DNA of 64,000 bases, from positions 310,001 through 374,000 of the forward strand of contig NZ_JAUSVS010000002.1 of assembly GCF_030814835.1 (NCBI RefSeq). The letters run 5' to 3'. The notes under the pieces were generated by a model. The model was not told the DNA's origin, ran no database searches, and saw only the letters and a list, made by a program, of their open reading frames with translations. A program made the position numbers and the translations under genes. The number at the start of each line of letters is the position of its first letter. Within the stretch, counting starts at the first letter, position 1. Positions 1-64,000 of this stretch are shown here, one piece after another. This stretch comes from Caulobacter ginsengisoli. GTDB lineage: Bacteria > Pseudomonadota > Alphaproteobacteria > Caulobacterales > Caulobacteraceae.

Positions 1-1413
1 GCCTCGGGGGTGAGCTTCCTGCTGACCGGCGTCACCGCCTCCACGGTGACCTCGGCCAGTTTCACGGGCCTGGCCTCGCCGCCGCCGAGCCCTCCGCCCT
101 CGCCGCCGCCGTCTCCTCCGCCGAGCCCGCCGCCCTCACCGCCGCCGAGCCCGCCACCGTCTCCGCCCCCGAGCCCGCCGCCTTCGCCGCCGCCCAGCCC
201 GCCCCCTAGCCCTCCCTCGCCTCCGACGCCGCCGGGCGGCTCCAACGTCATCAATGGCACGGCGGCCAACAACCTGCTCAGCGGCACAGCCGGGGCCGAC
301 GCCATCTACGGCCTCGACGGCAACGATCTGCTCAAGGGCGGGACCGGCGACGACTGGCTGTCGGGTGGCAATGGCGATGATCGCCTCTACGGTGAGGCCG
401 GTAACGACACCCTCTGGGGTGGGACCGGCAGCGACACCATGACCGGGGGCGCTGGCGCTGACGTCTTTGTCATCACCGCCGGTAGCGGCACCGACACGGC
501 CGTCGACTTCCTGGTCGGTACCGACCATATCGATGTCAGCGCCTTCGGGGCCTACCAGAGCATCACCCAGCAGGGCAGCGGCACGCTGGTGACTTTCGCC
601 GATGGCTCGGGTCTGGTGCTGAGCAATACCAACGCCGCGACGGTGACCGACGCGAGCTTCATCGGCCTGGCGCCGCCGTCTCCGCCCCCGAGCCCGCCGC
701 CGGCGCCGCCGCCCAGCCCGCCGCCGTCTCCGCCACCCTCGCCGCCGCCGAGCCCGCCGCCGTCTCCGCCGCCCTCGCCGCCGCCGTCTCCCCCGCCGAG
801 TCCGCCGCCGTCGCCGCCCCCGAGCCCGCCGCCGTCGCCGCCCCCAAGCCCGCCGCCGCCTCCGCCTCCGGTGGCGCCGACGCCGCCGGACGGGCACAAC
901 GACGTCACCGGCACCGCAGCCAACAACCTGCTGGCCGGGACCGCCGGCTATGACCTGATCCACGGTCTGGACGGCAATGACTCGGTGAAGGCCGGGGCCG
1001 GCAACGACTGGCTCTATGGCGACAACGGCGTGGACGGTCTCTATGGCGAGGCCGGCGACGACGTCATCATCGGCGGCGCCGGCGGCGATACGATGTCGGG
1101 TGGGCTTGGGGCCGACACCTACTATTTCCTGGCCCTGACCGACTCCACGACCGCCGCGCCGGACATCATCAAGGACTTCAACATCGCCCAGGGCGACTCG
1201 CTGGACGTCAGCTTCATCGACGCCAACAGCAGCCTGGCCGGCGATCAGGCCTTCACCAAGGTCGGCGCCTTCACCAACCATGCCGGTGAAATGGCGGTGA
1301 GCTTCAACAGCGGGGCCAATCTCACCACGCTGTCGTTCGATGTGAACGGCGACGGGGTGGCCGACATGACCATCACGCTGGCCGGGAATATCACCAGCGG
1401 CTGGGTCCTCTAG
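1..1413 (+). CDS. RTX calcium-binding protein with SPPP linkers, 5'-truncated
   Basis: This is the 3' part of a secreted RTX (repeats-in-toxin) protein. The frame is open from base 1, and its first residues (ASGVSF...TGLA) match the internal stretch that follows the first RTX block (DGSGLV...IGLA), so the true start lies upstream and the GTG at 10 is not convincing. The order is: Ser-Pro-Pro-Pro tract (about 75-233), RTX nonapeptides of GGxGxDxL type (about 241-470), beta-sandwich-like linker, second SPPP tract (about 670-876), second RTX block (about 895-1125), then a C-terminal domain ending in GWVL, which resembles the uncleaved type I secretion signal of serralysin-type proteins. RTX repeats fold into calcium-binding beta-rolls outside the cell. 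No type I secretion ABC transporter gene is in the window. The protein's function (adhesin, enzyme or surface layer) cannot be told from this part. Confidence 0.88.
   Translation, partial: ASGVSFLLTGVTASTVTSASFTGLASPPPSPPPSPPPSPPPSPPPSPPPSPPPSPPPSPPPSPPPSPPPSPPSPPTPPGGSNVINGTAANNLLSGTAGADAIYGLDGNDLLKGGTGDDWLSGGNGDDRLYGEAGNDTLWGGTGSDTMTGGAGADVFVITAGSGTDTAVDFLVGTDHIDVSAFGAYQSITQQGSGTLVTFADGSGLVLSNTNAATVTDASFIGLAPPSPPPSPPPAPPPSPPPSPPPSPPPSPPPSPPPSPPPSPPPSPPPSPPPSPPPSPPPSPPPPPPPVAPTPPDGHNDVTGTAANNLLAGTAGYDLIHGLDGNDSVKAGAGNDWLYGDNGVDGLYGEAGDDVIIGGAGGDTMSGGLGADTYYFLALTDSTTAAPDIIKDFNIAQGDSLDVSFIDANSSLAGDQAFTKVGAFTNHAGEMAVSFNSGANLTTLSFDVNGDGVADMTITLAGNITSGWVL
75..233 (+). repeat. SPPP-encoding tandem repeat 1
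   Basis: Tandem 12-bp units of the form (TCG/AGC/TCT)CCGCCGCCx encode about eleven consecutive SPPP units. The units differ at synonymous positions, so it is an ancient or selected tract rather than a fresh identical microsatellite. It would form a stiff polyproline-II rod between folded domains. Confidence 0.9.
670..876 (+). repeat. SPPP-encoding tandem repeat 2
   Basis: A second tract of about sixteen SPPP/APPP units, longer than the first, separates the two RTX modules. Unit count is likely to vary between strains by slipped-strand changes in multiples of 12 bp, which keep the frame. Confidence 0.9.
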
Positions 1414-1432
1414 CTTCGGTTATTGACGGTTG

Positions 1433-1460
1433 ATGGGCGGGCGCTAAGGCTCCCGCCCAT
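1433..1460 (+). promoter_or_regulatory. Hairpin ending at a start codon
   Basis: Perfect 9-bp inverted repeat ATGGGCGGG (1433-1441) / CCCGCCCAT (1452-1460) with a 10-nt loop. It may end the RTX transcript, but there is no U-run, and its right arm contains the first two bases of the ATG at 1459, so it could also hinder initiation there. Confidence 0.45.
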
Positions 1461-2409
1461 GAGCCAGAAACCCGCCGTCCTGCTGTCCCACCCGATGATC
1501 GGCCCGATGCAACCGGTGCTGGAGGGCGCCTACGAGGTCCACCGCTTCTGGGACCATGCCGACCCAGCCGCCTTCCTGGCCGGGCCGGGTCAGGCGGTGC
1601 GGGCCATCGTTCATGCCGGCGAGTTCAGGCTGGACCCGGCGGTGCTGGGCCAGATGAAGAACCTGGGCCTGATCGCCAATGTCAGCGTCGGCTATGACGG
1701 GGTGGACGTGCCCTGGTGCCGGGCCAACGGCATCGAGGTCACCCATTCGCGCGGCCTCAACGCCGACGATGTCGCCGACCATGCGGTGGGCATGCTGATC
1801 GCCGGCTGGCGCGGCATCGTCGAGGGCGACCAGATGGTCCGGGCCGGGACCTGGACCCTGACCGACCGCATGCGGCCCCGGGCCTCGCTGCGCGGCAAGA
1901 AGGCCGGCATTGTGGGCCTGGGCCATATCGGCGAGGCGGTCGGCCGCCGGCTGGAGGCCTTCGGCATGACGGTCAACTGGTGGGGCCATCGCGAGAAGCC
2001 CGGCGCGCCCTGGCCGATGGCCGCCAGTCTGCTGGACCTGGCCCGGGACACCGACGCCCTGATGGTCTGCTGCCGCGCAAGCCCGCAGACCGAGAAGCTG
2101 ATCTCCGCCGAGGTCATCGACGCGGTCGGCCCGCGCGGGGCGGTGATCAACATCTCGCGCGGCCAAGTGGTCGACGAGGAGGCCCTGATCGCGGCGCTGA
2201 AGGCCGGGCGGCTGGGCCTGGCGGGCCTGGACGTCTTCGCCCAGGAGCCAACCCCGGCCGAGCGCTGGGCCGATGTGCCCAACACCGTGCTGACGCCCCA
2301 TTCGGCGGGCGGGACGGTGGATTCCATCCCGCTGATGGTGGCCTCGTGCCTGGAGAACCTGCGCTGCTTCTTCGCCGGCGAGCCGCTGCCGACGCCGGTG
2401 GCGGACTAG
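1459..2409 (+). CDS. D-isomer-specific 2-hydroxyacid dehydrogenase
   Basis: A 316-residue NAD(P)-dependent reductase of the hydroxypyruvate/glyoxylate reductase type, cytoplasmic, reducing a 2-oxoacid to a D-2-hydroxyacid. Visible signatures are the Rossmann motif GLGHIG (about 152-157), the catalytic arginine in ISRGQVVDE (about 232), the glutamate in FAQEP (about 260) and the catalytic histidine in TPHSAGG (about 280), all in the usual order. The ATG at 1459 gives a normal N-terminus; a TTG at 1423 is in frame and would add 12 residues. No good Shine-Dalgarno precedes 1459. The gene ends in a tail-to-tail overlap of stop codons with the next gene. The exact substrate cannot be told. Confidence 0.88.
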   Translation: MSQKPAVLLSHPMIGPMQPVLEGAYEVHRFWDHADPAAFLAGPGQAVRAIVHAGEFRLDPAVLGQMKNLGLIANVSVGYDGVDVPWCRANGIEVTHSRGLNADDVADHAVGMLIAGWRGIVEGDQMVRAGTWTLTDRMRPRASLRGKKAGIVGLGHIGEAVGRRLEAFGMTVNWWGHREKPGAPWPMAASLLDLARDTDALMVCCRASPQTEKLISAEVIDAVGPRGAVINISRGQVVDEEALIAALKAGRLGLAGLDVFAQEPTPAERWADVPNTVLTPHSAGGTVDSIPLMVASCLENLRCFFAGEPLPTPVAD

Positions 2410-2948
2410 GCGGGAAAGGGGATGGCCCCCGGCTCCATCGGCAGCCGCAGGCCGTTCACCAGCAGCGACACCGTCCGATAGAAGCCGGCCAGCAGCATCA
2501 GCTCCAGCCGGGCCATCTCGCTGAAATGCTCGCCCAGCGCCGCCCACAGTGCGTCGTCGATGTCGGCCTTGGCGTTCACCGCGTCGCAGAAGCGGATCAG
2601 CAGCGCTTCCTTCGGGGTCCAGCAGGGCGAGGCCGCATCGCCATGCACCGTGGCCGCCAGCCGCTCCGGCGTCAGCCCGGCCGCCTCGGCGAAGATGGCG
2701 GCGTGGACGCCCCACTCGTACTCGGCCCCGTTCAAGGCGCAGATCCGGTCGATGACGATTTCCCGTTCGGTCAGCGTCAGGTGGCCGCGGTCCAGCAGGC
2801 CGCCGCCCATGAACCGGCTAAACAGCCGCTCGTCGCGGGCCAGGGTGCGGAACAGGATCAGCGGCTCGGTTCCCTCGGGCGTCAGCGGGGCCAGGGTCCT
2901 GGCGATGGCGTCGGACCATGGCGGCGTGGCGGGGGCGAGGCGGGACAT
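2406..2948 (-). CDS. Carboxymuconolactone decarboxylase / AhpD-like family protein
   Basis: A 180-residue all-helical protein of the carboxymuconolactone decarboxylase (CMD) family. The core LTEREIVIDRI...EYEWGVHA, with the EYEWxxH signature, is typical of the enzyme-like CMD group that lacks the AhpD CxxC pair. Members act as gamma-carboxymuconolactone decarboxylases or as peroxidase-like proteins; the substrate here is unknown. It is transcribed divergently from the HxlR regulator at 2986, a common target-regulator arrangement, so repression or activation by that regulator is likely. Confidence 0.8.
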   Translation of the reverse strand: MSRLAPATPPWSDAIARTLAPLTPEGTEPLILFRTLARDERLFSRFMGGGLLDRGHLTLTEREIVIDRICALNGAEYEWGVHAAIFAEAAGLTPERLAATVHGDAASPCWTPKEALLIRFCDAVNAKADIDDALWAALGEHFSEMARLELMLLAGFYRTVSLLVNGLRLPMEPGAIPFPA

Positions 2949-2967
2949 GGCGTTGGCTCCTGACGGG

Positions 2968-2986
2968 TGCTACAAAATCCATAGCA
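2968..2986. promoter_or_regulatory. Candidate HxlR operator
   Basis: TGCTA (2968-2972) and TAGCA (2982-2986) form an inverted repeat in the 37-nt divergent gap between the CMD gene and the HxlR gene, with its right arm touching the HxlR start codon. Short arms, so only suggestive. Confidence 0.3.
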
Positions 2987-3342
2987 TGACGGATGAGCGA
3001 GTCGCTACAGAAATTGAAGCGCCGATTCCCGGCGTCCCGGTCCGGGGCTCGGAGACCGGCCGGCCGATCATGGCGGCGCTGGACCTGCTGGGTCGGCGGG
3101 GCGCCCTGCGGATACTCTGGGAGCTGCGGGAGGGCAGGGCGCTGAGCTTCCGGGCCCTGGCTTCCGCCACCGGCCTGCCGCCCGGCACGCTGAACAGCCG
3201 GATCAAGGAACTGCGGGTTGCGGGCGTCGTCGAGCCGGCCGGGATTTATCGCCTGACCGGGCAAGGTTCAGCCCTGCTGACCGCCCTCTGGCCCCTGGTG
3301 CAGTGGTCCGAGGACTGGGCCAAGGGGCGGGAGATGTCTTGA
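2986..3342 (+). CDS. HxlR-family winged-helix transcriptional regulator
   Basis: A 118-residue DNA-binding protein. After a short acidic N-terminus it shows the HxlR/MarR-like winged helix: MAALDLLGRRGALRILWEL (first helix pair), then FRALASATGLPPGTLNSRIKEL (recognition helix) and a wing ending GIYRLTGQG. The usual start cysteine-containing sensor motif is not present, so a redox-sensing mode is not supported. It lies head-to-head with the CMD gene and most likely controls it. The ATG at 2986 is chosen because the preceding codons in frame lie inside the divergent gene. Confidence 0.82.
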   Translation: MTDERVATEIEAPIPGVPVRGSETGRPIMAALDLLGRRGALRILWELREGRALSFRALASATGLPPGTLNSRIKELRVAGVVEPAGIYRLTGQGSALLTALWPLVQWSEDWAKGREMS

Positions 3343-3375
3343 CAAAAGGGACATAAAGATTTCTTTATATCCCCA
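3339..3375 (+). promoter_or_regulatory. Promoter and SahR-like palindromic operator of the methionine operon
   Basis: A consensus TTGACA (3339-3344) is followed after 17-18 nt by a TCTTTAT -10 region. The 16-bp perfect palindrome ATAAAGATTTCTTTAT (3353-3368) covers spacer and -10. Predicted transcription start falls at about 3374-3375, on the ATG itself, so the mRNA would be leaderless. AT-rich palindromes of this type are known operators of ArsR-family SahR regulators of the SAM cycle; assignment to the first gene product is inference. Confidence 0.65.
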
Positions 3376-4346
3376 TGGCGCTGAGTTCCGGACAGGCTGT
3401 GGAGATACTGCGCGCGGCGGGCGAGACCACCCGGCTGCGCATCCTGGCCCTGCTGTCGCATGAGGAACTGTCGGTGCTGGAGCTGTGCCGGATCCTGGGC
3501 CAGAGTCAGCCGCGCGTCTCCCGCCACCTCAAGCTGCTGGCCGAGGCCGGGCTGGTCGAGCGGTTCCCGGACGGGGCCTGGGTCTTCTATCGCCTGACAG
3601 TGGGCACCGGCGGCCGGGGCCTGGTCGATCTGGCCCTGGGACTGATCGCCGACGGGGACGCGGTGCTCAAGAAGGACGCCGACCAACTGGCCGCCATCGC
3701 CGGCGAGCGGGCCGAGGCGGCCGCCGCCTATTTCGCCCGCAACGCCGCCCGCTGGGACGAGATTCGCTCGCTCTATGTCAGCGAGACCGAGGTCGAGAGC
3801 GCCATTCTCGACGCCTTGGGCGAAGAGCAGCCCGGCCTGCTGGTCGACCTGGGCGCGGGGACGGGCCGCATGCTGACCCTGCTGGGCGGCCGGGCCGGGC
3901 GCTCTTTGGGCCTGGATCTATCGCAGCAGATGCTCAACATCGCCCGCATGCATGTGGGCGAGGCCGGACTGGCGGCCTGCGAGCTGCGCCACGGCGACAT
4001 CTTCGCCACCGGCCTGCCCGACGGCGTGGCCGACCTGGTGACGGTGCATCAGGTGCTGCACTACCTGAACGACCCGGCCGCCGCCGTCGCCGAGGCGGCG
4101 CGGCTGATCGGGCCGGGTGGGCGACTGATGATCATCGATTTCGCCCCTCACCGCCTGGAATACCTGCGCGAGCAGCACCAGCACCGCCGCCTGGGCTTCT
4201 CCGACGAGGAGATCCTGCGCTGGCTGGACGCTGCCGGGCTGGAGGGCGGCATCGACGCCACTCTGCCGACCGCCTCGGGCGAGGGCCTGACCGTCAAGAT
4301 CTGGAGCGGCCGCCGGGCCGCCGACCACAAGAGGAGCGCGGCATGA
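3375..4346 (+). CDS. ArsR-family regulator fused to SAM-dependent methyltransferase (SahR-like)
   Basis: A 323-residue two-domain protein. Residues about 1-95 are an ArsR winged helix (LSVLELCRILGQSQPRVSRHL as helix-turn-helix, then the wing GAWVFYRL). Residues about 140-315 are a class I methyltransferase with SAM motif I LLVDLGAGTGRML and motif LVTVHQVLHYL. ArsR-methyltransferase fusions at the head of met operons in alphaproteobacteria belong to the SahR group, which senses S-adenosylhomocysteine and represses SAM-cycle genes; I infer the same here, with the methyltransferase fold as sensor or enzyme. No metal-binding cysteine pair of classical ArsR is seen. It is the first gene of a six-gene run with 4-nt overlaps, behind a palindrome at the promoter. 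Confidence 0.85.
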   Translation: MALSSGQAVEILRAAGETTRLRILALLSHEELSVLELCRILGQSQPRVSRHLKLLAEAGLVERFPDGAWVFYRLTVGTGGRGLVDLALGLIADGDAVLKKDADQLAAIAGERAEAAAAYFARNAARWDEIRSLYVSETEVESAILDALGEEQPGLLVDLGAGTGRMLTLLGGRAGRSLGLDLSQQMLNIARMHVGEAGLAACELRHGDIFATGLPDGVADLVTVHQVLHYLNDPAAAVAEAARLIGPGGRLMIIDFAPHRLEYLREQHQHRRLGFSDEEILRWLDAAGLEGGIDATLPTASGEGLTVKIWSGRRAADHKRSAA

Positions 4347-5281
4347 CTCTGCCCACTCGGAAATCAGCCTTGGGGCCCGTCGCCCGTTCCGGCGGCCGCG
4401 ATCACGCCGGCATGCGCGTCTCCTTCGAGTTCTCGCCGCCCAAGACCCCCGAGGCGGAGGAAAGCCTGTGGCAGGCCATTCGCCGGCTGGAGCCGTTGGG
4501 CCCGTCCTTCGTGTCGGTGACCTACGGGGCCGGCGGCTCGACCCGCGAGCGCACCCACCGCACCGTCAAGCGCATGCTGGACGAGACGAGCCTGGCCCCC
4601 GCCGCCCACCTGACCTGCGTCGGGGCCTCGCAGGCCGAGGTCGACGAGGTGGTGCGTGACTACTGGGAAAGCGGCATCCGCCACATCGTGGCCCTGCGCG
4701 GCGACCCGCCGGGCAGCATTGGCGGCGCCTACGAGCCGCGACCCGACGGCTACGCCAACGCCACCGAACTGACGGCGGCGATCGCCAAGATCGCCCCGTT
4801 CGAGATCTCGGTCGGCCTCTATCCGCAGGTGCATCCCGAAAGCCCCGGGACCCAGCACGACATCGATGTGCTGAAGGCCAAGGTCGACGCCGGCGCCACC
4901 CGGGCCATCACCCAGTTCTTCTTCGACACCGACGCCTTCCTCAGGTTCACCGACCAAGTCCGCAAGGCCGGGGTCACCATCCCCATCTCGCCGGGCATCA
5001 TGCCGGTGTCGAATTTTAAGGGCCTGCAGCGCATGGCCGGGCCCTGCGGCATTCCGATCCCGCCGTGGCTGGCCAACCTGTTCGACGGGCTGGACAACGA
5101 CCCCGACACCCGCCGGCTGATCGCCTGCTCGGTGGCCGCCGAGATGTGCGCCCGGCTGGAGGAGGAGGGCTTCTCCGACTTCCACTTCTACACCCTCAAC
5201 CGGGCCGACCTGGTCTATGCTCTGTGCCGCGTGCTGGGGGTGCGTGAGCCGACGCCGGCTCCCTCGGAGGCCGCCGCATGA
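4343..5281 (+). CDS. metF: Methylenetetrahydrofolate reductase MetF
   Basis: A 312-residue FAD enzyme reducing 5,10-methylenetetrahydrofolate to 5-methyltetrahydrofolate, the methyl donor for methionine synthase. Visible hallmarks are VSFEFSPPKT with the active-site glutamate, SVTYGAGGSTRERT, HIVALRGDPP, ITQFFFDTDAFL, PGIMPVSNF and FYTLNRADLV. The start ATG overlaps the upstream stop (ATGA), so translation is coupled. Length is slightly over the roughly 300 usual because of a 22-residue N-terminal extension before the first strand; an in-frame Met just before VSFEF is an alternative. It supplies substrate to the two MetH pieces encoded downstream. Confidence 0.96.
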   Translation: MTLPTRKSALGPVARSGGRDHAGMRVSFEFSPPKTPEAEESLWQAIRRLEPLGPSFVSVTYGAGGSTRERTHRTVKRMLDETSLAPAAHLTCVGASQAEVDEVVRDYWESGIRHIVALRGDPPGSIGGAYEPRPDGYANATELTAAIAKIAPFEISVGLYPQVHPESPGTQHDIDVLKAKVDAGATRAITQFFFDTDAFLRFTDQVRKAGVTIPISPGIMPVSNFKGLQRMAGPCGIPIPPWLANLFDGLDNDPDTRRLIACSVAAEMCARLEEEGFSDFHFYTLNRADLVYALCRVLGVREPTPAPSEAAA

Positions 5282-6153
5282 TCCGCGCTTTTGTCAGAAC
5301 CGCCGCCGCCCTGGTCGCCGTCGTCGGCCTGATGGCCGCCACGAGCTCGTCCAACCCCGCCAGCTGGACGACCCCGACGACGCCCTTCAACGTCATTGGC
5401 AATGTCTATTACGTCGGCACCGAGGGCATCTCGGTCTGGCTGATCACCAGTCCCAAGGGCCACATCCTGATCGACGGCGGCATGCCGGGCAGCGCCGCCC
5501 TGGTCGAGGCCAACATCAGGGCGCTGGGTTTCAAGATCACCGACGTGAAGCTGCTGCTCAACACCCACGCCCATTTCGACCACGCCGGGGCCCTGGCCCA
5601 GCTCAAGAAGGACGCGGGCAAGGAGGCGGTGATGGTCTCCAGCGTCGGTGACCGCTCGGCCCTGGAGCGCGGCGTCTATGCGGGGTCGGAAGACGTCGCT
5701 GCCTGGGCCTTCCCGCCCGTCAAGGTCGACGGCACGGTCGCCGATGGTGGCACGGTCACCGTCGGGCCCAACAACCTGACCGCCGTCCTGATGCCCGGCC
5801 ACACGGCCGGCTGCACCAGTTGGACCATGGGGGTGAAGGACAGCGCCGGGGTCACCCACAAAATCATCTTCTTCTGCAGCGCCAGCGTGGGCGCCAACCG
5901 GCTGGCTCCCAAGCCGCAGTATCCGACCATCGTCGCCGACTATCAGAAGACCTTCGCCCGGGCCGGCCGCATCGACCCGGACATCTTCCTGGCCCCGCAC
6001 GCCGAGCAGTTTGGCCTGGTCGCCAAGCGCGCCGCCATGGGACCGGGCAAGCCCAACCCCTTCATCGTTCCGGGCGAGTACGCCAAGGCCATGGCCGATT
6101 ACCAGGCCGCCTTCGAGAAAGAACTGGCCCGCCAGCAAGGAGCCAAGTCATGA
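5278..6153 (+). CDS. Subclass B3 metallo-beta-lactamase
   Basis: A 291-residue exported zinc hydrolase. The N-terminus has a signal peptide (hydrophobic to about residue 20). Zinc ligands are complete for subclass B3: H97, H99, D101 and H102 in NTHAHFDH, H175 in MPGHTAGC and H241 in APHAEQF; the serine typical of B3 (S201 in FFCSAS) is present. Caulobacter is known to encode a B3 enzyme of this type (CAU-1). Expected activity is hydrolysis of beta-lactams in the periplasm, but it is translationally coupled to metF and metH by ATGA overlaps on both sides, an odd place for a resistance gene. It may have another physiological substrate. Resistance is not shown by sequence alone. Confidence 0.92.
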   Translation: MIRAFVRTAAALVAVVGLMAATSSSNPASWTTPTTPFNVIGNVYYVGTEGISVWLITSPKGHILIDGGMPGSAALVEANIRALGFKITDVKLLLNTHAHFDHAGALAQLKKDAGKEAVMVSSVGDRSALERGVYAGSEDVAAWAFPPVKVDGTVADGGTVTVGPNNLTAVLMPGHTAGCTSWTMGVKDSAGVTHKIIFFCSASVGANRLAPKPQYPTIVADYQKTFARAGRIDPDIFLAPHAEQFGLVAKRAAMGPGKPNPFIVPGEYAKAMADYQAAFEKELARQQGAKS

Positions 6154-7211
6154 GCCGCCAGGACCACATCGCCCGCCTCAAGCAGGCCGCCAAGGAACGC
6201 ATCCTGATCCTCGACGGCTCCTGGGGCGTGATGATCCAGCGCCAGGGCCTGACCGAAGCCGACTTCCGCGGCGAGCGGTTCAAGGACCATGACGGCCAGC
6301 TGCGCGGCAACAACGACCTGCTGTGCGTGACCCGGCCCGACATCATCGCCGGCCTGCACGACGCCTATTTCGAAGCCGGCGCCGACATCAGCGAGAGCAA
6401 CACCTTCTCGGCCACCACCATCGCCCAGGCCGACTACGGCCTGCAGAGCGCGGTCTGGGACATCAACTATGAAGGCGCTCGGCTGGCCCGCGAGGCCGCC
6501 GACCGCTGGACAGCCAGGACGCCCGACAAGCCGCGCTTCGCCGCCGGCTCGATGGGGCCGCTCAACGTCATGCTGTCGATGTCCTCGGACGTGAACGACC
6601 CGGGGGCCCGCAAGGTGACCTTCGACCAGGTCTATGAGGCCTATCGCGAGCAGGCCGCCGCGCTCCACGCGGGCGGTGTGCACCTCTTCCTGGTCGAGAC
6701 CATCACCGACACGCTGAACTGCAAGGCCGCCATCAAGGCCATCCTGGACCTGCAGGACGAGGGGGCCGAGCCGCTGCCGATCTGGATCAGCGGCACCATC
6801 ACCGATCGCTCGGGCCGCACCCTGTCGGGCCAGACGGTCGAGGCCTTCTGGAACAGCGTGCGCCACGCCAAGCCCTTCGCTATCGGGCTGAACTGCGCCC
6901 TGGGGGCCGAGCTGATGCGGCCGCACATCGCCGAGCTGTCGCGCATCGCCGACACCCTGGTCGCCGCCTTCCCCAATGCGGGCCTGCCCAACGCCATGGG
7001 CCAGTATGACGAGCAGCCGCACGAGACGGCCTGCATGCTGGAAGAGTGGGCGGAGGCCGGGATCGTCAACATCCTGGGCGGCTGTTGCGGCACCACGCCG
7101 GACCACATTCGCCATGTCGCCCAGGCCGCGGCCGGCAAGCCGCCGCGCCAGCTGCCCGAGCGACCCACAGCTATGCGGCTGGCCGGCCTAGAGGCTTTCG
7201 AGCTGGCCTGA
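6150..7211 (+). CDS. metH: Methionine synthase, homocysteine-binding part (split MetH)
   Basis: A 353-residue protein equal to the first domain of cobalamin-dependent methionine synthase, which binds and activates homocysteine through zinc. It begins RILILDGSWGVMIQ and carries the zinc ligands in IGLNCALG (about residue 248) and GGCCGT (about 311-312). It ends shortly after this domain, where single-chain MetH of about 1,230 residues would continue into the folate domain; the rest is encoded at 7591. The start overlaps the upstream stop (ATGA). The two pieces must associate to transfer methyl from cobalamin to homocysteine. Split metH of this kind is a known arrangement in Caulobacter relatives. 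Confidence 0.95.
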   Translation: MSRQDHIARLKQAAKERILILDGSWGVMIQRQGLTEADFRGERFKDHDGQLRGNNDLLCVTRPDIIAGLHDAYFEAGADISESNTFSATTIAQADYGLQSAVWDINYEGARLAREAADRWTARTPDKPRFAAGSMGPLNVMLSMSSDVNDPGARKVTFDQVYEAYREQAAALHAGGVHLFLVETITDTLNCKAAIKAILDLQDEGAEPLPIWISGTITDRSGRTLSGQTVEAFWNSVRHAKPFAIGLNCALGAELMRPHIAELSRIADTLVAAFPNAGLPNAMGQYDEQPHETACMLEEWAEAGIVNILGGCCGTTPDHIRHVAQAAAGKPPRQLPERPTAMRLAGLEAFELA

Positions 7212-7590
7212 TGCTAGCCCACGACAAGGCCCTGGCGCTCAGCGCCGTCGAGACCGAGCTGCTGCGTGATCTGCGCAGCCGGCTGAACCGCCCCGCCAGC
7301 GACAAGGCGGCGGTGGTGCTGCTGAACGGTGTCTTCCAGACCGCCCCGCGGGTGGGCCTCGAACCCAGCGACCGCGTCTGGGCGACGGCCGATGCGGACG
7401 CCTTCAGGCGCGCCGCCGGCCAGGCCAGCCTGACGCAACTGCGCGGAGCTGTGGCGGGCCTTGTGAAACTGAAGGGCCAGGAGAAGGCCATCGTCCAGGC
7501 CCTCGCCGACGGCCTGCCCCAGGCGGTGCTGTCGCGTCGCCTCGCCTTGGCCGGCCGCGAGCCCGCTATTGATCCCGGAGTACCAGCGTC

Positions 7591-7594
<4 letters not shown>
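7211..7594 (+). CDS. Small unknown protein between the two metH parts
   Basis: A 127-residue protein I do not recognise. It starts at ATG 7211 overlapping the stop of metH part 1 and ends overlapping the TTG start of metH part 2, so all three are translationally coupled. Codon use (GC-rich third positions) matches neighbours, supporting a real gene. It has no signal peptide, membrane segment or cysteine; it looks helical ([36 protein letters not shown]). It could be a linker or assembly partner that holds the split MetH pieces together, but that is inferred only from position. An unrelated passenger is the alternative. Confidence 0.7.
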
Positions 7595-10257
<2,663 letters not shown>

Positions 10258-10263
10258 GGCACA

Positions 10264-10293
10264 AGCCCTTTCCCCGCTGGCGGGGGAAGGGCT
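10264..10293. terminator. Bidirectional hairpin between convergent genes
   Basis: AGCCCTTTCCCCGC (10264-10277) and GCGGGGGAAGGGCT (10280-10293) pair over 14 bp with one G-U. It lies between the end of metH and the end of the convergent gene at 10298 and most likely terminates both. It also looks like a dispersed GC-rich repeat of the sort scattered in these genomes. Confidence 0.7.
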
Positions 10294-10297
10294 CTAG

Positions 10298-11299
10298 CTA
10301 TTGCGGCCCGCGCAGGGCCGGCTTCTTCTTGCGCGGCTTGAAGCCGGTGGCCGAGGCGGCGTCGCCCTTCGGGGCGGGGGTGATCACGTCGGGGACCGGG
10401 GTCAGGTCGGCCGACGCCGGCGGATCGGTCACGGCCAGGGGTTCGAGACTGGGCGTGAGGGCGGGTTCGGCGGCCGGCGTATCGCCTGCCGCCTCGGGCG
10501 GCTTGTCAGCCGCCGGAGCGATGCCATCCGCCGTTGGCGCGAACTGCAGATCTTCCGGCTTGGAGGCGTCGGGCGCGGGCGTGTCGGCCGTCGTCTCCGG
10601 CGCCGGCGCGGCGCCGTCCGTCAGGGTTCCCATCACATCGCCGGTGGTGTCGGCGGCGGGCGCGGGTTCGCTGGACGCTGCGACATCCGCGGGCGGCGCC
10701 GCATCGGCCGGCGGGGCCGCTTCCGGCTCTGGCTCGGCGTTGTAGGTCAGGGCCTGGCCGAACAGTTTCGCCTTCTTTTCCAGCGCCTTGGCGGTCTCTT
10801 CGCACTTGGCGGGCGGGGTCCAGGACATCCAGAACTGGGCCAGCTGGGCGGGCTTGACGGTGTCGGCGCCGGTCCAGACGGCCCGGCCGCGTCGGATGGC
10901 GGCGGCGCCGCGCTGCTGAATGGGCTGGGCGCTGGCCTTTTCGGCGGCGGTCATCGCCCGCCGGAACAGCTTCAGCTCGGCCAGGCTTTCCTTCTTCTGG
11001 CTCGGATAGACCTCGTTGATATTTTCTTCGGTGCTGGGGGTCGGCCAGGCGCGCTCGATGCGGATCACCTCGGGCATGGCCTTGTCGTAGAGCTCGACAT
11101 AGGCGCTGATCGCCCCGTAGCACCAGGCGACATAGCCATAGTCATCAGTCGGCGCCGAGACCGGGCTGGAGCCCATAGGCGCAGGCTGCGGCGCGGCGGC
11201 CGGTGCGGCCGCGGCAGGCGGCGCCGCCGGCTCGGCCATGGCGGTCGGGGGTTCGTCGGCGCCCAGCAGGGCCAGCATGAAAACGAGGAAGGGCGCCAT
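10298..11299 (-). CDS. Ala/Pro-rich exported protein of unknown function
   Basis: A 333-residue protein. The first residues (APFLVFMLALLG) look like a short signal or anchor, followed by an Ala/Pro-rich linker, a conserved-looking helical middle (about 55-190: YVAWCYGAISAYVELYDKAM... with paired cysteines C59 and one near residue 165), and a long low-complexity acidic Ala/Pro/Asp tail that ends in a basic patch (FKPRKKKPALRGPQ). I do not recognise a family. The middle part is probably the functional domain and the tail disordered, possibly spanning the periplasm. It shares a terminator with metH and lies directly downstream, same strand, of the oxoprolinase gene (9-nt gap). Confidence 0.7.
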   Translation of the reverse strand: MAPFLVFMLALLGADEPPTAMAEPAAPPAAAAPAAAPQPAPMGSSPVSAPTDDYGYVAWCYGAISAYVELYDKAMPEVIRIERAWPTPSTEENINEVYPSQKKESLAELKLFRRAMTAAEKASAQPIQQRGAAAIRRGRAVWTGADTVKPAQLAQFWMSWTPPAKCEETAKALEKKAKLFGQALTYNAEPEPEAAPPADAAPPADVAASSEPAPAADTTGDVMGTLTDGAAPAPETTADTPAPDASKPEDLQFAPTADGIAPAADKPPEAAGDTPAAEPALTPSLEPLAVTDPPASADLTPVPDVITPAPKGDAASATGFKPRKKKPALRGPQ

Positions 11300-11308
11300 C
11301 GGTATCCT

Positions 11309-14300
11309 TTACGCAGGCTTTCCGAAACCGCCGCCCCCGGGGGTTTCGATCTCGATCACATCGCCGGGCTCCACCGTGACGGAGAAGCAGCCGGCCAGTT
11401 CCTTTACCGCGCCGGTGGCGGCGATCAACCGTTGTCGCCCCGCGAGCGCCGGACCGCCGCCAGCGATCCCCTGCGGGGCGTTCTCGCGACGGCTCGACAG
11501 CAGGGCCGCTTCCATGGGGGCCAGGAAGCGGATCCGCCGGACGGCGCCGTCGCCGCCGCGCCTCAGGCCCGCGCCGCCGGAGCCGTGACGGACCCCGAAC
11601 GACTCGACCCTGACCGGGAAGCGACGCTCCAGTATTTCCGGATCGGTGAGGCGGGAATTTGTCATGTGGATATGGACGCCGCTGGTCCCGTCGCGCGTGG
11701 CCGTGGCGCCGGCCCCGCCGCAGATGGTCTCGTAATACTGCCGCGTCTCGTCGCCGAAGGTGAAGTTGTTCATCGTCCCCTGGCCGTTGGCCATCACCCC
11801 CAGCGCCGCATAGAGGGCGTCGACGACGTGCTGGCTGGTCTCGACATTGCCGGCCACGACCGCCGCCGGTGGCTTGGGGTCCAGCATCGAGCCCTCGCGG
11901 GTCAGGATGTTGAGCGGGGCCAGGCAGCCGGCGTTCAGCGGGATGTCGTCGTCGACCAGGGTGCGGAACACATAGAGGGCGGCGGCCGAGACGATGGCCG
12001 AGGGGGCGTTGAAGTTGGTGTCGAGCTGGTCGGCCGACTGACGGAAGTCCAGCACCGCCTCGCGGGCTTCGCTGTCGACCTTGATCGTGACGACGATCTC
12101 GCCGGCCCCGTCGAGCGGCACGCGGGCCTCGCCGTCGGTGAGGCGGCCCAGGGCCCGGCGGACGGCAGCCTCCGCATTCTGCTGCACGAAGCCCATGTAG
12201 CGGGCCACGGTCTGGGCGCCATGCGCCTCGATCATGCCGGAAACGGCCTGGGCGCCGGCCTGGCAGGCGGCGATCTGGGCCTTGAGATCGGCGATGTTGC
12301 GGTCCGGGCTGCGGGCGGGCCACTGGCCGGTCTTCAGGGCGGCGAGGGTATCGTCCTGCAGGAACCGGCCATCGCGCATGATCGGCACGGCGTCCAGCAT
12401 GACGCCTTCCTCGTCGATGGTGCGGGAGAAGGGCGGCATCGAACCGGGCTGCACGCCGCCGACATCGGCATGGTGGCCCCGGGCGGCGACGTAGAAGGCC
12501 GGTGTCTCACCCTCCATGAAGATCGGCATGACCACGGTGATGTCGGGCAGGTGTGTCCCGCCGAAATAGGGGTTGTTGAGGGCGAAGGCGTCGCCGGGCT
12601 TGAGCACCGGGTGGCGGACCTGCACGGCCCGCACGCTGGCGCCCATGCTGCCCAGGTGCACCGGCATGTGCGGGGCGTTGGCCACCAGCCCGCCGTCGGC
12701 GTCGAACAGGGCGCAGGAGAAGTCCAGCCGTTCCTTGATATTGACCGAATGCGCCGTCCGCTCCAGCGCCGCCCCCATGGCTTCGGCCACGCCCATGAAG
12801 CGACGGTTGAAGAGTTCCAGTGTGACCGGGTCTGGCTTGTCGGCGGCGATGGCGGCGGTCGAAAGCGGCCGGGTGCGGGTCAGCCGGATCAGGCCATCGG
12901 CCTCGCCCCTGGCCCGCCAGCCGTCCGCCACCGCGATCTGGGTATCGCCGCGCACGATCAGGACCGGTCCCTCGGCTTCGGTCAGATCTTCGGCGCGTAC
13001 GACCGTTCCCTCTTTCCGCTCATCCCCGCGAAGGCGGGGACCCAGGCTTTTTTCGTTTCCGGCGCCGGCGGCCTCGACCTCCACCTCGACGCTGCCGATC
13101 AGGATGGTCCGCTCCGGTTCGACAAAGCCGAACAGCCGCTGGTGCGCCGACTCGAAGGCCGCCTTGGCGCTGGCCGTATCCGAGAGCGGAACCGCCAGCA
13201 CCGCATCCGCCCCGTCGTAGCGCAGCATCAACCGCTGCTCGGTCGCCCCGGTTTCGGCGCCCTGCTCGGCCATGCCTGCCAGCGCGTCCATTGCCAGCCT
13301 CCCGGCCAGCACTTCCGCCTCTTCCAGCGCCTCGCCCAGCGGCTTTTCCAGCCCCGCCTGACGCAGCACCCGCACCCGCGCCTGGCCGATCCCCCAGGCC
13401 GACAGCAGCGAGGCATAGCGCGGGCTCAGCACCTCTTCGACGCCCAGGGCATCAGCGACCTGGCAGGCGCACTGGCCCGCCGCCCCGCCGAACGCCACCA
13501 GGGCATGACCGCGCGGGTCGAAGCCGCGCTCGGTGGAGATGCGCCGCACCGCCTGGGCCATCTGCTCCACAGCGACGGCCAGGAAGCCTTCGGCGGCGGC
13601 TTCGGCGCTGGGCAGGTTCATGGCGTCGGCCAGCTCGGCCAGCTTCTGTTGGGCGGCCTCGACATCGAGCGGGCCATCGCCATGAGGGCCGAAGACCAGC
13701 GGGAAATACAGCGGGTCCAGCCGGCCCAGCACCAGGTTGGCGTCCGTCACGGTCGCCGGGCCGCCACGGCCATAGCAGGCCGGGCCCGGATCGGCCCCGG
13801 CGCTGTGCGGCCCCACCCGGGCGCGGAAGCCGTCGAAGGTCAGGATCGAGCCGCCGCCGGCCGCCACGGTCTCGACATCCAGCATCGGACTGCGCAGCCG
13901 CGCCCCGGCCACCTTGGCGGTGTCGCGCCGCTCCAGCGCCCCGGCATAGCGGCAGACGTCGGTCGAGGTGCCGCCCATGTCGAAGCCAAGCACCGCCGCC
14001 GCGCCGGCAGCCTGGGCGGTGCGGGCCACGCCCACGACGCCGCCGGCCGGGCCGGAAACCACCGCGTCCTTGCCCCGGAAGGCCTCGGCCCGCACCAGCC
14101 CGCCGGCCGAGGTCATGAACCATAGCGGCGCGCCGTTCACCGCCTGGCTGACCCGGCGGACATAGGCCTGCAGCACCGGGGTCAGATAGGCGTCGGCCAC
14201 CGCCGTCTCGGCCCGCGCCACATAGCGGGGCAGGGGGCTGGCCTCGTGGCTGAGGGTGACATGGGCGAATCCGGCGGCGCGGGCGATCTCGCCGGCCTTC

Positions 14301-14842
14301 AGTTCGTGGGCCGGGTTGAGGTCGGAATGCAGGAAGGCGATGGCGATGGCCTCGTAGCCCTCCGCCTTCGCGTCGGACAGCCTCTGGGCCAGCGCCGCCT
14401 CGTCCAGAGGCCGCACCACCGCGCCATCCGCCGCCAGCCGCTCGTTGGCCTCGGCGACGCCGCTGTAGAGCGGATCGGGCCGGATGACGTCGAGGGCGAA
14501 GAGCTCGGGCCGCGACTGGTCGCCGATCAGCAGGGCGTCGGCGAAGCCTTCGGTCACCAGCAGCAGCGTGCGGGCGCCCTTGCGCTCAAGCAGGGCGTTG
14601 GTGGCCACCGTGGTGCCCATCTTGATCGCCGCGACACGCTCGGCCGGGAACGGCGCGCCAGGCTCGACCTCGAGCAGTCGGCGCATCGCCTCGACGGCGG
14701 CGTCGGCATAGGACGGCGAGGCCGACAGCAGCTTCAGGGTCTGTTCGCCGCCGTCCGGGGCGCGGCCGATGACGTCGGTGAAGGTGCCGCCCCGGTCGAT
14801 CCAGAAGCTCCAGCCGATTGTTACGCCGAGTTCAGTTGTCAT
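11309..14842 (-). CDS. Hydantoinase A/B fusion, 5-oxoprolinase-like
   Basis: A 1,177-residue cytoplasmic enzyme of the hydantoinase/oxoprolinase family, which opens 5-oxoproline or hydantoin rings with ATP. The N-terminal half is the HyuA type (WIDRGGTFTDVIGR near the start; GFDMGGTSTDV ATP-site motif), the C-terminal half the HyuB type (from DPVTLELFNRRFMGVAEAMG; SVNIKERLDFSCALF). The fusion and length match eukaryotic-like 5-oxoprolinase (about 1,290). Start is MTTELG at 14842, since the longer frame overlaps nothing conserved. An in-frame palindromic repeat encoding SLGPRLRGDERK (around 13014-13050) sits near the domain junction. Confidence 0.9.
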   Translation of the reverse strand: MTTELGVTIGWSFWIDRGGTFTDVIGRAPDGGEQTLKLLSASPSYADAAVEAMRRLLEVEPGAPFPAERVAAIKMGTTVATNALLERKGARTLLLVTEGFADALLIGDQSRPELFALDVIRPDPLYSGVAEANERLAADGAVVRPLDEAALAQRLSDAKAEGYEAIAIAFLHSDLNPAHELKAGEIARAAGFAHVTLSHEASPLPRYVARAETAVADAYLTPVLQAYVRRVSQAVNGAPLWFMTSAGGLVRAEAFRGKDAVVSGPAGGVVGVARTAQAAGAAAVLGFDMGGTSTDVCRYAGALERRDTAKVAGARLRSPMLDVETVAAGGGSILTFDGFRARVGPHSAGADPGPACYGRGGPATVTDANLVLGRLDPLYFPLVFGPHGDGPLDVEAAQQKLAELADAMNLPSAEAAAEGFLAVAVEQMAQAVRRISTERGFDPRGHALVAFGGAAGQCACQVADALGVEEVLSPRYASLLSAWGIGQARVRVLRQAGLEKPLGEALEEAEVLAGRLAMDALAGMAEQGAETGATEQRLMLRYDGADAVLAVPLSDTASAKAAFESAHQRLFGFVEPERTILIGSVEVEVEAAGAGNEKSLGPRLRGDERKEGTVVRAEDLTEAEGPVLIVRGDTQIAVADGWRARGEADGLIRLTRTRPLSTAAIAADKPDPVTLELFNRRFMGVAEAMGAALERTAHSVNIKERLDFSCALFDADGGLVANAPHMPVHLGSMGASVRAVQVRHPVLKPGDAFALNNPYFGGTHLPDITVVMPIFMEGETPAFYVAARGHHADVGGVQPGSMPPFSRTIDEEGVMLDAVPIMRDGRFLQDDTLAALKTGQWPARSPDRNIADLKAQIAACQAGAQAVSGMIEAHGAQTVARYMGFVQQNAEAAVRRALGRLTDGEARVPLDGAGEIVVTIKVDSEAREAVLDFRQSADQLDTNFNAPSAIVSAAALYVFRTLVDDDIPLNAGCLAPLNILTREGSMLDPKPPAAVVAGNVETSQHVVDALYAALGVMANGQGTMNNFTFGDETRQYYETICGGAGATATRDGTSGVHIHMTNSRLTDPEILERRFPVRVESFGVRHGSGGAGLRRGGDGAVRRIRFLAPMEAALLSSRRENAPQGIAGGGPALAGRQRLIAATGAVKELAGCFSVTVEPGDVIEIETPGGGGFGKPA
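13014..13050. repeat. Palindromic dispersed repeat inserted in a coding region
   Basis: The sequence around CATCCCCGCGAAGGCGGG followed by GACCCAGG is a well-known type of small palindromic repeat scattered between genes in many alphaproteobacteria. Here it is inside the oxoprolinase gene, in frame, encoding the peptide SLGPRLRGDERK in a loop between domains. Confidence 0.75.
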
Positions 14843-14877
14843 CCGAGCGCCACGATCATAAGCTTCAAACCGATCCC

Positions 14878-15567
14878 ATGAGCTTCTGGCGCAACATTGC
14901 AAGCCTCGCCGCCAAGCGTGTCGACGAGGCCGAGTGCTCGACCTGTCCTCCCGGCCTGCCGGGCGAGGACCCCGCCTTCTCGACCGCGGTGACGGCGCTG
15001 GGCGCCAAGCTGGCCAAGGCCGACGGCCGGGCCGACGCCGATGAATTCGCAGCTTTCGCCGGGGTTTTCCAGCCGGATCAGGCCTCCGAACGCAATGTTC
15101 ACCGCCTCTACGACCTGGCCCGCCAGACCACGCGCGGCTACGAGAGCTATGCCAAGCAGTTGGCCAAGCGCTACCGGGCCTGTCCGCAGCTGCTCGAGGA
15201 CGTGCTGGACGGCCTGTTCCACATCGCCGGCTCCGACGGGGCGGTCACCCATGACGAGCTGACCTATCTGGAGCGGGTCGGGGCGCTGTTCGGCCTCTCG
15301 CCGCTCACCTATCGCCGGATCAAGGCCACCCATCTGGGGGCCGGACCGAACGACCCCTATGTCATCCTCGATGTGCCGCCCGACGCGCCGGACGAGGTGG
15401 TGCGCAGCGCCTGGAAATCCGCCCTCTCGGTGGCCCACCCCGACCGCGCTCGGGCCCGGGGCCTGCCGTCGGAGTTCATCGAGGTCGCGGAGGCCAAATC
15501 GGCCTCGATCAACGCCGCCTTCGACACCGTGATGCGCGAACGCAAGGCGATGGTTCCGGCGGAGTAG
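14878..15567 (+). CDS. DjlA-like TerB/DnaJ-domain protein
   Basis: A 229-residue protein with a TerB-like helical domain (about 45-145: LAKADGRADADEFAAF, then FHIAGSDGAVTHDELTYL) and a C-terminal J domain (about 165-225, YVILDVPPDAPDEVVRSAWK) that keeps the HPD tripeptide (SVAHPDRA). This is the DjlA-type layout without an N-terminal membrane segment, so it is probably a cytosolic co-chaperone that stimulates a DnaK-type Hsp70. The start ATG at 14878 is 36 nt from the divergent oxoprolinase start. A CxxC-like pair at ECSTCPP near residue 20 is notable. Confidence 0.85.
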   Translation: MSFWRNIASLAAKRVDEAECSTCPPGLPGEDPAFSTAVTALGAKLAKADGRADADEFAAFAGVFQPDQASERNVHRLYDLARQTTRGYESYAKQLAKRYRACPQLLEDVLDGLFHIAGSDGAVTHDELTYLERVGALFGLSPLTYRRIKATHLGAGPNDPYVILDVPPDAPDEVVRSAWKSALSVAHPDRARARGLPSEFIEVAEAKSASINAAFDTVMRERKAMVPAE

Positions 15568-15682
15568 GGCGCCTAAGAAGCACACAGCTTCGCCGAAAAA
15601 CCGCCTCACAGGCATGTTGAGTTGACGCGCCGTCGCTCTAGGCAGAAATTAGGGGCGTTAACCGCCCGGGAAAGGGTTTTCG

Positions 15683-15973
15683 ATGGGACGACTGGCAAAC
15701 GGCTCCGGCGGCGCCTTCAAGGGCCTGGCCTGGGTCGGCGGTCTTCTGGCCACCTGCGCCGCCCTGACGGTCGCCGCCGTGCTGGCGGTGTTCGCCACGG
15801 TCACCGTCGTGGTCCTGGCCCTGATGGCCAGCGCCACCCTGGCCTTCGCCGGTCTGGCCATGCGCGCCCGCCGCTCGGCCAAGGCCCGCGCCAACACCGA
15901 TCCCGACCTGATCGAGGCCCGCCACCTGGGCGGCCACAGCTGGGTCGCCTACGGCTGGAACGACCGGGCCTAA
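15683..15973 (+). CDS. Small membrane protein of unknown function
   Basis: A 96-residue protein with two hydrophobic segments (about 14-37 and 39-60; Ala/Val-rich) followed by a basic stretch MRARRSAKARA and a hydrophilic tail ending HSWVAYGWNDRA. This suggests a two-pass inner-membrane hairpin with a cytoplasmic tail. I do not recognise a family. Its start ATG 15683 follows AAAGGG at a fitting distance. It stands alone between the DnaJ-like gene and the ABM gene. Confidence 0.65.
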   Translation: MGRLANGSGGAFKGLAWVGGLLATCAALTVAAVLAVFATVTVVVLALMASATLAFAGLAMRARRSAKARANTDPDLIEARHLGGHSWVAYGWNDRA

Positions 15974-16065
15974 CAGCCCAACCGACGAATCCCTCAGCAA
16001 CGCACTTCACGGCGCCCTTCCGCGCGGCTAGTCTCTCCATTCAAACAGATGTTCGGGAGGCGGAT

Positions 16066-16353
16066 ATGATCGGTGTTGTGGCGACCCTGACGGTTGCGGA
16101 CGGCAAGGGCGCGGACCTGGAAGCGGTGTTCGCCGACCTCGCCGCCAAGGTGAAGGCCAACGAAAGCGGCTGCCTGATGTATCAGCTGACCAAGTCGCGC
16201 ACCGAGCCCAACGTCTACAAGGTGCTGGAGCTCTACGCCTCCGACGAGGCCCTGAAGCACCACGGCTCGACCGACTATTTCAAGGCCGCCGGCCCCGGCA
16301 TCGGCGCCTGCCTGGGCGGCCGTCCCAGCATCGAATACCTCGACGCGGTCTGA
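16066..16353 (+). CDS. Antibiotic biosynthesis monooxygenase (ABM) domain protein
   Basis: A 95-residue ferredoxin-like dimeric alpha-beta protein of the ABM/quinol monooxygenase family. The order VVATLTVADGKGADLEAVF, NESGCLMYQL, YKVLELYASDEALKHH and the final strand is typical. Small ABM proteins oxidise quinols without cofactors or are heme-degrading; none of this can be assigned here. The start follows GGGAGGCGGAT, a good ribosome site. The acyl-CoA dehydrogenase begins 5 nt downstream, so the two are likely cotranscribed. Confidence 0.85.
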   Translation: MIGVVATLTVADGKGADLEAVFADLAAKVKANESGCLMYQLTKSRTEPNVYKVLELYASDEALKHHGSTDYFKAAGPGIGACLGGRPSIEYLDAV

Positions 16354-16358
16354 TCGCC

Positions 16359-17582
16359 ATGGACCTGGCCCTGTCAGCGGACGACCTCGCCTTCCGGGAC
16401 GAGGTCCGCGCCTGGATCGCCGAGAACTTCGACGAGGACACCCGCCGTTGGCTGGCCCAGTCCAAGAACGGCTATCTGGACAAGGCCGGCCAGGTCAGCT
16501 GGCAGAAGAAGCTGGCCGCCAAGGGCTGGGCCGCGCCGGACTGGCCGGTCGAGTGGGGCGGGGCGGGGTTCACCGCCTCGCAGCGCTACATCTTCACCGC
16601 CGAGATGGGCCTGGCCGGCACGCCGCGGCCCAGCCCCATGGGGCTGAACATGGTGGCCCCGGTCATCCTGGCCTTCGGGACCGAGGAGCAGAAGCGCCAG
16701 CATCTGCCGCCGATCCTGTCGTCCGACATCTGGTGGTGCCAGGGCTACAGCGAGCCGGGCTCTGGCTCGGACCTCGCCTCCTTGCAGATGAAGGCCGTCC
16801 GCGACGGCGATGACTACGTCCTCAACGGCTCCAAGATTTGGACCACCCAGGCGCAATGGGCCGACTGGATGTTCTGCCTGGTCCGCACCTCCACCGAGGG
16901 CAAGCCCCAGAGCGGCATCTCGTTCGTGCTGCTGCGCATGGATACGCCCGGGGTGACGGTGAAGTCGCTGCCGACCCTGGACGGGCCGGTCGATGGCCAG
17001 CAGGAGATCAACCAGGTCTTCTTCGAGGATGTCCGGGTGCCCGTCTCCAACCGCATCGGCGAGGAGAACAAGGGCTGGACCTACGCCAAATACCTGCTGG
17101 AATTCGAGCGCGGCAACGCCTTCGCCCCCAGCCTGAAAAGCGTGCTGAAAAAGGTCCGCCGTATCGCCTCGGTCGAGCTGGACGGCAGCGGCGAGGCGAT
17201 GATCAGCGATCCGGCCTTCCGTCGCAAGCTGGCGGCGCTGGAGATCGAAGTCGCCGCCCTGGACGCCACCGAACTGCGCATCTTCTCGGCCATGAGCGGC
17301 GGCGAGCCGGTCGGGCCGGCCTCCTCGATGCTGAAATGCGCGGGGTCGGAAGTGCAGCAGGCGATCACCGAACTGACCCTCGAGGCGGTCGGCGTCTACG
17401 GCCAGCCCTTCGTGCAGGACGGCTGGGCCCATCTGCGCGGCGACAGCAACGAGCCGCTGCCGGGGCCTGATTACGCCGCCCCGGCCGCGCCCACCTATTT
17501 CAACTACCGCAAGGCCTCGATCTATGCCGGGTCCAACGAGATCCAGCGTAACATCATGGCCAAGCTGGTCCTGGGGCTCTGA
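16359..17582 (+). CDS. Acyl-CoA dehydrogenase family protein (PimC-like)
   Basis: A 407-residue FAD flavoenzyme introducing a 2,3 double bond in an acyl-CoA. The central FAD/substrate motif GYSEPGSGSDLASLQ (about 130-144), the strand WTTQAQWADW, and the C-terminal IYAGSNEIQRNIMAK match the large subunit of pimeloyl-CoA dehydrogenase and steroid-type acyl-CoA dehydrogenases. That group normally works with a smaller partner subunit, which is not next to it here. Likely cotranscribed with the ABM gene upstream and the MFS transporter downstream. Substrate chain is unknown. Confidence 0.9.
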   Translation: MDLALSADDLAFRDEVRAWIAENFDEDTRRWLAQSKNGYLDKAGQVSWQKKLAAKGWAAPDWPVEWGGAGFTASQRYIFTAEMGLAGTPRPSPMGLNMVAPVILAFGTEEQKRQHLPPILSSDIWWCQGYSEPGSGSDLASLQMKAVRDGDDYVLNGSKIWTTQAQWADWMFCLVRTSTEGKPQSGISFVLLRMDTPGVTVKSLPTLDGPVDGQQEINQVFFEDVRVPVSNRIGEENKGWTYAKYLLEFERGNAFAPSLKSVLKKVRRIASVELDGSGEAMISDPAFRRKLAALEIEVAALDATELRIFSAMSGGEPVGPASSMLKCAGSEVQQAITELTLEAVGVYGQPFVQDGWAHLRGDSNEPLPGPDYAAPAAPTYFNYRKASIYAGSNEIQRNIMAKLVLGL

Positions 17583-17653
17583 CGGCCGGCTGGCTGCCAG
17601 ACACGGCGCCTGAGGGCCGCAAGATTGCGGCCCTGCTACTGACGACGCGGGGG

Positions 17654-18817
17654 GTGCGGGCCTTCGCCGACGGTTTCGTCGCCCTTCTGCTGCCGGTCTA
17701 TCTCACGGCCCTGGGCTGCAACGCCGTGCAGATCGGCCTACTGGCCAGCCTGACCCTGGCCGGTTCGGCGGCGGTGACCCTCAGCGTCGGTTTCCTGGCC
17801 CATCGCATCGTGCCACGCCTGCTGCTGCTTGGCGCCTCGCTGGCCATGGCGTTGACGGGCCTGGCCTTCGCCGGGTTCTCCGATTTCTGGCCGCTGGCGG
17901 TGGTCGCCTTCGTCGGCACGCTCAATCCCTCGGGCGGCGATGTCAGCCTGTTCCTGCCTCTGGAACACAGCCTGCTGGCCCACGCCGTCGCCGACCGCGA
18001 CCGCACGGCGCTCTTCTCCAACTACAGCCTGATTGCCGGCCTGGTCGGCGCGCTGGGGGCCCTGGCCGCCGGTCTGCCGGATCTGCTGGGCGCTCTCCTG
18101 CCCAGGCTGGAGGCCATCCGCGGCATGTTCGGCCTCTACGCCCTGGCCGGCCTGGTCGTCTTCTTCCTCTATCGCCGCCTGCCCGTCGCCCAGGCCGACA
18201 CCGCAATCGCCCACACCCCGCTCGGCCCGTCACGCAAGCGGGTGATACAGCTGGCGGCGGTCTTCAGCCTGGACAGCTTCGGTGGCGGCTTCCTGGTCCA
18301 GAGCCTGCTGGCGCTGTGGCTGTTCGACCGTTTCGGCCTGAGCCTGGCCCAGGGCGCCCTGTTCTTCTTCTGGGCGGGCCTGCTGGCGGCGGCCTCGTTC
18401 CTGGTCGCCCCGCGCCTGGCCAAGCGGTTCGGGCTGATCAACACCATGGTCTTCACCCACATCCCGGCCAGCCTCTGCCTGATCGCGGCGGCCTTCACCC
18501 CCAGTCTCTGGGCGGTGCTGGCCCTGCTGCTGGTCCGCGCCTTCCTGTCCTCGATGGATGTGCCCGCCCGCACCTCCTACGTCATGGCCGTGGTCACCCC
18601 GCCCGAACGCGCGGCCGCGGCCAGCTTCACGGCGGTGCCGCGCAGCCTGACCTCGGCCGCGGGGCCGACGATCGCCGGGTGGATGCTGTCGCTGGGGGGA
18701 TTTGCCTGGCCGCTGCTGGTCGGCGGCGGGCTGAAGATCGCCTACGATCTTCTGATGCTGTTCATGTTCCGGAATGTGAGGGCGCCTGAGGAGGCCGCCA
18801 AAAGTGTGTTGGACTAG
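17654..18817 (+). CDS. MFS transporter
   Basis: A 387-residue major facilitator family permease with twelve hydrophobic segments in two halves, with the central basic loop near residue 175-195. The substrate is unknown. The GTG at 17654 is the first standard start, but the frame is open further upstream and reads LLTTRGVRAFADGF, a start typical for this MFS group, so the real start is probably earlier, perhaps a rare CTG at 17579 that would overlap the acyl-CoA dehydrogenase stop (CTGA). Confidence 0.85.
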   Translation: MRAFADGFVALLLPVYLTALGCNAVQIGLLASLTLAGSAAVTLSVGFLAHRIVPRLLLLGASLAMALTGLAFAGFSDFWPLAVVAFVGTLNPSGGDVSLFLPLEHSLLAHAVADRDRTALFSNYSLIAGLVGALGALAAGLPDLLGALLPRLEAIRGMFGLYALAGLVVFFLYRRLPVAQADTAIAHTPLGPSRKRVIQLAAVFSLDSFGGGFLVQSLLALWLFDRFGLSLAQGALFFFWAGLLAAASFLVAPRLAKRFGLINTMVFTHIPASLCLIAAAFTPSLWAVLALLLVRAFLSSMDVPARTSYVMAVVTPPERAAAASFTAVPRSLTSAAGPTIAGWMLSLGGFAWPLLVGGGLKIAYDLLMLFMFRNVRAPEEAAKSVLD

Positions 18818-18899
18818 CGCGCGATTTTGTCGTTGCCTTCTCTACCAAAGGTCGAGAGTAGACGCGTTGCGGGAACACCATGACGTCGGGAGGAATACG

Positions 18900-19691
18900 A
18901 TGAAGTTTTCCATACGGCGGTCCTTCGTTGCGGCCGCCTCGGCGGTGCGGGGAGGGTGGCCCTCGACGCTCATTCCGATCATAGCTGGATTGGCTTTCGG
19001 TGTTCTCTCTTACTATCTAAGCGTATTTATGGAATTCAAAGTGCTGAGAAATAGTACAGCTCTCAGTATAGCTCAAATTTCTACCTATTTGTGTTCATTT
19101 CTAATAGTATTTTTTTCTTTCTGCACCCTCGGATTTCGTAGAGTTTTGGCGCTAAGCGGGTCCGAAAAGAAGGAAATAGGTATTACGATAAATTCAATAG
19201 TCGTCGGAGTAGTATATGCTTCGATGGGTCCGGGTCTCGCTTCAATTCTGTCCGTATTGTCCCCACTGCTCGGCGAAGCAGTCGGCGATGGACAATGGTG
19301 GTCGCCGCATAGATGGTTGCTGCCAGTTATTCTTATCTGGCCTGTCGTCTTTAGTTCTGCTTTTGCGTTCGCGATACCGATTTCACTTCATCAGAGAAGC
19401 GGCTTGGCCCAGAGCTTCTTGAGCGCCTTCACGGTAGGCAAGGGAAATAGAGTGAGAATATTTATTCTCTTCCTAATTGTGGCCACGCTGGGAGCTGCCT
19501 TAGCCACGATTTTTGGAACGCTTGCCGAAATTGTGTCGCCCAGGCGGTATTCTGTTTCGTATGCTGTCGTGTTGCAATTTGGCGTAGTGGCAGCAACCGC
19601 GATTGCGGCGATAATTTCTGTAATAGCTTACTTGGAGCTCAAGTCTGCCGAGGGCGGCGACGCAAACGGAGTCGCGAAAGCGTTCTCCTAG
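18900..19691 (+). CDS. Polytopic membrane protein of the AT-rich island
   Basis: A 263-residue integral membrane protein with about six hydrophobic segments (roughly 22-45, 55-85, 95-125, 140-165, 180-215, 220-245) and a hydrophilic tail ending in SAEGGDANG. The start ATG 18900 is preceded by GGGAGG six bases away, better than the upstream frame. The C-terminal layout (last segment followed by YLELKS) resembles membrane domains such as that of glycerophosphodiester phosphodiesterases, but I cannot assign a family. Base composition is far more AT-rich than the surrounding genes, which suggests horizontal transfer. It is the first of three genes on the same strand. Confidence 0.72.
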   Translation: MKFSIRRSFVAAASAVRGGWPSTLIPIIAGLAFGVLSYYLSVFMEFKVLRNSTALSIAQISTYLCSFLIVFFSFCTLGFRRVLALSGSEKKEIGITINSIVVGVVYASMGPGLASILSVLSPLLGEAVGDGQWWSPHRWLLPVILIWPVVFSSAFAFAIPISLHQRSGLAQSFLSAFTVGKGNRVRIFILFLIVATLGAALATIFGTLAEIVSPRRYSVSYAVVLQFGVVAATAIAAIISVIAYLELKSAEGGDANGVAKAFS

Positions 19692-19747
19692 GAGTTGTTT
19701 CTATATAGGAATCGTGGATAAATGGCGTCCTTCTGGGAGGGCGACAA

Positions 19748-20461
19748 ATGCCTGTTGGGACTAACGGCACCAGTATCTATCGACCCGCGACCGCTCCTCC
19801 AGGAACGGTGTGCACTGGCAGCGGGATCGGGGTGACGGTGCGCGACGCACAAGGGCACGTTCTCTTTGTCATGGGATTGAACGACGGAAAAATATACTTT
19901 GGAGATCAATACTCAGATCCTCATCTGCCTACCGTTCAAGCCGCAACAATCGTAAATGGGCAGATGGTCGTGCCGCCTTCTGGGCCGACAATTGTCAATA
20001 TCGATGGCACAGATTATATCTTACTTTCCTATGAGATGGCGAACGGCCAAAGCCAAGTGATAAATATTCGCCTAAGTTTGTATGAAGATATAAGGGACGG
20101 GGGATTGGACGGGGCCATAGCAGTGGGTCTCATTGCAGCATCTTTTCTGGATGCGAGCACGGGGCTTATGCCTGGCATGCGCGACGCCGATCACGATGGA
20201 GATATTGATCTGAATGACGCCCAGGCAGTTCTTAGGGACATGTTTCTGGATGAGGCTGCCCGTCAACTTGACCAGGGTGACAGCGTCGATTCCCTAGCGT
20301 TTCAGGTTCTTGCCAACTCAGTGCCCGACGCCATCGGGCTGTTGGCAATCTTTGCGGATACTACGACCGGCGACCAGAACGAGCCAAGTGGTGGCGGAGG
20401 CGGTTCCGGTGGTGAAGGCGGTGGCGGCGGCGGTGATGGCGACTCGGGCTGGATCTTCTAG
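19748..20461 (+). CDS. EF-hand and poly-glycine protein of the AT-rich island
   Basis: A 237-residue protein I do not recognise. It lacks a classical signal peptide. The N-terminal half reads as beta-strands (GIGVTVRDAQGHVLFVMGL; GKIYFGD). Near residue 139-150 is a perfect EF-hand/dockerin-type loop DADHDGDIDLND with acidic residues at positions 1, 3, 5, 7, 9 and 12. The C-terminus is a poly-Gly/Ser/Asp tract that ends GDSGWIF, an acidic-hydrophobic tail like that of type I secreted proteins. Start ATG 19748 has GGGAGGG seven bases upstream. AT-rich like its neighbours. Secreted, calcium-dependent protein or precursor is the working guess. Confidence 0.7.
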   Translation: MPVGTNGTSIYRPATAPPGTVCTGSGIGVTVRDAQGHVLFVMGLNDGKIYFGDQYSDPHLPTVQAATIVNGQMVVPPSGPTIVNIDGTDYILLSYEMANGQSQVINIRLSLYEDIRDGGLDGAIAVGLIAASFLDASTGLMPGMRDADHDGDIDLNDAQAVLRDMFLDEAARQLDQGDSVDSLAFQVLANSVPDAIGLLAIFADTTTGDQNEPSGGGGGSGGEGGGGGGDGDSGWIF

Positions 20462-20476
20462 AATCTGCAGTGCGTT

Positions 20477-21103
20477 ATGCACCTAGTAGGCAATCGCGTG
20501 ACCGAGTCGCGAGAATACAAATTCTCGGTAGAGCGCGATATCATCGTGCCAGCGATTATGGTTTTTCCATTTCTCGTTGCCGTAGTTTGCATTTCTGCTG
20601 GCCTATATTTGTCGATTTTTTTCCTGCTGGGACCGCACCCTAGGCTTAACTTTGTTGTACCTGCAACCGCGATCTTTTTCCCATTTGCTGAAGAGATCGT
20701 AAGGGTCGCTATAATTCGAAGTCCGGCGATCCGATCAGAGGTCGGGGCTGCTACTATGGCCATTTGCATATGGGCGGCTGAGACTGCAGCTCGACTTTCC
20801 ACAAATAGAGAAAGCCCTAATGAAATCAAATTATTACTTCTATACGCGTCCTTAGGTCCTTTCGCGGTCCACTATGTCTCTAGTGTGCTTAATTTCAGAG
20901 CGAAAGGTCGAAGGTTTACCTGGGGTATCGCAGCTTTTCTGACTGGGTTCGTTCTGCACGCGACGCAATACGCTGTCACGAAAATGTTTGCGGACATCGA
21001 TTTGTATGTCTGGACCGTACCAACGACCGCCATGCTTCTCGTCGCGGCCGTAAACGCACCACAGATTCGCCGGTGGCGGCAAAAGGGTAGGCTTGCGGGA
21101 TAA
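20477..21103 (+). CDS. PrsW-like intramembrane protease candidate
   Basis: A 208-residue protein with about six membrane segments. It carries the pattern of PrsW/CPBP-type glutamate proteases: FPFAEEIVRV (about residues 72-81; the double-glutamate motif EExxR), a second membrane glutamate in WAAETAAR (about residue 101), a histidine in GPFAVHYV (about 134) and one in FVLHATQY (about 158). PrsW in Bacillus cleaves an anti-sigma factor inside the membrane; here the natural partners are the two preceding genes. It starts 15 nt after the previous stop, with a weak ribosome site, consistent with coupled expression. Family assignment by motif only. Confidence 0.6.
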   Translation: MHLVGNRVTESREYKFSVERDIIVPAIMVFPFLVAVVCISAGLYLSIFFLLGPHPRLNFVVPATAIFFPFAEEIVRVAIIRSPAIRSEVGAATMAICIWAAETAARLSTNRESPNEIKLLLLYASLGPFAVHYVSSVLNFRAKGRRFTWGIAAFLTGFVLHATQYAVTKMFADIDLYVWTVPTTAMLLVAAVNAPQIRRWRQKGRLAG

Positions 21104-21145
21104 TTGAAAAACGGGACGCCAGGACAGCGCCCCGTCTCTCAGAGA

Positions 21146-22105
21146 CTAGCGGGCCGTCAGATACGCCGACGACACCCAGCCGCGGTTGCCGTTCTCGTCA
21201 TCGACTTCCATCCAGACGCCGTTGCGGCCGCCGGTCGGATAGACGATGGCGCCGGTGCGCAGGGTCAGCACCACCGGTGAGGAGGGCGAGGGCTGCTGGC
21301 GCATCGGGATGGCCTGGGTGGTGACCTGGGCCGAAGGCGCCGCCGCGGACGTCTGAGCGCCGGTCGGGGCCTGGGTCTGCAGGTAGTTGATGAGATCGAT
21401 GAAGGCGTTGAAATAGGCGGCCGTGATGACCTTGCCGATCTCGGTGTTGCTATAGCCGCCGCCGGCAAGGGCGCCGCCGCCGGTGGTGCCCAGCAGGGCC
21501 CCGCCCGCGCCGAAGCCGATGTCGGTCTTCTTGGCCACGCCCTCGGCGACATAGAGCTGCTCGGTGGTCCGCGCATCGACCAGGGTGATGATCACCTGGG
21601 CTTCCGAGGACTTGGTCTGCAGCTTGCCGGCCAGGGCGCCGAAGCCGCCGGGCAGGAAGCTGCCGGCCACCGCGCCGATGTTGCTGCCGCCGGAGTTGGA
21701 GTTGGAATTGGCGATGTCGGGGACCAGGAAGAAGTCCGCCGCCTTGACCTGGCCACGGCCGATATTGCTGCCCTGCTGCAGGTCGCCGGAGGCCGCGAGG
21801 TCGCGCTCCTGGTCGCGCATGGCCAGGCCGCCGTTGCGGTCGACCATCCGCAGGCACCCGGAGCGGGCGGCGAACAGCTTGAGCAGGGCCTCGGGGCTGG
21901 AGAGGCCCAGCTGGGTCCACCAGCGGTTCTCCGGCTCCTGCACCGCCGCCGTGCCCAACGGCGCGGCGCATTTGGGCAGCTGGGGCGTGGCGGCGTTCTT
22001 CGGCGGCTTCTTGTCCATGCCGAATTGAGCGTAGGCGGGCGTGGTGACGGCCAGCCCGCTCAGGATCAGGCTGACAGTAGCGACGGCGGTGGTGATTTTG
22101 CGCAT
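21146..22105 (-). CDS. Exported CsgG-like / SH3-domain protein
   Basis: A 319-residue protein with a signal peptide (cleavage after AYA about residue 25) and a good ribosome site (GGAGGGG two bases upstream) that fixes the start at 22105. The middle (about 90-215) resembles CsgG-type curli/holdfast secretion-lipoprotein folds: LKLFAARSGCLRMVDR, then AEAQVIITLVDARTTEQLYVAEGVAKK. The C-terminus (about 255-319) is a bacterial SH3 domain (MRQQPSPSSPVVLTLRTGAIVY...GNRGWVSSAYL). Together they suggest a periplasmic or outer-membrane-associated assembly protein. There is no lipobox cysteine. Its function here is unknown. Confidence 0.78.
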   Translation of the reverse strand: MRKITTAVATVSLILSGLAVTTPAYAQFGMDKKPPKNAATPQLPKCAAPLGTAAVQEPENRWWTQLGLSSPEALLKLFAARSGCLRMVDRNGGLAMRDQERDLAASGDLQQGSNIGRGQVKAADFFLVPDIANSNSNSGGSNIGAVAGSFLPGGFGALAGKLQTKSSEAQVIITLVDARTTEQLYVAEGVAKKTDIGFGAGGALLGTTGGGALAGGGYSNTEIGKVITAAYFNAFIDLINYLQTQAPTGAQTSAAAPSAQVTTQAIPMRQQPSPSSPVVLTLRTGAIVYPTGGRNGVWMEVDDENGNRGWVSSAYLTAR

Positions 22106-22275
22106 GGCCCCTCCGGGGAATTGGCGTGCTTCAACTGGAAAACAGCCCGCCCGGGCTCCCGACTTCCACGAGCGGGTGGCGGACCCATACACCCGGGCCG
22201 CCGAACACTGTGCGGGAAGACTAGCCGCACTCTGCCCCGCCGTCTCCCCAGTTTTGGGGGGCCAGTTTGAGGGGC

Positions 22276-24126
22276 TCAGCCGGTGGCGACCAGCTCGGCC
22301 ATCTCCCGCGGATGGGAGATATAGAGCATCAGGCCGGCGCGCGGCATCTTGACGAAGCTGGCGTTCGGCAGGTCGCCGAACACCCGCTCCACACCCTCCA
22401 GGGCCAGGGTGGCGCCCTCGACCACCAGCCAGCGCTCGCCGCCGATCCCCTCGGGCACCCGCCAGCCGCGGGCGTAGGCGGCGTGCTCGTCGGCGAAGCC
22501 GCGGCAGGATCTGGCGCTCATCGCCTGGGCCTCGCGCACCATGTAGTCGAGGATGCCGGGCTGCTCGAGCGCCTCGCGGTCGGCGAGATTGTCCTTGAGG
22601 GAATTGCGCAGGGTCGTGCGCACCAGGTCGCTGCGGGTCTGGCGGCGCAGCATCTCCGAGAACACCCCGATCAGGTCCGGATTGGCCAGGAAGGCCCGGA
22701 AGATGGAGTTCATCATCCCGCCCGCGGCCAGGCGCTCATGGGCCGGCCACTTGCCGTTGACGACGATGCCGCGGATGACGCGCAGGGGATAGCGGGCGGC
22801 GAAGGTCAGGCCGGCGGCGACGGCGCCGTCGCGGGCCAGCATGATGACCCGGGGAATCTTCAGCGCATCCAGGATGGCGGCCATGTCGGCGGCGGCGGTC
22901 TCCAGGATGTCGCCGATGGCCGGGTCGGTCAGGCCAAAGCCCGGCCGCTGCGGCACGATGGGCCGGAAGCCCTTGGCCTGCAGGGCGGCGACGAAGGGGC
23001 GGGTCAGGTTGCGCCCGGTGGCCTGGCCGTGCAGCACGAACAGCGCCTGGCCACTGCGTGGCCCATAGTCGGTGAAGGCCACCCGCCGCTCGCCGGGCGC
23101 GACCAGCACTCTCAGGCGGCCGCCCGGATCGTGGTCGGACACCACCGATTCGGCGTTGGAGATCATCGCCGCCAGCGAACTGGTCTCGACCGACAGGCGG
23201 ACCAGGTCCTTGGCCTTGTTGACCCCGGTCTTGGCGAACACCGCCTTGAGTTGGCCGCGCACGGTGGCTTCCTTGACCCCCAGGTCGGCGGCGACCTCGC
23301 GGGCGGTCAGGCCCCGGGCGAAGGCCGCCGCGGCCCGCGACTCGGCCGGGGTGGCGCCGAACGAGGCGGCCAGGGTGGCTTCGATGTCGGGGGAGGGCGG
23401 ATGGTCGCCGCAGATCAGGTCCATCATCTTGCGGACCAGTTCGGGCGAGCGCTTGGCCCCGGCCTTGCGCATGGCCTTCTTCAGGGCCTCGCGGGCGGTC
23501 TCGCGGCCGACGCCGATCTGGGCGGCGGCCGCCTCCAGGTTGGGCGAATCGAGCAGGGCCTCGGCCAGGCGCGCCTCCAGCGGCGTCAGGCCATAGGCCT
23601 CGGCCGCCCGCTGGGTCAGCTCGCTGGAGCGCGAGGGGGAGAAGCCCAGCAGCACCACGCGCCGGCCGCCGTCCCGCAGCATGGTGCGGCAGGCCTCGGG
23701 CATCGGCCAGCCCGCCGTCATCTCGGCCAGGCCCGCGCAGCAGGCGATGGCGTCGCCGTCCCGCGCCTCGACCAGACCCGAGACCTGGCCGTTCTTCAGC
23801 GCCAACCGGATCAGGCGGCGGAAGGCGGGCGTATCGCTTGGCACGCCGAACCAGTCGCGAAAACCCCTGTCGGTATAGAGGGTCTGGCCGTCGGCCGAGA
23901 CCACGGCGCTAACCAGGCCCGAGGCCGGGGCATGGGTGGCGAAGGCGGCGGCGGCCGGCGAGGCGACGATCTCGCTGAGCACCACGGCCAGCCGTTCCGG
24001 CTCGTGCAGGGCGGTGGTTTCCAGGGAGGGCCAGGCGTCGAACAGCGCCTGGGTCGGCCAGCCTTCGGCCGTCCGATACGCCAGGGTTTCCGGCCAGCTT
24101 CGTTCGGCCGTCTTGAGACTCGGCAT
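22276..24126 (-). CDS. LuxR-type HTH protein with C-terminal alpha/beta-hydrolase-like domain
   Basis: A 616-residue protein with an N-terminal PAS-like region (about 1-170), two consecutive LuxR-like helix-turn-helix segments (LTPLEARLAEALLDSPNLEAAA; then RGLTAREVAADLGVKEATVRGQ), and a C-terminal alpha/beta-hydrolase domain (about 335-616). The hydrolase is degenerate: the nucleophile elbow reads LARDGAVA with an aspartate, and the position of the catalytic histidine has AGLMLYI. So the domain may bind a ligand rather than hydrolyse it. The start is ATG 24126 (a GTG one codon earlier is equally possible). It probably regulates a nearby or distant target gene. Confidence 0.8.
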   Translation of the reverse strand: MPSLKTAERSWPETLAYRTAEGWPTQALFDAWPSLETTALHEPERLAVVLSEIVASPAAAAFATHAPASGLVSAVVSADGQTLYTDRGFRDWFGVPSDTPAFRRLIRLALKNGQVSGLVEARDGDAIACCAGLAEMTAGWPMPEACRTMLRDGGRRVVLLGFSPSRSSELTQRAAEAYGLTPLEARLAEALLDSPNLEAAAAQIGVGRETAREALKKAMRKAGAKRSPELVRKMMDLICGDHPPSPDIEATLAASFGATPAESRAAAAFARGLTAREVAADLGVKEATVRGQLKAVFAKTGVNKAKDLVRLSVETSSLAAMISNAESVVSDHDPGGRLRVLVAPGERRVAFTDYGPRSGQALFVLHGQATGRNLTRPFVAALQAKGFRPIVPQRPGFGLTDPAIGDILETAAADMAAILDALKIPRVIMLARDGAVAAGLTFAARYPLRVIRGIVVNGKWPAHERLAAGGMMNSIFRAFLANPDLIGVFSEMLRRQTRSDLVRTTLRNSLKDNLADREALEQPGILDYMVREAQAMSARSCRGFADEHAAYARGWRVPEGIGGERWLVVEGATLALEGVERVFGDLPNASFVKMPRAGLMLYISHPREMAELVATG

Positions 24127-24283
24127 CACACCAACCCGGCGTCCCCGACCGGACGCACAGCCTTTCTAGTAGCCCAGTATGGGTCATCGCAAAACAACGT
24201 CAGATGAACGGAATGCCGCCAAGTCCCCAAATCGGGCAGTTGGAGCGGGGGTATGATCAGATTTTCTGCGTGGCCAAGGGCTC

Positions 24284-24299
24284 AAACGCTTGTTTAAAC
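24284..24299. promoter_or_regulatory. Palindrome upstream of the OYE gene
   Basis: AAAC-GCTT-GTTT (24284-24295) runs into GTTTAAAC (24292-24299) about 25 nt upstream of the OYE start. AAAC/GTTT palindromes of this shape are common TetR-family operators; no TetR gene is in this window, so this is only suggestive. Confidence 0.3.
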
Positions 24300-24323
24300 G
24301 GCGGTAACAACTGGAGAGCCCGC

Positions 24324-25418
<1,095 letters not shown>

Positions 25419-25440
25419 AGCTTGAGAACCCTCCCTCCCT

Positions 25441-25471
25441 CGGGTCGGGCGGGCCGGGCAGGCCCGACCCG
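25441..25471. terminator. Hairpin between convergent genes
   Basis: CGGGTCGGGC (25441-25450) pairs with GCCCGACCCG (25462-25471) over 10 bp with an 11-nt loop, flanked by CCTCC/GGAGG. It lies between the tail-to-tail OYE and SMP-30 genes and probably serves both. Confidence 0.65.
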
Positions 25472-25497
25472 GGGGAGGAGGAAGGGAGAAACAAGGA

Positions 25498-26409
25498 TTA
25501 AGCGTTGAAGTTCAGCTTCAGCCCCGGCCTCGGCCACTTCGCCTTGTAGAGTTTCCCCGTCCCCGACGCGGTGATCCACGCCGTCCGCATGTCATCCCCC
25601 CCGAACACGATGTTGGTGCAGAGGATGTCCGGGAACGGATAGTGCTCGGTCGTGCCGTCCTCGTCGAAGGCGGTGACGCCGCCGTTGATGATGGTGGCGA
25701 CACAGACCTTGCCGCCGGCCTCGACCGCCAGGCTGTCCAGCAGCTGGTAACCCGGCAGGTTGCAGACCACCCGGCCCGGCTGAAACGGAGGCCCCTCGGC
25801 CAGCTGGCCGACGCCCGACACATCGAAGCCCCAGAGGCGGCCCAGCTGGGTGTCGGCGACATAGACCGTCTTCTCGTCGGGCGAGAGGCCGATGCCGTTG
25901 GGCGAGATCAGGCCGTCCCGCTGGCGGGTGATGCTCTTGCCGTCGGCGGTCGCGTAATAGACCCCGCCGAACTTGCGGCCCTCGGGCGTCGAGCAGCCGT
26001 GATCGCTGAACCAGAAGCCGCCGTTCTTGTCGAAAACGATGTCGTTGGGTCCGATCAGCCGGCGGCCCTCGCAGGCGTCATAGACCGTCTCGACCTTGCC
26101 CGACTTGATGTCGACCTTCTGGATCATGCCGCCGGTGTGGCTGGGTGGGGTCGGGCCGGGGATCAGCAGGCCCTGGACCTCGTGAAACTGAAACGATCCG
26201 CCGTTGTTGGTCACCCAGATCTTGCCGTCCGGGCCGATGGCCGCGCCGTTGGGTCCGCCGCCGGTCTCAGCCACCGTCTCCTTTTTGCCGTCGGGGGTGA
26301 CGCGGGTCAGCCGCTGGCCGGCGATCTCGGTCAGGATGATCGAGCCGTCGGCCATGGCGATGGGGCCTTCGGGGAATTCGAAACCTTCGGCGACCAGTTC
26401 GATGTCCAT
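25498..26409 (-). CDS. SMP-30 / gluconolactonase-like protein
   Basis: A 303-residue six-bladed beta-propeller of the SMP-30/gluconolactonase/LRE family, hydrolysing lactones with a divalent metal. Typical features are EFPEGPIAMADGSIILTE near the start with the first metal-ligand Glu, GPNGAAIGPDGKIWVTNNGG, GPNDIVFDKNGGFWFSDHG, ISPNGIGLSPDEKTVYVADT and DSLAVEAGG. No signal peptide is present, so it is cytoplasmic. The substrate cannot be told; many relatives act on sugar lactones or on aryl-lactones of lignin breakdown. Confidence 0.88.
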   Translation of the reverse strand: MDIELVAEGFEFPEGPIAMADGSIILTEIAGQRLTRVTPDGKKETVAETGGGPNGAAIGPDGKIWVTNNGGSFQFHEVQGLLIPGPTPPSHTGGMIQKVDIKSGKVETVYDACEGRRLIGPNDIVFDKNGGFWFSDHGCSTPEGRKFGGVYYATADGKSITRQRDGLISPNGIGLSPDEKTVYVADTQLGRLWGFDVSGVGQLAEGPPFQPGRVVCNLPGYQLLDSLAVEAGGKVCVATIINGGVTAFDEDGTTEHYPFPDILCTNIVFGGDDMRTAWITASGTGKLYKAKWPRPGLKLNFNA

Positions 26410-26474
26410 GGGTGTTTCCTGCCGTTTATCGTTGGCCGGAATTGAACCCGCTGACCCAGAGGCAACGCAAGAGC

Positions 26475-26993
26475 CTAGCGGCGCTCCAGCACCCGAAAAG
26501 TCCAGTCGCAGTCGTCGCCCTCGCCGGCGGGGTGGAAATCGCGGCGAACCTCGGTCCAGCCGGCTTCGTCGAAGTCGGGCAGGCGGACATCACCCTCGGG
26601 GGCCATGTCGATCTCCGAGATGTAGATCCGCCTGGCCTTGGGCAGGGCCATGGCGAACAGAGCCGCCCCGCCGATCACGCAGACCTCGTCGACCCCGTCA
26701 TCCTCGGCCTGCTCGCGGCCGATCTGGATGGCCTCGGAGAAGTCCTCACAGACCACGGCCCCGTGCGGCTCGAACGAGCCGTCGCGGGACAGCACGATGT
26801 TCATGCGGCCCTTCAGCGGGCGGACATGCAGGCTGTCCCAGGTCTTGCGGCCCATGATCACCGGCTTGCCGAAGGTCAGCTCCTTGAACAGCTGCATGTC
26901 CGACTTCAGCCGCCAGGGCAGGTCGCCATCCCGCCCGATGACGCCATTGCGGCCGCGGGCGACCGGGCCGAGGGTGAGGATGGGATGGCTCAA
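26475..26993 (-). CDS. folA: Dihydrofolate reductase
   Basis: A 172-residue NADPH-dependent reductase restoring tetrahydrofolate after thymidylate synthesis. Visible hallmarks are [19 protein letters not shown] (Met20-loop region with DLPW), [20 protein letters not shown], and [14 protein letters not shown] near 115. The start is TTG at 26993, which overlaps the thyA stop (TTGA), so translation is coupled. A 172-residue length is normal. Directly follows thyA, the gene whose product makes its substrate. Confidence 0.93.
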
Positions 26994-27838
26994 ACCGCGA
27001 TCGGCGCCTTGATGCCGGGGTGGGCCTGATAGCCCTCGAGCTTGAAGTCCTCGTATTCGAACGCGAACAGGTCGCTACGCGGCGACAGGGTCATGGTCGG
27101 GAAGGCGTAGGGCTCGCGCCGAAGCTGCTCCTTCGCCTGGTCCAGGTGGTTCAGATAGAGGTGGGCGTCGCCGAAGCTGTGCACGAACTCGCCGGGCTTC
27201 AGGCCCACCACCTGGGCGACCATCAGGGTCAGCAGGGCGTAGCTGGCGATGTTGAACGGCACCCCTAAGAAAACGTCGGCGCTGCGCTGGTAGAGCTGGC
27301 AGGAGAGCTTGCCGTCGGCGACGAAGAACTGGAACAGGCAGTGGCAGGGCGGCAGGGCCATGTCGTCGACATCCGCCGGGTTCCAGGCGCTGACGATGTG
27401 GCGGCGGCTGTTGGGGTTGGTCTTGAGGCTCTCGATCAGGGCCGAGATCTGGTCGATGACCCGGCCGTCCGGCGCGGTCCAGCTGCGCCACTGCTTGCCG
27501 TAGACGGGGCCCAGTTCGCCTTCGGCGTCGGCCCATTCGTCCCAGATGCTGACGCCCCGGTCCTTGAGCCAGCGGACATTGGTCTCGCCGCGCAGGAACC
27601 ACAGCAGTTCGATGATGATCGACTTCAGATGCAGCTTCTTGGTGGTCAGCAGCGGAAAGCCCTGGGCCAGGTCGAAGCGCATCTGCCGGCCGAAGACCCC
27701 CAGCGTGCCCACGCCCGTGCGGTCGCCCCGCTCGACGCCATTGGCCATGATGTCGGCCAGCAGGCCCAGATACTGCCGCTCCGGATGGTCCGGGGCGGCG
27801 TGGGGTGGCGCGGCGATAACGGGGGCGATGGCGTTCAC
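26990..27838 (-). CDS. thyA: Thymidylate synthase ThyA
   Basis: A 282-residue enzyme methylating dUMP to dTMP with methylenetetrahydrofolate. Hallmarks are [37 protein letters not shown], the catalytic cysteine in [10 protein letters not shown], and [22 protein letters not shown]. The start is the GTG at 27838, since the upstream frame is unconserved. It forms an operon with folA by a 4-nt overlap. Its folate product links it to the metF/metH pathway at 4-10 kb, although these lie on the other strand. Confidence 0.95.
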
Positions 27839-28008
27839 GGCGCTCGTCCAAGGGAGTCGATGCGCGGAGGATACCCGCGATTCGCGCGATATTCGCCGGT
27901 CGCGAACAGCCTGCGGCGAATCATCCACAACTTCGAGCCGCTTGTCTGCCCGGCCGTCCTGGCTGAACATGCCGGAAAGCCTGGTCAGAAGGTTAGGGGG
28001 AAGACGTC

Positions 28009-28293
28009 ATGGTGATTTGGTTCGCGTTGCTTCTGTTTTCGGTGGGCGATGATCCAGCCGCCACCGCACCGGCGGCCCCGGCCGTCCTAGCCGCCGCCCC
28101 CGCCGCTGCTCCAGCGCCGGCTGCGCCGGATGACCCCAACCGAGTGGTCTGTGTCAAGGAACCCCAGGCCGGCACTCTCTTCACCCGCAAAATCTGCCAC
28201 ACCCGCGAGGAGTGGAAGAAGCTGCAGGAAGACCGGCGGCGTAACGCCGACCGTCTGCTCGACACAGACAGCAACCGCACCAGAAGCGAATAG
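28009..28293 (+). CDS. Small exported protein with paired cysteines, unknown
   Basis: A 94-residue protein with a short hydrophobic N-terminus (VIWFALLLFSVG), an Ala/Pro linker, and a compact C-terminal part VVCVKEPQAGTLFTRKICH followed by TREEWKKLQED, with two cysteines that may pair in the periplasm. I do not recognise a named family. The start ATG 28009 follows GGGGGAAG. It ends 5 nt from the convergent DUF924 gene. Confidence 0.68.
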   Translation: MVIWFALLLFSVGDDPAATAPAAPAVLAAAPAAAPAPAAPDDPNRVVCVKEPQAGTLFTRKICHTREEWKKLQEDRRRNADRLLDTDSNRTRSE

Positions 28294-28297
28294 ACCG

Positions 28298-28852
28298 TCA
28301 GCCGGCGAAGCCGCCCTCATCCAGGAAGGCCTGCTCCTCGGCGGTGGTCTCGCGGCCCAGCGCCCGATTGCGGTGCGGGAAGCGGCCGAATTTCTCGATA
28401 ATGTCGCGGTGCATCACCGCCCATTTCAGCGTCTCGGCGTCGCCGGTGCGGTCGCGATGAGCCTCGCAGAGCCGCACCGACAGGTCCTGGTCGGCCATCA
28501 GCTCGGAATGCTCGAACGGCAGGTAGAAGAACGGCCGCAGGCTGGGCTCGACGCCAAGATCCAGGTCGTCCTGGGTGGCGGCCCGGGCGATCTGCCGGGC
28601 CAGGGGGTCGGTGGCGAAGGCATGGGCGCTGCCCCGGAACAGGTTGCGCGGGAACTGATCCAGCAGGATCAGCAGGGCCAGAGCCCCCTCCGCCGTGGAG
28701 CGCCAGGCGTCGTACCTGCCTTGGGCGGCGGCGAAATGGGTGGCCTCGAACTTCAGGCGGATGGCCTGGTCGAAGGCGTCGTTCTTGGCGAACCACTTCT
28801 TGGGTCCGGCGCTGGTCCAGAAGCCGACAACATCGTTGGGAACCGCCGCCAT
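28298..28852 (-). CDS. DUF924 family protein
   Basis: A 184-residue all-helical protein of the DUF924 family. Signatures include VVGFWTSAGPKKWFAKNDAFD at the start (present as VVGFW...KKWF), LALLILLDQFPRNLFRGSA and LRPFFYLPFEHSEL. Members adopt a TPR-like helical fold and have no known biochemical role. It is transcribed convergently with the small exported protein and divergently from the RcnB-like gene. Confidence 0.9.
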   Translation of the reverse strand: MAAVPNDVVGFWTSAGPKKWFAKNDAFDQAIRLKFEATHFAAAQGRYDAWRSTAEGALALLILLDQFPRNLFRGSAHAFATDPLARQIARAATQDDLDLGVEPSLRPFFYLPFEHSELMADQDLSVRLCEAHRDRTGDAETLKWAVMHRDIIEKFGRFPHRNRALGRETTAEEQAFLDEGGFAG

Positions 28853-29004
28853 GACCGCCTCCTCGCCCCCCGCTTCGCGTTACGCATAGTCCCGCCCAAT
28901 CCGTCGCTCAAATCGTTCAAGTTCGGTTCACAATGAAAAGCGCAATCACCATTTCAAGGGACAAGAGCAGGGCCGACCGTCGGGGCGGCTCCAGGAGAAG
29001 AGAG

Positions 29005-30024
29005 ATGAAACGTCTGATCACGGCAACCGCCGTGCTGGCGCTGATGGCGGGGGCCTCGGCTAATGCGGCCCCGCGCGGCGAAGGCAACTGGCGCGACAAC
29101 ACCACGACGGCTCCACAATCCGGACAGGCCCAGAGCCCGCCCCCGGCGCCCCCGCCCAAGGGCCCGCAAGTCGGCCCGCGCGGTAGCGGCCAGGGCGGCG
29201 GCCAGCGCGGTCCGCGCGGCGGCGGTGGCGGCCAAGGCGGCGGCGGTGGCGGCGGCCAAGGTGGTCAGGGCGGCCAGGGCGCCGGCGGCCAGGGCGGCCA
29301 AGGCGGCGGCCAATGGAGCGGCGGTCCTCGCGGTCCGCGCGGCGGCCAGGGCGGTCAAGGCGGCCAGGGCGGCGGCCAGTGGAATGGCGGCGGTCAAGGT
29401 GGCCAGGGCGGCGGTCAAGGCGGCGGCGGTCCCCGTGGTCCGCGCGGCGGCCAAGGCGGCGGCCAATGGGGCGGCGGTCAGGGCCAAGGTGGTCAGGGCG
29501 GCGGCCAGTGGGGCGGCGGTCAAGGCCAAGGTGGTCAAGGCGGCGGCCAATGGAATGGCGGCGGTCAGGGCGGCCAGGGCGGCCAGCAAGGCGGCCCCCG
29601 CGGCGGACGCTGGGACGGCGATCGCGATCGTGACGGTCGCGGCGGCCAGTGGGACGGCCGTGACGGACGCGATGGTCGGGGCGGCCAATGGAACGGGCGT
29701 CCTGGCGATGGGCGTCAGATGCGCGACCGCGACCGCAACCGGCGCTGGTACGACCAGCGGCAATGGCGTCCGAGCTATCGGCCGGCCCGGCGCTACCACC
29801 TGCCGCGCTACTACGCGCCGCGCAACTATTATGTGCGGACCTGGTACTACAACGACATCCTGCCCTGGGGCTGGTTCACCTCGAACTACTACCTGAACTA
29901 CTGGGAGTATGGCCTGCCCACGCCCCCGATCGGGACGGAGTGGGTGCGGGTCGGCAACGACGCCCTGCTGGTCGATATCTGGACCGGCCGCGTGCTGACC
30001 GTCTATTACGGCATCTTCTGGTAG
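29005..30024 (+). CDS. RcnB-like exported protein with Gly/Gln-rich domain
   Basis: A 339-residue exported protein. The signal peptide ends near residue 23 (ANAA). Residues about 60-205 are low-complexity GGQGGQ/GGGQW repeats mixed with PRGPRGG, then DRDGRGGQWDGRDGR (about 205-245). The C-terminal 95 residues (RWYDQRQWRPSYRPARRYH to GRVLTVYYGIFW) look like the RcnB domain, known as periplasmic nickel/cobalt homeostasis in E. coli. The ATG at 29005 has AGGAGA upstream, so the extra 24 residues of the longer frame are rejected. A strong terminator follows. Metal binding by the Gly/Arg part is not shown. Confidence 0.82.
   Translation: MKRLITATAVLALMAGASANAAPRGEGNWRDNTTTAPQSGQAQSPPPAPPPKGPQVGPRGSGQGGGQRGPRGGGGGQGGGGGGGQGGQGGQGAGGQGGQGGGQWSGGPRGPRGGQGGQGGQGGGQWNGGGQGGQGGGQGGGGPRGPRGGQGGGQWGGGQGQGGQGGGQWGGGQGQGGQGGGQWNGGGQGGQGGQQGGPRGGRWDGDRDRDGRGGQWDGRDGRDGRGGQWNGRPGDGRQMRDRDRNRRWYDQRQWRPSYRPARRYHLPRYYAPRNYYVRTWYYNDILPWGWFTSNYYLNYWEYGLPTPPIGTEWVRVGNDALLVDIWTGRVLTVYYGIFW
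29180..29600 (+). repeat. Gly/Gln-rich coding repeats
   Basis: Degenerate tandem units of GGCGGCCAG(GGC) type encode GGQ runs with occasional QWNGGG and PRGPRGG inserts. Such repeats recombine and should vary in length between strains. Confidence 0.85.
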
Positions 30025-30045
30025 GATCGATCCCAGATGGAATGA

Positions 30046-30076
30046 GGGCCTCGGCGGCGACGCCGGGGCCCTTTTT
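30046..30076 (+). terminator. Rho-independent terminator of the RcnB-like gene
   Basis: GGGCCTCGGCG (30046-30056) pairs with CGCCGGGGCCC (30061-30071), 11 bp with one G-U, four-base loop, followed by TTTTT. This is a classic intrinsic terminator 22 nt after the stop codon. Confidence 0.85.
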
Positions 30077-30195
30077 CATGGCGCCACGCGGCTCCCCGAT
30101 CTTGACGGCCGCGCAAAATTCCGCTCCATGGCCCGGCCTTTGCTGCACTGCCGTTGCGCGGGTGCAGCGTAAACGACCAGTCCGGAGACACAATC

Positions 30196-31215
30196 ATGCG
30201 CGTCTACTACGACCGCGACGCCGACATCGCCCGCATCCTGGACCGGAAGATCGCCATTGTAGGCTATGGCAGCCAAGGCCGGGCCCACGCCCTCAACCTC
30301 AAGGACTCCGGCGCCAAGAACGTCGTGGTGGCCCTGCGCCCCGGCTCCGACACCGCCAAGAAGGTCGAGGCCGACGGCCTGAAGGTGATGAGCGTGGCCG
30401 ACGCCGCCGGCTGGGCCGACGCCCTCATGATCCTGGCCCCCGACGAGCTGCAGCGCGACATCTACAACAACGACATCGCCCCCAATATCCGCGATGGCGC
30501 CGCCCTGCTGTTCGCCCACGGCCTGAACGTCCATTTCCGGCTGATCGAGCCCAAGGCCAGCATCGACGTGCTGATGGTCGCCCCCAAGGGTCCCGGCCAC
30601 ACCGTGCGCGGGGAATATCAGAAGGGCGGCGGCGTGCCCTGCCTGATCGCCGTCCATCAGGACGCCACCGGCGGGGCGCTGGACCTGGGCCTGGCCTATG
30701 CCAGCGCCATCGGCGGCGGGCGCTCAGGGATAATCGAGACCAACTTCCGCGAGGAATGCGAGACCGATCTGTTCGGCGAGCAGGCGGTGCTGTGCGGCGG
30801 CGTGGTCGAGCTGATCCGGGCCGGCTTCGAGACCCTGGTCGAGGCGGGCTACGCCCCCGAGATGGCCTATTTCGAGTGCCTGCACGAGGTGAAGCTGATC
30901 GTCGACCTGATCTATGAAGGCGGCATCGCCAACATGAACTACTCGATCAGCAACACCGCCGAGTATGGCGAATACGTCTCCGGTCCGCGCGTCGTGACCC
31001 CGGACACCAAGGCCGAGATGAAGCGGATCCTGGAGGACATCCAGTCGGGCCGCTTTGTCCGCGACTGGATGACCGAATGCGCCGCCGGCCAGCCCAGCTT
31101 CAAGGCCACCCGCCGCCGCACCGCCGAGCATGAGATCGAGGCGGTGGGTGAGCGCCTGCGCGGCATGATGCCGTGGATCGCCAAGAACAAGCTGGTGGAT
31201 AAGGCGGTGAACTAG
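30196..31215 (+). CDS. ilvC: Ketol-acid reductoisomerase IlvC
   Basis: A 339-residue class I enzyme converting acetohydroxy acids to dihydroxy acids in valine and isoleucine synthesis. Hallmarks are [10 protein letters not shown] at the start, the NADPH motif [38 protein letters not shown], and the metal-ligand region EQAVLCGGV...[10 protein letters not shown]. The ATG at 30196 matches the family start; the longer frame to 30154 is not conserved. It is the next enzyme after IlvBN (52-54 kb) in the pathway but is not linked to them. Confidence 0.97.
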
Positions 31216-31260
31216 AGTCTGAAGCTAGCCGGGGTGGCCGGGGATCATTAGGTAGGGGGT

Positions 31261-31821
31261 GTGGCAAAGCGCATCCAAACCCTCTACCTGGCCGGCCCGG
31301 AGAACACCCTGCCGGACGCCGGTGAACACAGCCTGCTGCAGATCGCCCTCTGCCAGGCCATGGGCTTCGACCTACTCAAGGCCGACCCCATCGAGGGGCC
31401 GGACCTGACCGAGGTCAGGGCCCGCGAAATCTATGCCGAGCGGGTCTCGCGCATGCGCCGGGCCGACGCGGGCCTGATCAACCTGACCCCGTTCCGCGGC
31501 CCCACCGCCGACCCCGCCGCCGCCTTCGAGGCCGGTTTCATCGCCGGCCTGGGCCGGCCGGTGTTCGCCTGGCTGAACATCACCGAAGAGGATGACGGCG
31601 AACTGCGCGACCGCATCGCCTCCCATGTCGGGGCCCGGCTGGAATCCGACGGCTCCTGGCGCGATCCCGACGGCTGCATGATCGAGGATTTCGGCCTGCC
31701 CGAGAGCCTGATGCTGTGGGCGGAGTCGCGGCGGCTGTTCGTGGTGCTGACCGACGATCCGTTGCGCGACCTGACGGGGCTGCAGCTCTGCCTCGAGGCG
31801 CTGGGCGAATATCAGGACTAA
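31261..31821 (+). CDS. Nucleoside 2-deoxyribosyltransferase-like protein
   Basis: A 186-residue protein resembling nucleoside 2-deoxyribosyltransferases: LYLAGPENTLPDAGEHS near the start, DAGLINLTPFRGPTADPAAAFEAGFIAGLGRPVFAW (glycine-rich catalytic loop, split here for reading) with the catalytic glutamate in AFEAGFIA. Members exchange bases between deoxynucleosides or act in nucleotide signalling-type folds. Start is GTG 31261. It ends by overlapping the convergent methyltransferase gene by 4 nt. Substrate unknown. Confidence 0.85.
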   Translation: MAKRIQTLYLAGPENTLPDAGEHSLLQIALCQAMGFDLLKADPIEGPDLTEVRAREIYAERVSRMRRADAGLINLTPFRGPTADPAAAFEAGFIAGLGRPVFAWLNITEEDDGELRDRIASHVGARLESDGSWRDPDGCMIEDFGLPESLMLWAESRRLFVVLTDDPLRDLTGLQLCLEALGEYQD

Positions 31822-32555
31822 TCCCAGGCCAGGCCGGCCTCGCCCCGCAGGATCGCCTCGACTCGCGCCGTGTGCTTGCCGCCCTCGGCGTCATGCAGGA
31901 CCAGCGGCGGCAGGAGGACCAGCGGCGCCTTGCCGGTCTTGGTCGCCTGAACCAGCACCCGCTTGGCCGGCGCCTCCGCGAAGGGATGGATCGGCCGGAT
32001 GCGGAACGAGCCGGCCTTGGGGGCCAGCAGGCCGAGGATATCGGCCAGCCGGTCGGCCCGGTGGATGATCAGGATCTGGCCGCCCTCGCGCACCGCCTTG
32101 ACCAGGAAGCCGGTCCAGGCCGCCAGGCCGCCGTCGGCCATCCAGGCCCCGGTCTTGGCGGGATCGGGGGCCTTCAGGGCGGCGGGGTCGTCGAAGAAGG
32201 GCGGGTTGGCCATCACCTTGTCGAAGACCGGCAGGTTCAGGGCCTTGAACGGCGACTGCACGTCACCGGCCAGCGCCTCGACCCGATCCTCAAGGCCGTT
32301 CAGCGTGATGTTCTGCCGGGCCAGGTCCAGTGCTTCGGCGTCGCGCTCCATCCCGACGAACCGCGCCTGCGGCGACCGCCAGGCCGCCGCCAGCAGCGCC
32401 CCGCCGGGGCCGCAGCCGGCCTCCAGCACCCGCTCGCCGGCCCCGGCGTCGCAGGCCGCGGCCAGCAGCGCTGCGTCCAGGCCGGCCCGATAGCCGCGGG
32501 CCGGCTGGCGCAGCTTGAGCTGCCCGTTCATCAGGCCGTCCTCACTGATGCTCAT
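31818..32555 (-). CDS. TrmN6-like N6-adenine methyltransferase
   Basis: A 245-residue class I methyltransferase. It opens with GLMNGQLKLRQPARGYRAG, the family lead-in of tRNA1(Val) adenine-37 N6-methyltransferases (TrmN6/YfiC); motif I is VLEAGCGPGGALL and the catalytic motif IV is MANPPFF. In this group the NPPF motif marks an N6-adenine or related amino-methylating enzyme, so tRNA modification is the likely role. No other base-modification gene is next to it. The divergent polyprenyl synthase starts about 107 nt away. Confidence 0.85.
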   Translation of the reverse strand: MSISEDGLMNGQLKLRQPARGYRAGLDAALLAAACDAGAGERVLEAGCGPGGALLAAAWRSPQARFVGMERDAEALDLARQNITLNGLEDRVEALAGDVQSPFKALNLPVFDKVMANPPFFDDPAALKAPDPAKTGAWMADGGLAAWTGFLVKAVREGGQILIIHRADRLADILGLLAPKAGSFRIRPIHPFAEAPAKRVLVQATKTGKAPLVLLPPLVLHDAEGGKHTARVEAILRGEAGLAWD

Positions 32556-32662
32556 GAGTTGCTCATCCGGCCTTGTGCTCGCTCGTCCCCTGACCTATCC
32601 CGCCATGAGCAGGCGCCGCAACGGCGATGGTCGTCATTCGGCCTGTCAGGAGTTCGAGGGTC

Positions 32663-33673
32663 TTGGACGCAGCGAGAGCGGCCATAGTCCGTCCGGCGGG
32701 TTCGGTTGACGCTTTGGTGCGGCTGGGAACGGCCGACATGCGCCAGGTCGACCGGATCATCGCCAACCGCATGCAGAGCCCGGTGGCGACCATTCCCGCC
32801 CTGGCCGATCACCTGATCAACGCCGGCGGCAAACGGCTGCGGCCGCTGCTGACGGTGGCCTCGGCCCGCCTGGCCGGCGCCCGCGACGACGCCTGCCTGA
32901 AGCTGGCGGCGGCGGTCGAGTTCATCCACACCGCCACGCTCTTGCATGACGACGTAGTCGATTCCTCGCAGCTGCGCCGCGGCAAGGTCGCCGCCCACCT
33001 GATCTGGGGCGCGCCCTCCAGCGTACTGGTCGGGGATTATCTGTTCGCCCGCTCGTTCGAGCTGATGGTCGAGGCCGGCTCGCTGGCCGCGCTGGACATC
33101 CTGGCCAAGGCCAGCGGCGTCATCGCCGAGGGCGAGGTGCTGCAGCTGACCCGGGCCCATGACCTGAACCTGGGCCAGGACGTTTATCTGGAAATCATCC
33201 GGGCCAAAACCGCCGAGCTGTTCGCCGCCGCCGCCGAGTCCGGCGCCGTGTCGGCCGGGGCCAGCGACCAGCAGCGCCGGGCCATGCGCTCCTATGGCCT
33301 GAACCTGGGCCTGGCCTTCCAGCTGGCCGACGACGCCCTCGACTATGGCGGCGCCACCGAGACGCTCGGCAAGAACGCCGGCGACGATTTCCGGGAAGGC
33401 AAGGCCACCCTGCCGCTGCTGCTGGCCATCGCCCGCACCGGCGCCGAGGAGGCGGCCTTCTGGGATCGCACCATCGGCCAGAAGGACCAGTCCGAGGCCG
33501 ACTTCCGCCGGGCCCGCGACCTGATCGTCAGTTCCGGGGCGCTGGACGCCACCCTGGACCTGGCCGCCGATTTCGCCGAACAGGCCAAGACGGCGCTGCA
33601 CGCCATGGCCGCCGGGCAATGGCGTGACGCTCTGGCCGACCTGGCTGATTTCGCCGTGAGCCGCCGGGCTTAA
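32663..33673 (+). CDS. Polyprenyl (octaprenyl-type) diphosphate synthase
   Basis: A 336-residue trans-isoprenyl diphosphate synthase. It shows the first aspartate-rich motif in LLHDDVVD (about residue 103), the FARM-adjacent GGKRLRPLL, and the second in LADDALDY (about 225). These condense isopentenyl units; by overall pattern (IspB-like) the product is probably the side chain of ubiquinone. The TTG at 32663 has GAGGGT upstream and begins the expected N-terminus; an ATG at 32627 gives a longer, less likely start. It is followed by the histidine kinase. Confidence 0.9.
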   Translation: MDAARAAIVRPAGSVDALVRLGTADMRQVDRIIANRMQSPVATIPALADHLINAGGKRLRPLLTVASARLAGARDDACLKLAAAVEFIHTATLLHDDVVDSSQLRRGKVAAHLIWGAPSSVLVGDYLFARSFELMVEAGSLAALDILAKASGVIAEGEVLQLTRAHDLNLGQDVYLEIIRAKTAELFAAAAESGAVSAGASDQQRRAMRSYGLNLGLAFQLADDALDYGGATETLGKNAGDDFREGKATLPLLLAIARTGAEEAAFWDRTIGQKDQSEADFRRARDLIVSSGALDATLDLAADFAEQAKTALHAMAAGQWRDALADLADFAVSRRA

Positions 33674-33732
33674 GATTTTCTCCGCAACTGGCGGGTGATA
33701 GGTTGGTCTCTGGCAACAGGCGGAGACGCGGC

Positions 33733-34863
33733 TTGACCGGGCTTGCAGGCGGAACGACCGACCCCGTGTCTTCGCTCGACACCTTGGTGTCCGCCATCGA
33801 GGCCTTGGCCTCGGCGCGGCAGGTCGAGGACGTCGCCGCCGTGGTCCGCTCGGCCGCCCGGCACCTGTCCGGCGCCGATGGCGTGACCATCGTCCTGCGC
33901 GACGGCGACCAGTGCCACTACCTGGATGAAGACGCCATCGGGCCGCTCTGGAAGGGCCTGAAGTTTCCGATGAGCGCCTGCATCTCCGGCTGGGCGATGC
34001 TGAACCGCCAGACGGTGGTGATCGAGGACATCTATCTCGACGACCGCATTCCCCACGACGCCTATCGCCCCACCTTCGTGCGAAGCCTGGTGATGACCCC
34101 CGTGCGGCCCGAAGAACCCATCGCCGCGATCGGCGCCTATTGGTCGGAGGTGCGGCGGCCGAGCGATGAGGAGATCGCCAACCTGGCCCTGATCGCCCGG
34201 GCCACGGCGACGGCCCTGGCCAATGTCACCCTGCTAGGGTCGCTGGAATCGGCCCTGGCGGTGCGCAACGCCCTGGTCCGCGAGCTGAATCACCGGGTGA
34301 AGAACAACCTGGCCGCCAGCCTGGCCATCGCCAACCAGACCATGGGTCGCGCGTCCACCCCCGCGGCCTTCAACCAGGCTTTCAGTGGCCGGATCATGGC
34401 CCTGTCGCGCATCCATGAGCTGCTGGGCGAGCACGACTGGCAGAAGGCCGACCTGGGCCTGGTGGCCCGCGCCGCCGTGGCGGGGTTGGGCGAGGGCCTG
34501 GAAGGGCGGGTGAGCTTCGAGGGGCCGCCGATCCGCCTGGCCTCCGAGACGGCGGTCAGCATGATGATGGCCCTACACGAACTGGCCGACAACGCCGTGC
34601 GCCACGGCGCGTTGGGTCCTTCCGGGGGACAGGCGGCGCTGACCTGGCGGATCGAGGACGAGCGGCTGGTGCTGGACTGGCGCGAGCTGGACGGGCCGCC
34701 GGTTCCGAACCTGCGCACCCCCGGTTTCGGCCAGCGGCTGATCGAGCGGGGCCTGCCGCGCGATGTGGGCGGCAAGGCCAGTCTCGACTTCCACCCCGAG
34801 GGCTTCCGCTACAGCCTCGACTGCCCGCTCTCGCACAGGATCGCCCTGGCCGGCGCGATCTGA
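33733..34863 (+). CDS. GAF-domain sensor histidine kinase, HWE/HisKA_2 type
   Basis: A 376-residue soluble kinase. Residues about 15-170 form a GAF sensor domain (DGVTIVLRDGDQCHYLDE). The phospho-acceptor motif is ELNHRVKNNLA, with the histidine near residue 199, and the ATP-binding domain has LHELADNAVRHGA and a glycine motif GFGQRLI, the HWE/HisKA_2 pattern common in alphaproteobacteria. TTG 33733 is the start, with GGAGA eight bases upstream. No response regulator gene is adjacent, so its target is not in this window. The signal is unknown. Confidence 0.88.
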   Translation: MTGLAGGTTDPVSSLDTLVSAIEALASARQVEDVAAVVRSAARHLSGADGVTIVLRDGDQCHYLDEDAIGPLWKGLKFPMSACISGWAMLNRQTVVIEDIYLDDRIPHDAYRPTFVRSLVMTPVRPEEPIAAIGAYWSEVRRPSDEEIANLALIARATATALANVTLLGSLESALAVRNALVRELNHRVKNNLAASLAIANQTMGRASTPAAFNQAFSGRIMALSRIHELLGEHDWQKADLGLVARAAVAGLGEGLEGRVSFEGPPIRLASETAVSMMMALHELADNAVRHGALGPSGGQAALTWRIEDERLVLDWRELDGPPVPNLRTPGFGQRLIERGLPRDVGGKASLDFHPEGFRYSLDCPLSHRIALAGAI

Positions 34864-34875
34864 TAGCCAGCGCCG

Positions 34876-35817
34876 ATGGCGCCGCAACGCATCCTGGTGA
34901 TCAAGCTTTCCGCCCTGGGCGACTTCGTCCAGGCCAGCGGCCCCATGAAGGCCATCCACGCGGCGCATCCGGACGCCCACATCACCCTGCTGACCACCGG
35001 CCCCTACGTGGCCATGGGCCAGGCCACCGGCTGGTTCGACGAGGTCTGGAGCGACGGCCGCCCTGACTGGAGCGACCTGCCGGCCGTCTGGCGGCTGCTG
35101 AGCCGCCTGCGCGGGGCCCGGTTCGACCGGGTCTACGACCTGCAGACCCAGAGCCGCACCATCCGCTATTTCCAGCTGCTCTGGCCGCGACGCCCCGACT
35201 GGTCCGGCAACGCCCCGGGCGCGAAGTTCCGCTACGCCGGGCCCGAGCGCGACCGGCTGCACATCCAGGACAGCCAGCGCAACCAGCTGGCTGTCGCCGG
35301 TATCCCGCAGACGCCGCCGCCGGACGTCTCCTGGCTGAAGGGGGAGGGCGGTTTCGATCTGCAGAGCCCCTACGCCCTGCTGGTCCCCGGCGGCGCCCCG
35401 CACCGGCCCGCCAAGCGCTGGCCGGCCGAACGCTATGGCGAACTGGCGGCGAGGCTGGCGAGGGAGGGGATTACGCCCGTCGTCCTTGGCCACGGCCCCG
35501 ACGAGGCCGGGCTGGCGGAGATCATCCGGGCCTCCGAGCCGAGCGCCGTGGTCCTGGTCGGCAAGACCAAACTCGGCGACATCGCCGACCTCGCCCGCGC
35601 CGCGGCGCTGGCCGTCGGCAACGACACCGGCCCCATGCACGTCATCGCCGCCGGCGGTTGCCCGTCGTTGGTCCTGTTTTCCGCCGACAGCGACCCGGCG
35701 CTCAGCGCGCCCCGGCCGTCAGGGGAGGGGCGGGTGGAGATATTGCGGGAGATGGATTTGGAGGACTTGGCCGTGGCGCCGGTCTGGTCGGTCGTGGAGA
35801 CGCTCAGAAACCGGTGA
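34876..35817 (+). CDS. Glycosyltransferase family 9 (heptosyltransferase-like)
   Basis: A 313-residue glycosyltransferase of the ADP-heptose:LPS heptosyltransferase family. It starts RILVIKLSALGDFVQASGP, as expected for family 9, with LLTTGPYVAM and the nucleotide-binding C-terminal part VALVP-GGAPHRPAKRWP and VGNDTGPMHVIAAGGCP (read in pieces). It would transfer heptose onto lipid A-core in the cytoplasmic face of the inner membrane. The 3' end overlaps the toxin remnant at 35804-36112 by 14 nt on the opposite strand. Confidence 0.92.
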   Translation: MAPQRILVIKLSALGDFVQASGPMKAIHAAHPDAHITLLTTGPYVAMGQATGWFDEVWSDGRPDWSDLPAVWRLLSRLRGARFDRVYDLQTQSRTIRYFQLLWPRRPDWSGNAPGAKFRYAGPERDRLHIQDSQRNQLAVAGIPQTPPPDVSWLKGEGGFDLQSPYALLVPGGAPHRPAKRWPAERYGELAARLAREGITPVVLGHGPDEAGLAEIIRASEPSAVVLVGKTKLGDIADLARAAALAVGNDTGPMHVIAAGGCPSLVLFSADSDPALSAPRPSGEGRVEILREMDLEDLAVAPVWSVVETLRNR

Positions 35818-36112
35818 AGACGCGGCTGATGCCGCGCCGGATCGCGTCCTCATGCTCCAGCAGCGAGCCGACACGCCGTTAGAGGACCTTGGCTTCCAAT
35901 CCGCCCATATCGGCCAGCGAAAGGATCAAATCCTCATCCCGCACATGCAGGCGAACCTCGATCTCTTCAATCTGTCTTTGGCGATCTCTGACCAATGGCG
36001 CTGCGATGACGACATCGGTCTGGCGCATCAAATGAGAGGAAAGAACGATCAGATAGGGCGCTATAGCCCGGCTCGAAGCGAACGGATTTTCATAGAAATC
36101 GAATTGACGCAC
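35804..36112 (-). pseudogene. ccdB: CcdB-like toxin gene with an in-frame stop codon
   Basis: The open frame begins GTG 36112 (RQFDFYENPFASSRAIAPYL) and matches the CcdB toxin fold up to ILSLADMGGLEAKVL, then meets TAA at 35879-35881. Reading on in the same frame gives RRVGSLLEHEDAIRRGISRVF and TGF, then TGA at 35804-35806, exactly the CcdB C-terminus and length (about 102 codons). The C-terminus of CcdB is needed for gyrase poisoning, so this copy is probably inactive, unless the stop is a sequencing error or read through. It sits one base behind the antitoxin gene. Confidence 0.85.
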
Positions 36113-36113
36113 G

Positions 36114-36389
36114 CTACCAGCGCCGCCACTCGGCGCTGATCAGACCGCGTTCGGCGACACGTTGATTGAACTCCGCAATGGCCTCGGCGTTGTCGCTCGC
36201 CCATTGCTTCGCGCGCTCTTCACCCATTCCCTCTGACAATCTCGAAGGGCTGACGAGGTCGGCATGATGAGCCAGGGCGCGCCTGAGGCCGTCCTCCACC
36301 ACGAGTTCGAGCGGCATGCCAGCCTGTCTGGCAGTCTCCAGCAGGTCCGCGTCGATCTCGATCTTGAGCTCAGCCTTGCCCATACCCAA
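36114..36389 (-). CDS. ccdA: CcdA-like antitoxin
   Basis: A 91-residue antitoxin of the type II CcdA family. The N-terminal KAELKIEIDADLLETARQAG forms the ribbon-helix-helix DNA-binding unit and the C-terminal EAIAEFNQRVAERGLISAEW (pieces: EAIAEFNQRV, ERGLISAEWRRW) is the flexible part that wraps around CcdB. The gene is intact and overlaps neither neighbour: the toxin remnant follows after one base. The protein would autoregulate the pair. It remains after loss of full-length toxin, possibly as a relic or to counter other CcdB toxins. Confidence 0.88.
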   Translation of the reverse strand: MGMGKAELKIEIDADLLETARQAGMPLELVVEDGLRRALAHHADLVSPSRLSEGMGEERAKQWASDNAEAIAEFNQRVAERGLISAEWRRW

Positions 36390-36391
36390 GC

Positions 36392-36850
36392 CTAACTCAA
36401 TTTCGCGATCCCGTCGCCCATCCAGTGGCTGAACCCCATCCCTTCCGGGGCTTGCGCGAACCCCATCGCCTCCCAGAAAGGCGGCGCCGCGGCCGTAGCC
36501 TGCGCATTGGAAACCAGCAGGTCGGCGGCCTGAAGCCCCTGCTGCATCATCGCCGCGGCCAGCATCCGTCCCACGCCCAGTCGCCGTGCTGACGGCGCCA
36601 CGTAGAGCCGGCGCATGCGCATGGCCGGCCGGTCCAGGCCAGGCTGCGGCGTCACCCCGCCGAGGCCGACCAACTCGCCCTCGGCGAAGGCGGCGAAGAG
36701 GGCGCCGGGGTCGCGGAAGGGGTTCTCAGTCTCCACCCACTGCGCCGCCAGGGCGCTCATGTTGCGCACGCCTTCGGCTTCGGCCTGGGCGCGCAGGGCC
36801 GGGAAGCCTTCGGGCAGGGCGCCCTCGACCCGGACGATCTGCACGCTCAT
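36392..36850 (-). CDS. GNAT-family N-acetyltransferase
   Basis: A 152-residue acetyl-CoA-dependent acetyltransferase. The strand MRMRRLYVAPSARRLGVGRML with the R-x-x-G-x-G/A acetyl-CoA loop (RRLGVGRML) is the GNAT core. The start at 36850 overlaps the PhyH gene stop (ATGA), so translation is coupled. The acceptor substrate is unknown. Confidence 0.85.
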   Translation of the reverse strand: MSVQIVRVEGALPEGFPALRAQAEAEGVRNMSALAAQWVETENPFRDPGALFAAFAEGELVGLGGVTPQPGLDRPAMRMRRLYVAPSARRLGVGRMLAAAMMQQGLQAADLLVSNAQATAAAPPFWEAMGFAQAPEGMGFSHWMGDGIAKLS

Positions 36851-37527
36851 GTCGCCAGCCCCAGCCATTGCAGGCCGCCGGGCAGGTCGAAGGCGGCATA
36901 GTCCAGCTGCAGCACACGCCGCCGAGCCGGGACCCTGGCCCGGGCCGAGGCGTGCAGGATCGGCGTCGAATAGGCCCAGACGTCGCCGCTGGCGGCCAGG
37001 CATTCCAGGATGGGATGGGTCAGGGCCCGTCCCGCGGCGTCGCTTGCCGCCACTCGGCCCAGCCGGTGCGAGCCCAGGGCCGCCTGCAGCGGGGCGTTGT
37101 CCGGGCCGCAGTCGTCCAGATGCAGACGCAGGGTGACCATGGCCTCCAGCACATCGATGGGCGGAGCGACGTGGGTCAGGCCGTGCTTGACCGACCAGGG
37201 GCCGAAGCCCGGGGTCTCAAGGCGTTCCCGGACGCAGACGGTGCGGTCCTGGTGCCAGGCCACCATCCAGTTGTCGGCGGCGGTCTTGTCGAACATCACG
37301 GCCCGAACCGGCCTTGCGCCAGGGCCCAGCAAGGTCTCCGCGATGCCGGTTGCCGCCGCGAGCCGGCCTGCCAGCGCCTCGCCGCTCAGCCGGACGCCGG
37401 CGCGCTCGATATCCAGGCTGCGCAGCGCCGCCACCGTCGCCGCATCCAGGGCGGCGGGATGGAAAACCGCGCCATCCCGCTTGAAGTCCAGGCCCAGGGT
37501 CCCGATTTTCTTTGCAGGGGCGTTCAT
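36847..37527 (-). CDS. Phytanoyl-CoA dioxygenase (PhyH) family protein
   Basis: A 226-residue Fe(II)/2-oxoglutarate oxygenase of the phytanoyl-CoA hydroxylase family. The iron ligands are visible as H and D in AWHQDRTV (about residue 97-104) and the second His in ILHASARA (about 195); the arginine in ARRRVLQLDY (about 208) would bind 2-oxoglutarate. The substrate is unknown. ATG 37527 is the start, in GTGGTGATG context where earlier codons are less likely. Overlaps the GNAT gene by 4 nt and faces the divergent YccF gene. Confidence 0.85.
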   Translation of the reverse strand: MNAPAKKIGTLGLDFKRDGAVFHPAALDAATVAALRSLDIERAGVRLSGEALAGRLAAATGIAETLLGPGARPVRAVMFDKTAADNWMVAWHQDRTVCVRERLETPGFGPWSVKHGLTHVAPPIDVLEAMVTLRLHLDDCGPDNAPLQAALGSHRLGRVAASDAAGRALTHPILECLAASGDVWAYSTPILHASARARVPARRRVLQLDYAAFDLPGGLQWLGLAT

Positions 37528-37568
37528 CACCACCCACCTTAGCGCGACCCCGATAGGAATCACCTGCC

Positions 37569-37967
37569 TTGACCCTGCTCCTCAACATCCTGTGGTTCAT
37601 CTTCGGCGGCTGGATCTCCGGCACGCTGTGGATTCTGGGCGGAGCGCTGATGGCCATCACCGTGATCGGCCTGCCCTATACCGGCGCGGCCTGGCGGATC
37701 GCCGGCTTCGCCTATTTCCCGTTCGGCAAGGACATCGTCGACCGCAGCGAGGTCACCGGCCAGCACGACCTGGGCACCGGCCCGGTCGGCTGCGTGCTCA
37801 ATGTGCTGTGGTTCATCCTGGGCGGCTGGCACATCGCGCTAAGCCACGTGCTGATCGCCATTCCCGAGGCGGTCAGCATCATCGGCATTCCCTTCGCCTT
37901 CAAGGATGTCCAGCTGGCCCTCGTCGCCCTGGCCCCGATCGGCAAGACGGTGGTGCCGAAGCCCTAG
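37569..37967 (+). CDS. YccF-domain membrane protein
   Basis: A 132-residue inner-membrane protein of the YccF family with two YccF repeats, each seen as LNILWFIFGGW and LNVLWFILGGWHIA followed by a membrane segment. Members contain four membrane segments; no function is established. The start is TTG 37569. It lies 42 nt from the divergent PhyH gene start and overlaps the convergent downstream gene by 4 nt. Confidence 0.88.
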   Translation: MTLLLNILWFIFGGWISGTLWILGGALMAITVIGLPYTGAAWRIAGFAYFPFGKDIVDRSEVTGQHDLGTGPVGCVLNVLWFILGGWHIALSHVLIAIPEAVSIIGIPFAFKDVQLALVALAPIGKTVVPKP

Positions 37968-38470
37968 TCCCGGGTCGTCCAGGTCACCACCACATTGACC
38001 CGGCCCTTGGCGTCGACGCCGAAGACGTTCATCTCCAGGCTGCCTTTGGGGGCCTTCCACCCAGTACGGACATAGGGCTTGCCCTCGTCGTTCGTCTTCT
38101 GGGTCGGCTTGCCGTCGGGCTTGAAGCCGCGGGTCTTGGCCCAGGCGGCGACGGCGGCCGGCATCGGCTCGGCCAGGGCCGGCGGTCCGTCCAGGGCGAC
38201 GGTGCATCGGCGTTTGTCCGGCGCATCCGCCGTGGCCGAGATGATGAACATGTCGACGCCGCTGGTGCGCCGCACCCGCGTCCCGAAGAAGTCCTTGAAC
38301 TCCAGGGACTCCGCCTTGGCGATGTAGCCGTCGTAGTCGCCCGACAGCACATAGATCGAGCAGGCCTGGTCGAGCGCCTCGACGACGGCGGGAGCGCCGG
38401 GCGGGTTGGCGGCCTGGGCCGAGGTGGCCAGGGCCAGGGCGGCGAAGACCGGAGCGAGAGGACGGCGCAT
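37964..38470 (-). CDS. Exported protein of unknown function
   Basis: A 168-residue secreted protein. The signal peptide (RRPLAPVFAALALATSAQA, cleaved about residue 20) is followed by a compact domain with cysteines C36 and C87 (ALDQACSIYVLSGD; KRRCTVALDG) and a final strand RVNVVVTWTTRD. The cysteines could form a disulfide in the periplasm. I do not recognise the family with confidence. The ATG at 38470 is chosen since it begins the signal peptide. Confidence 0.72.
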   Translation of the reverse strand: MRRPLAPVFAALALATSAQAANPPGAPAVVEALDQACSIYVLSGDYDGYIAKAESLEFKDFFGTRVRRTSGVDMFIISATADAPDKRRCTVALDGPPALAEPMPAAVAAWAKTRGFKPDGKPTQKTNDEGKPYVRTGWKAPKGSLEMNVFGVDAKGRVNVVVTWTTRD

Positions 38471-38568
38471 GGTGAAAATCCCTTGGACTGTGGTCCAGAG
38501 GGTCATGCCGGACGGCCGACGCGTCACCATCGGTTAGGGGGGCAGTCCCCCGAAGCGATTCGACGATC

Positions 38569-39972
<1,404 letters not shown>

Positions 39973-40058
39973 CTCAACGATGGCGGCGGTCTAGCCGCGC
40001 GGGGCTCCCGCCGCAACGGGCGATGGGCTATAGCGGGCCATCATCCAGGGAGGACGTC

Positions 40059-40379
40059 ATGCTCGTCGCCACCACCAACGATCTGCCCGGCTACAGGGTC
40101 ACCGAATATGTCGGCCTGGTCCGGGGCATTACCGTCCGCTCGCGCAGCGTCATCGGCAATATCGGCGGTGGCATCCAGGCCATCTTCGGCGGCAACCTGT
40201 CGATCTACACCAACCTGGCCGAGACGGCCCGGCAGGAGGCCCTGAACCTCTTGATCGAGCACGCTCAGGCGGCCGGCGCCAACGCCATCATCGCCATGCG
40301 CTACGACGCCAACGAGATCATGGAAGGCATCACCGAAGTGCTGGCCTACGGCACCGCGGTGAAGGTCGAGAAGCTCTAG
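40059..40379 (+). CDS. YbjQ/heavy-metal-binding-domain family protein
   Basis: A 106-residue protein of the YbjQ family (annotated in some genomes as heavy metal-binding domain). Typical features are TTNDLPGYRVTEYVGLVRGITVRSRS (in pieces), ETARQEALNLLIEHAQAAGANAIIAMRYD and a C-terminal strand. It forms a pentamer in known structures; the role is unproven. The ATG 40059 has AGGGAGGAC upstream and overlaps the oxidase gene stop region on the other strand by 4 nt. Confidence 0.88.
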   Translation: MLVATTNDLPGYRVTEYVGLVRGITVRSRSVIGNIGGGIQAIFGGNLSIYTNLAETARQEALNLLIEHAQAAGANAIIAMRYDANEIMEGITEVLAYGTAVKVEKL

Positions 40380-42430
40380 ACCGAGAAACCCTGGGCGGCG
40401 AACGGCAGGGACCGCACCCGCCGGCCGGTCGCCATCCGCACCGCATTGGCCAGGGCCGGGGCGACGCCGGGCACCGGCGGCTCGCCGGCCCCGCCGACCG
40501 GCGCGTCGGGGCTGTCGAACAGGATGGCCTGGATGGGCGGGGCCTGGTTCATGCGTAGCACCGCGTAGGTGTCGAAATTGGACTGGTCGGCTCGCCCATC
40601 GGTGACAGTGATGGCCTCGCCCAGCGCCGCCGACAGGCCCATCAGGGTTCCGCCCTCGAATTGGGCCCGCACCTGCTGAGGGTTTACCGCCAGGCCGCAG
40701 TCGGCGGCCACGACGATGCGCCTGACCTTGAGGGTCTGGCCCGTGACCTCCGCCTCGATGGCGTGAGCGACCAGGGTGTCCCAGTCATGCATCAGGGCCA
40801 ACCCCCGGCCGACGCCCTTGGCCGCGGGCTTGCCCCAGCCAATGGCCTTGGCGGCGGCGCGCAGCACCCGCAGGGCGCGGGGATTGTCGCCGAGCAGGCG
40901 CTCGCGGAAGGCCAGCGGGTCGATGCCCAGAGCCTCGGCGCACTCATCGATGAAGCTCTCCCTGGCGAACAGCATCATGCCGGTGTCGACCGAGCGCCAG
41001 GCGCCGATGGGGACGCCGGTCTTCACATTGGTCAGGGTGGCGGCCCAGGCCTTGAGCCCATAGGGGGCCGGCTGGCTGGAGCCGGTGACATCGTCGGTGG
41101 TGGCGGCGACCACCTCGTAACCCTGCAGGCCGCCGTCCAGGGCGGCGCGGAAGGTGGCCCGCATCGCCGGGCGGTAGAAGTCGTGGCCGAAATCCTCCTC
41201 GCGGGTCCAGACCAGCTGCACCGGCCCGTCGACCTCGCGGGCGACCAGGGCGGCGAGGGCGGCATAGTCGCCCTTCAGCCGCCGCCCGAACCCGCCGCCC
41301 ATCAACAGGGGATGGACGACGATCTCCGCCGCCGGCCGCCCGGTCGCGGCCACCACATCGTCCCGCAGCCAGGTCGGCGACTGGCAAGGCGCCCAGATCT
41401 CCAGCCGTTCGGGGGTCCAGCGGGCCGTGGCGTTCATCGGCTCCATCGGCGCATGGGCCAGATAGGCCAGCTCGTAGCTCGCCTCGAGCTTGCGGGTCGC
41501 CGTGGCATAGGCGGCTCGCAGGGCCGCCCGCTGCGCCTCGCCGCCTTCGCGCGGCCGCACCATCGAACCCGTCCCGCCCTGCTGCGCGGCCAGGGTTTTG
41601 GCGATCAGGGGCGAGGCGGCAAGGGTGTCGGGTTCGCGCCATTTCGGCTCCAGGGTGCGCAGGCCCTGGAAGGCCTGCCAGGTCGAGCGGGCCACCACCG
41701 CCACGGCGTTCTTCAGTTGGACCACCTTAACCACCCCGGGTCTGGCGAGGGCGGGGGCCGGATCGACGCTCTCCAGGCTCCCGCCCCAGGCAGGGCATTG
41801 CCAGATCGAGGCGAACAGCATGCCGGGCAGGCGGAAGTCGATGCCATAGCGGGCGGTCCCGTTGGTCTTGTCGGCCTGGTCCAGGGTGGAGAGCGGCTTG
41901 CCGATGAAGCGGCGGGCCGCCGCCGGCTTGAGCGGCGGATCGGCGGGCGGGGGCAGGACGGCGGCCTCGGCCGCCAGTTCGCCATAGCCCAGGCGCCGGC
42001 CGCTGGCGCCATGGCGCACAAACCCGGCCTCGGTGTCGCATTGGCCAGGACCGACGCCCCAGCGGCGGGCGGCGGCGGCGATGAGCTGCAGCCTGGCCGA
42101 GGCCCCGGCCTTGCGGAGCAGGGTAAAGCGGGTGCGCAGGGTCTCGCTGCCGCCGGAATAGAGGGCCCCGTCGCTGAGGAAGGGTGCGCTTTCGGGCGAG
42201 AGGACCGTGGAGACCTGCTCCCAGGCCACGTCCAGCTCGTCGGCCAGGATTTGCGCCTGGCCGGTGCGCGAACCCTGGCCCATCTCCAGGGCGGTGGTGG
42301 TCAGCACCACCCGGCCGTCGGGATGGATGGCGATCCAGGGCGACAGGGGCCCGGCCGCGCGGGCCGGCAGGGCCAACAGGAAGGCGCCGCCGGCGCTCCA
42401 GGTCAGAAAGCCTCGCCGTGAGACCGCCAT
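40376..42430 (-). CDS. Molybdopterin-binding oxidase large subunit (IorB-like), orphan
   Basis: A 684-residue Tat-exported molybdenum-cofactor protein of the xanthine/aldehyde dehydrogenase family (isoquinoline 1-oxidoreductase beta-like). The Tat motif SRRGFL at residues 4-9 precedes a hydrophobic signal. Cofactor regions can be seen at about 240-260 and in LIAKTLAAQQGGTGSMVR, HPLLMGGGFGRRLKGDYA, SVDTGMMLFARESFIDECAEA and the C-terminal GAGEPPVPGVAPALANAV (in pieces). The usual small 2Fe-2S subunit gene is absent next to it, so partner and electron route are unknown. Confidence 0.85.
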   Translation of the reverse strand: MAVSRRGFLTWSAGGAFLLALPARAAGPLSPWIAIHPDGRVVLTTTALEMGQGSRTGQAQILADELDVAWEQVSTVLSPESAPFLSDGALYSGGSETLRTRFTLLRKAGASARLQLIAAAARRWGVGPGQCDTEAGFVRHGASGRRLGYGELAAEAAVLPPPADPPLKPAAARRFIGKPLSTLDQADKTNGTARYGIDFRLPGMLFASIWQCPAWGGSLESVDPAPALARPGVVKVVQLKNAVAVVARSTWQAFQGLRTLEPKWREPDTLAASPLIAKTLAAQQGGTGSMVRPREGGEAQRAALRAAYATATRKLEASYELAYLAHAPMEPMNATARWTPERLEIWAPCQSPTWLRDDVVAATGRPAAEIVVHPLLMGGGFGRRLKGDYAALAALVAREVDGPVQLVWTREEDFGHDFYRPAMRATFRAALDGGLQGYEVVAATTDDVTGSSQPAPYGLKAWAATLTNVKTGVPIGAWRSVDTGMMLFARESFIDECAEALGIDPLAFRERLLGDNPRALRVLRAAAKAIGWGKPAAKGVGRGLALMHDWDTLVAHAIEAEVTGQTLKVRRIVVAADCGLAVNPQQVRAQFEGGTLMGLSAALGEAITVTDGRADQSNFDTYAVLRMNQAPPIQAILFDSPDAPVGGAGEPPVPGVAPALANAVRMATGRRVRSLPFAAQGFSV

Positions 42431-42495
42431 CCCGCGCCTCCTCTTCGCGGCGAGTCTAGCGGAGGCGGGGCCGCTGCGACTATTACATCGCGGTC

Positions 42496-42849
42496 ATGGA
42501 TGGCGATTGGGTCGGATTCGGCAAGGTCAGGGCCCGCGAGATCGGCGGCGTCCTGGAGGTCGTCGTCGACGGCCTGACCACCCAGGCCAAATACTACAAG
42601 CCGCTGCTCTATGAGTTCTTCCGCAAGGAATGGCGGGCCGCCCGGCCGAGCTGGGGCGACCATGAGGTCGAGATCCGCATGGAGCATGAGGGCGAACCGC
42701 CGCTCATGGACCTGGACAACCTGGCCAAGGCGCTGCTGGACGCGGTGAAGGGCTATGCCTTCCACGACGACTCCCAGGTGGCCCGGCTGTTGGTCGAGCG
42801 TCACCAGGGCGAGCGCGAGCGCATCACCATCAGGGTGACCAAGCGCTAG
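42496..42849 (+). CDS. RusA-family endodeoxyribonuclease-like protein
   Basis: A 117-residue protein of the RusA Holliday-junction resolvase fold: RMEHEGEPPLMDLDNLAKALL, then GYAFHDDSQVARLLVERH. The aspartates in DLDN and HDDSQ correspond to the RusA metal-binding set, so catalysis is plausible. RusA genes are usually in prophages, but no phage genes flank this one. The start ATG 42496 lies 65 nt from the oxidase gene start on the other strand; it ends overlapping the next gene by 4 nt. Confidence 0.8.
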   Translation: MDGDWVGFGKVRAREIGGVLEVVVDGLTTQAKYYKPLLYEFFRKEWRAARPSWGDHEVEIRMEHEGEPPLMDLDNLAKALLDAVKGYAFHDDSQVARLLVERHQGERERITIRVTKR

Positions 42850-43289
42850 GCTTTGGGGCGCGGGCGCTCCAGGGCCAGCAGGGTCAGGGCCGCGAAGCCG
42901 ACGAACAGATAGGCGCCGTAGCGGCCGAGGCTCGCGGGGCTGAAGTCCGGGAAGAGCTGGCCGAAATTGCTGAGCACGACGGCGGCGCCGATGACGCCCG
43001 GGGCGGCGAAGACCAGAGCCGGCAGTCCACGCTTGCGGCAGGGTACACGGCGAAGCCGCGCCACCGCCACGAACAGCAGGCCATAGCCCGCCGCGATCAG
43101 GAAGGCGTTGAGCGCATAGAACCAGAAGGCCGTTTCCAGCAGCGAGCCCCCGAACGCGGCGTAGAAGGCCGTCGCCAGCAACCAGGCCGCAATCCCCGCG
43201 GCCCCGAACGCGATACCGTCCCCTTTTGACACGCTACTGAACCCCAACTGCCCAAGTTGATCCTGGGGCTGCGAGGACCGTGCCGACAA
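42846..43289 (-). CDS. Four-helix membrane protein (DUF5367-like)
   Basis: A 147-residue protein with a hydrophilic N-terminus of about 25 residues and four hydrophobic segments. It resembles the DUF5367-type pattern (FGAAGIAAWLLATAFY; GVIGAAVVLSNFGQLFPDFSP), a family without known function, but the match is tentative. It is transcribed convergently with the RusA-like gene and away from the serine hydrolase gene (49-nt gap). Confidence 0.65.
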   Translation of the reverse strand: MSARSSQPQDQLGQLGFSSVSKGDGIAFGAAGIAAWLLATAFYAAFGGSLLETAFWFYALNAFLIAAGYGLLFVAVARLRRVPCRKRGLPALVFAAPGVIGAAVVLSNFGQLFPDFSPASLGRYGAYLFVGFAALTLLALERPRPKA

Positions 43290-43337
43290 GGGGCGAGATG
43301 TCGCGGTAACTGATTCGTTAACGTCTAAATGGCGCCT

Positions 43338-45350
43338 CTAAGCCGCCCAGGGGTAGATGCCGCCCCACAGGGCCAGCAGCAGCGAGAACAGGGTGAAGAT
43401 CGCCGCCGTGGCGCAGAAGCGCAGCTTGCGGCCGGTCGTCCAGCTGTCCACCCGCCGGCCACCGCGCCAGATGAAGGGCAGCAGGACCAGCACGATCAGC
43501 TGCAGCACGCTGGCCACCAGGGCGAAGGCCGAGCCGGTCAGCAGCAGCCAGCCCGGCCAGTCGTAGAAGATGGCGGTGACGTCGCCGGCCTTCATGCCCC
43601 ACAGGGCGAACTCGCCGATGGCCAGCAGGAACAGCACCGACTGGATGTTCTGGACCAGGCTGGCCCGGCTCTGCGGCGTGGTCTGGCGGAAGTCGCGGCG
43701 GTCGCGCTGGAAGACGCCGGCCAGGGTGGCCAGGGCCGCGATCAGCGTCGCCAGCGTGACGAGGAACATCAGGGTCTGGCTGAACACCAGCCCGCCGCGG
43801 TTATAGGCTACGGCCCCGCCCGGGCTGTAGTAGCGGACGGCCCGGCCTTCCTTCATCTCGAAGGTGAGGGTCCGCCAGCCGCCCAGTTCGCGGAAATGGC
43901 CGGCCTCGTCGGTGGGGGCCCAGACGTTCTGGAAGTCGAAGCCCTTCATCACCAGGTAGCCGGCCCTGTTCACCGAGACCTTTGACCTGGCGTTGATCAG
44001 GTCGACCAGCTTTTCCAGGCCGTGGTGCGCGCGGCGGGTGGAGATGTATTCGCCCTCGAACCGGCCGGCATTGGCCTTCAGCCAGTCGGAACCGGGCGCC
44101 TGCAGGTCCGAGCGCGGGGCGTAGAAGCGCTGGACGATCATCCCGGGCAGCACGCCGGCCAGGCGATAGCCGGTGTCGGTGTTGGTCGAGACGAAGACGC
44201 CCAGGTCCAGGGCCGGGACGGTGACCATCTGCGAGTGGAAGGCCAGGGTGTCGCCGCCATGCCCATAGCCGGTATAGCCGCCGGGCAGGGTCGTCTCGTT
44301 GAAGCCATGGGCCCAGCCGGCGACGCCGGGATAGGGCCGGACCGGGGTGCGGAAGCCCGCCGCCGTCGCGGGACTGTAGATGGTGGTTCCGTCCAGGGTC
44401 CCGTCGCCCAGGATCATCAGCATGTAGCGGGCCATGTCGGCCGCGGTGGTCGAGGCGCCGCCGGCCGGGGCGACCTGGCTGGCGTATTCGAAGCCGCGGG
44501 GTGAGAAACCGCCGCCGGTCCACATATAGCCCTCGGAGACGTCGCCGCTCAGCCAGGCCGGCATGGGCGCGGGCAGTCCGGGCTTGGCTGGATAGGGCTC
44601 GCGGAAGGTGGTGCGGCTCATGCCCAGCGGGCCGGTGATGCGGCTCTCGACCAGGCTTTGGAAGGTCTTGCCGTTCAGATAGGCCACCGCCTCGCCGCCC
44701 AGCGCCACCCCATAGTTGGAATAGGAGGGCAGGGTCCCCGGCTCGCGCACCCGCCGGGGCCGCTCCTGGCGCAGATAGGTCAGCAGGGGCCGAACCCGGG
44801 CCGGCTCGCGCTCGAACAGCTGGCCCAGCGCCCGGTCCTCGAAGCCGGGGCGATGGGTCATGATATCGCTGACCCGAACCTGGCGGTCATAGCCCTGGTC
44901 GGGCACCCGCACGGCCTGGGGCAGGTAGAGGTTGATATCGCCGTCCAGCCGCATGCGGCCGGCCTCGACCTCGCGCATCATCAGCATCCAGGTGAAGGTC
45001 TTGGAGATCGAGGCGATGCGGAAGAGGCTGCGGTCGGGATCCACCGCCCGGCCGGGCGAGAGGCGGTCGAAGCCATAGCCCTTCTTCAGGACGACCTGGC
45101 CGTTCTGCACGACGCTGACCGTCACCCCGGCCACATGGTCGCGGACCATGGCGTCGCGCACCACGCCGTCGACGAAGGCCTCCAGCTCGGCCGGAACCAT
45201 GGGGACGACGCCAGGCGTGGCGGCCGGCGCGGCGGTGGGCGCGACGGGCGTCGGCTTCGCGGTCTGCGCGCCGCCCATCGTCGGGGCCAGGCTGGTCAGG
45301 AAGACGCAGAGCGCCGCCGTCACGGCGCGCGCGGCTGGGGGAAGGTGCAA
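43338..45350 (-). CDS. Beta-lactamase-family serine hydrolase with C-terminal membrane domain
   Basis: A 670-residue exported protein. A signal peptide (about 1-30) is followed by a class-C beta-lactamase/DD-peptidase fold (about 50-410): nucleophile motif FRIASISKTF (SxxK), YSNYGVALGG (YxN), and HGGDTLAFHSQM near the third motif. After an unrelated strand region (about 430-540) come four membrane helices (about 555-670). It is thus a membrane-anchored, periplasm-facing serine hydrolase, possibly an esterase or peptidase rather than a resistance enzyme. Starts with TTG 45350. Substrate unknown. Confidence 0.88.
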   Translation of the reverse strand: MHLPPAARAVTAALCVFLTSLAPTMGGAQTAKPTPVAPTAAPAATPGVVPMVPAELEAFVDGVVRDAMVRDHVAGVTVSVVQNGQVVLKKGYGFDRLSPGRAVDPDRSLFRIASISKTFTWMLMMREVEAGRMRLDGDINLYLPQAVRVPDQGYDRQVRVSDIMTHRPGFEDRALGQLFEREPARVRPLLTYLRQERPRRVREPGTLPSYSNYGVALGGEAVAYLNGKTFQSLVESRITGPLGMSRTTFREPYPAKPGLPAPMPAWLSGDVSEGYMWTGGGFSPRGFEYASQVAPAGGASTTAADMARYMLMILGDGTLDGTTIYSPATAAGFRTPVRPYPGVAGWAHGFNETTLPGGYTGYGHGGDTLAFHSQMVTVPALDLGVFVSTNTDTGYRLAGVLPGMIVQRFYAPRSDLQAPGSDWLKANAGRFEGEYISTRRAHHGLEKLVDLINARSKVSVNRAGYLVMKGFDFQNVWAPTDEAGHFRELGGWRTLTFEMKEGRAVRYYSPGGAVAYNRGGLVFSQTLMFLVTLATLIAALATLAGVFQRDRRDFRQTTPQSRASLVQNIQSVLFLLAIGEFALWGMKAGDVTAIFYDWPGWLLLTGSAFALVASVLQLIVLVLLPFIWRGGRRVDSWTTGRKLRFCATAAIFTLFSLLLALWGGIYPWAA

Positions 45351-45436
45351 GGTCGGCCTCGGGGCTGTGGTGCCTTCAGCTTCTAGAGCTTAACCCGGCG
45401 GAACGGGAGGGATTTTGCGGGCCTGCCGCTGAAAAC

Positions 45437-46246
45437 CTAGCCCCCGTGCGGGAAGGGCATCAGCGGCAGCAGCGGCAGCATGGCGCCGCCGATGTAGGTC
45501 TGCGGCTCCGCGGGCGGGCGCATGCCGGTATCGATTTCCTTCTGGCCGATACAGGCCTTCACGGCCGGGGCCAGAACCGCGAAGTTCTTGGCCGCCTTGA
45601 GCTGCGACAGGAAGCAGGCGTCGAAGTAGGGATAGGTGTCCCTGGCGCTGCAGCCGAACGAGGTGCGATCCTTGCGGGCGGCGGTCATCACCATCCAGTT
45701 GGGCTTGCTCATGGCCGGGATGTTGACGGCCGAGAAGCAGGTCGAAATCACCACGATGACCGGACGCTTGGGGCAGGCCCGTTCGATCAGCTCAGTGAGT
45801 TCGGTCGGGAAGATGAGGGTCGCCCCGTCAGGATCCTCGCTGCCCAGGTATGCGCCTTCCGGGGCGCCGTGCGAGGTGTAGTAGAACAGGCACCCCCCTT
45901 TGGCCTGGCCCGCCAGTTCCTTGAGATTGTCGTAGATGTTGAACACGGTGCTGGAGCCCGGCCTGGTGTCCGGATAGCGCCCGGGCCGCACCGAAAACTG
46001 GCGGACATTGCCGGGCTGGAAGCCCATCTCCGTGCTGAGGGCGGTGGTCACGTCGCGGCGCGCGTTGTCGAAGGCCTCGGTCTCTTCCGAGTCGTGGGCG
46101 GCGTGATAGTCACCGGCCACGACCACGGCTGCCCAGTTCGCAAAGGGCGAGGGCTTGCCGGCGGCCATGGCGGCGCCGGGGAGGGCTGAAGCGGAGAGCG
46201 TCGCGGCGGCCAGCAATCCCAGACCCATCTGAAGCCAGCGGCGCAT
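45437..46246 (-). CDS. Exported C13-like (legumain/caspase-fold) peptidase
   Basis: A 269-residue protein with a signal peptide (about 1-28) and a caspase-like fold of peptidase family C13. The catalytic dyad is visible: histidine in FYYTSHGAPEGAY (about 127) and cysteine in VVISTCFSAVN (about 168). The N-terminal strand AAVVVAGDYH and DNLKELAG helix also fit. The end carries a hydrophobic Pro-rich tail. It follows the thioesterase gene after 9 nt and closes an operon headed by sspB. Substrate and role are unknown; secretion is inferred from the signal peptide. Confidence 0.82.
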   Translation of the reverse strand: MRRWLQMGLGLLAAATLSASALPGAAMAAGKPSPFANWAAVVVAGDYHAAHDSEETEAFDNARRDVTTALSTEMGFQPGNVRQFSVRPGRYPDTRPGSSTVFNIYDNLKELAGQAKGGCLFYYTSHGAPEGAYLGSEDPDGATLIFPTELTELIERACPKRPVIVVISTCFSAVNIPAMSKPNWMVMTAARKDRTSFGCSARDTYPYFDACFLSQLKAAKNFAVLAPAVKACIGQKEIDTGMRPPAEPQTYIGGAMLPLLPLMPFPHGG

Positions 46247-46255
46247 GCGAAAATC

Positions 46256-46726
46256 CTATTTCTTGAAGGACTTGAAGGGCGTTGGAATAGCGGTTGCCGA
46301 GGCCTTGGCCAACAGCCGATCTTCACCGTCGTAGAGTTCGCCCTCCAGGAAGGCGATGGTGCGGCCGTAACGGATCACCCGGCCCACTCCGCGCAGGGGG
46401 CCGGGCATGGCGGGCCGCAGGAAGCTGGTCTTCATTTCCAGGGTCGGCACGACGCTGGTCATGCCCGAGGCGACCATGCCGGCCACCGACATGCATTCGT
46501 CCAACATGGCGCAGACATAGCCGCCCTGGACCTGGCCCATCGGGTTGCACAGCAGCTCGGCCCGGGCGTCGAAGGCGACCTCGACCTCCTTGCGGGCCTG
46601 GCTGACGGCCACGAGGCGAAAGCCGAGCGTCTGCGAGCCGGTGGGCTGGTTTTTGGTGCGGGTGAACCGCTCGAGGATGGCCTCGTCGGTCAGGGTCTTG
46701 GCCTCATCGGAGGCGATGTCGCCCAC
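46256..46726 (-). CDS. PaaI-like hotdog thioesterase
   Basis: A 156-residue acyl-CoA thioesterase-fold protein. The active-site region QGGYVCAMLDECMSVAGM keeps the family glutamate/aspartate of PaaI-type enzymes, and SVVPTLEMKTSFLRPA is the central hotdog strand. It probably hydrolyses an aromatic or short acyl-CoA. The start is GTG 46726, four bases after the sspB stop, so the two are cotranscribed and perhaps coupled. Confidence 0.88.
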   Translation of the reverse strand: MGDIASDEAKTLTDEAILERFTRTKNQPTGSQTLGFRLVAVSQARKEVEVAFDARAELLCNPMGQVQGGYVCAMLDECMSVAGMVASGMTSVVPTLEMKTSFLRPAMPGPLRGVGRVIRYGRTIAFLEGELYDGEDRLLAKASATAIPTPFKSFKK

Positions 46727-46729
46727 GCC

Positions 46730-47206
46730 CTACTTCTTGCGGAACTGGTCGAGCGAAACGACCTTGGGCTCGTCCGAGATCGGCGCGGCCTCGGCCTCCT
46801 CCAGCGCCTCGACCGGCTCGGCGGCGCGGGGCTCGGGCGGTTCGAACTGCAGGCCGAACTGCACATGCGGGTCGAAGAAGCGCACCACCGCCGAATAGGG
46901 CACCGACAGCCGCTTGGGCTGGCCGCCGAACTTCAGGGTGACGGAGAAGAAGGTCTCGCCCGGCGCCAGGTCCCAGTACTGGTGCTGCAGGACGATGGTC
47001 ATCTCCTCTGGGTATTTCGACAGCACCTCCGGCGGGCCCGAAACGCCCGGGGCGTCGGTGCGGAAGGTGACGTAGAAATGGTGGTCGCCGGGCAGGCCGC
47101 CCGGGGCCGCGGCGCGCCGCAGCGCCGCCTTGACGACGCCGCGCAGCGCATCCTGCGCCATCGCCTCGTACTGCATCTGGTCTTGAGGCGGTTTGTCCTG
47201 GGGCAT
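46730..47206 (-). CDS. sspB: ClpXP adaptor SspB (alpha type)
   Basis: A 158-residue adaptor delivering ssrA-tagged proteins to the ClpXP protease. The N-terminal substrate-binding domain (about 1-120) has the pattern FYVTFRTDAPGVSGPPEVL, MTIVLQHQYWDL and FSVTLKFGGQPKRLSVPY. A flexible acidic linker follows and the C-terminal ClpX-binding tail is PKVVSLDQFRKK. It lies just downstream of, and on the same strand as, the tmRNA gene that makes its cargo tag. This fits the alphaproteobacterial SspB-alpha. Confidence 0.93.
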   Translation of the reverse strand: MPQDKPPQDQMQYEAMAQDALRGVVKAALRRAAAPGGLPGDHHFYVTFRTDAPGVSGPPEVLSKYPEEMTIVLQHQYWDLAPGETFFSVTLKFGGQPKRLSVPYSAVVRFFDPHVQFGLQFEPPEPRAAEPVEALEEAEAAPISDEPKVVSLDQFRKK

Positions 47207-47344
47207 TGTCCGACGCGAACTGACGGTTTCTGTTGAGGGGAAGGTAGCCTGTTGGCGGCCCGGCGCAAAGCCGGACTCTTGCCGGGCGACAGGCTTTCCA
47301 CAACGGCGGGAAGCCTGAACAAATCCGCAAATGACGAAGGTGGA

Positions 47345-47665
47345 GGGATTCTGTTGCCAGGCTCCCTCCGGGCCCCGCCTGAAGGTGCTAAACCCGCAGG
47401 GCTTTAGGTCGAACTCACCGGAACCGCATTACGCGGCGACAGCGAACTCTTCAGCGAAGTTATCGTTCGCATTTAGTTTAATGACCCGAAGCGGTGGGTC
47501 AGGCCGAGAGAAAGCAAACACCTTTAGACGTCTGTCGATGCTGATCGGCCCCATGCTCTCCGGCGATACCCGGAAAAGGTGATGGTGGAGCCGCCGGGAA
47601 TCGCACCCGGGTCCAGTCCGCTTATTACGCGCGCGTTTATCTCCATAGTCCGGGCAAGCCCGAAC
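47345..47665 (-). ncRNA. ssrA: Two-piece (permuted) tmRNA
   Basis: The permuted tmRNA gene, read on the minus strand. The acceptor piece (about 47665 down to 47583) ends in the T-arm sequence GGGTGCGATTCCC, acceptor strand CGGCTCCA and CCA (47585-47583). After a roughly 30-nt spacer the coding piece begins GGGGCCG at 47552, which pairs with the acceptor strand over 7 bp and includes the G3-U70 wobble needed for alanyl-tRNA synthetase. The tag codons GCG AAC GAT AAC... run 47470-47432 and encode ANDNFAEEFAVAA, stop TAA at 47431-47429. The 3' end of the coding piece is approximate. It rescues stalled ribosomes; the tag is recognised by ClpXP with SspB. Confidence 0.95.
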
Positions 47666-47671
47666 GGGTCT

Positions 47672-47677
47672 AATATA
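47672..47677 (-). promoter_or_regulatory. ssrA: -10 element of the tmRNA promoter
   Basis: TATATT on the minus strand lies 7 nt before the likely transcription start at about 47665. No clear -35 is seen, as is common for alphaproteobacterial promoters. Confidence 0.45.
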
Positions 47678-47815
47678 GGGACGATTGGTTGCCGAGGGAA
47701 GAACACCGGCGCGACATGTCGTCATCCAGCCCTTCCTAGACTCGGCAAAAGCAACCAACCTCCCGCCACGCCTCTCCCAAGTCGGGGGCGACAAAAAACA
47801 TAGGGAGACGTCCAG

Positions 47816-48484
47816 ATGTCCAAGTTCCTGGCCGAGTTCATCGGCACATTGACCCTTGTACTCTTCGGTTGCGGCGCCGCGGTGCTGGGCGGCGATCACG
47901 TCGGTCAGCTGGGCATTGCCCTGGCCTTCGGCTTTGCCATCGTCGCGATGGCCTACGGCATCGGGCCGATCTCGGGCTGCCACGTCAATCCTGCGGTCAG
48001 CCTGGGGGCGTTCATCGCCGGGCGGATGAGCGCCCGCGAGATGGTCATCTACTGGGTGGCCCAGTTCGCCGGGGCGACGGTGGGGGCCGCCATCCTTTGG
48101 TATATCGCCAACGCCGGCGGCCTGGGCGGCAGCCTGGGCGCCAATGGTTGGGGCGAGGGCTATCTGGGCGAGTTCCCGATGCAGGCGGCCTTCGCCTTCG
48201 AGGTGGTGATGACCGCCCTCTTCGTCATCGTCATCCTGGGCTCGACCGGGGCAGGCTCGTCGCCAGGCTTCGCGGGCCTGGCCATCGGCATCACCCTGGC
48301 GGTGATCCACATCGTCGGCATTCAGGTCACCGGCGTCTCGGTCAACCCGGCCCGCAGCTTCGGCCCGGCGATTCTGGTCCAGGGCCAGGCGCTCAGCCAG
48401 CTCTGGCTGTTCATTGTCGCGCCGGCCATCGGCGCGGCGATCGGGGCGGCCCTCTACCGCTTCAACCTGCTGAAAGCCGCCTAA
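47816..48484 (+). CDS. aqpZ: Aquaporin Z
   Basis: A 222-residue six-helix water channel in the inner membrane. Both NPA boxes are present (HVNPAVS near 65; SVNPARS near 180). The selectivity filter matches water-specific AqpZ: Phe in the first half, His in IHIVG, Thr in VTGVS and Arg after the second NPA. It starts with a clear GGGAGA upstream. It lies alone between tmRNA and the IspZ-type gene on the same strand. It would let the cell respond to osmotic change. Confidence 0.96.
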   Translation: MSKFLAEFIGTLTLVLFGCGAAVLGGDHVGQLGIALAFGFAIVAMAYGIGPISGCHVNPAVSLGAFIAGRMSAREMVIYWVAQFAGATVGAAILWYIANAGGLGGSLGANGWGEGYLGEFPMQAAFAFEVVMTALFVIVILGSTGAGSSPGFAGLAIGITLAVIHIVGIQVTGVSVNPARSFGPAILVQGQALSQLWLFIVAPAIGAAIGAALYRFNLLKAA

Positions 48485-48607
48485 GACAGCTCACGAAGCG
48501 CGAGCGGCGGGTGGTCTTCGCCAATCGACGGGTTCCTTTCGCGGACCGGTCTGGCCGATTTCCCCCGCTGCCCGCAGTCTTGGGGCCTCACATCACGGAG
48601 CCCCGCC

Positions 48608-49186
48608 ATGAACCCCTTTATGCAAGCCGTCCGTCCCCTCGCGGCGGATATGCTCTCCACCTTCGTCTTCGTCGGCCTGCGGCTGGCCGGGGTCGATCTG
48701 CGCCTGGCCGTCGGCCTGGGCATCGCCATCGCCGTGGCCCAGATCGGCTGGGCGCTCTATGCCAAAAAGCCCATCGGCGCCCTGCAGTGGATGAGTCTGG
48801 GCCTGATCACCGTCCTGGGCGGGGTCAGCATCCTGACCGACGACCCGCGCTTCGTGATGGTCAAGCCCAGCATCATCTATATCGTGGTCGGGACGGTCAT
48901 GCTGCAGCCCTACTGGATGCGCCGCTACATGCCCGACATCGCCAAGGGCCGGCTGGGCGAGCGGCCGCTGCTGATCGCCGGCTATGTCTGGGCCGCCCTG
49001 ATGTTCGCCACGGCAGCGATCAACGCCTATGTCGCCATGAGCTACAGCCTGACGACCTGGGCCCTGTTCATGGCCATCTTCCCGATGGCCTCCAAGGCGG
49101 CCCTGTTCCTGGGCCAGTATGGGGTCTTCCGCACCCTGGTCATCCGCAAGGTGCGCGCCGAGCGGCTGGCGGCTCAGCCGGCCTGA
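48608..49186 (+). CDS. Septation protein A / IspZ family membrane protein
   Basis: A 192-residue inner-membrane protein of the IspZ/YciB family, about five membrane segments: PLAADMLSTFVFVGLRL, LRLAVGLGIAIAVAQIGWALY, QWMSLGLITVLGGVSIL, and KPSIIYIVVGTVMLQ. It is linked to cell division and envelope upkeep in enterobacteria, but its molecular role is unsettled. It follows aqpZ by 123 nt and ends overlapping the VOC gene on the other strand by 13 nt. Confidence 0.88.
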   Translation: MNPFMQAVRPLAADMLSTFVFVGLRLAGVDLRLAVGLGIAIAVAQIGWALYAKKPIGALQWMSLGLITVLGGVSILTDDPRFVMVKPSIIYIVVGTVMLQPYWMRRYMPDIAKGRLGERPLLIAGYVWAALMFATAAINAYVAMSYSLTTWALFMAIFPMASKAALFLGQYGVFRTLVIRKVRAERLAAQPA

Positions 49187-49539
49187 GCGCCGCGCAGGCG
49201 GGTGGGCCAGCCCACCCGCACCAGCGTCTCGTCGGGGTCGGAGAGGGCGAACTCGTACATGCCCCAGGGCTTGTCCTCGACCTTGCCGCCCAGGATCAGG
49301 TCGGCCACGCCAGCGGCCAGCTCGTCGACATTCTCGGCATAGAGATACAGGCCGAACGGATTGCGGCCTGGGACCAGCCACCCTGCCACCGCATCGGTCA
49401 GATGCAGGGTTCCGCCCTTGCCGTCGCTCAGCATGCGGTAGTCGTCGGGCCCGCCCTCCCGCACAAAGCCCAGCCGGCCGTAGAAGGCCTCGCTGGCGTC
49501 CAGGTCGTTGCAGGGTAGGATGGCGGTCAGAGCGGTCAT
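49174..49539 (-). CDS. VOC-family (bleomycin resistance-like) protein
   Basis: A 121-residue protein of the vicinal oxygen chelate fold, similar to the bleomycin-resistance group: AILPCNDLDASEAFYGRLGF at the start, DDYRMLSDGKGGTLHL, and SDPDETLVRVGWP at the end. Such proteins bind glycopeptides or act as small enzymes; the metal ligands needed for catalysis are not obvious, so binding is the likelier role. It lies divergent from the MarR gene with a palindrome between them. Confidence 0.85.
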   Translation of the reverse strand: MTALTAILPCNDLDASEAFYGRLGFVREGGPDDYRMLSDGKGGTLHLTDAVAGWLVPGRNPFGLYLYAENVDELAAGVADLILGGKVEDKPWGMYEFALSDPDETLVRVGWPTRLRGAQAG

Positions 49540-49567
49540 GCTCCCCGCTCTATCACCTTTCTCGATA

Positions 49568-49582
49568 ATACGCTATGCGTAT
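49568..49582. promoter_or_regulatory. Candidate MarR operator
   Basis: ATACGC-TAT-GCGTAT (49568-49582) is a perfect 6-bp inverted repeat in the 46-nt gap between the VOC and MarR starts, and a second overlapping GATA/TATC pair brackets it. Its place fits autoregulation plus control of the VOC gene. Confidence 0.5.
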
Positions 49583-49585
49583 CAA

Positions 49586-50002
49586 ATGCCGGATTCGACC
49601 GCCACCATCGCCAGAGCCGTTCTGCAGCTGGCTCGCCGCCTGCGCGCCGAGCGGCCCCAATCCGCGGTGAGCCTGTCGGGCCTGGGCCTGCTCAACACCC
49701 TCCACCGCGAGGGCCCCATGCCCGCCGCCCGTCTGGCCGAGGCCGAAAGGCTGCAGCCCCAGTCCCTGACCCGGCTGATTGCCCGACTGGAAACTGACGG
49801 CCTGGTTGTCCGCACCCGGGGCGAAGTCGACCGCCGGACCCTGCTGCTGGAAATCACCGCCGCCGGCCGCGCCGTCATCAGCCAGGACATGACCGCCCGC
49901 CGAGCCTGGCTGGCCTCGGCGATGGACGCGGCGCTGACCGTGAAGGAACAGGCGGAACTGGCCCGCGCGGCCGAGCTGATGCAGAGGCTGGCGGGCCTGT
50001 AG
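49586..50002 (+). CDS. MarR-family transcriptional regulator
   Basis: A 138-residue winged-helix dimer. SLSGLGLLNTLHREGPMPAARLAEA gives the first part of the winged helix, with recognition helix LQPQSLTRLIARLETDGLV and wing EVDRRTLLLEIT. The start at 49586 fits the divergent gap; the frame upstream is not conserved. It most likely represses itself and the VOC gene, released by an unknown ligand. Confidence 0.85.
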   Translation: MPDSTATIARAVLQLARRLRAERPQSAVSLSGLGLLNTLHREGPMPAARLAEAERLQPQSLTRLIARLETDGLVVRTRGEVDRRTLLLEITAAGRAVISQDMTARRAWLASAMDAALTVKEQAELARAAELMQRLAGL

Positions 50003-50042
50003 GGGACATGCTCCGAGGGTCCGCATCCCCGCCTGGGCCTGG

Positions 50043-50657
50043 CTATGGCGCGGCCTGCGATCCTTTCGTCACCTCGTCCTTGTGCGCGGCGAAGGCGGCC
50101 AGGACTTCCGACTTCTCGCGCTGGGGCACGGAAAAATGATCGAGGGAACGCGACAACACCGCCGCGACGGCGTCAAACTCCTTGGGCGAGATCTTCAGAT
50201 CCTTGTGGGCTTCCTCGAGCCCGAGATTCGTGCTTCCCGGCCGCGTGGGGGTGTATTGGAATGGCCCACCCGACACGGCGGCCACCCAGAGCGTGCGCAT
50301 GAACTTCAAGCCCGGCAGCCGGCCGAGTTGTTTTGTGTGCCATTCGCGAAGCCTGGGGTTGGCCGATTGCGCACCCGCGATCGGATCCTTGATGATCTCG
50401 TCGCTGAAATAGTTCACGACCGCGGCAATCGCGAAAATGCCCCCTAGTCGGTCATAGAGCGACGGTCCTGACGGCTTGTCCGCCGGCTTGCTCGCGGCCG
50501 GCGGCTCCTGGGCGCGAGCGCAGGCTGCGGGAAGGGCGAAGAACGCCACCCCGGACAGCATCACTGTCCCGCGCATGAATAGATCGCGCCGGCTATCCGG
50601 CCGTTCCTCAGTGTTCGCAGGTTCCCTTGCGACCTGATCTTCCAGTGTCGGGCTCAT
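50043..50657 (-). CDS. Tat-exported group 1 truncated haemoglobin
   Basis: A 204-residue protein with a Tat signal (SRRDLFMRGTVMLSGVAF near residues 23-40; cleavage about ARA|QE) and a group 1 truncated haemoglobin domain (about 65-190): SLYDRLGGIFAIAAVV, a proximal histidine in LEEAHKDLKIS and PKEFDAVAAVL. Truncated globins are usually cytoplasmic; export is unusual. It would bind oxygen or nitric oxide in the periplasm. ATG 50657 has AAGGAG upstream. Divergent from a Crp/Fnr regulator. Confidence 0.85.
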   Translation of the reverse strand: MSPTLEDQVAREPANTEERPDSRRDLFMRGTVMLSGVAFFALPAACARAQEPPAASKPADKPSGPSLYDRLGGIFAIAAVVNYFSDEIIKDPIAGAQSANPRLREWHTKQLGRLPGLKFMRTLWVAAVSGGPFQYTPTRPGSTNLGLEEAHKDLKISPKEFDAVAAVLSRSLDHFSVPQREKSEVLAAFAAHKDEVTKGSQAAP

Positions 50658-50725
50658 GAGGGGCTCCTTCGGTTCAAAATCCCCCGGCATGAACCTCCGC
50701 AGCCTATGTCGCCCGGTTTCGGCTT

Positions 50726-50738
50726 CAAATATCATTTG
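50726..50738. promoter_or_regulatory. Palindrome in the globin-Crp/Fnr divergent gap
   Basis: CAAAT-ATC-ATTTG (50726-50738) is a perfect inverted repeat between the starts of the globin and the Crp/Fnr genes. It is not the classical TTGAT-N4-ATCAA box, so binding by the encoded regulator is a guess. Confidence 0.35.
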
Positions 50739-50795
50739 TTACCGGTCAGGCTGGTTTGCGGCTATGCACTGCGGACGGCTACGCCGGAGAAGACC

Positions 50796-51548
50796 ATGGG
50801 TGTCTTTGCAGAGCGCGTGACACGACGCTTCAGGATCGACCGGTCCGAACTGGCCTTCCTTGAAAGACTTGAAGCCAGTCCGCTGCCCGTGAAACGCGGC
50901 CACACCATCGTCCAGGAGGGCGATCCCGCCGATCGGGCCTTCGTGCTCATGGCCGGTTGGGTGATGAGTTACAGCTGCTTTCCCGACGGGTCGCAGCAGG
51001 TGCGGCGGTTGCACTTTCCGGGCGATCTGCTCGCCATGCCCAGCGTCTCGATGCGTCACCACGCAGAGAGTCTGGAAGCGCTTTCCGACGCCGTCATCGC
51101 GCCCTTTGACAAACGCCTGCTTGCGGAGATGTTCAACATGCCCCGGCTTGCGGCGATCATGTACATGTTCGCCCAGGCCGAGCGGGTTACGGCAGGCGAC
51201 CGGCATGCAAGCCTGGGCCTCGACTCCGCCAAGGCCCGCATTGCCTATCTTCTGATCGATATCCTGCATCGCCTGCGGTCCGCCGATGGCCAGGTCGAGA
51301 ACTCATTCCTGCTGCATCTGACCCGGCGGCAGATCGCCCAGACCGCGGGAATAACGCCCGTCCACGCCAGTCGCCTGTGGAACGCCCTCATCGCCGACGG
51401 CCTGATCCGCTGCGTGGGGCGAACGGTTTCGATCGTCAGGGAGCCGTCGCTCGCCCAGTTGGGACACTACGCCGACCGCGATGGCGATCTTGATTTTCCT
51501 TGGCTGCGCGCCGTCGAGGACAGCACGAAAGCGGCAGTCGCCGGATGA
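50796..51548 (+). CDS. Crp/Fnr-family transcriptional regulator
   Basis: A 250-residue regulator. Residues about 20-135 form a cyclic-nucleotide-binding-like barrel (IVQEGDPADRAFVLMAGWV; RRLHFPGDLLAMPSVS) and about 160-230 a winged helix (LTRRQIAQTAGITPVHASRLW). No N-terminal cysteine cluster is present, so it is not an iron-sulfur Fnr; the effector is unknown. ATG 50796 follows CCGGAGAAG. It is divergent from the exported haemoglobin gene, which it may control, and runs convergent to ilvN. Confidence 0.85.
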   Translation: MGVFAERVTRRFRIDRSELAFLERLEASPLPVKRGHTIVQEGDPADRAFVLMAGWVMSYSCFPDGSQQVRRLHFPGDLLAMPSVSMRHHAESLEALSDAVIAPFDKRLLAEMFNMPRLAAIMYMFAQAERVTAGDRHASLGLDSAKARIAYLLIDILHRLRSADGQVENSFLLHLTRRQIAQTAGITPVHASRLWNALIADGLIRCVGRTVSIVREPSLAQLGHYADRDGDLDFPWLRAVEDSTKAAVAG

Positions 51549-51552
51549 GGAA

Positions 51553-52128
51553 TTACATCCCCGTCGCGCCGCGCTCGATCGACAGCACGCCCGTCCGCGA
51601 CAGTTCCACCAGCCCCAGCGGCCGCATCAGTTCCACGAAGCTGTCGATCTTGCCCGGCGCGCCGGTCAGTTCGAAGACGAAGCTCTCGGCGGTGGTGTCG
51701 ATCACCCGGGCCCGGAAGATTTCGCCCACCCGCAGCGCCTCGACGCGCTCGGCGCCCGTGCCGCGCACCTTGACCAGGGCCAGCTCGCGCTCGACGCCGT
51801 TGGGGTCGCGGGTGACGTTGTGGACGCGGCGGACGCTGACCACCTTTTCCAGCTGGGCCTCGATCTGGTCCAGCACGTGGGGCGCGCCGCGGGTCACCAC
51901 CGTGATGCGGCTGGTGTGGGCCCGGCGGTCGGTCTCGGCCACCGTCAGGCTCTCGATATTGTAGCCCCGCGCGGCGAACAGCCCCACCACCCGATGCAGC
52001 ACCCCCGCCTCGTTGTCGACCAGCAGGGCGAAGGTCGCCAGGTTCTCGACCTCGGTCTCGTGGCTGAGGTCATAGGCGCTGGCCGGCTGGTCGGCCGCTT
52101 GGGGATCGGTGCTCATGAAGTCCTTCAA
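51553..52128 (-). CDS. ilvN: Acetolactate synthase small subunit
   Basis: A 191-residue regulatory subunit of acetohydroxyacid synthase. The ACT domain is visible in FALLVDNEAGVLHRVVGLFAARGYNIESLTV (pieces read separately) and the second domain in RALELALVKVRG... ISRTGVLSIERG style ending. It confers feedback inhibition by valine or other branched-chain amino acids. Its ATG overlaps the large subunit stop (ATGA), which favours equal production. The first in-frame Met after (52116) is less likely because of that coupling. Confidence 0.93.
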   Translation of the reverse strand: MKDFMSTDPQAADQPASAYDLSHETEVENLATFALLVDNEAGVLHRVVGLFAARGYNIESLTVAETDRRAHTSRITVVTRGAPHVLDQIEAQLEKVVSVRRVHNVTRDPNGVERELALVKVRGTGAERVEALRVGEIFRARVIDTTAESFVFELTGAPGKIDSFVELMRPLGLVELSRTGVLSIERGATGM

Positions 52129-53942
52129 ACCAGCCGGCGGCCGGCCTCGTCAATGACCGCGCCCAGGTCGTCGCCTTCCTCGGGCAGGATCATCTCGTTG
52201 TGAGCCTTGCCCGACGGGATCATCGGCAGGCAGTTCTCGTTCTTCTCGACCCGGCAATCGAAGATCACCGGATGGGGGCTGTCGATCATCTCGATGATCT
52301 TGGCGTCCAGTTCGGCGGGGGTGTCGGCCCGGATGCCGACCGCGCCATAGGCTTCGGCCAGTTTCACGAAATCGGGCAGGCTTTCCGAATAGCTGTGGCT
52401 GTAGCGCTGGCCGTGCAGCAGTTCCTGCCACTGGCGCACCATGCCCATCCACTCGTTGTTGAGGATGAAGATCTTGATCGGCAGGCGGTACTGCACCGCC
52501 GTGGAAATCTCCTGCATGGTCATCTGCACGCTGGCCTCGCCGGCGATGTCGATGACCAAGCTATCCGGATGGGCCAGCTGCACGCCCACCGCCGCCGGCA
52601 GGCCATAGCCCATGGTCCCCAGTCCGCCGGAGGTCATCCAGCGGTTGGGCTCCTGGAAGCGGTAGAACTGGGCGGCCCACATCTGGTGCTGGCCGACCTC
52701 GGTGGTGATGTAGACGTCGCGGTCGCGGGTCAGGGCGTAGAGACGCTCGATGGCGTACTGCGGCTTGATCACGCTGTCGGAGTGGCCGTAGCGCAGGCAT
52801 TGCCGCGCCCGCCAGTGGTCGATGCTGCGCCACCAGTCGCCCAGGGCCTCGCGGTTGGCGGTGTGGCCGCCGGCCTTCCAGGCGGCGACCATGTCGTCCA
52901 GCACGCTGCCGGCGTCGCCGACGATGCCGACATCGACCCGGATATTCTTGTTGATCGAGCTGGCGTCGATATCGATGTGGATCTTCTTGCTGCCGGGCGA
53001 GAAGGCGTCCAGCCGCCCGGTCACCCGGTCGTCGAACCGCGCTCCGACGCAGATCATCACGTCGCAGTCATGCATGGCGTGGTTGGCTTCGAAGGTGCCG
53101 TGCATGCCCAGCATGCCCAGCCAGGCCGGATCGGCGGCCGGGAAGGCGCCCAGCCCCATCAGGGTCGAGGTCACGGGCGCCCCGGTCAGGGCCGCGAACT
53201 CGCGCAGCCGCTCGCTGGCCGCGGGACCGGCGTTGATGACGCCGCCGCCGGTGTAGAAGATCGGCCGCTTGGCGTTTGCGATCAGTCGGACGGCCTCGGC
53301 GATCTTGGCCGGATCGCCCTTGGTGCGGGGATTATAGGCGTGGGCGTGGACCACCTCGCCAGGACCGGCATAGGTCCCTTTGGCGAACTGCACGTCCTTG
53401 GGAATGTCGATCAGCACCGGACCGGGCCGACCCGAGGTGGCGATGTGGAAGGCCTCGTGGATGATCCGCGGCAGGTCGCGGACGTCTTTGACCAGGTAGT
53501 TATGCTTGGTGCAGGCGCGGGTGATGCCGACCGTGTCGGCCTCCTGGAAGGCGTCGGTGCCGATCAGGTGGGTGGGGACCTGACCGGTCAGGACGACCAT
53601 CGGGATGGAGTCCATCAGGGCGTCGACGATGCCGGTGATGGCGTTGGTCGCCCCCGGCCCGCTGGTCACCAGCACCACGCCCGGCCTGCCGGTCGAGCGG
53701 GCATAGCCCTCCGCCGCATGGGCCGCGCCCTGCTCATGGCGGACCAGGATATGGCGCAGGCGATCGCCGTGGGCGGCGTTGTCCTGGAACAGGGCGTCAT
53801 AAATGGGCAGCACCGCCCCGCCCGGATAGCCGAACATCACCTCGACGCCCTGGTCGACGAGGGCGCGGACCACCATCTCGGCGCCGGTCATTTCCTGGGT
53901 GGCGGTCGTGTTGGTGGGGGTCAGGGTCTTCTGGCTGGGCAT
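52125..53942 (-). CDS. ilvB: Acetolactate synthase large subunit
   Basis: A 605-residue thiamine-diphosphate enzyme making acetolactate and acetohydroxybutyrate, the first common step of branched-chain amino acid synthesis. Hallmarks are FGYPGGAVLPIYDAL, the catalytic glutamate in RHEQGAAHAAEGYA, VLVTSGPGATNAITG and the thiamine motif GEASVQMTMQEI. The start is 53942 because the upstream codons lie in the attenuator region. It is controlled by a leader peptide and attenuator immediately upstream and coupled to ilvN. Confidence 0.95.
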   Translation of the reverse strand: MPSQKTLTPTNTTATQEMTGAEMVVRALVDQGVEVMFGYPGGAVLPIYDALFQDNAAHGDRLRHILVRHEQGAAHAAEGYARSTGRPGVVLVTSGPGATNAITGIVDALMDSIPMVVLTGQVPTHLIGTDAFQEADTVGITRACTKHNYLVKDVRDLPRIIHEAFHIATSGRPGPVLIDIPKDVQFAKGTYAGPGEVVHAHAYNPRTKGDPAKIAEAVRLIANAKRPIFYTGGGVINAGPAASERLREFAALTGAPVTSTLMGLGAFPAADPAWLGMLGMHGTFEANHAMHDCDVMICVGARFDDRVTGRLDAFSPGSKKIHIDIDASSINKNIRVDVGIVGDAGSVLDDMVAAWKAGGHTANREALGDWWRSIDHWRARQCLRYGHSDSVIKPQYAIERLYALTRDRDVYITTEVGQHQMWAAQFYRFQEPNRWMTSGGLGTMGYGLPAAVGVQLAHPDSLVIDIAGEASVQMTMQEISTAVQYRLPIKIFILNNEWMGMVRQWQELLHGQRYSHSYSESLPDFVKLAEAYGAVGIRADTPAELDAKIIEMIDSPHPVIFDCRVEKNENCLPMIPSGKAHNEMILPEEGDDLGAVIDEAGRRLV

Positions 53943-53974
53943 CTGATCGGTCCGGAGGAGGCGAAAAAGGCAAG

Positions 53975-53997
53975 AAAAAAGGCCCACAAGGGGCCCT
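53975..53997 (-). terminator. Attenuator terminator of ilvBN
   Basis: On the minus strand GGCCC-CTTGT-GGGCC followed by TTTTTT forms an intrinsic terminator about 30-55 nt before the ilvB start. Together with the upstream stem-loop and leader peptide it makes a classic attenuator. Confidence 0.75.
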
Positions 53998-54005
53998 CAG
54001 TTCGC

Positions 54006-54049
54006 GCGGCCGTTTCACGACGTGCTGGGGTCACGTCGTGGTCGGCCGC
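54006..54049 (-). promoter_or_regulatory. Leader stem-loop of the ilvBN attenuator
   Basis: Outer stem CGGCCGC (54049-54043 side) with GCGGCCG (54012-54006) and inner perfect 9-bp stem CACGACGTG/CACGTCGTG (54016-54024 / 54032-54040) with a 7-nt loop that contains the leader stop codon. Ribosome position on the leader peptide would decide whether this hairpin or an alternative fold forms before the terminator. Confidence 0.7.
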
Positions 54050-54078
54050 TCCGTAAGTACGATCTTTGCGATACGCAC
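54031..54078 (-). CDS. ilvBN leader peptide
   Basis: A 15-residue peptide MRIAKIVLTERPTTT read from GTG 54078, with GGAG eight bases upstream. It has two isoleucines, a valine and a leucine in a row of seven residues, the control codons expected for branched-chain amino acid attenuation. Its stop lies inside the leader hairpin loop. Attenuation of ilvBN is described in Caulobacter, which supports the call. Confidence 0.75.
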   Translation of the reverse strand: MRIAKIVLTERPTTT

Positions 54079-54172
54079 GACTTTTGCTCCAAAGCTTGCG
54101 TGAGCGTCATGCCACGACACGGGTTTAGGGTCAAGGTGAGGTTTGGGGAAAGGAATTGCCCAAATCCGGGAT

Positions 54173-54670
54173 TTAGCCGGGCAGCGGGATGCCGCCTGAC
54201 CGCAACACCGCGCCATAGCGGGCGAGGTTTGCCGCATGGCCGCCCAGCATGGCTGTGGCGTATTCCAGCACCGCCTCGGCCTGCTGCTCATAGCCCAGGC
54301 TGTTGAAGTCGGTGTCGGCGGTCAGGTTGGCGACCTCGTAGGCGTCCTTGCCGTGCTTGAGGGTGTCCAGAGCCACGGTCGGCGGGCCCAGCGTCTCGCC
54401 CAGCCGGGTCTGGTACTGCCAGATGTGGGTGGTCTCATGGGCTAGCAGGGCGGCGTCGGCGGGATTGGCCGTGAAATCTTCGCGGTAGAAGTCGTCGCGG
54501 TAGTAGATGGTTCGCCCCAGGGTGATGGCGGGCGCCCTGCGCTGGAAGGCGCCAATCGCCACCAGGTTGGCGCCCGCGCCCTTGGCGATGCGCACCCGGC
54601 CATAGTCGATGGAACCCCCGAAGATCCGGGTCAGCATCGCCGTTTCGGCAGGGAGATAGGGCCGCGCCAT
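54173..54670 (-). CDS. Zincin-like protein with HETTH motif
   Basis: A 165-residue protein with HETTHIWQYQ (about residues 93-102), the HExxH zinc motif of metalloproteases, and a later acidic residue in EQQAEAVLEY that could be the third ligand. It resembles DUF4157/eCIS-core-like or vgr-related proteins found in alphaproteobacteria. There is no signal peptide. It follows miaA after 32 nt on the same strand and ends upstream of the ilvBN leader. Function unknown; protease activity is not shown. Confidence 0.68.
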   Translation of the reverse strand: MARPYLPAETAMLTRIFGGSIDYGRVRIAKGAGANLVAIGAFQRRAPAITLGRTIYYRDDFYREDFTANPADAALLAHETTHIWQYQTRLGETLGPPTVALDTLKHGKDAYEVANLTADTDFNSLGYEQQAEAVLEYATAMLGGHAANLARYGAVLRSGGIPLPG

Positions 54671-54702
54671 GTCGGGTCTATGCCCTGGGTTGCCGCCGTC
54701 CC

Positions 54703-55611
54703 CTAGGGCCCCAACTGCCTCCACGCCGCGTCGGGCTCCAGCGCCGTGATCCTCGGCCAGTCCGGGGTCTGGTTCCGGATCCAGGTCAGCTGCCGTTTTG
54801 CGTAGCGGCGGGTTTCCTGCCGCGCCGCCGTCAGGGCCGCCTCCAGGGTTAGCTCGCCGCGCAGATGGGCCGCCAGTTCGCGCACCCCCACGGCCTTCAT
54901 CACCGGCAGATCGGACGCCAGCCCCCGCCCCGCCAGCCGCGCCACCTCGTCCAGCGCCCCGGCCTCGAGCATCGCCCCCAGCCGCGCGTCGCAGCGGCCG
55001 TAGAGGGCGGCCCGGTCCGGTTCGATCGCCACCGCCCGCCAGCTATCGGGGGTAAGGGCCGGGCGGGTGTCGGCATGCCAGGCGGTCAGGGCCCGGCCCG
55101 TGGCCAGCCAGACCTCCAGGGCCCGGATCAGCCGTGTCCGGTCGCCTGGCGCGATGCGGGCCTCCGACACCGGGTCCGCCGCCGCCAGCCGCGCCCGGGT
55201 CGCCGCTTCACCCAGCGTGTCGAACACGCCCGCCGCTTCGGCCCGCGCTTCCACGGGTACTGGGGGGATTTCCGCCAGGCCCTCGGTCAGCGCCTTGAAG
55301 TAGAGACCGGTCCCGCCGACTACGATGGCCGTCCGCCCCCGCGCGGCGATGTCGTCCAGCACCCCGGTCGCCGCCCGCAGCCAGCGGCCGACCGACCAGC
55401 CATCGGCCCCGTCGGCCACACCGAACAGGTGGTGGGGGGCCTGCGCCTCCTCGTCCGGCGCGGGGCGGGCGCTCAGCACCCGCAGGTCGGCATAGAGCTG
55501 CAACGCGTCGGCATTGACGATCTCGCCGCCGGTCTCGCGGGCCAGCCGCAGGGCCAGGGCCGACTTGCCGCTTGCGGTGGGACCGGCGATCAGCCAGATG
55601 CGGGAGGTCAT
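54703..55611 (-). CDS. miaA: tRNA dimethylallyltransferase MiaA
   Basis: A 302-residue enzyme adding a dimethylallyl group to A37 of tRNAs reading UNN codons. The P-loop [18 protein letters not shown] begins it, the substrate loop is [20 protein letters not shown], and DGWSVGRWL and [15 protein letters not shown] are family motifs. Start is called at ATG 55611 ([11 protein letters not shown]); the longer start at 55626 is possible. Its start codon overlaps that of serB on the other strand in the 4-nt sequence CATG. Confidence 0.93.
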
Positions 55612-55612
55612 G

Positions 55613-56479
55613 ATGCTCTCCATCACCCTGGTTGCCCCTCAAGCGCAAGTGTTGGGCGAGGCCGCCGGCCGGCTGTCGGGCCAATGCGCCGGCGCGGCCC
55701 GTTCGCTGGGGCCCGGCTGCGTCGACTTCTCCGCCGAGGGCAACCTCAAGGCCACGCGCAGGATGACCGCCGCCCTGCTGGAGGGCCTGGCGGTCGATGT
55801 CTGCGTCCAGCCCACCGAGGCGCGGCGCAAGCGGCTGCTGATCGCCGACATGGATTCGACCATCATCGGCTGCGAATGCCTGGACGAGCTGGCCGATTTT
55901 GCCGGCGTCAAGGACCAGGTCTCGGCCATCACCGAGCGGGCCATGCGCGGCGAACTGGAATTCGAGGGGGCTTTGCGCGAACGGGTGGCCATGCTCAAGG
56001 GGCTGCCGGTCCGCAGCCTGCAGGCCTGCTACGAGCAGCGGGTGCGGCTCAATCCCGGCGCCGCGACCCTGGTCCGCACCATGGCCCATCATGGCGCCCG
56101 CTGCCTGCTGGTCTCGGGCGGCTTCACCTATTTCACCAGCCGCGTAGCGGCCAAGGCCGGCTTCCACGAAGACCGCGCCAACCGGTTGATCGAGGCGGGC
56201 GGGGTGCTGACCGGCGAGGTGGCCGAGCCCATTCTCGGCCGCGAGGCCAAGCTGGCCGCTCTGCAGGGCGAGGCCGCCGCCCTGGGACTGTCGCCCGAGG
56301 CCACCCTGGCGGTGGGGGATGGGGCCAACGACCTGGCCATGATCCAGGCCGCGGGCCTGGGCGTCGCCTACCGCGCCAAGCCCATCGTCGCCGAGCAGGC
56401 GGCCGCCCGGGTCGACCACGCCGATCTCACCGCCCTGCTGTATTTCCAGGGCTATTCGGTGGACGAGTTCAAGCGGTAG
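55613..56479 (+). CDS. serB: Phosphoserine phosphatase SerB
   Basis: A 288-residue HAD-family phosphatase, last step of serine synthesis. The nucleophile motif is [22 protein letters not shown] (in pieces; DxDST), with [36 protein letters not shown] and [16 protein letters not shown]. The N-terminal part (about 1-75) is a short ACT-like/regulatory half, smaller than in E. coli. Start ATG 55613 or 55610. It shares overlapping start codons with miaA and overlaps the P-type ATPase gene by 11 nt at its end. Confidence 0.95.
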
Positions 56480-58994
56480 GCCGCCACCCTGCCAGGCGCG
56501 GCAGTTGTTGCGCCACGGCGAACCAGCCGCCGCCGACCAGGGCCGCCGCCAGGGCCAGGCCGGCCAGGGGTCCGTCCAGCGGCGCGACGCGGAACACCGC
56601 GGCCAGCGGCGGCAGGGCGAAGACCAGCAGCAGGATGGCCCCGACGCCGGCGGAAATCAGCCAGTAGGTCCGGTGTTGCGGCGCGAACAGCCGCCCCTGG
56701 CCGGCGGTGGCGTCGGTCAGGGCCAGCACCAGGTTGCCGAGCACCAGGGCCAGGAAGGCCGCGCCGCGCGCCTGCGCCTGCGGATATCCGCCCAGCGCCC
56801 AGACGTAGAGGCCCAGCACGATGGCCAGGACGCCGGCCCCCTGAACCAGGGCGGCGGCCAGCTGGGGCAGGCCAAACAGGGTCTCGTCCGGCCGGCGCGG
56901 GGGCCGGCGCATGGCGTCCCGTTCGCTGGGCTCGGCTTCGAAGACCAGGGCGCAGGTGGGGTCGATGGCCAGCTCCATCAGCACCACATGCATCGGAAAC
57001 AGCATGGGCGGCAGGCCCAGGAGGATCGGGGCCAGGGCCAGGCCGGCGATCGGCACGTGGATGGCGGTCACATAGGTCAGGGCCCGGCGCAGGTTGGTGA
57101 AGATCCGCCGGCCCAGCCGCACCCCACCGACGATGGAGGCGAAGCTGTCGTCCAGCAGCACTAGGTCGGCGGCCTCGCGGGCGACGTCGGTGCCCTTGCG
57201 GCCCATGGCCACGCCGATGTCGGCGGCCTGCAGGGCGGGGGCGTCGTTGATGCCGTCCCCGGTCATCGCCACCACATGGCCGTCCGCCTGCAGGGCCTCG
57301 ACGATCAGCAGCTTCTGCTCGGGGGCCACGCGGGCAAAGACCCGGGCCCGGCGCAGCCGCTCGCACAGGCTGGGGAAGGGCAGGGCGGCCAGGGTCTCGC
57401 CCAGCACGACACCATCGGAAACGTCGAGGCCGCAGCGTCGGGCGACCGCCAGGGCGGTCGCTGGGTGGTCGCCGGTGATCATGAAGACGGCGATGCCGGC
57501 CGCCTTCGCCTCGGCCAGGGCGGCCGGCGCGTCGGCCCTGACCGGATCGAGGAAGCCGACCAGCCCGGCGAACTCGAAACATCCCGCCGCCGGCTCCTCG
57601 TCGAACGGGCCATCGCGCCGGGACGAGGCCACGCCCAGCACCCGCAGTCCCTGTTCAGCATAGGTCTCGATAACGGCATGCATCTGGGCGATCCGCGCCG
57701 CATCCAGCCCACAGAGGGCGAAGATGGCCTCCGGGGCGCCCTTGGCGGCGGCCAGCCGGGTCTCGCCGGGACCGCGCCAGACCTGGATCACCGCCAGCCG
57801 GCCCGCATGTAGCGGCCAGACGCGCTCGGGCGCCAGCTCGGTGGGCGCCGGGTCGGCGCCGTCCCGCAGCCGCCGGCGGATGGCCCGGTCCATCGGATCG
57901 ACCGGCTGGACCGCCGAGGCCCGGGCCGCCAGGGCGAGCAGGTCCAGGCCGGCCGGCCCCGGTTCGCCGCCTATCAGGTCCATGTCTCCGGCGGCGGTCC
58001 ATAGCCGGGCGACCTGCATGCGGTTCTCGGTCAGGGTGCCGGTCTTGTCGACGCAGAGCGCGCTGGCCCCGCCCAGCGCTTCGATCACCGCCGAGCGGCG
58101 GACCAGCACCTTGTGGGCCGCCAGCCGCCACGCCCCGAGCGCCAGGAAGACGGCCAGCACCATCGGAAATTCCTCGGGGATCAGCCCGATGGCCAGGGTG
58201 ACGCCCGCCAGGGCGCCGCCGACCCAGTCGTGCCGCTGCAGGCCATAGGCCACCGCGACGACCAGGCAAAAGGCCAGCGCCAGCCCGCCCAGCACCACGA
58301 CCAGCCGGCCGGCCGTCTTTTGCAAGGGAGTCGGGGCCTCGGCGAGGTTGGCCAGCGATCCGCCGATCCGCCCCAGGGCCGAGCGGGGCCCTGTGCGGGC
58401 GACCCGCGCCACGCCCTGGCCGCGAACGACCAGGACGCCGGCGAACAGCCTGGGGTCGGCCTGGCCCTCGGGAACAGGCTCGTCCGAAAACACTTCGCCC
58501 GGCGTGGCCAGGCGCTTGAGAGCGGGAGCGGACTCGCCCGTCAGAGCCGATTCATCGACGCTCAGCATCTCGCCGGCCACCAGCAGGGCGTCGGCCGGCA
58601 TGCGCTCGCCCTCGCCGACCAGCAGCAGGTCGCCGCGCACCAGCCGGTCGGCCGGCAGGCTGCGCGCCTCGCCCTCACGGATCACCCGGGCGTTGGGCTG
58701 GGCCAGGTCGCGCAGGGCCGCCAGGGCCCGCTCGCTGCGCGCCTCCTGCAGCACCACCAGTCCGACCGCCGCCATCGCCCCCGCCGCCAGAAACAGCCCT
58801 TCGCCCAGGTCGCCGAGCAGCAGGTAGAGCCCCGTGGCGCCCAGCAGCAGCAGGAACATCGGCTCGCGGGCCGTCTCCAGCAGGATGCGGACGAGGTTGC
58901 GGCCGGGCGGACGGGGCAGGGCGTTGGGGCCGTCGGCCGCCAGCCGGGCCGCCGCCTCGGTTTCGCTAAGGCCGGTGAGGCCGGCGCCGGTCAT
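56469..58994 (-). CDS. P-type cation-transporting ATPase
   Basis: An 841-residue membrane pump. Visible are the phosphorylation motif CVDKTGTLTENR, actuator TGES (ALTGESAPAL), KGAPE, hinge TGDGINDAPALQAADIGVAMG, and ten membrane segments. The membrane-4 motif is IPEEFP instead of the PEGLP of calcium pumps, and membrane 6 has MELAIDPTCALVFEAEP; this is a poorly known group, so the ion is uncertain. Directly downstream of the universal stress protein gene (11 nt gap), with which it is likely cotranscribed. Confidence 0.9.
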   Translation of the reverse strand: MTGAGLTGLSETEAAARLAADGPNALPRPPGRNLVRILLETAREPMFLLLLGATGLYLLLGDLGEGLFLAAGAMAAVGLVVLQEARSERALAALRDLAQPNARVIREGEARSLPADRLVRGDLLLVGEGERMPADALLVAGEMLSVDESALTGESAPALKRLATPGEVFSDEPVPEGQADPRLFAGVLVVRGQGVARVARTGPRSALGRIGGSLANLAEAPTPLQKTAGRLVVVLGGLALAFCLVVAVAYGLQRHDWVGGALAGVTLAIGLIPEEFPMVLAVFLALGAWRLAAHKVLVRRSAVIEALGGASALCVDKTGTLTENRMQVARLWTAAGDMDLIGGEPGPAGLDLLALAARASAVQPVDPMDRAIRRRLRDGADPAPTELAPERVWPLHAGRLAVIQVWRGPGETRLAAAKGAPEAIFALCGLDAARIAQMHAVIETYAEQGLRVLGVASSRRDGPFDEEPAAGCFEFAGLVGFLDPVRADAPAALAEAKAAGIAVFMITGDHPATALAVARRCGLDVSDGVVLGETLAALPFPSLCERLRRARVFARVAPEQKLLIVEALQADGHVVAMTGDGINDAPALQAADIGVAMGRKGTDVAREAADLVLLDDSFASIVGGVRLGRRIFTNLRRALTYVTAIHVPIAGLALAPILLGLPPMLFPMHVVLMELAIDPTCALVFEAEPSERDAMRRPPRRPDETLFGLPQLAAALVQGAGVLAIVLGLYVWALGGYPQAQARGAAFLALVLGNLVLALTDATAGQGRLFAPQHRTYWLISAGVGAILLLVFALPPLAAVFRVAPLDGPLAGLALAAALVGGGWFAVAQQLPRLAGWRPTA

Positions 58995-59005
58995 GCACCC
59001 GCCGG

Positions 59006-59854
59006 TCAGTGCGACAGCAGGACGGGAACCGGCGGATCGAACAGCATGTGCTCGGTGGCGCCGCCCAGCACGAATTCGCGCAGGCGGGAATGGCCATAGG
59101 CGCCCATGACCAGCAGGTCCGGTTTGGCGCTGGCCAGATAGTCGTCCAGCACCGCGCCGATCTTGCGGCCCTTGGCGTCGACTTCCTCGACCTTGGCCGA
59201 GACGCCGTGCGCCGCCAGATGCCGGGCCGCCTCGGCGCCCAGGCCGACGCCGGCGGCCGGCTTGTCGTTGAGGATGGTCAGGATGCGAACCTCGCGCGCC
59301 CTGGCCAGCACGGGCAGGGCGTCGGCAAGGGCCCTGGCCGCGGCGCGGCTGCCGTCCCAGGCGATCACGACGACACCCAGCTCGGATGTCGCCGATCCGC
59401 ATTTGCCGGTTCGGAACGCCAGCACCGGCCGGCCCGAGCCGAAGATCGCGGCCTCGGCGATGCTGCGCTGGCCATCCATCGGGGAACCGAAAGGCACGAT
59501 GGTCAGGTCGTGGGTGCGGGCCTGGACGGCGACTGCGGCGTCCAGGTCATAGAGGTCGCTGCTCGGCAGCCGGGTGTCCTTGAACACGTCGGCCTCGGAG
59601 GCGACCGTGGCGAAATGGGCCAGGCTGGTCTGGCAGGCGGCGAGGCTGCGCGCCTCCTCTTCCCGCGCCAGGCCGCTCAGGCCCACCAGCCGGTCGGCGA
59701 CGGCGTTGCGGCGCAGCGGGATCTGGATCGCGAACGCTTGAGCGGTCACCCGCCCGCCCAGCTTGGCGGCCAGGGCGACAGCCTCATCGATGGCGGCGTT
59801 GGGCGTCGGGTCGGGATAGCTGTCGATATGCAGCAGGATGTCGTTCAGGGCCAT
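59006..59854 (-). CDS. Universal stress protein, tandem UspA domains
   Basis: A 282-residue protein with two UspA domains. The second keeps the ATP-binding motif [17 protein letters not shown]; the first is degenerate. Such proteins accumulate in stress and may bind ATP. It heads a two-gene operon with the P-type ATPase. Its gene is divergent from the TauE-type gene (134 nt gap). Confidence 0.9.
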
Positions 59855-59988
59855 GGCGCGCGCTCCGATCAGAGACCTCAGAATGGGGCGCCCGTCCGGC
59901 CCGCGCCTTGATCGAGGTCATGCCGGCCGGGCCATTGCGCGGGGGGCGGACCCGTGGCCAACTCCAGCCACAGCTTGGGGGCCTGGCC

Positions 59989-60843
59989 ATGATCGTCACA
60001 ATCCTGCTGGGCGGGCTCGCCGTCCTGGCCCTGGCCTTCGCGGCCGTGCTGATCCGCACCGCCGCCGCCCGTCACGAACTGGTCCCCAAGGCCGAGGCGG
60101 TTCTGCTGGGCGCCGTGACCAACTTCTTCGACACCCTGGGCATCGGCTCCTTTGCTCCGACCACCGCCTGGCTGAAGCTGCGCAAGCTGGTCCCGGACAG
60201 CTTCATGCCGGCCACCCTCAACGCCGGCCACGCCCTGCCGACGGTGGCCCAGGCGCTGATCTTCATCACCCTGGTCAAGGTCGACCCCATGCTGCTGGCC
60301 GGCTGCATCGCCGCCGCCGTGGCCGGGGCCCTGGTCGGGGCGCCCATCGTCACACGCCTGCCGGTGCGGGTGGTGCAGGGGGTTGTGGGCTTGGCGCTGG
60401 TGGTGGCGGCCGGGCTCTACGCCATGAAGAACCTGGGCCTGATGCCGGCCGGCGGCGAAGCGCTCAGCCTGCCGCCGATGGAATTCGCCCTGGCCGTGGC
60501 GCTGCATTTCGTGCTGGGCGCGCTGATGACGTTCGGCATCGGCCTCTATGCGCCCTCGCTCATCCTGCTCAGCCTGATGGGTCTGAACCCCACCGCCATC
60601 TTCCCGATCATGATGGGGGCCTGCGCCTTCCTGATGCCGGTCAGCGGCATGCGCTTCGTCACCGCCGAGCGGATCGACCTCAAGGTGGTGCTGGGCCTGG
60701 CCCTGGGCGGCATCCCTGCCGTGCTGCTGGCCGCCTTCGTGATCAAGTCGCTGCCCCTGGAGGTCATCCGCTGGGGCGTGGTCGTGGTGGTGCTCTACGC
60801 GGCGGCGCTGCTGCTCAACGACGCCCGCAAGCCGCCCCCTTAA
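59989..60843 (+). CDS. TauE/SafE-type membrane permease
   Basis: A 284-residue protein with about eight membrane segments of the sulfite exporter TauE/SafE family. Family features include GAVTNFFDTLGIGSFAPTTA, GHALPTVAQALIF, FGIGLYAPSLILLSLMGLNP and VSGMRFVTAERID. It exports or imports small organic or sulfur anions; which one is unknown. ATG 59989 begins the first membrane segment. Ends overlapping the epoxide-hydrolase-like gene by 4 nt. Confidence 0.87.
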   Translation: MIVTILLGGLAVLALAFAAVLIRTAAARHELVPKAEAVLLGAVTNFFDTLGIGSFAPTTAWLKLRKLVPDSFMPATLNAGHALPTVAQALIFITLVKVDPMLLAGCIAAAVAGALVGAPIVTRLPVRVVQGVVGLALVVAAGLYAMKNLGLMPAGGEALSLPPMEFALAVALHFVLGALMTFGIGLYAPSLILLSLMGLNPTAIFPIMMGACAFLMPVSGMRFVTAERIDLKVVLGLALGGIPAVLLAAFVIKSLPLEVIRWGVVVVVLYAAALLLNDARKPPP

Positions 60844-61865
60844 GGCCAGAGCGCCGGAAACTGCGCCGCCAGCCACTTGGCCAGGTGGGCGTTGACCGCC
60901 GCCGGCTGTTCCTGGGCCATCCAGTGGCCGGACTTGACCAAGCCCTCGGTGAGGTTGGCGCAGTGCTCGCGCATCGGCTCGGCCAGTCGCGAGTCGGTCG
61001 TCTCGCAGATGTAGTCGTAGGCCGCGTGCAGGAAGAGGGCCGGCATGGTCAGCCGCCACTGGTGTCTGGCTCGCTCGGCGTAGGCGATGTTGGCCGCCGG
61101 GTTCATGTACCAGCTGTCCGGCCCGAAGAAGCCATTGCGCTCCAGGGCCGCGGTGTAGCGGTCCTCGTCCTCCTGGGTCAGCACGGTCTCGTCGCGCGGC
61201 AGCTCGGGGGCCGGGGCGCCCGGGCCGAACCAGCCGCCGATGGCCCGGACCATGGCGGTCAGCACCGGTTGGCCCTTGCCGTCGGGGCTGCCCCTCCGGA
61301 ACAGCAGCCTGACCGTGTTGCGCACATTGGCCTCGAAGCCGGCCACGGCGGCGGGGAAGTTCTCCTGGTAGAATAGCTGGTAGTCCCACTGCGCCGCCGG
61401 AAACCGCGCCTCCGGATAGACCGTCCGGTCGGCCAGCGGGATCAGGTTTTCCGGCGCGAATCCCGCCGGGATGTAGGGCACGCAGAGATTGGCGACCCCA
61501 TGACAACGGTCAGGATGCTGCTGGGCGAGGCTCCAGACCAGCGGCGCGCCCCAGTCATGACCGACCCAGACAGTCTTTTCGGCGCCGAGGTGGTCGAGCA
61601 GCTCGATCATATCGGCCACGATCTCCTGCAGCGCATAGTCCTCGTGCCGGCCGGGCGCGCTGGAGCGGCCATAGCCGCGCATGTCCGGGGCGATGGCCCG
61701 GAAGCCCAGGCCGGCGAACACCGGCAGCTGATGACGCCAGCTCCAGGAGAGCTCGGGCCAGCCGTGGACGAAGATCATCAGCGGTCCGTCGGCCGGCCCA
61801 CAGGCCAGGAAGCCGGTGGTGTGGCGCGGGGTGGTCAGGGTCTCTTCGGTGATCGCGACTGCCAT
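60840..61865 (-). CDS. Epoxide-hydrolase-like alpha/beta hydrolase
   Basis: A 341-residue alpha/beta hydrolase. The nucleophile elbow VGHDWGAPL has aspartate D104, as in epoxide hydrolases and haloalkane dehalogenases; the oxyanion HGWPELSWSWRHQLP and the base region KSGHWMAQEQP near the end match the epoxide hydrolase branch. It lacks a signal peptide. Natural substrate unknown. Confidence 0.9.
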   Translation of the reverse strand: MAVAITEETLTTPRHTTGFLACGPADGPLMIFVHGWPELSWSWRHQLPVFAGLGFRAIAPDMRGYGRSSAPGRHEDYALQEIVADMIELLDHLGAEKTVWVGHDWGAPLVWSLAQQHPDRCHGVANLCVPYIPAGFAPENLIPLADRTVYPEARFPAAQWDYQLFYQENFPAAVAGFEANVRNTVRLLFRRGSPDGKGQPVLTAMVRAIGGWFGPGAPAPELPRDETVLTQEDEDRYTAALERNGFFGPDSWYMNPAANIAYAERARHQWRLTMPALFLHAAYDYICETTDSRLAEPMREHCANLTEGLVKSGHWMAQEQPAAVNAHLAKWLAAQFPALWP

Positions 61866-61901
61866 GGCATCCCCTCCCTAGGTCCGGGAAGGGATGTGGG
61901 G

Positions 61902-62435
61902 CTAATGCCGGCTTGAGGCAAGCCGCCGGATGAGCGCCAGGGCGTCGGCGGGCGGCGGCTGTTCGATCCGGCGGTAGTCCCGGCAATCGGCCGTGCGGGT
62001 GACCAGCCCATAGTCGACCAGGGCCCGCCGCAGCAGGGCGTGGTCGCCGAAGACATGCAGGGTTTTCAGCACCGCGCTGATCTCGCGCTCGGTGTGGACC
62101 GCGCCCGCCTCCAGCCGCGCCCACAGGGCCCAGAGCGCCAGCCGCACGTGGCTATCGCGCGAAGGCCAGCGCAGCAGCCGCCCTTCGCTGTCGAAATGCC
62201 GGGCGACCCGCTCGACCAGACCCTGGTCGGCGATCGGCGCGGGCGGTGGTTGCTCCGGCGTTCCTTCCGCGCCGGCGCGGAAGTGCTGGTAGTTCCGGTA
62301 TCCGGCCGCGCGGGCCAGCATGTTGAGCAGCTGGACATGGCCGGGCCGGCCCTCGGCGGCGCCAAGTTCGCGGCTCATCGATTTGGCGAGCGCCGAAATG
62401 TCGTTCACGGCGTAGGGAAACATGACCCTGGACAT
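61902..62435 (-). CDS. DUF2087-domain protein
   Basis: A 177-residue protein. An N-terminal helix segment (about 1-65) is followed by a DUF2087 domain: EGRLLRWPSRDSHVRLALWALWARLEAG (in pieces), TEREISAVLKTLHVFGDHALLRRALVDYGLV. DUF2087 proteins are often linked to regulators of the ArsR type. The start is ATG 62435 with GGAGG eight bases before it. Function unknown. Confidence 0.82.
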   Translation of the reverse strand: MSRVMFPYAVNDISALAKSMSRELGAAEGRPGHVQLLNMLARAAGYRNYQHFRAGAEGTPEQPPPAPIADQGLVERVARHFDSEGRLLRWPSRDSHVRLALWALWARLEAGAVHTEREISAVLKTLHVFGDHALLRRALVDYGLVTRTADCRDYRRIEQPPPADALALIRRLASSRH

Positions 62436-62619
62436 CGCTTGATCCTCCAAGGCGCCGAAGAGGGTCGATGGTCGCTGGCTTACGACGCGGCGCCAAGGGG
62501 AGCGGAGCGAAGTCGTTTCAGATGGCAGGTTTAGCTTCCCTCTCGGGACAGCGACGCCTCGGTGAACTGCCGACCGTCCGGCTGATTAACCCGACGGCCG
62601 GCGTCACGCAACCGGGGGC

Positions 62620-63477
62620 CTAGCCCCCCGGCCCCTGGCTGAAATACTTGAAGAAGGCGCTGTCGGGGGACAGGACCAGGGTGGTGTTGCCGCCCGCCAG
62701 GGACTGCTCGTAGGCCTTCATCGAGCGGTAGAAGGCGGCGAAGCCGGGGTCCTGGCCGTAGCTGGCGGCGAAGATGCGGGCTCGGTCGGCGTCGGCCTGG
62801 CCCCGGATGGTCTCGGCCTCTTCGGTCGCCTTGCCCAGGATCTGCTGGGCCTGCTGGGCGCCGCCGGCGCGGAAGGCCGCGGCCTCTTGCTGGCGGTTCG
62901 ACTTCATGCGCTCGAAGACCGCGTCGGCGTTGGACTTGGGCAGGTCGGCGCGCTTGATGCGCACGTCGATGATCTCGATACCCAGCCGGCTGCGCTCGGC
63001 CTGGCGCTTGAGATCCTCCTTGGTGATCTGCATCACCTCGGCCCGGCGGCTCGAGATGATCTCCTGCGAGGGCACCCGGCCCAGCGCCTTCTTCAGCGAG
63101 GAGGTGACCATCAGGCCCAGGGTCTGCTCGGCGTCGGTGGTGTTGTGCAGCTGCTGGTAGAAGGCCTGCGGATCGACGATGCGGTAGCGGATATAGGCAT
63201 CCACCACGAGCCGTTCCTGGTTGCCGGCGGTGATCTCGCCGGCGTCGCGTTCGGCCCCGATGTTGCGCTTGTCGAAGCGGACTACGTTTTCCAGGAAGGG
63301 GACCTTGAGCTTGAGGCCCGGCCCGTCGCCGCCCGGTCCGTTGACGATGCGCGCCGGATCGCCCAGCCGCACGACCACGGCCTGTTCGGTCTGGTCGATG
63401 ACGAAGAGACTGTTGGCCAGCAGGACGACGAACAGCAGGCCGCCGACGGCCCAGCCGGTCAGGGTGTTGCGGTTCAT
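62620..63477 (-). CDS. hflC: HflC protease-modulator protein
   Basis: A 285-residue membrane-anchored SPFH/band-7 protein. An N-terminal transmembrane helix (about 7-27) precedes the SPFH domain (QTEQAVVVRLGDPARIV) and a coiled coil. With HflK it forms a complex with the FtsH protease and limits its action. It overlaps hflK by 4 nt (ATGA). Confidence 0.95.
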   Translation of the reverse strand: MNRNTLTGWAVGGLLFVVLLANSLFVIDQTEQAVVVRLGDPARIVNGPGGDGPGLKLKVPFLENVVRFDKRNIGAERDAGEITAGNQERLVVDAYIRYRIVDPQAFYQQLHNTTDAEQTLGLMVTSSLKKALGRVPSQEIISSRRAEVMQITKEDLKRQAERSRLGIEIIDVRIKRADLPKSNADAVFERMKSNRQQEAAAFRAGGAQQAQQILGKATEEAETIRGQADADRARIFAASYGQDPGFAAFYRSMKAYEQSLAGGNTTLVLSPDSAFFKYFSQGPGG

Positions 63478-64000
63478 TGGGCGGCTCCCGGGGCTTGAGC
63501 GACGGGGGCTCTGGGCCGGAAGACGTCGGGCGGCAGGATGATTGGGGCGCTGGCGCCCTTGCTGTCGACGATGACCTTGGTCGAGCCGGCCAGCACCTTC
63601 TGCATGGTCTCGATATAGAGCCGCTGGCGGGTGACGCCGGGGGCCAGCTTGTACTGAGCGTAGACCGAGTTGAAGCGGGCCGCCTCGCCCTGGGCTTCCT
63701 GCACGACCTGGGCCTGATAGCCCTTGGCGTCCTGGACGATCTTGGCGGCCTGGCCCTGGGCCTGGTTGGCCATTTTCTGGGCGTCCTGCTTGGCGCTGGC
63801 CACCTCGACGAAGGCGTCGGCCACGGCCTTGGGCGGGCCTGATTCCTTGATCTGAACGGCCACGATGGTCACCCCGGCGCCGTAGCTGTCCAGGATGCGC
63901 TGCATCAGGGCGGCGGTCTGGTCCTCGACCTGGCCACGGCCGGTGCTGATGATCGGGCTGAGGGGGGTGCGGCCGACGACCTCGCGCATGGCGCTCTCGG
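63474..64000 (-). CDS. hflK: HflK protease-modulator protein, cut by window end
   Basis: C-terminal part of HflK, the partner of HflC in the complex that regulates FtsH. The window ends inside it: the last codons read ESAMREVVGRTPLSPIIS in reverse order of the strand. The SPFH coiled-coil (KESGPPKAVADAFVEVASAK, then QDAQKMANQAQGQAA) and a Pro-rich tail are seen. The N-terminus lies beyond base 64000. Confidence 0.93.
   Translation of the reverse strand, partial: ESAMREVVGRTPLSPIISTGRGQVEDQTAALMQRILDSYGAGVTIVAVQIKESGPPKAVADAFVEVASAKQDAQKMANQAQGQAAKIVQDAKGYQAQVVQEAQGEAARFNSVYAQYKLAPGVTRQRLYIETMQKVLAGSTKVIVDSKGASAPIILPPDVFRPRAPVAQAPGAAQ

What the first reader, a model, noticed from the sequence alone, without database searches (positions are those of the whole stretch)
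18900..21103. AT-rich three-gene island with a PrsW-like protease and an EF-hand/poly-Gly protein
Seen: three same-strand genes clearly more AT-rich than the high-GC DNA on both sides, encoding a six-helix membrane protein, a soluble protein with one perfect EF-hand-type loop and a poly-Gly tail, and a polytopic protein with EExxR, a second membrane Glu and two His in the order of PrsW proteases. Known: PrsW and CPBP proteins cut or process membrane substrates or protect against peptides. Inference: a transferred module in which the protease processes or senses one of the two partners, perhaps for secretion or signalling. No member matches a family I know well.
Basis: partly seen in the sequence, partly recalled or inferred. 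Interest (0 to 1): 0.78.

Follow-up and report, generated by a model that had tools for sequence, protein, structure and literature searches.

The report
Foreign three-gene island of orphan genes
A short block of three genes with foreign base composition sits in a high-GC bacterial chromosome; two of them have no detectable relatives in anything searched, one of those carries a residue pattern like that of a membrane-embedded protease, and the block is a plausible but unproven module rather than a known system.

Summary
The observation largely holds. Three same-strand genes (P1 18900-19691, P2 19748-20461, P3 20477-21103) form the only long AT-rich stretch of the window: GC 0.49-0.55 and GC3 about 0.5, against GC3 of 0.91-0.93 in four neighbouring genes. 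In three relatives the flanking dehydrogenase and CsgG-like genes are adjacent, so the indel is about 17583-21105 and also includes the GC-rich MFS gene. P1 is a remote relative of UPF0259/DUF975/GPDPase_memb-type membrane proteins. P2 and P3 are orphans: 1 of 199 family genomes each (self), and no credible match in 385 class genomes, plasmids, phages, or pattern scans of viral and genome contigs. P3 has EExxR, Glu, His, His in PrsW order (72 of 20,000 local shuffles), but fails the PrsW and CPBP profiles and shows only two clear hydropathy peaks, so membership is not shown and even a polytopic fold is not certain. Most likely this is an acquired operon in which P3, a very divergent intramembrane protease, acts on a partner; that mechanism is inference. 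Interest modest.

The parts
17583..21105 (.). indel absent from three relatives with the same flanks; holds the MFS gene plus the AT-rich trio
   Evidence: G176, G212 and G209 have the dehydrogenase followed by the CsgG-like gene with about 80-170 bases between; edges approximate, read by eye
17654..18817 (+). MFS transporter, GC-rich, codon use near that of the host; inside the indel but probably of a different origin from the trio
   Evidence: PF07690 2.4e-23; GC3 0.91; 1 of 61 genus genomes at E<=1e-40, self; best plasmid matches 57-59% identical in the 8 of 74 records listed, Burkholderia and one Sinorhizobium; matches phrog_2034, unknown function
18900..19691 (+). P1, six-peak membrane protein, remote UPF0259/DUF975/GPDPase_memb-like
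   Evidence: 26.1 bits to an HMM of 38 frames from genomes of the same bacterial family, best of 2000 local shuffles 9.8; members or a relative of that set hit PF06790/PF10110/PF06161; GGGAGG-like ribosome-binding sequence before the ATG
19748..20461 (+). P2, orphan protein with one EF-hand-type loop and a Gly-rich tail
   Evidence: Pfam only two sub-threshold hits, E 0.1 and 0.12; none at E<=1 in NCBIfam, PADLOC, PHROGs; 1 of 199 family genomes, self
20183..20218 (+). EF-hand/dockerin-type calcium loop DADHDGDIDLND in P2
20390..20458 (+). Gly-rich C-terminal tail of P2 ending in GWIF
20477..21103 (+). P3, orphan protein, probably of the membrane, with residues in PrsW/CPBP motif order
   Evidence: EExxR codons from 20690, Glu102 20780, His132 20870, His161 20957
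21106..21155 (.). stretch resembling the hairpin that two relatives carry between dehydrogenase and CsgG-like genes; marks the right edge of the indel
   Evidence: by eye

Best explanation
An acquired three-gene transcription unit of foreign base composition. Shown: foreign codon use, three real ORFs in tandem, absence at the same place in relatives. Inferred: P3 is a very divergent glutamic intramembrane protease of the broad PrsW/CPBP kind (EExxR, Glu, His, His in four consecutive predicted helices), P1 is a UPF0259/YciC-like membrane partner, and P2 is the calcium-binding product that the pair handles; P3 would clip a hydrophobic stretch of P2 or of P1 to mature, release or destroy it, and calcium binding by the EF-hand-type loop would stabilise P2 once it is outside the low-calcium cytoplasm.
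For: Composition and codon use; ORFs beyond chance; gaps of 56 and 15 bases on one strand; adjacent flanks in relatives; motif order and spacing of P3 in 72 of 20,000 local shuffles, and in 8 of 140 multi-peak frames, all 8 being the PrsW frames of loci fetched; weak profile signals for P3 above most shuffles; P1 family signal. PrsW and CPBP proteins are described as processing toxins, anti-sigma factors and surface proteins (passages of PMC3482391, PMC9263693, PMC11980579).
Against: P3 fails PF13367 and PF02517. Against profiles built here it scores 4.0 and 2.8 bits, with some tens of 2000 shuffles scoring higher and the best shuffles at 9.1 and 10.3; 2 of 150 and 4 of 150 shuffles reach it in hhalign, and the aligned part is only the EE region. 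The motif spacing range was set after P3 was seen, and misses several true PrsW loci. P3 has only two hydropathy peaks above 1.5 and the Glu102 surroundings average 0.25, poor for a membrane helix. The AlphaFold models are unusable (pLDDT 49.7 and 36.0). P2 shows no obvious signal peptide by eye and only two weak hydrophobic stretches, so it is an awkward substrate. No second copy shows the genes travelling together.
Confidence: 0.3

Rival explanations
1. Unrelated acquired cargo: fast-evolving orphan genes brought in together, with no shared function, and P3 not a protease; the motif is coincidence.
For: No relatives of P2 or P3 in anything searched; profile and fold searches negative; P3 hydropathy weak.
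Against: Motif order is rare by chance; genes are tightly spaced on one strand; P1-P3 match no PHROGs family, so no phage origin is evident.
Confidence: 0.32
2. Bacteriocin- or toxin-like system: P2 is a secreted or contact-delivered product and P1 and/or P3 are membrane immunity or processing proteins.
For: An orphan product beside two putative membrane proteins; PrsW peptidases are described with polymorphic toxins and CPBP with bacteriocin processing (passages); P2 has two hydrophobic stretches.
Against: P2 hits no described family above cut-off, shows no obvious leader by eye, and no exporter lies in the trio.
Confidence: 0.2
3. Stress or signalling relay: P3 acts as a site-1 protease on membrane protein P1, with P2 as the calcium-responsive input or output, as PrsW acts on RsiW.
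For: PrsW precedent (passages); P1 is a membrane protein.
Against: None of the four indel proteins matches a sigma or anti-sigma family; P1 resembles UPF0259-type proteins.
Confidence: 0.1

Closest known systems
PrsW-type intramembrane peptidase (PF13367)
   Same: EExx[KR], then Glu, His, His in four consecutive predicted helices, with roughly similar spacing
   Different: no profile match; by eye against the L083 frame it lacks the DGxxYG stretch, the Glu-Asn pair and the HxxxD context, and has 30 residues between first and second Glu sites against about 39
CPBP/Rce1 glutamic intramembrane protease (PF02517)
   Same: EE motif followed by helices with His
   Different: no PF02517 match at P3, although the same genome has 8 others; EExxR rather than EExxxR (form as given in passages of PMC6588880)
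UPF0259 / DUF975 / GPDPase_memb membrane proteins
   Same: about 120 C-terminal residues of P1 align with the family set
   Different: P1 itself matches none of these Pfam models at E<=1
Sorting pairs of CPBP enzyme plus tagged target (MrtX with MYXO-CTERM, MrtJ with JDVT-CTERM; passages of PMC11980579)
   Same: a small neighbourhood of a putative membrane protease and a putative target with a distinct C-terminus
   Different: the P2 tail has no Cys signature, no hydrophobic helix and no basic cluster (by eye)

Membership tests
PrsW (PF13367) | match to the family profile | tested here: not met
   no match at P3 by hmmscan at E<=1 or in the own genome at E<=0.001; profile built here 4.0 bits against 9.1 for the best shuffle
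PrsW (PF13367) | EExxK/R, second Glu and two His in order | tested here: met
   spacing range chosen after seeing P3
PrsW (PF13367) | those residues lie in transmembrane helices | tested here: inconclusive
   helices in a low-confidence model, but only two hydropathy peaks
PrsW (PF13367) | motif residues conserved among homologues | not testable with these tools
   no homologue found
CPBP/Rce1 (PF02517) | match to the family profile | tested here: not met
   profile built here 2.8 bits against 10.3 for the best shuffle
CPBP/Rce1 (PF02517) | Rce1-like fold | tested here: inconclusive
   model pLDDT 49.7; 0 of 11 Foldseek matches at E<=0.001
UPF0259/DUF975/GPDPase_memb-like membrane proteins | significant similarity to members | tested here: met
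   26.1 bits against 9.8 for the best of 2000 local shuffles; set named through
UPF0259/DUF975/GPDPase_memb-like membrane proteins | P1 itself passes the Pfam cut-off | tested here: not met
EF-hand/dockerin calcium-binding proteins | 12-residue DxDxDG loop | tested here: met
EF-hand/dockerin calcium-binding proteins | paired loops or Pfam match | tested here: not met
   one loop only; no EF-hand or dockerin model at E<=1
Known anti-phage defence systems (PADLOC) | any model match | tested here: not met
   0 families at E<=1 for P1, P2, P3 and MFS

The most novel reading that the evidence does not exclude
A previously undescribed three-part system in which a family-less glutamic intramembrane protease and a UPF0259-like membrane partner mature or release a calcium-binding protein with a Gly-rich GWIF tail, the tail acting as a new kind of recognition signal.
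Probability: 0.1. Interest if true: 0.6.

Novelty: new variant of a known kind. Interest (0 to 1): 0.32.

Why it matters
If P3 is a protease, it would extend the PrsW/CPBP superfamily beyond what the profiles used here detect, with a candidate partner gene ending 15 bases upstream, so activity and substrate could be tested together. If it is not, the locus is one more strain-specific island of orphan genes.

Tried and rejected
Class-wide hits to P2 (2 of 385 genomes besides self, E 0.005-0.01) were read and judged chance: they fall in an elongation factor P-like gene and in an alternate frame of an ArdC-like gene (gene names by eye). Class-wide hits to P3 (3 of 385 besides self, E 0.006-0.009) fall in an oxidoreductase-like protein, a copper-ATPase-like protein and a frame with stops (names by eye). 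P1's two sub-threshold Pfam hits (EMC6_arch E 0.032, DUF6220 E 0.078) were not followed. A 14-base inverted repeat near the two edges of the indel (17578-17591 and 21148-21161) was set aside because on the right it lies in CsgG-gene codons that are nearly the same in relatives without the insert. The sorting-tag reading of the Gly tail was rejected for lack of a helix and a basic end (by eye). No Rfam match in 16000-23000. Promoter-like sites 3 against 1.4 expected and terminator-like 6 against 3.5 expected, not clearly above shuffles. Solved-structure sequence searches gave nothing useful: P2's best hits were to low-complexity stretches (E 0.011 at best), P3 none at E<=10, P1 none better than 0.46. 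Distant DNA search of the trio in plasmids gave only 30-45-base scraps at E 0.6. Literature: 0 papers of the held library combine intramembrane, EF-hand, glycine-rich and PrsW; the other searches gave background only, and papers were seen as listings or passages, none in full.

Scripts that misfired: one search looked for locus files under wrong names and was redone; one search built a profile with minus-strand loci read on the wrong strand and was replaced (only its correctly read L083 row is used, for a comparison by eye). Of 15 PrsW loci (L083-L096 and L049), L088 and L093 were left out of the profile because their frames hold stops; 13 were offered and the final profile holds 14 segments from 12 loci, L089 and L094 being overlapping copies of one place; the CPBP profile holds 32 segments from 30 loci.

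Full report
What is there. The window is high-GC (0.687), and 18.8-21.1 kb is its one long AT-rich stretch: the other 500-base windows below 0.60 GC are two short spots, near 35.8 kb and near 47.2-47.4 kb. It holds three ORFs in tandem on the + strand: P1 (263 aa from the ATG at 18900), P2 (237 aa) and P3 (208 aa). Ribosome-binding-like purine runs precede P1 and P2; P3 starts 15 bases after the P2 stop with no clear one, as if translationally coupled (inference). The ORFs are longer than 500 dinucleotide shuffles gave and codon use is foreign to the host (GC3 about 0.5 against 0.91-0.93 in four neighbours). I take them as real genes of foreign origin.

Where it sits. Names of the flanking genes other than MFS and CsgG are by eye. 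A search with the CsgG-like protein matched 46 of 61 genus genomes, some only in its SH3 part. I fetched ten of these places. Four hold the orthologous acyl-CoA dehydrogenase (75-78% identity): in three (G176, G212, G209) it is followed by the CsgG-like gene with about 80 to 170 bases between, in the fourth (G222) by the LuxR/hydrolase gene, with CsgG further on; the other six have CsgG in another setting. None of the ten shows the MFS or the trio by tblastn at 1e-5. So the indel runs from about 17583, just after the dehydrogenase stop, to about 21105, where sequence like the relatives' intergenic hairpin begins. It includes the MFS gene, which has host-like composition, was found in 1 of 61 genus genomes at E<=1e-40 (self), and has relatives of 57-59% identity on the 8 plasmids listed of 74 matched. 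MFS and trio differ so much in composition that two arrivals at one spot are likelier than one (inference). ARAGORN finds no tRNA in the window, only a tmRNA at 47 kb, and I saw no target duplication at the edges.

P1. No Pfam match above cut-off. In 199 family genomes its only match besides itself was part of a membrane protein cut by a contig end (E 1.6e-4). An HMM of 38 frames related to that protein scores P1 at 26.1 bits, against 9.8 for the best of 2000 locally shuffled copies. That protein and two members of the set match UPF0259, GPDPase_memb and DUF975 in Pfam, one of them above the UPF0259 cut-off. P1 is therefore a remote member of that superfamily, whose function is not settled (recalled). 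It has no match in phages, plasmids or a viral pattern scan.

P2. A perhaps beta-rich front half, helices, one EF-hand-type loop and a Gly-rich tail ending in GWIF (the model has pLDDT 36.0 and gives only a hint). Hydropathy shows two weak peaks (1.67 and 1.54). No relatives: 1 of 199 family genomes (self), 3 of 385 class genomes at E<=0.01, self plus two chance hits, no match in plasmids or phages, none in pattern scans of genome and viral contigs, which reach close relatives only.

P3. With a spacing range set after seeing P3, the pattern occurs in 27, 72 and 147 of 20,000 shuffles (whole, 15-residue and 30-residue blocks), and in 8 of 140 frames with four or more hydropathy peaks in the DNA held, all 8 being the PrsW frames of loci; that DNA is no neutral sample, since it was fetched partly by PrsW and CPBP searches, and the pattern misses about half of the 15 PrsW loci. 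P3 itself is not among the 140, because it shows only two peaks. Neither PF13367 nor PF02517 finds P3. The profiles built here give 4.0 and 2.8 bits, bettered by some tens of 2000 shuffles, and hhalign scores are reached by 2 of 150 and 4 of 150 shuffles, the aligned part being only the EE region. Relatives: 1 of 199 family genomes (self), 4 of 385 class genomes at E<=0.01, self plus three chance hits, none in plasmids, phages, viral or genome contigs. Foldseek on the weak model gave 0 of 11 matches at E<=0.001, which says nothing either way.

Reading. The sound statement is: an acquired, foreign-composition, operon-like block with one remote family member (P1) and two orphans, one of which carries the residue order of PrsW/CPBP enzymes. 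Published precedents for such enzymes are anti-sigma factor cleavage, release of polymorphic toxins, and C-terminal sorting (passages seen of PMC3482391, PMC9263693 and PMC11980579; passages of PMC6588880, for the EExxR/QExxR alignment in the superfamily). Which of these applies, if any, cannot be decided from one copy. Of the finding's own refutation tests, base composition does differ; motif conservation and co-occurrence could not be tested because no homologue was found, which leaves the travelling-module claim without support.

Noticed in passing
window 47338-47675 (-): tmRNA gene flagged tmRNA* by ARAGORN, the mark of the permuted two-piece form (recalled), with tag ANDNFAEEFAVAA; in keeping with a Caulobacter-like host (recalled).
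   Followed up: no
window 21146-22192 (-): CsgG-like gene: the 14 closest relatives align from residue 24-30, so the true start is probably the ATG of MRKITTAV rather than the upstream GTG. Its neighbours vary among congeners.
   Followed up: partly
G003:C326 (L057) and G025:C27 (L056): Several matches to UPF0259/DUF975-like membrane proteins lie close together: five within about 4 kb in G003 and three in G025.
   Followed up: no
own genome: Eight PF02517 (CPBP) matches in this one genome, the most of the 58 searched.
   Followed up: no
window 35801-36400: Short dip in GC to 0.586-0.596 outside the island.
   Followed up: no
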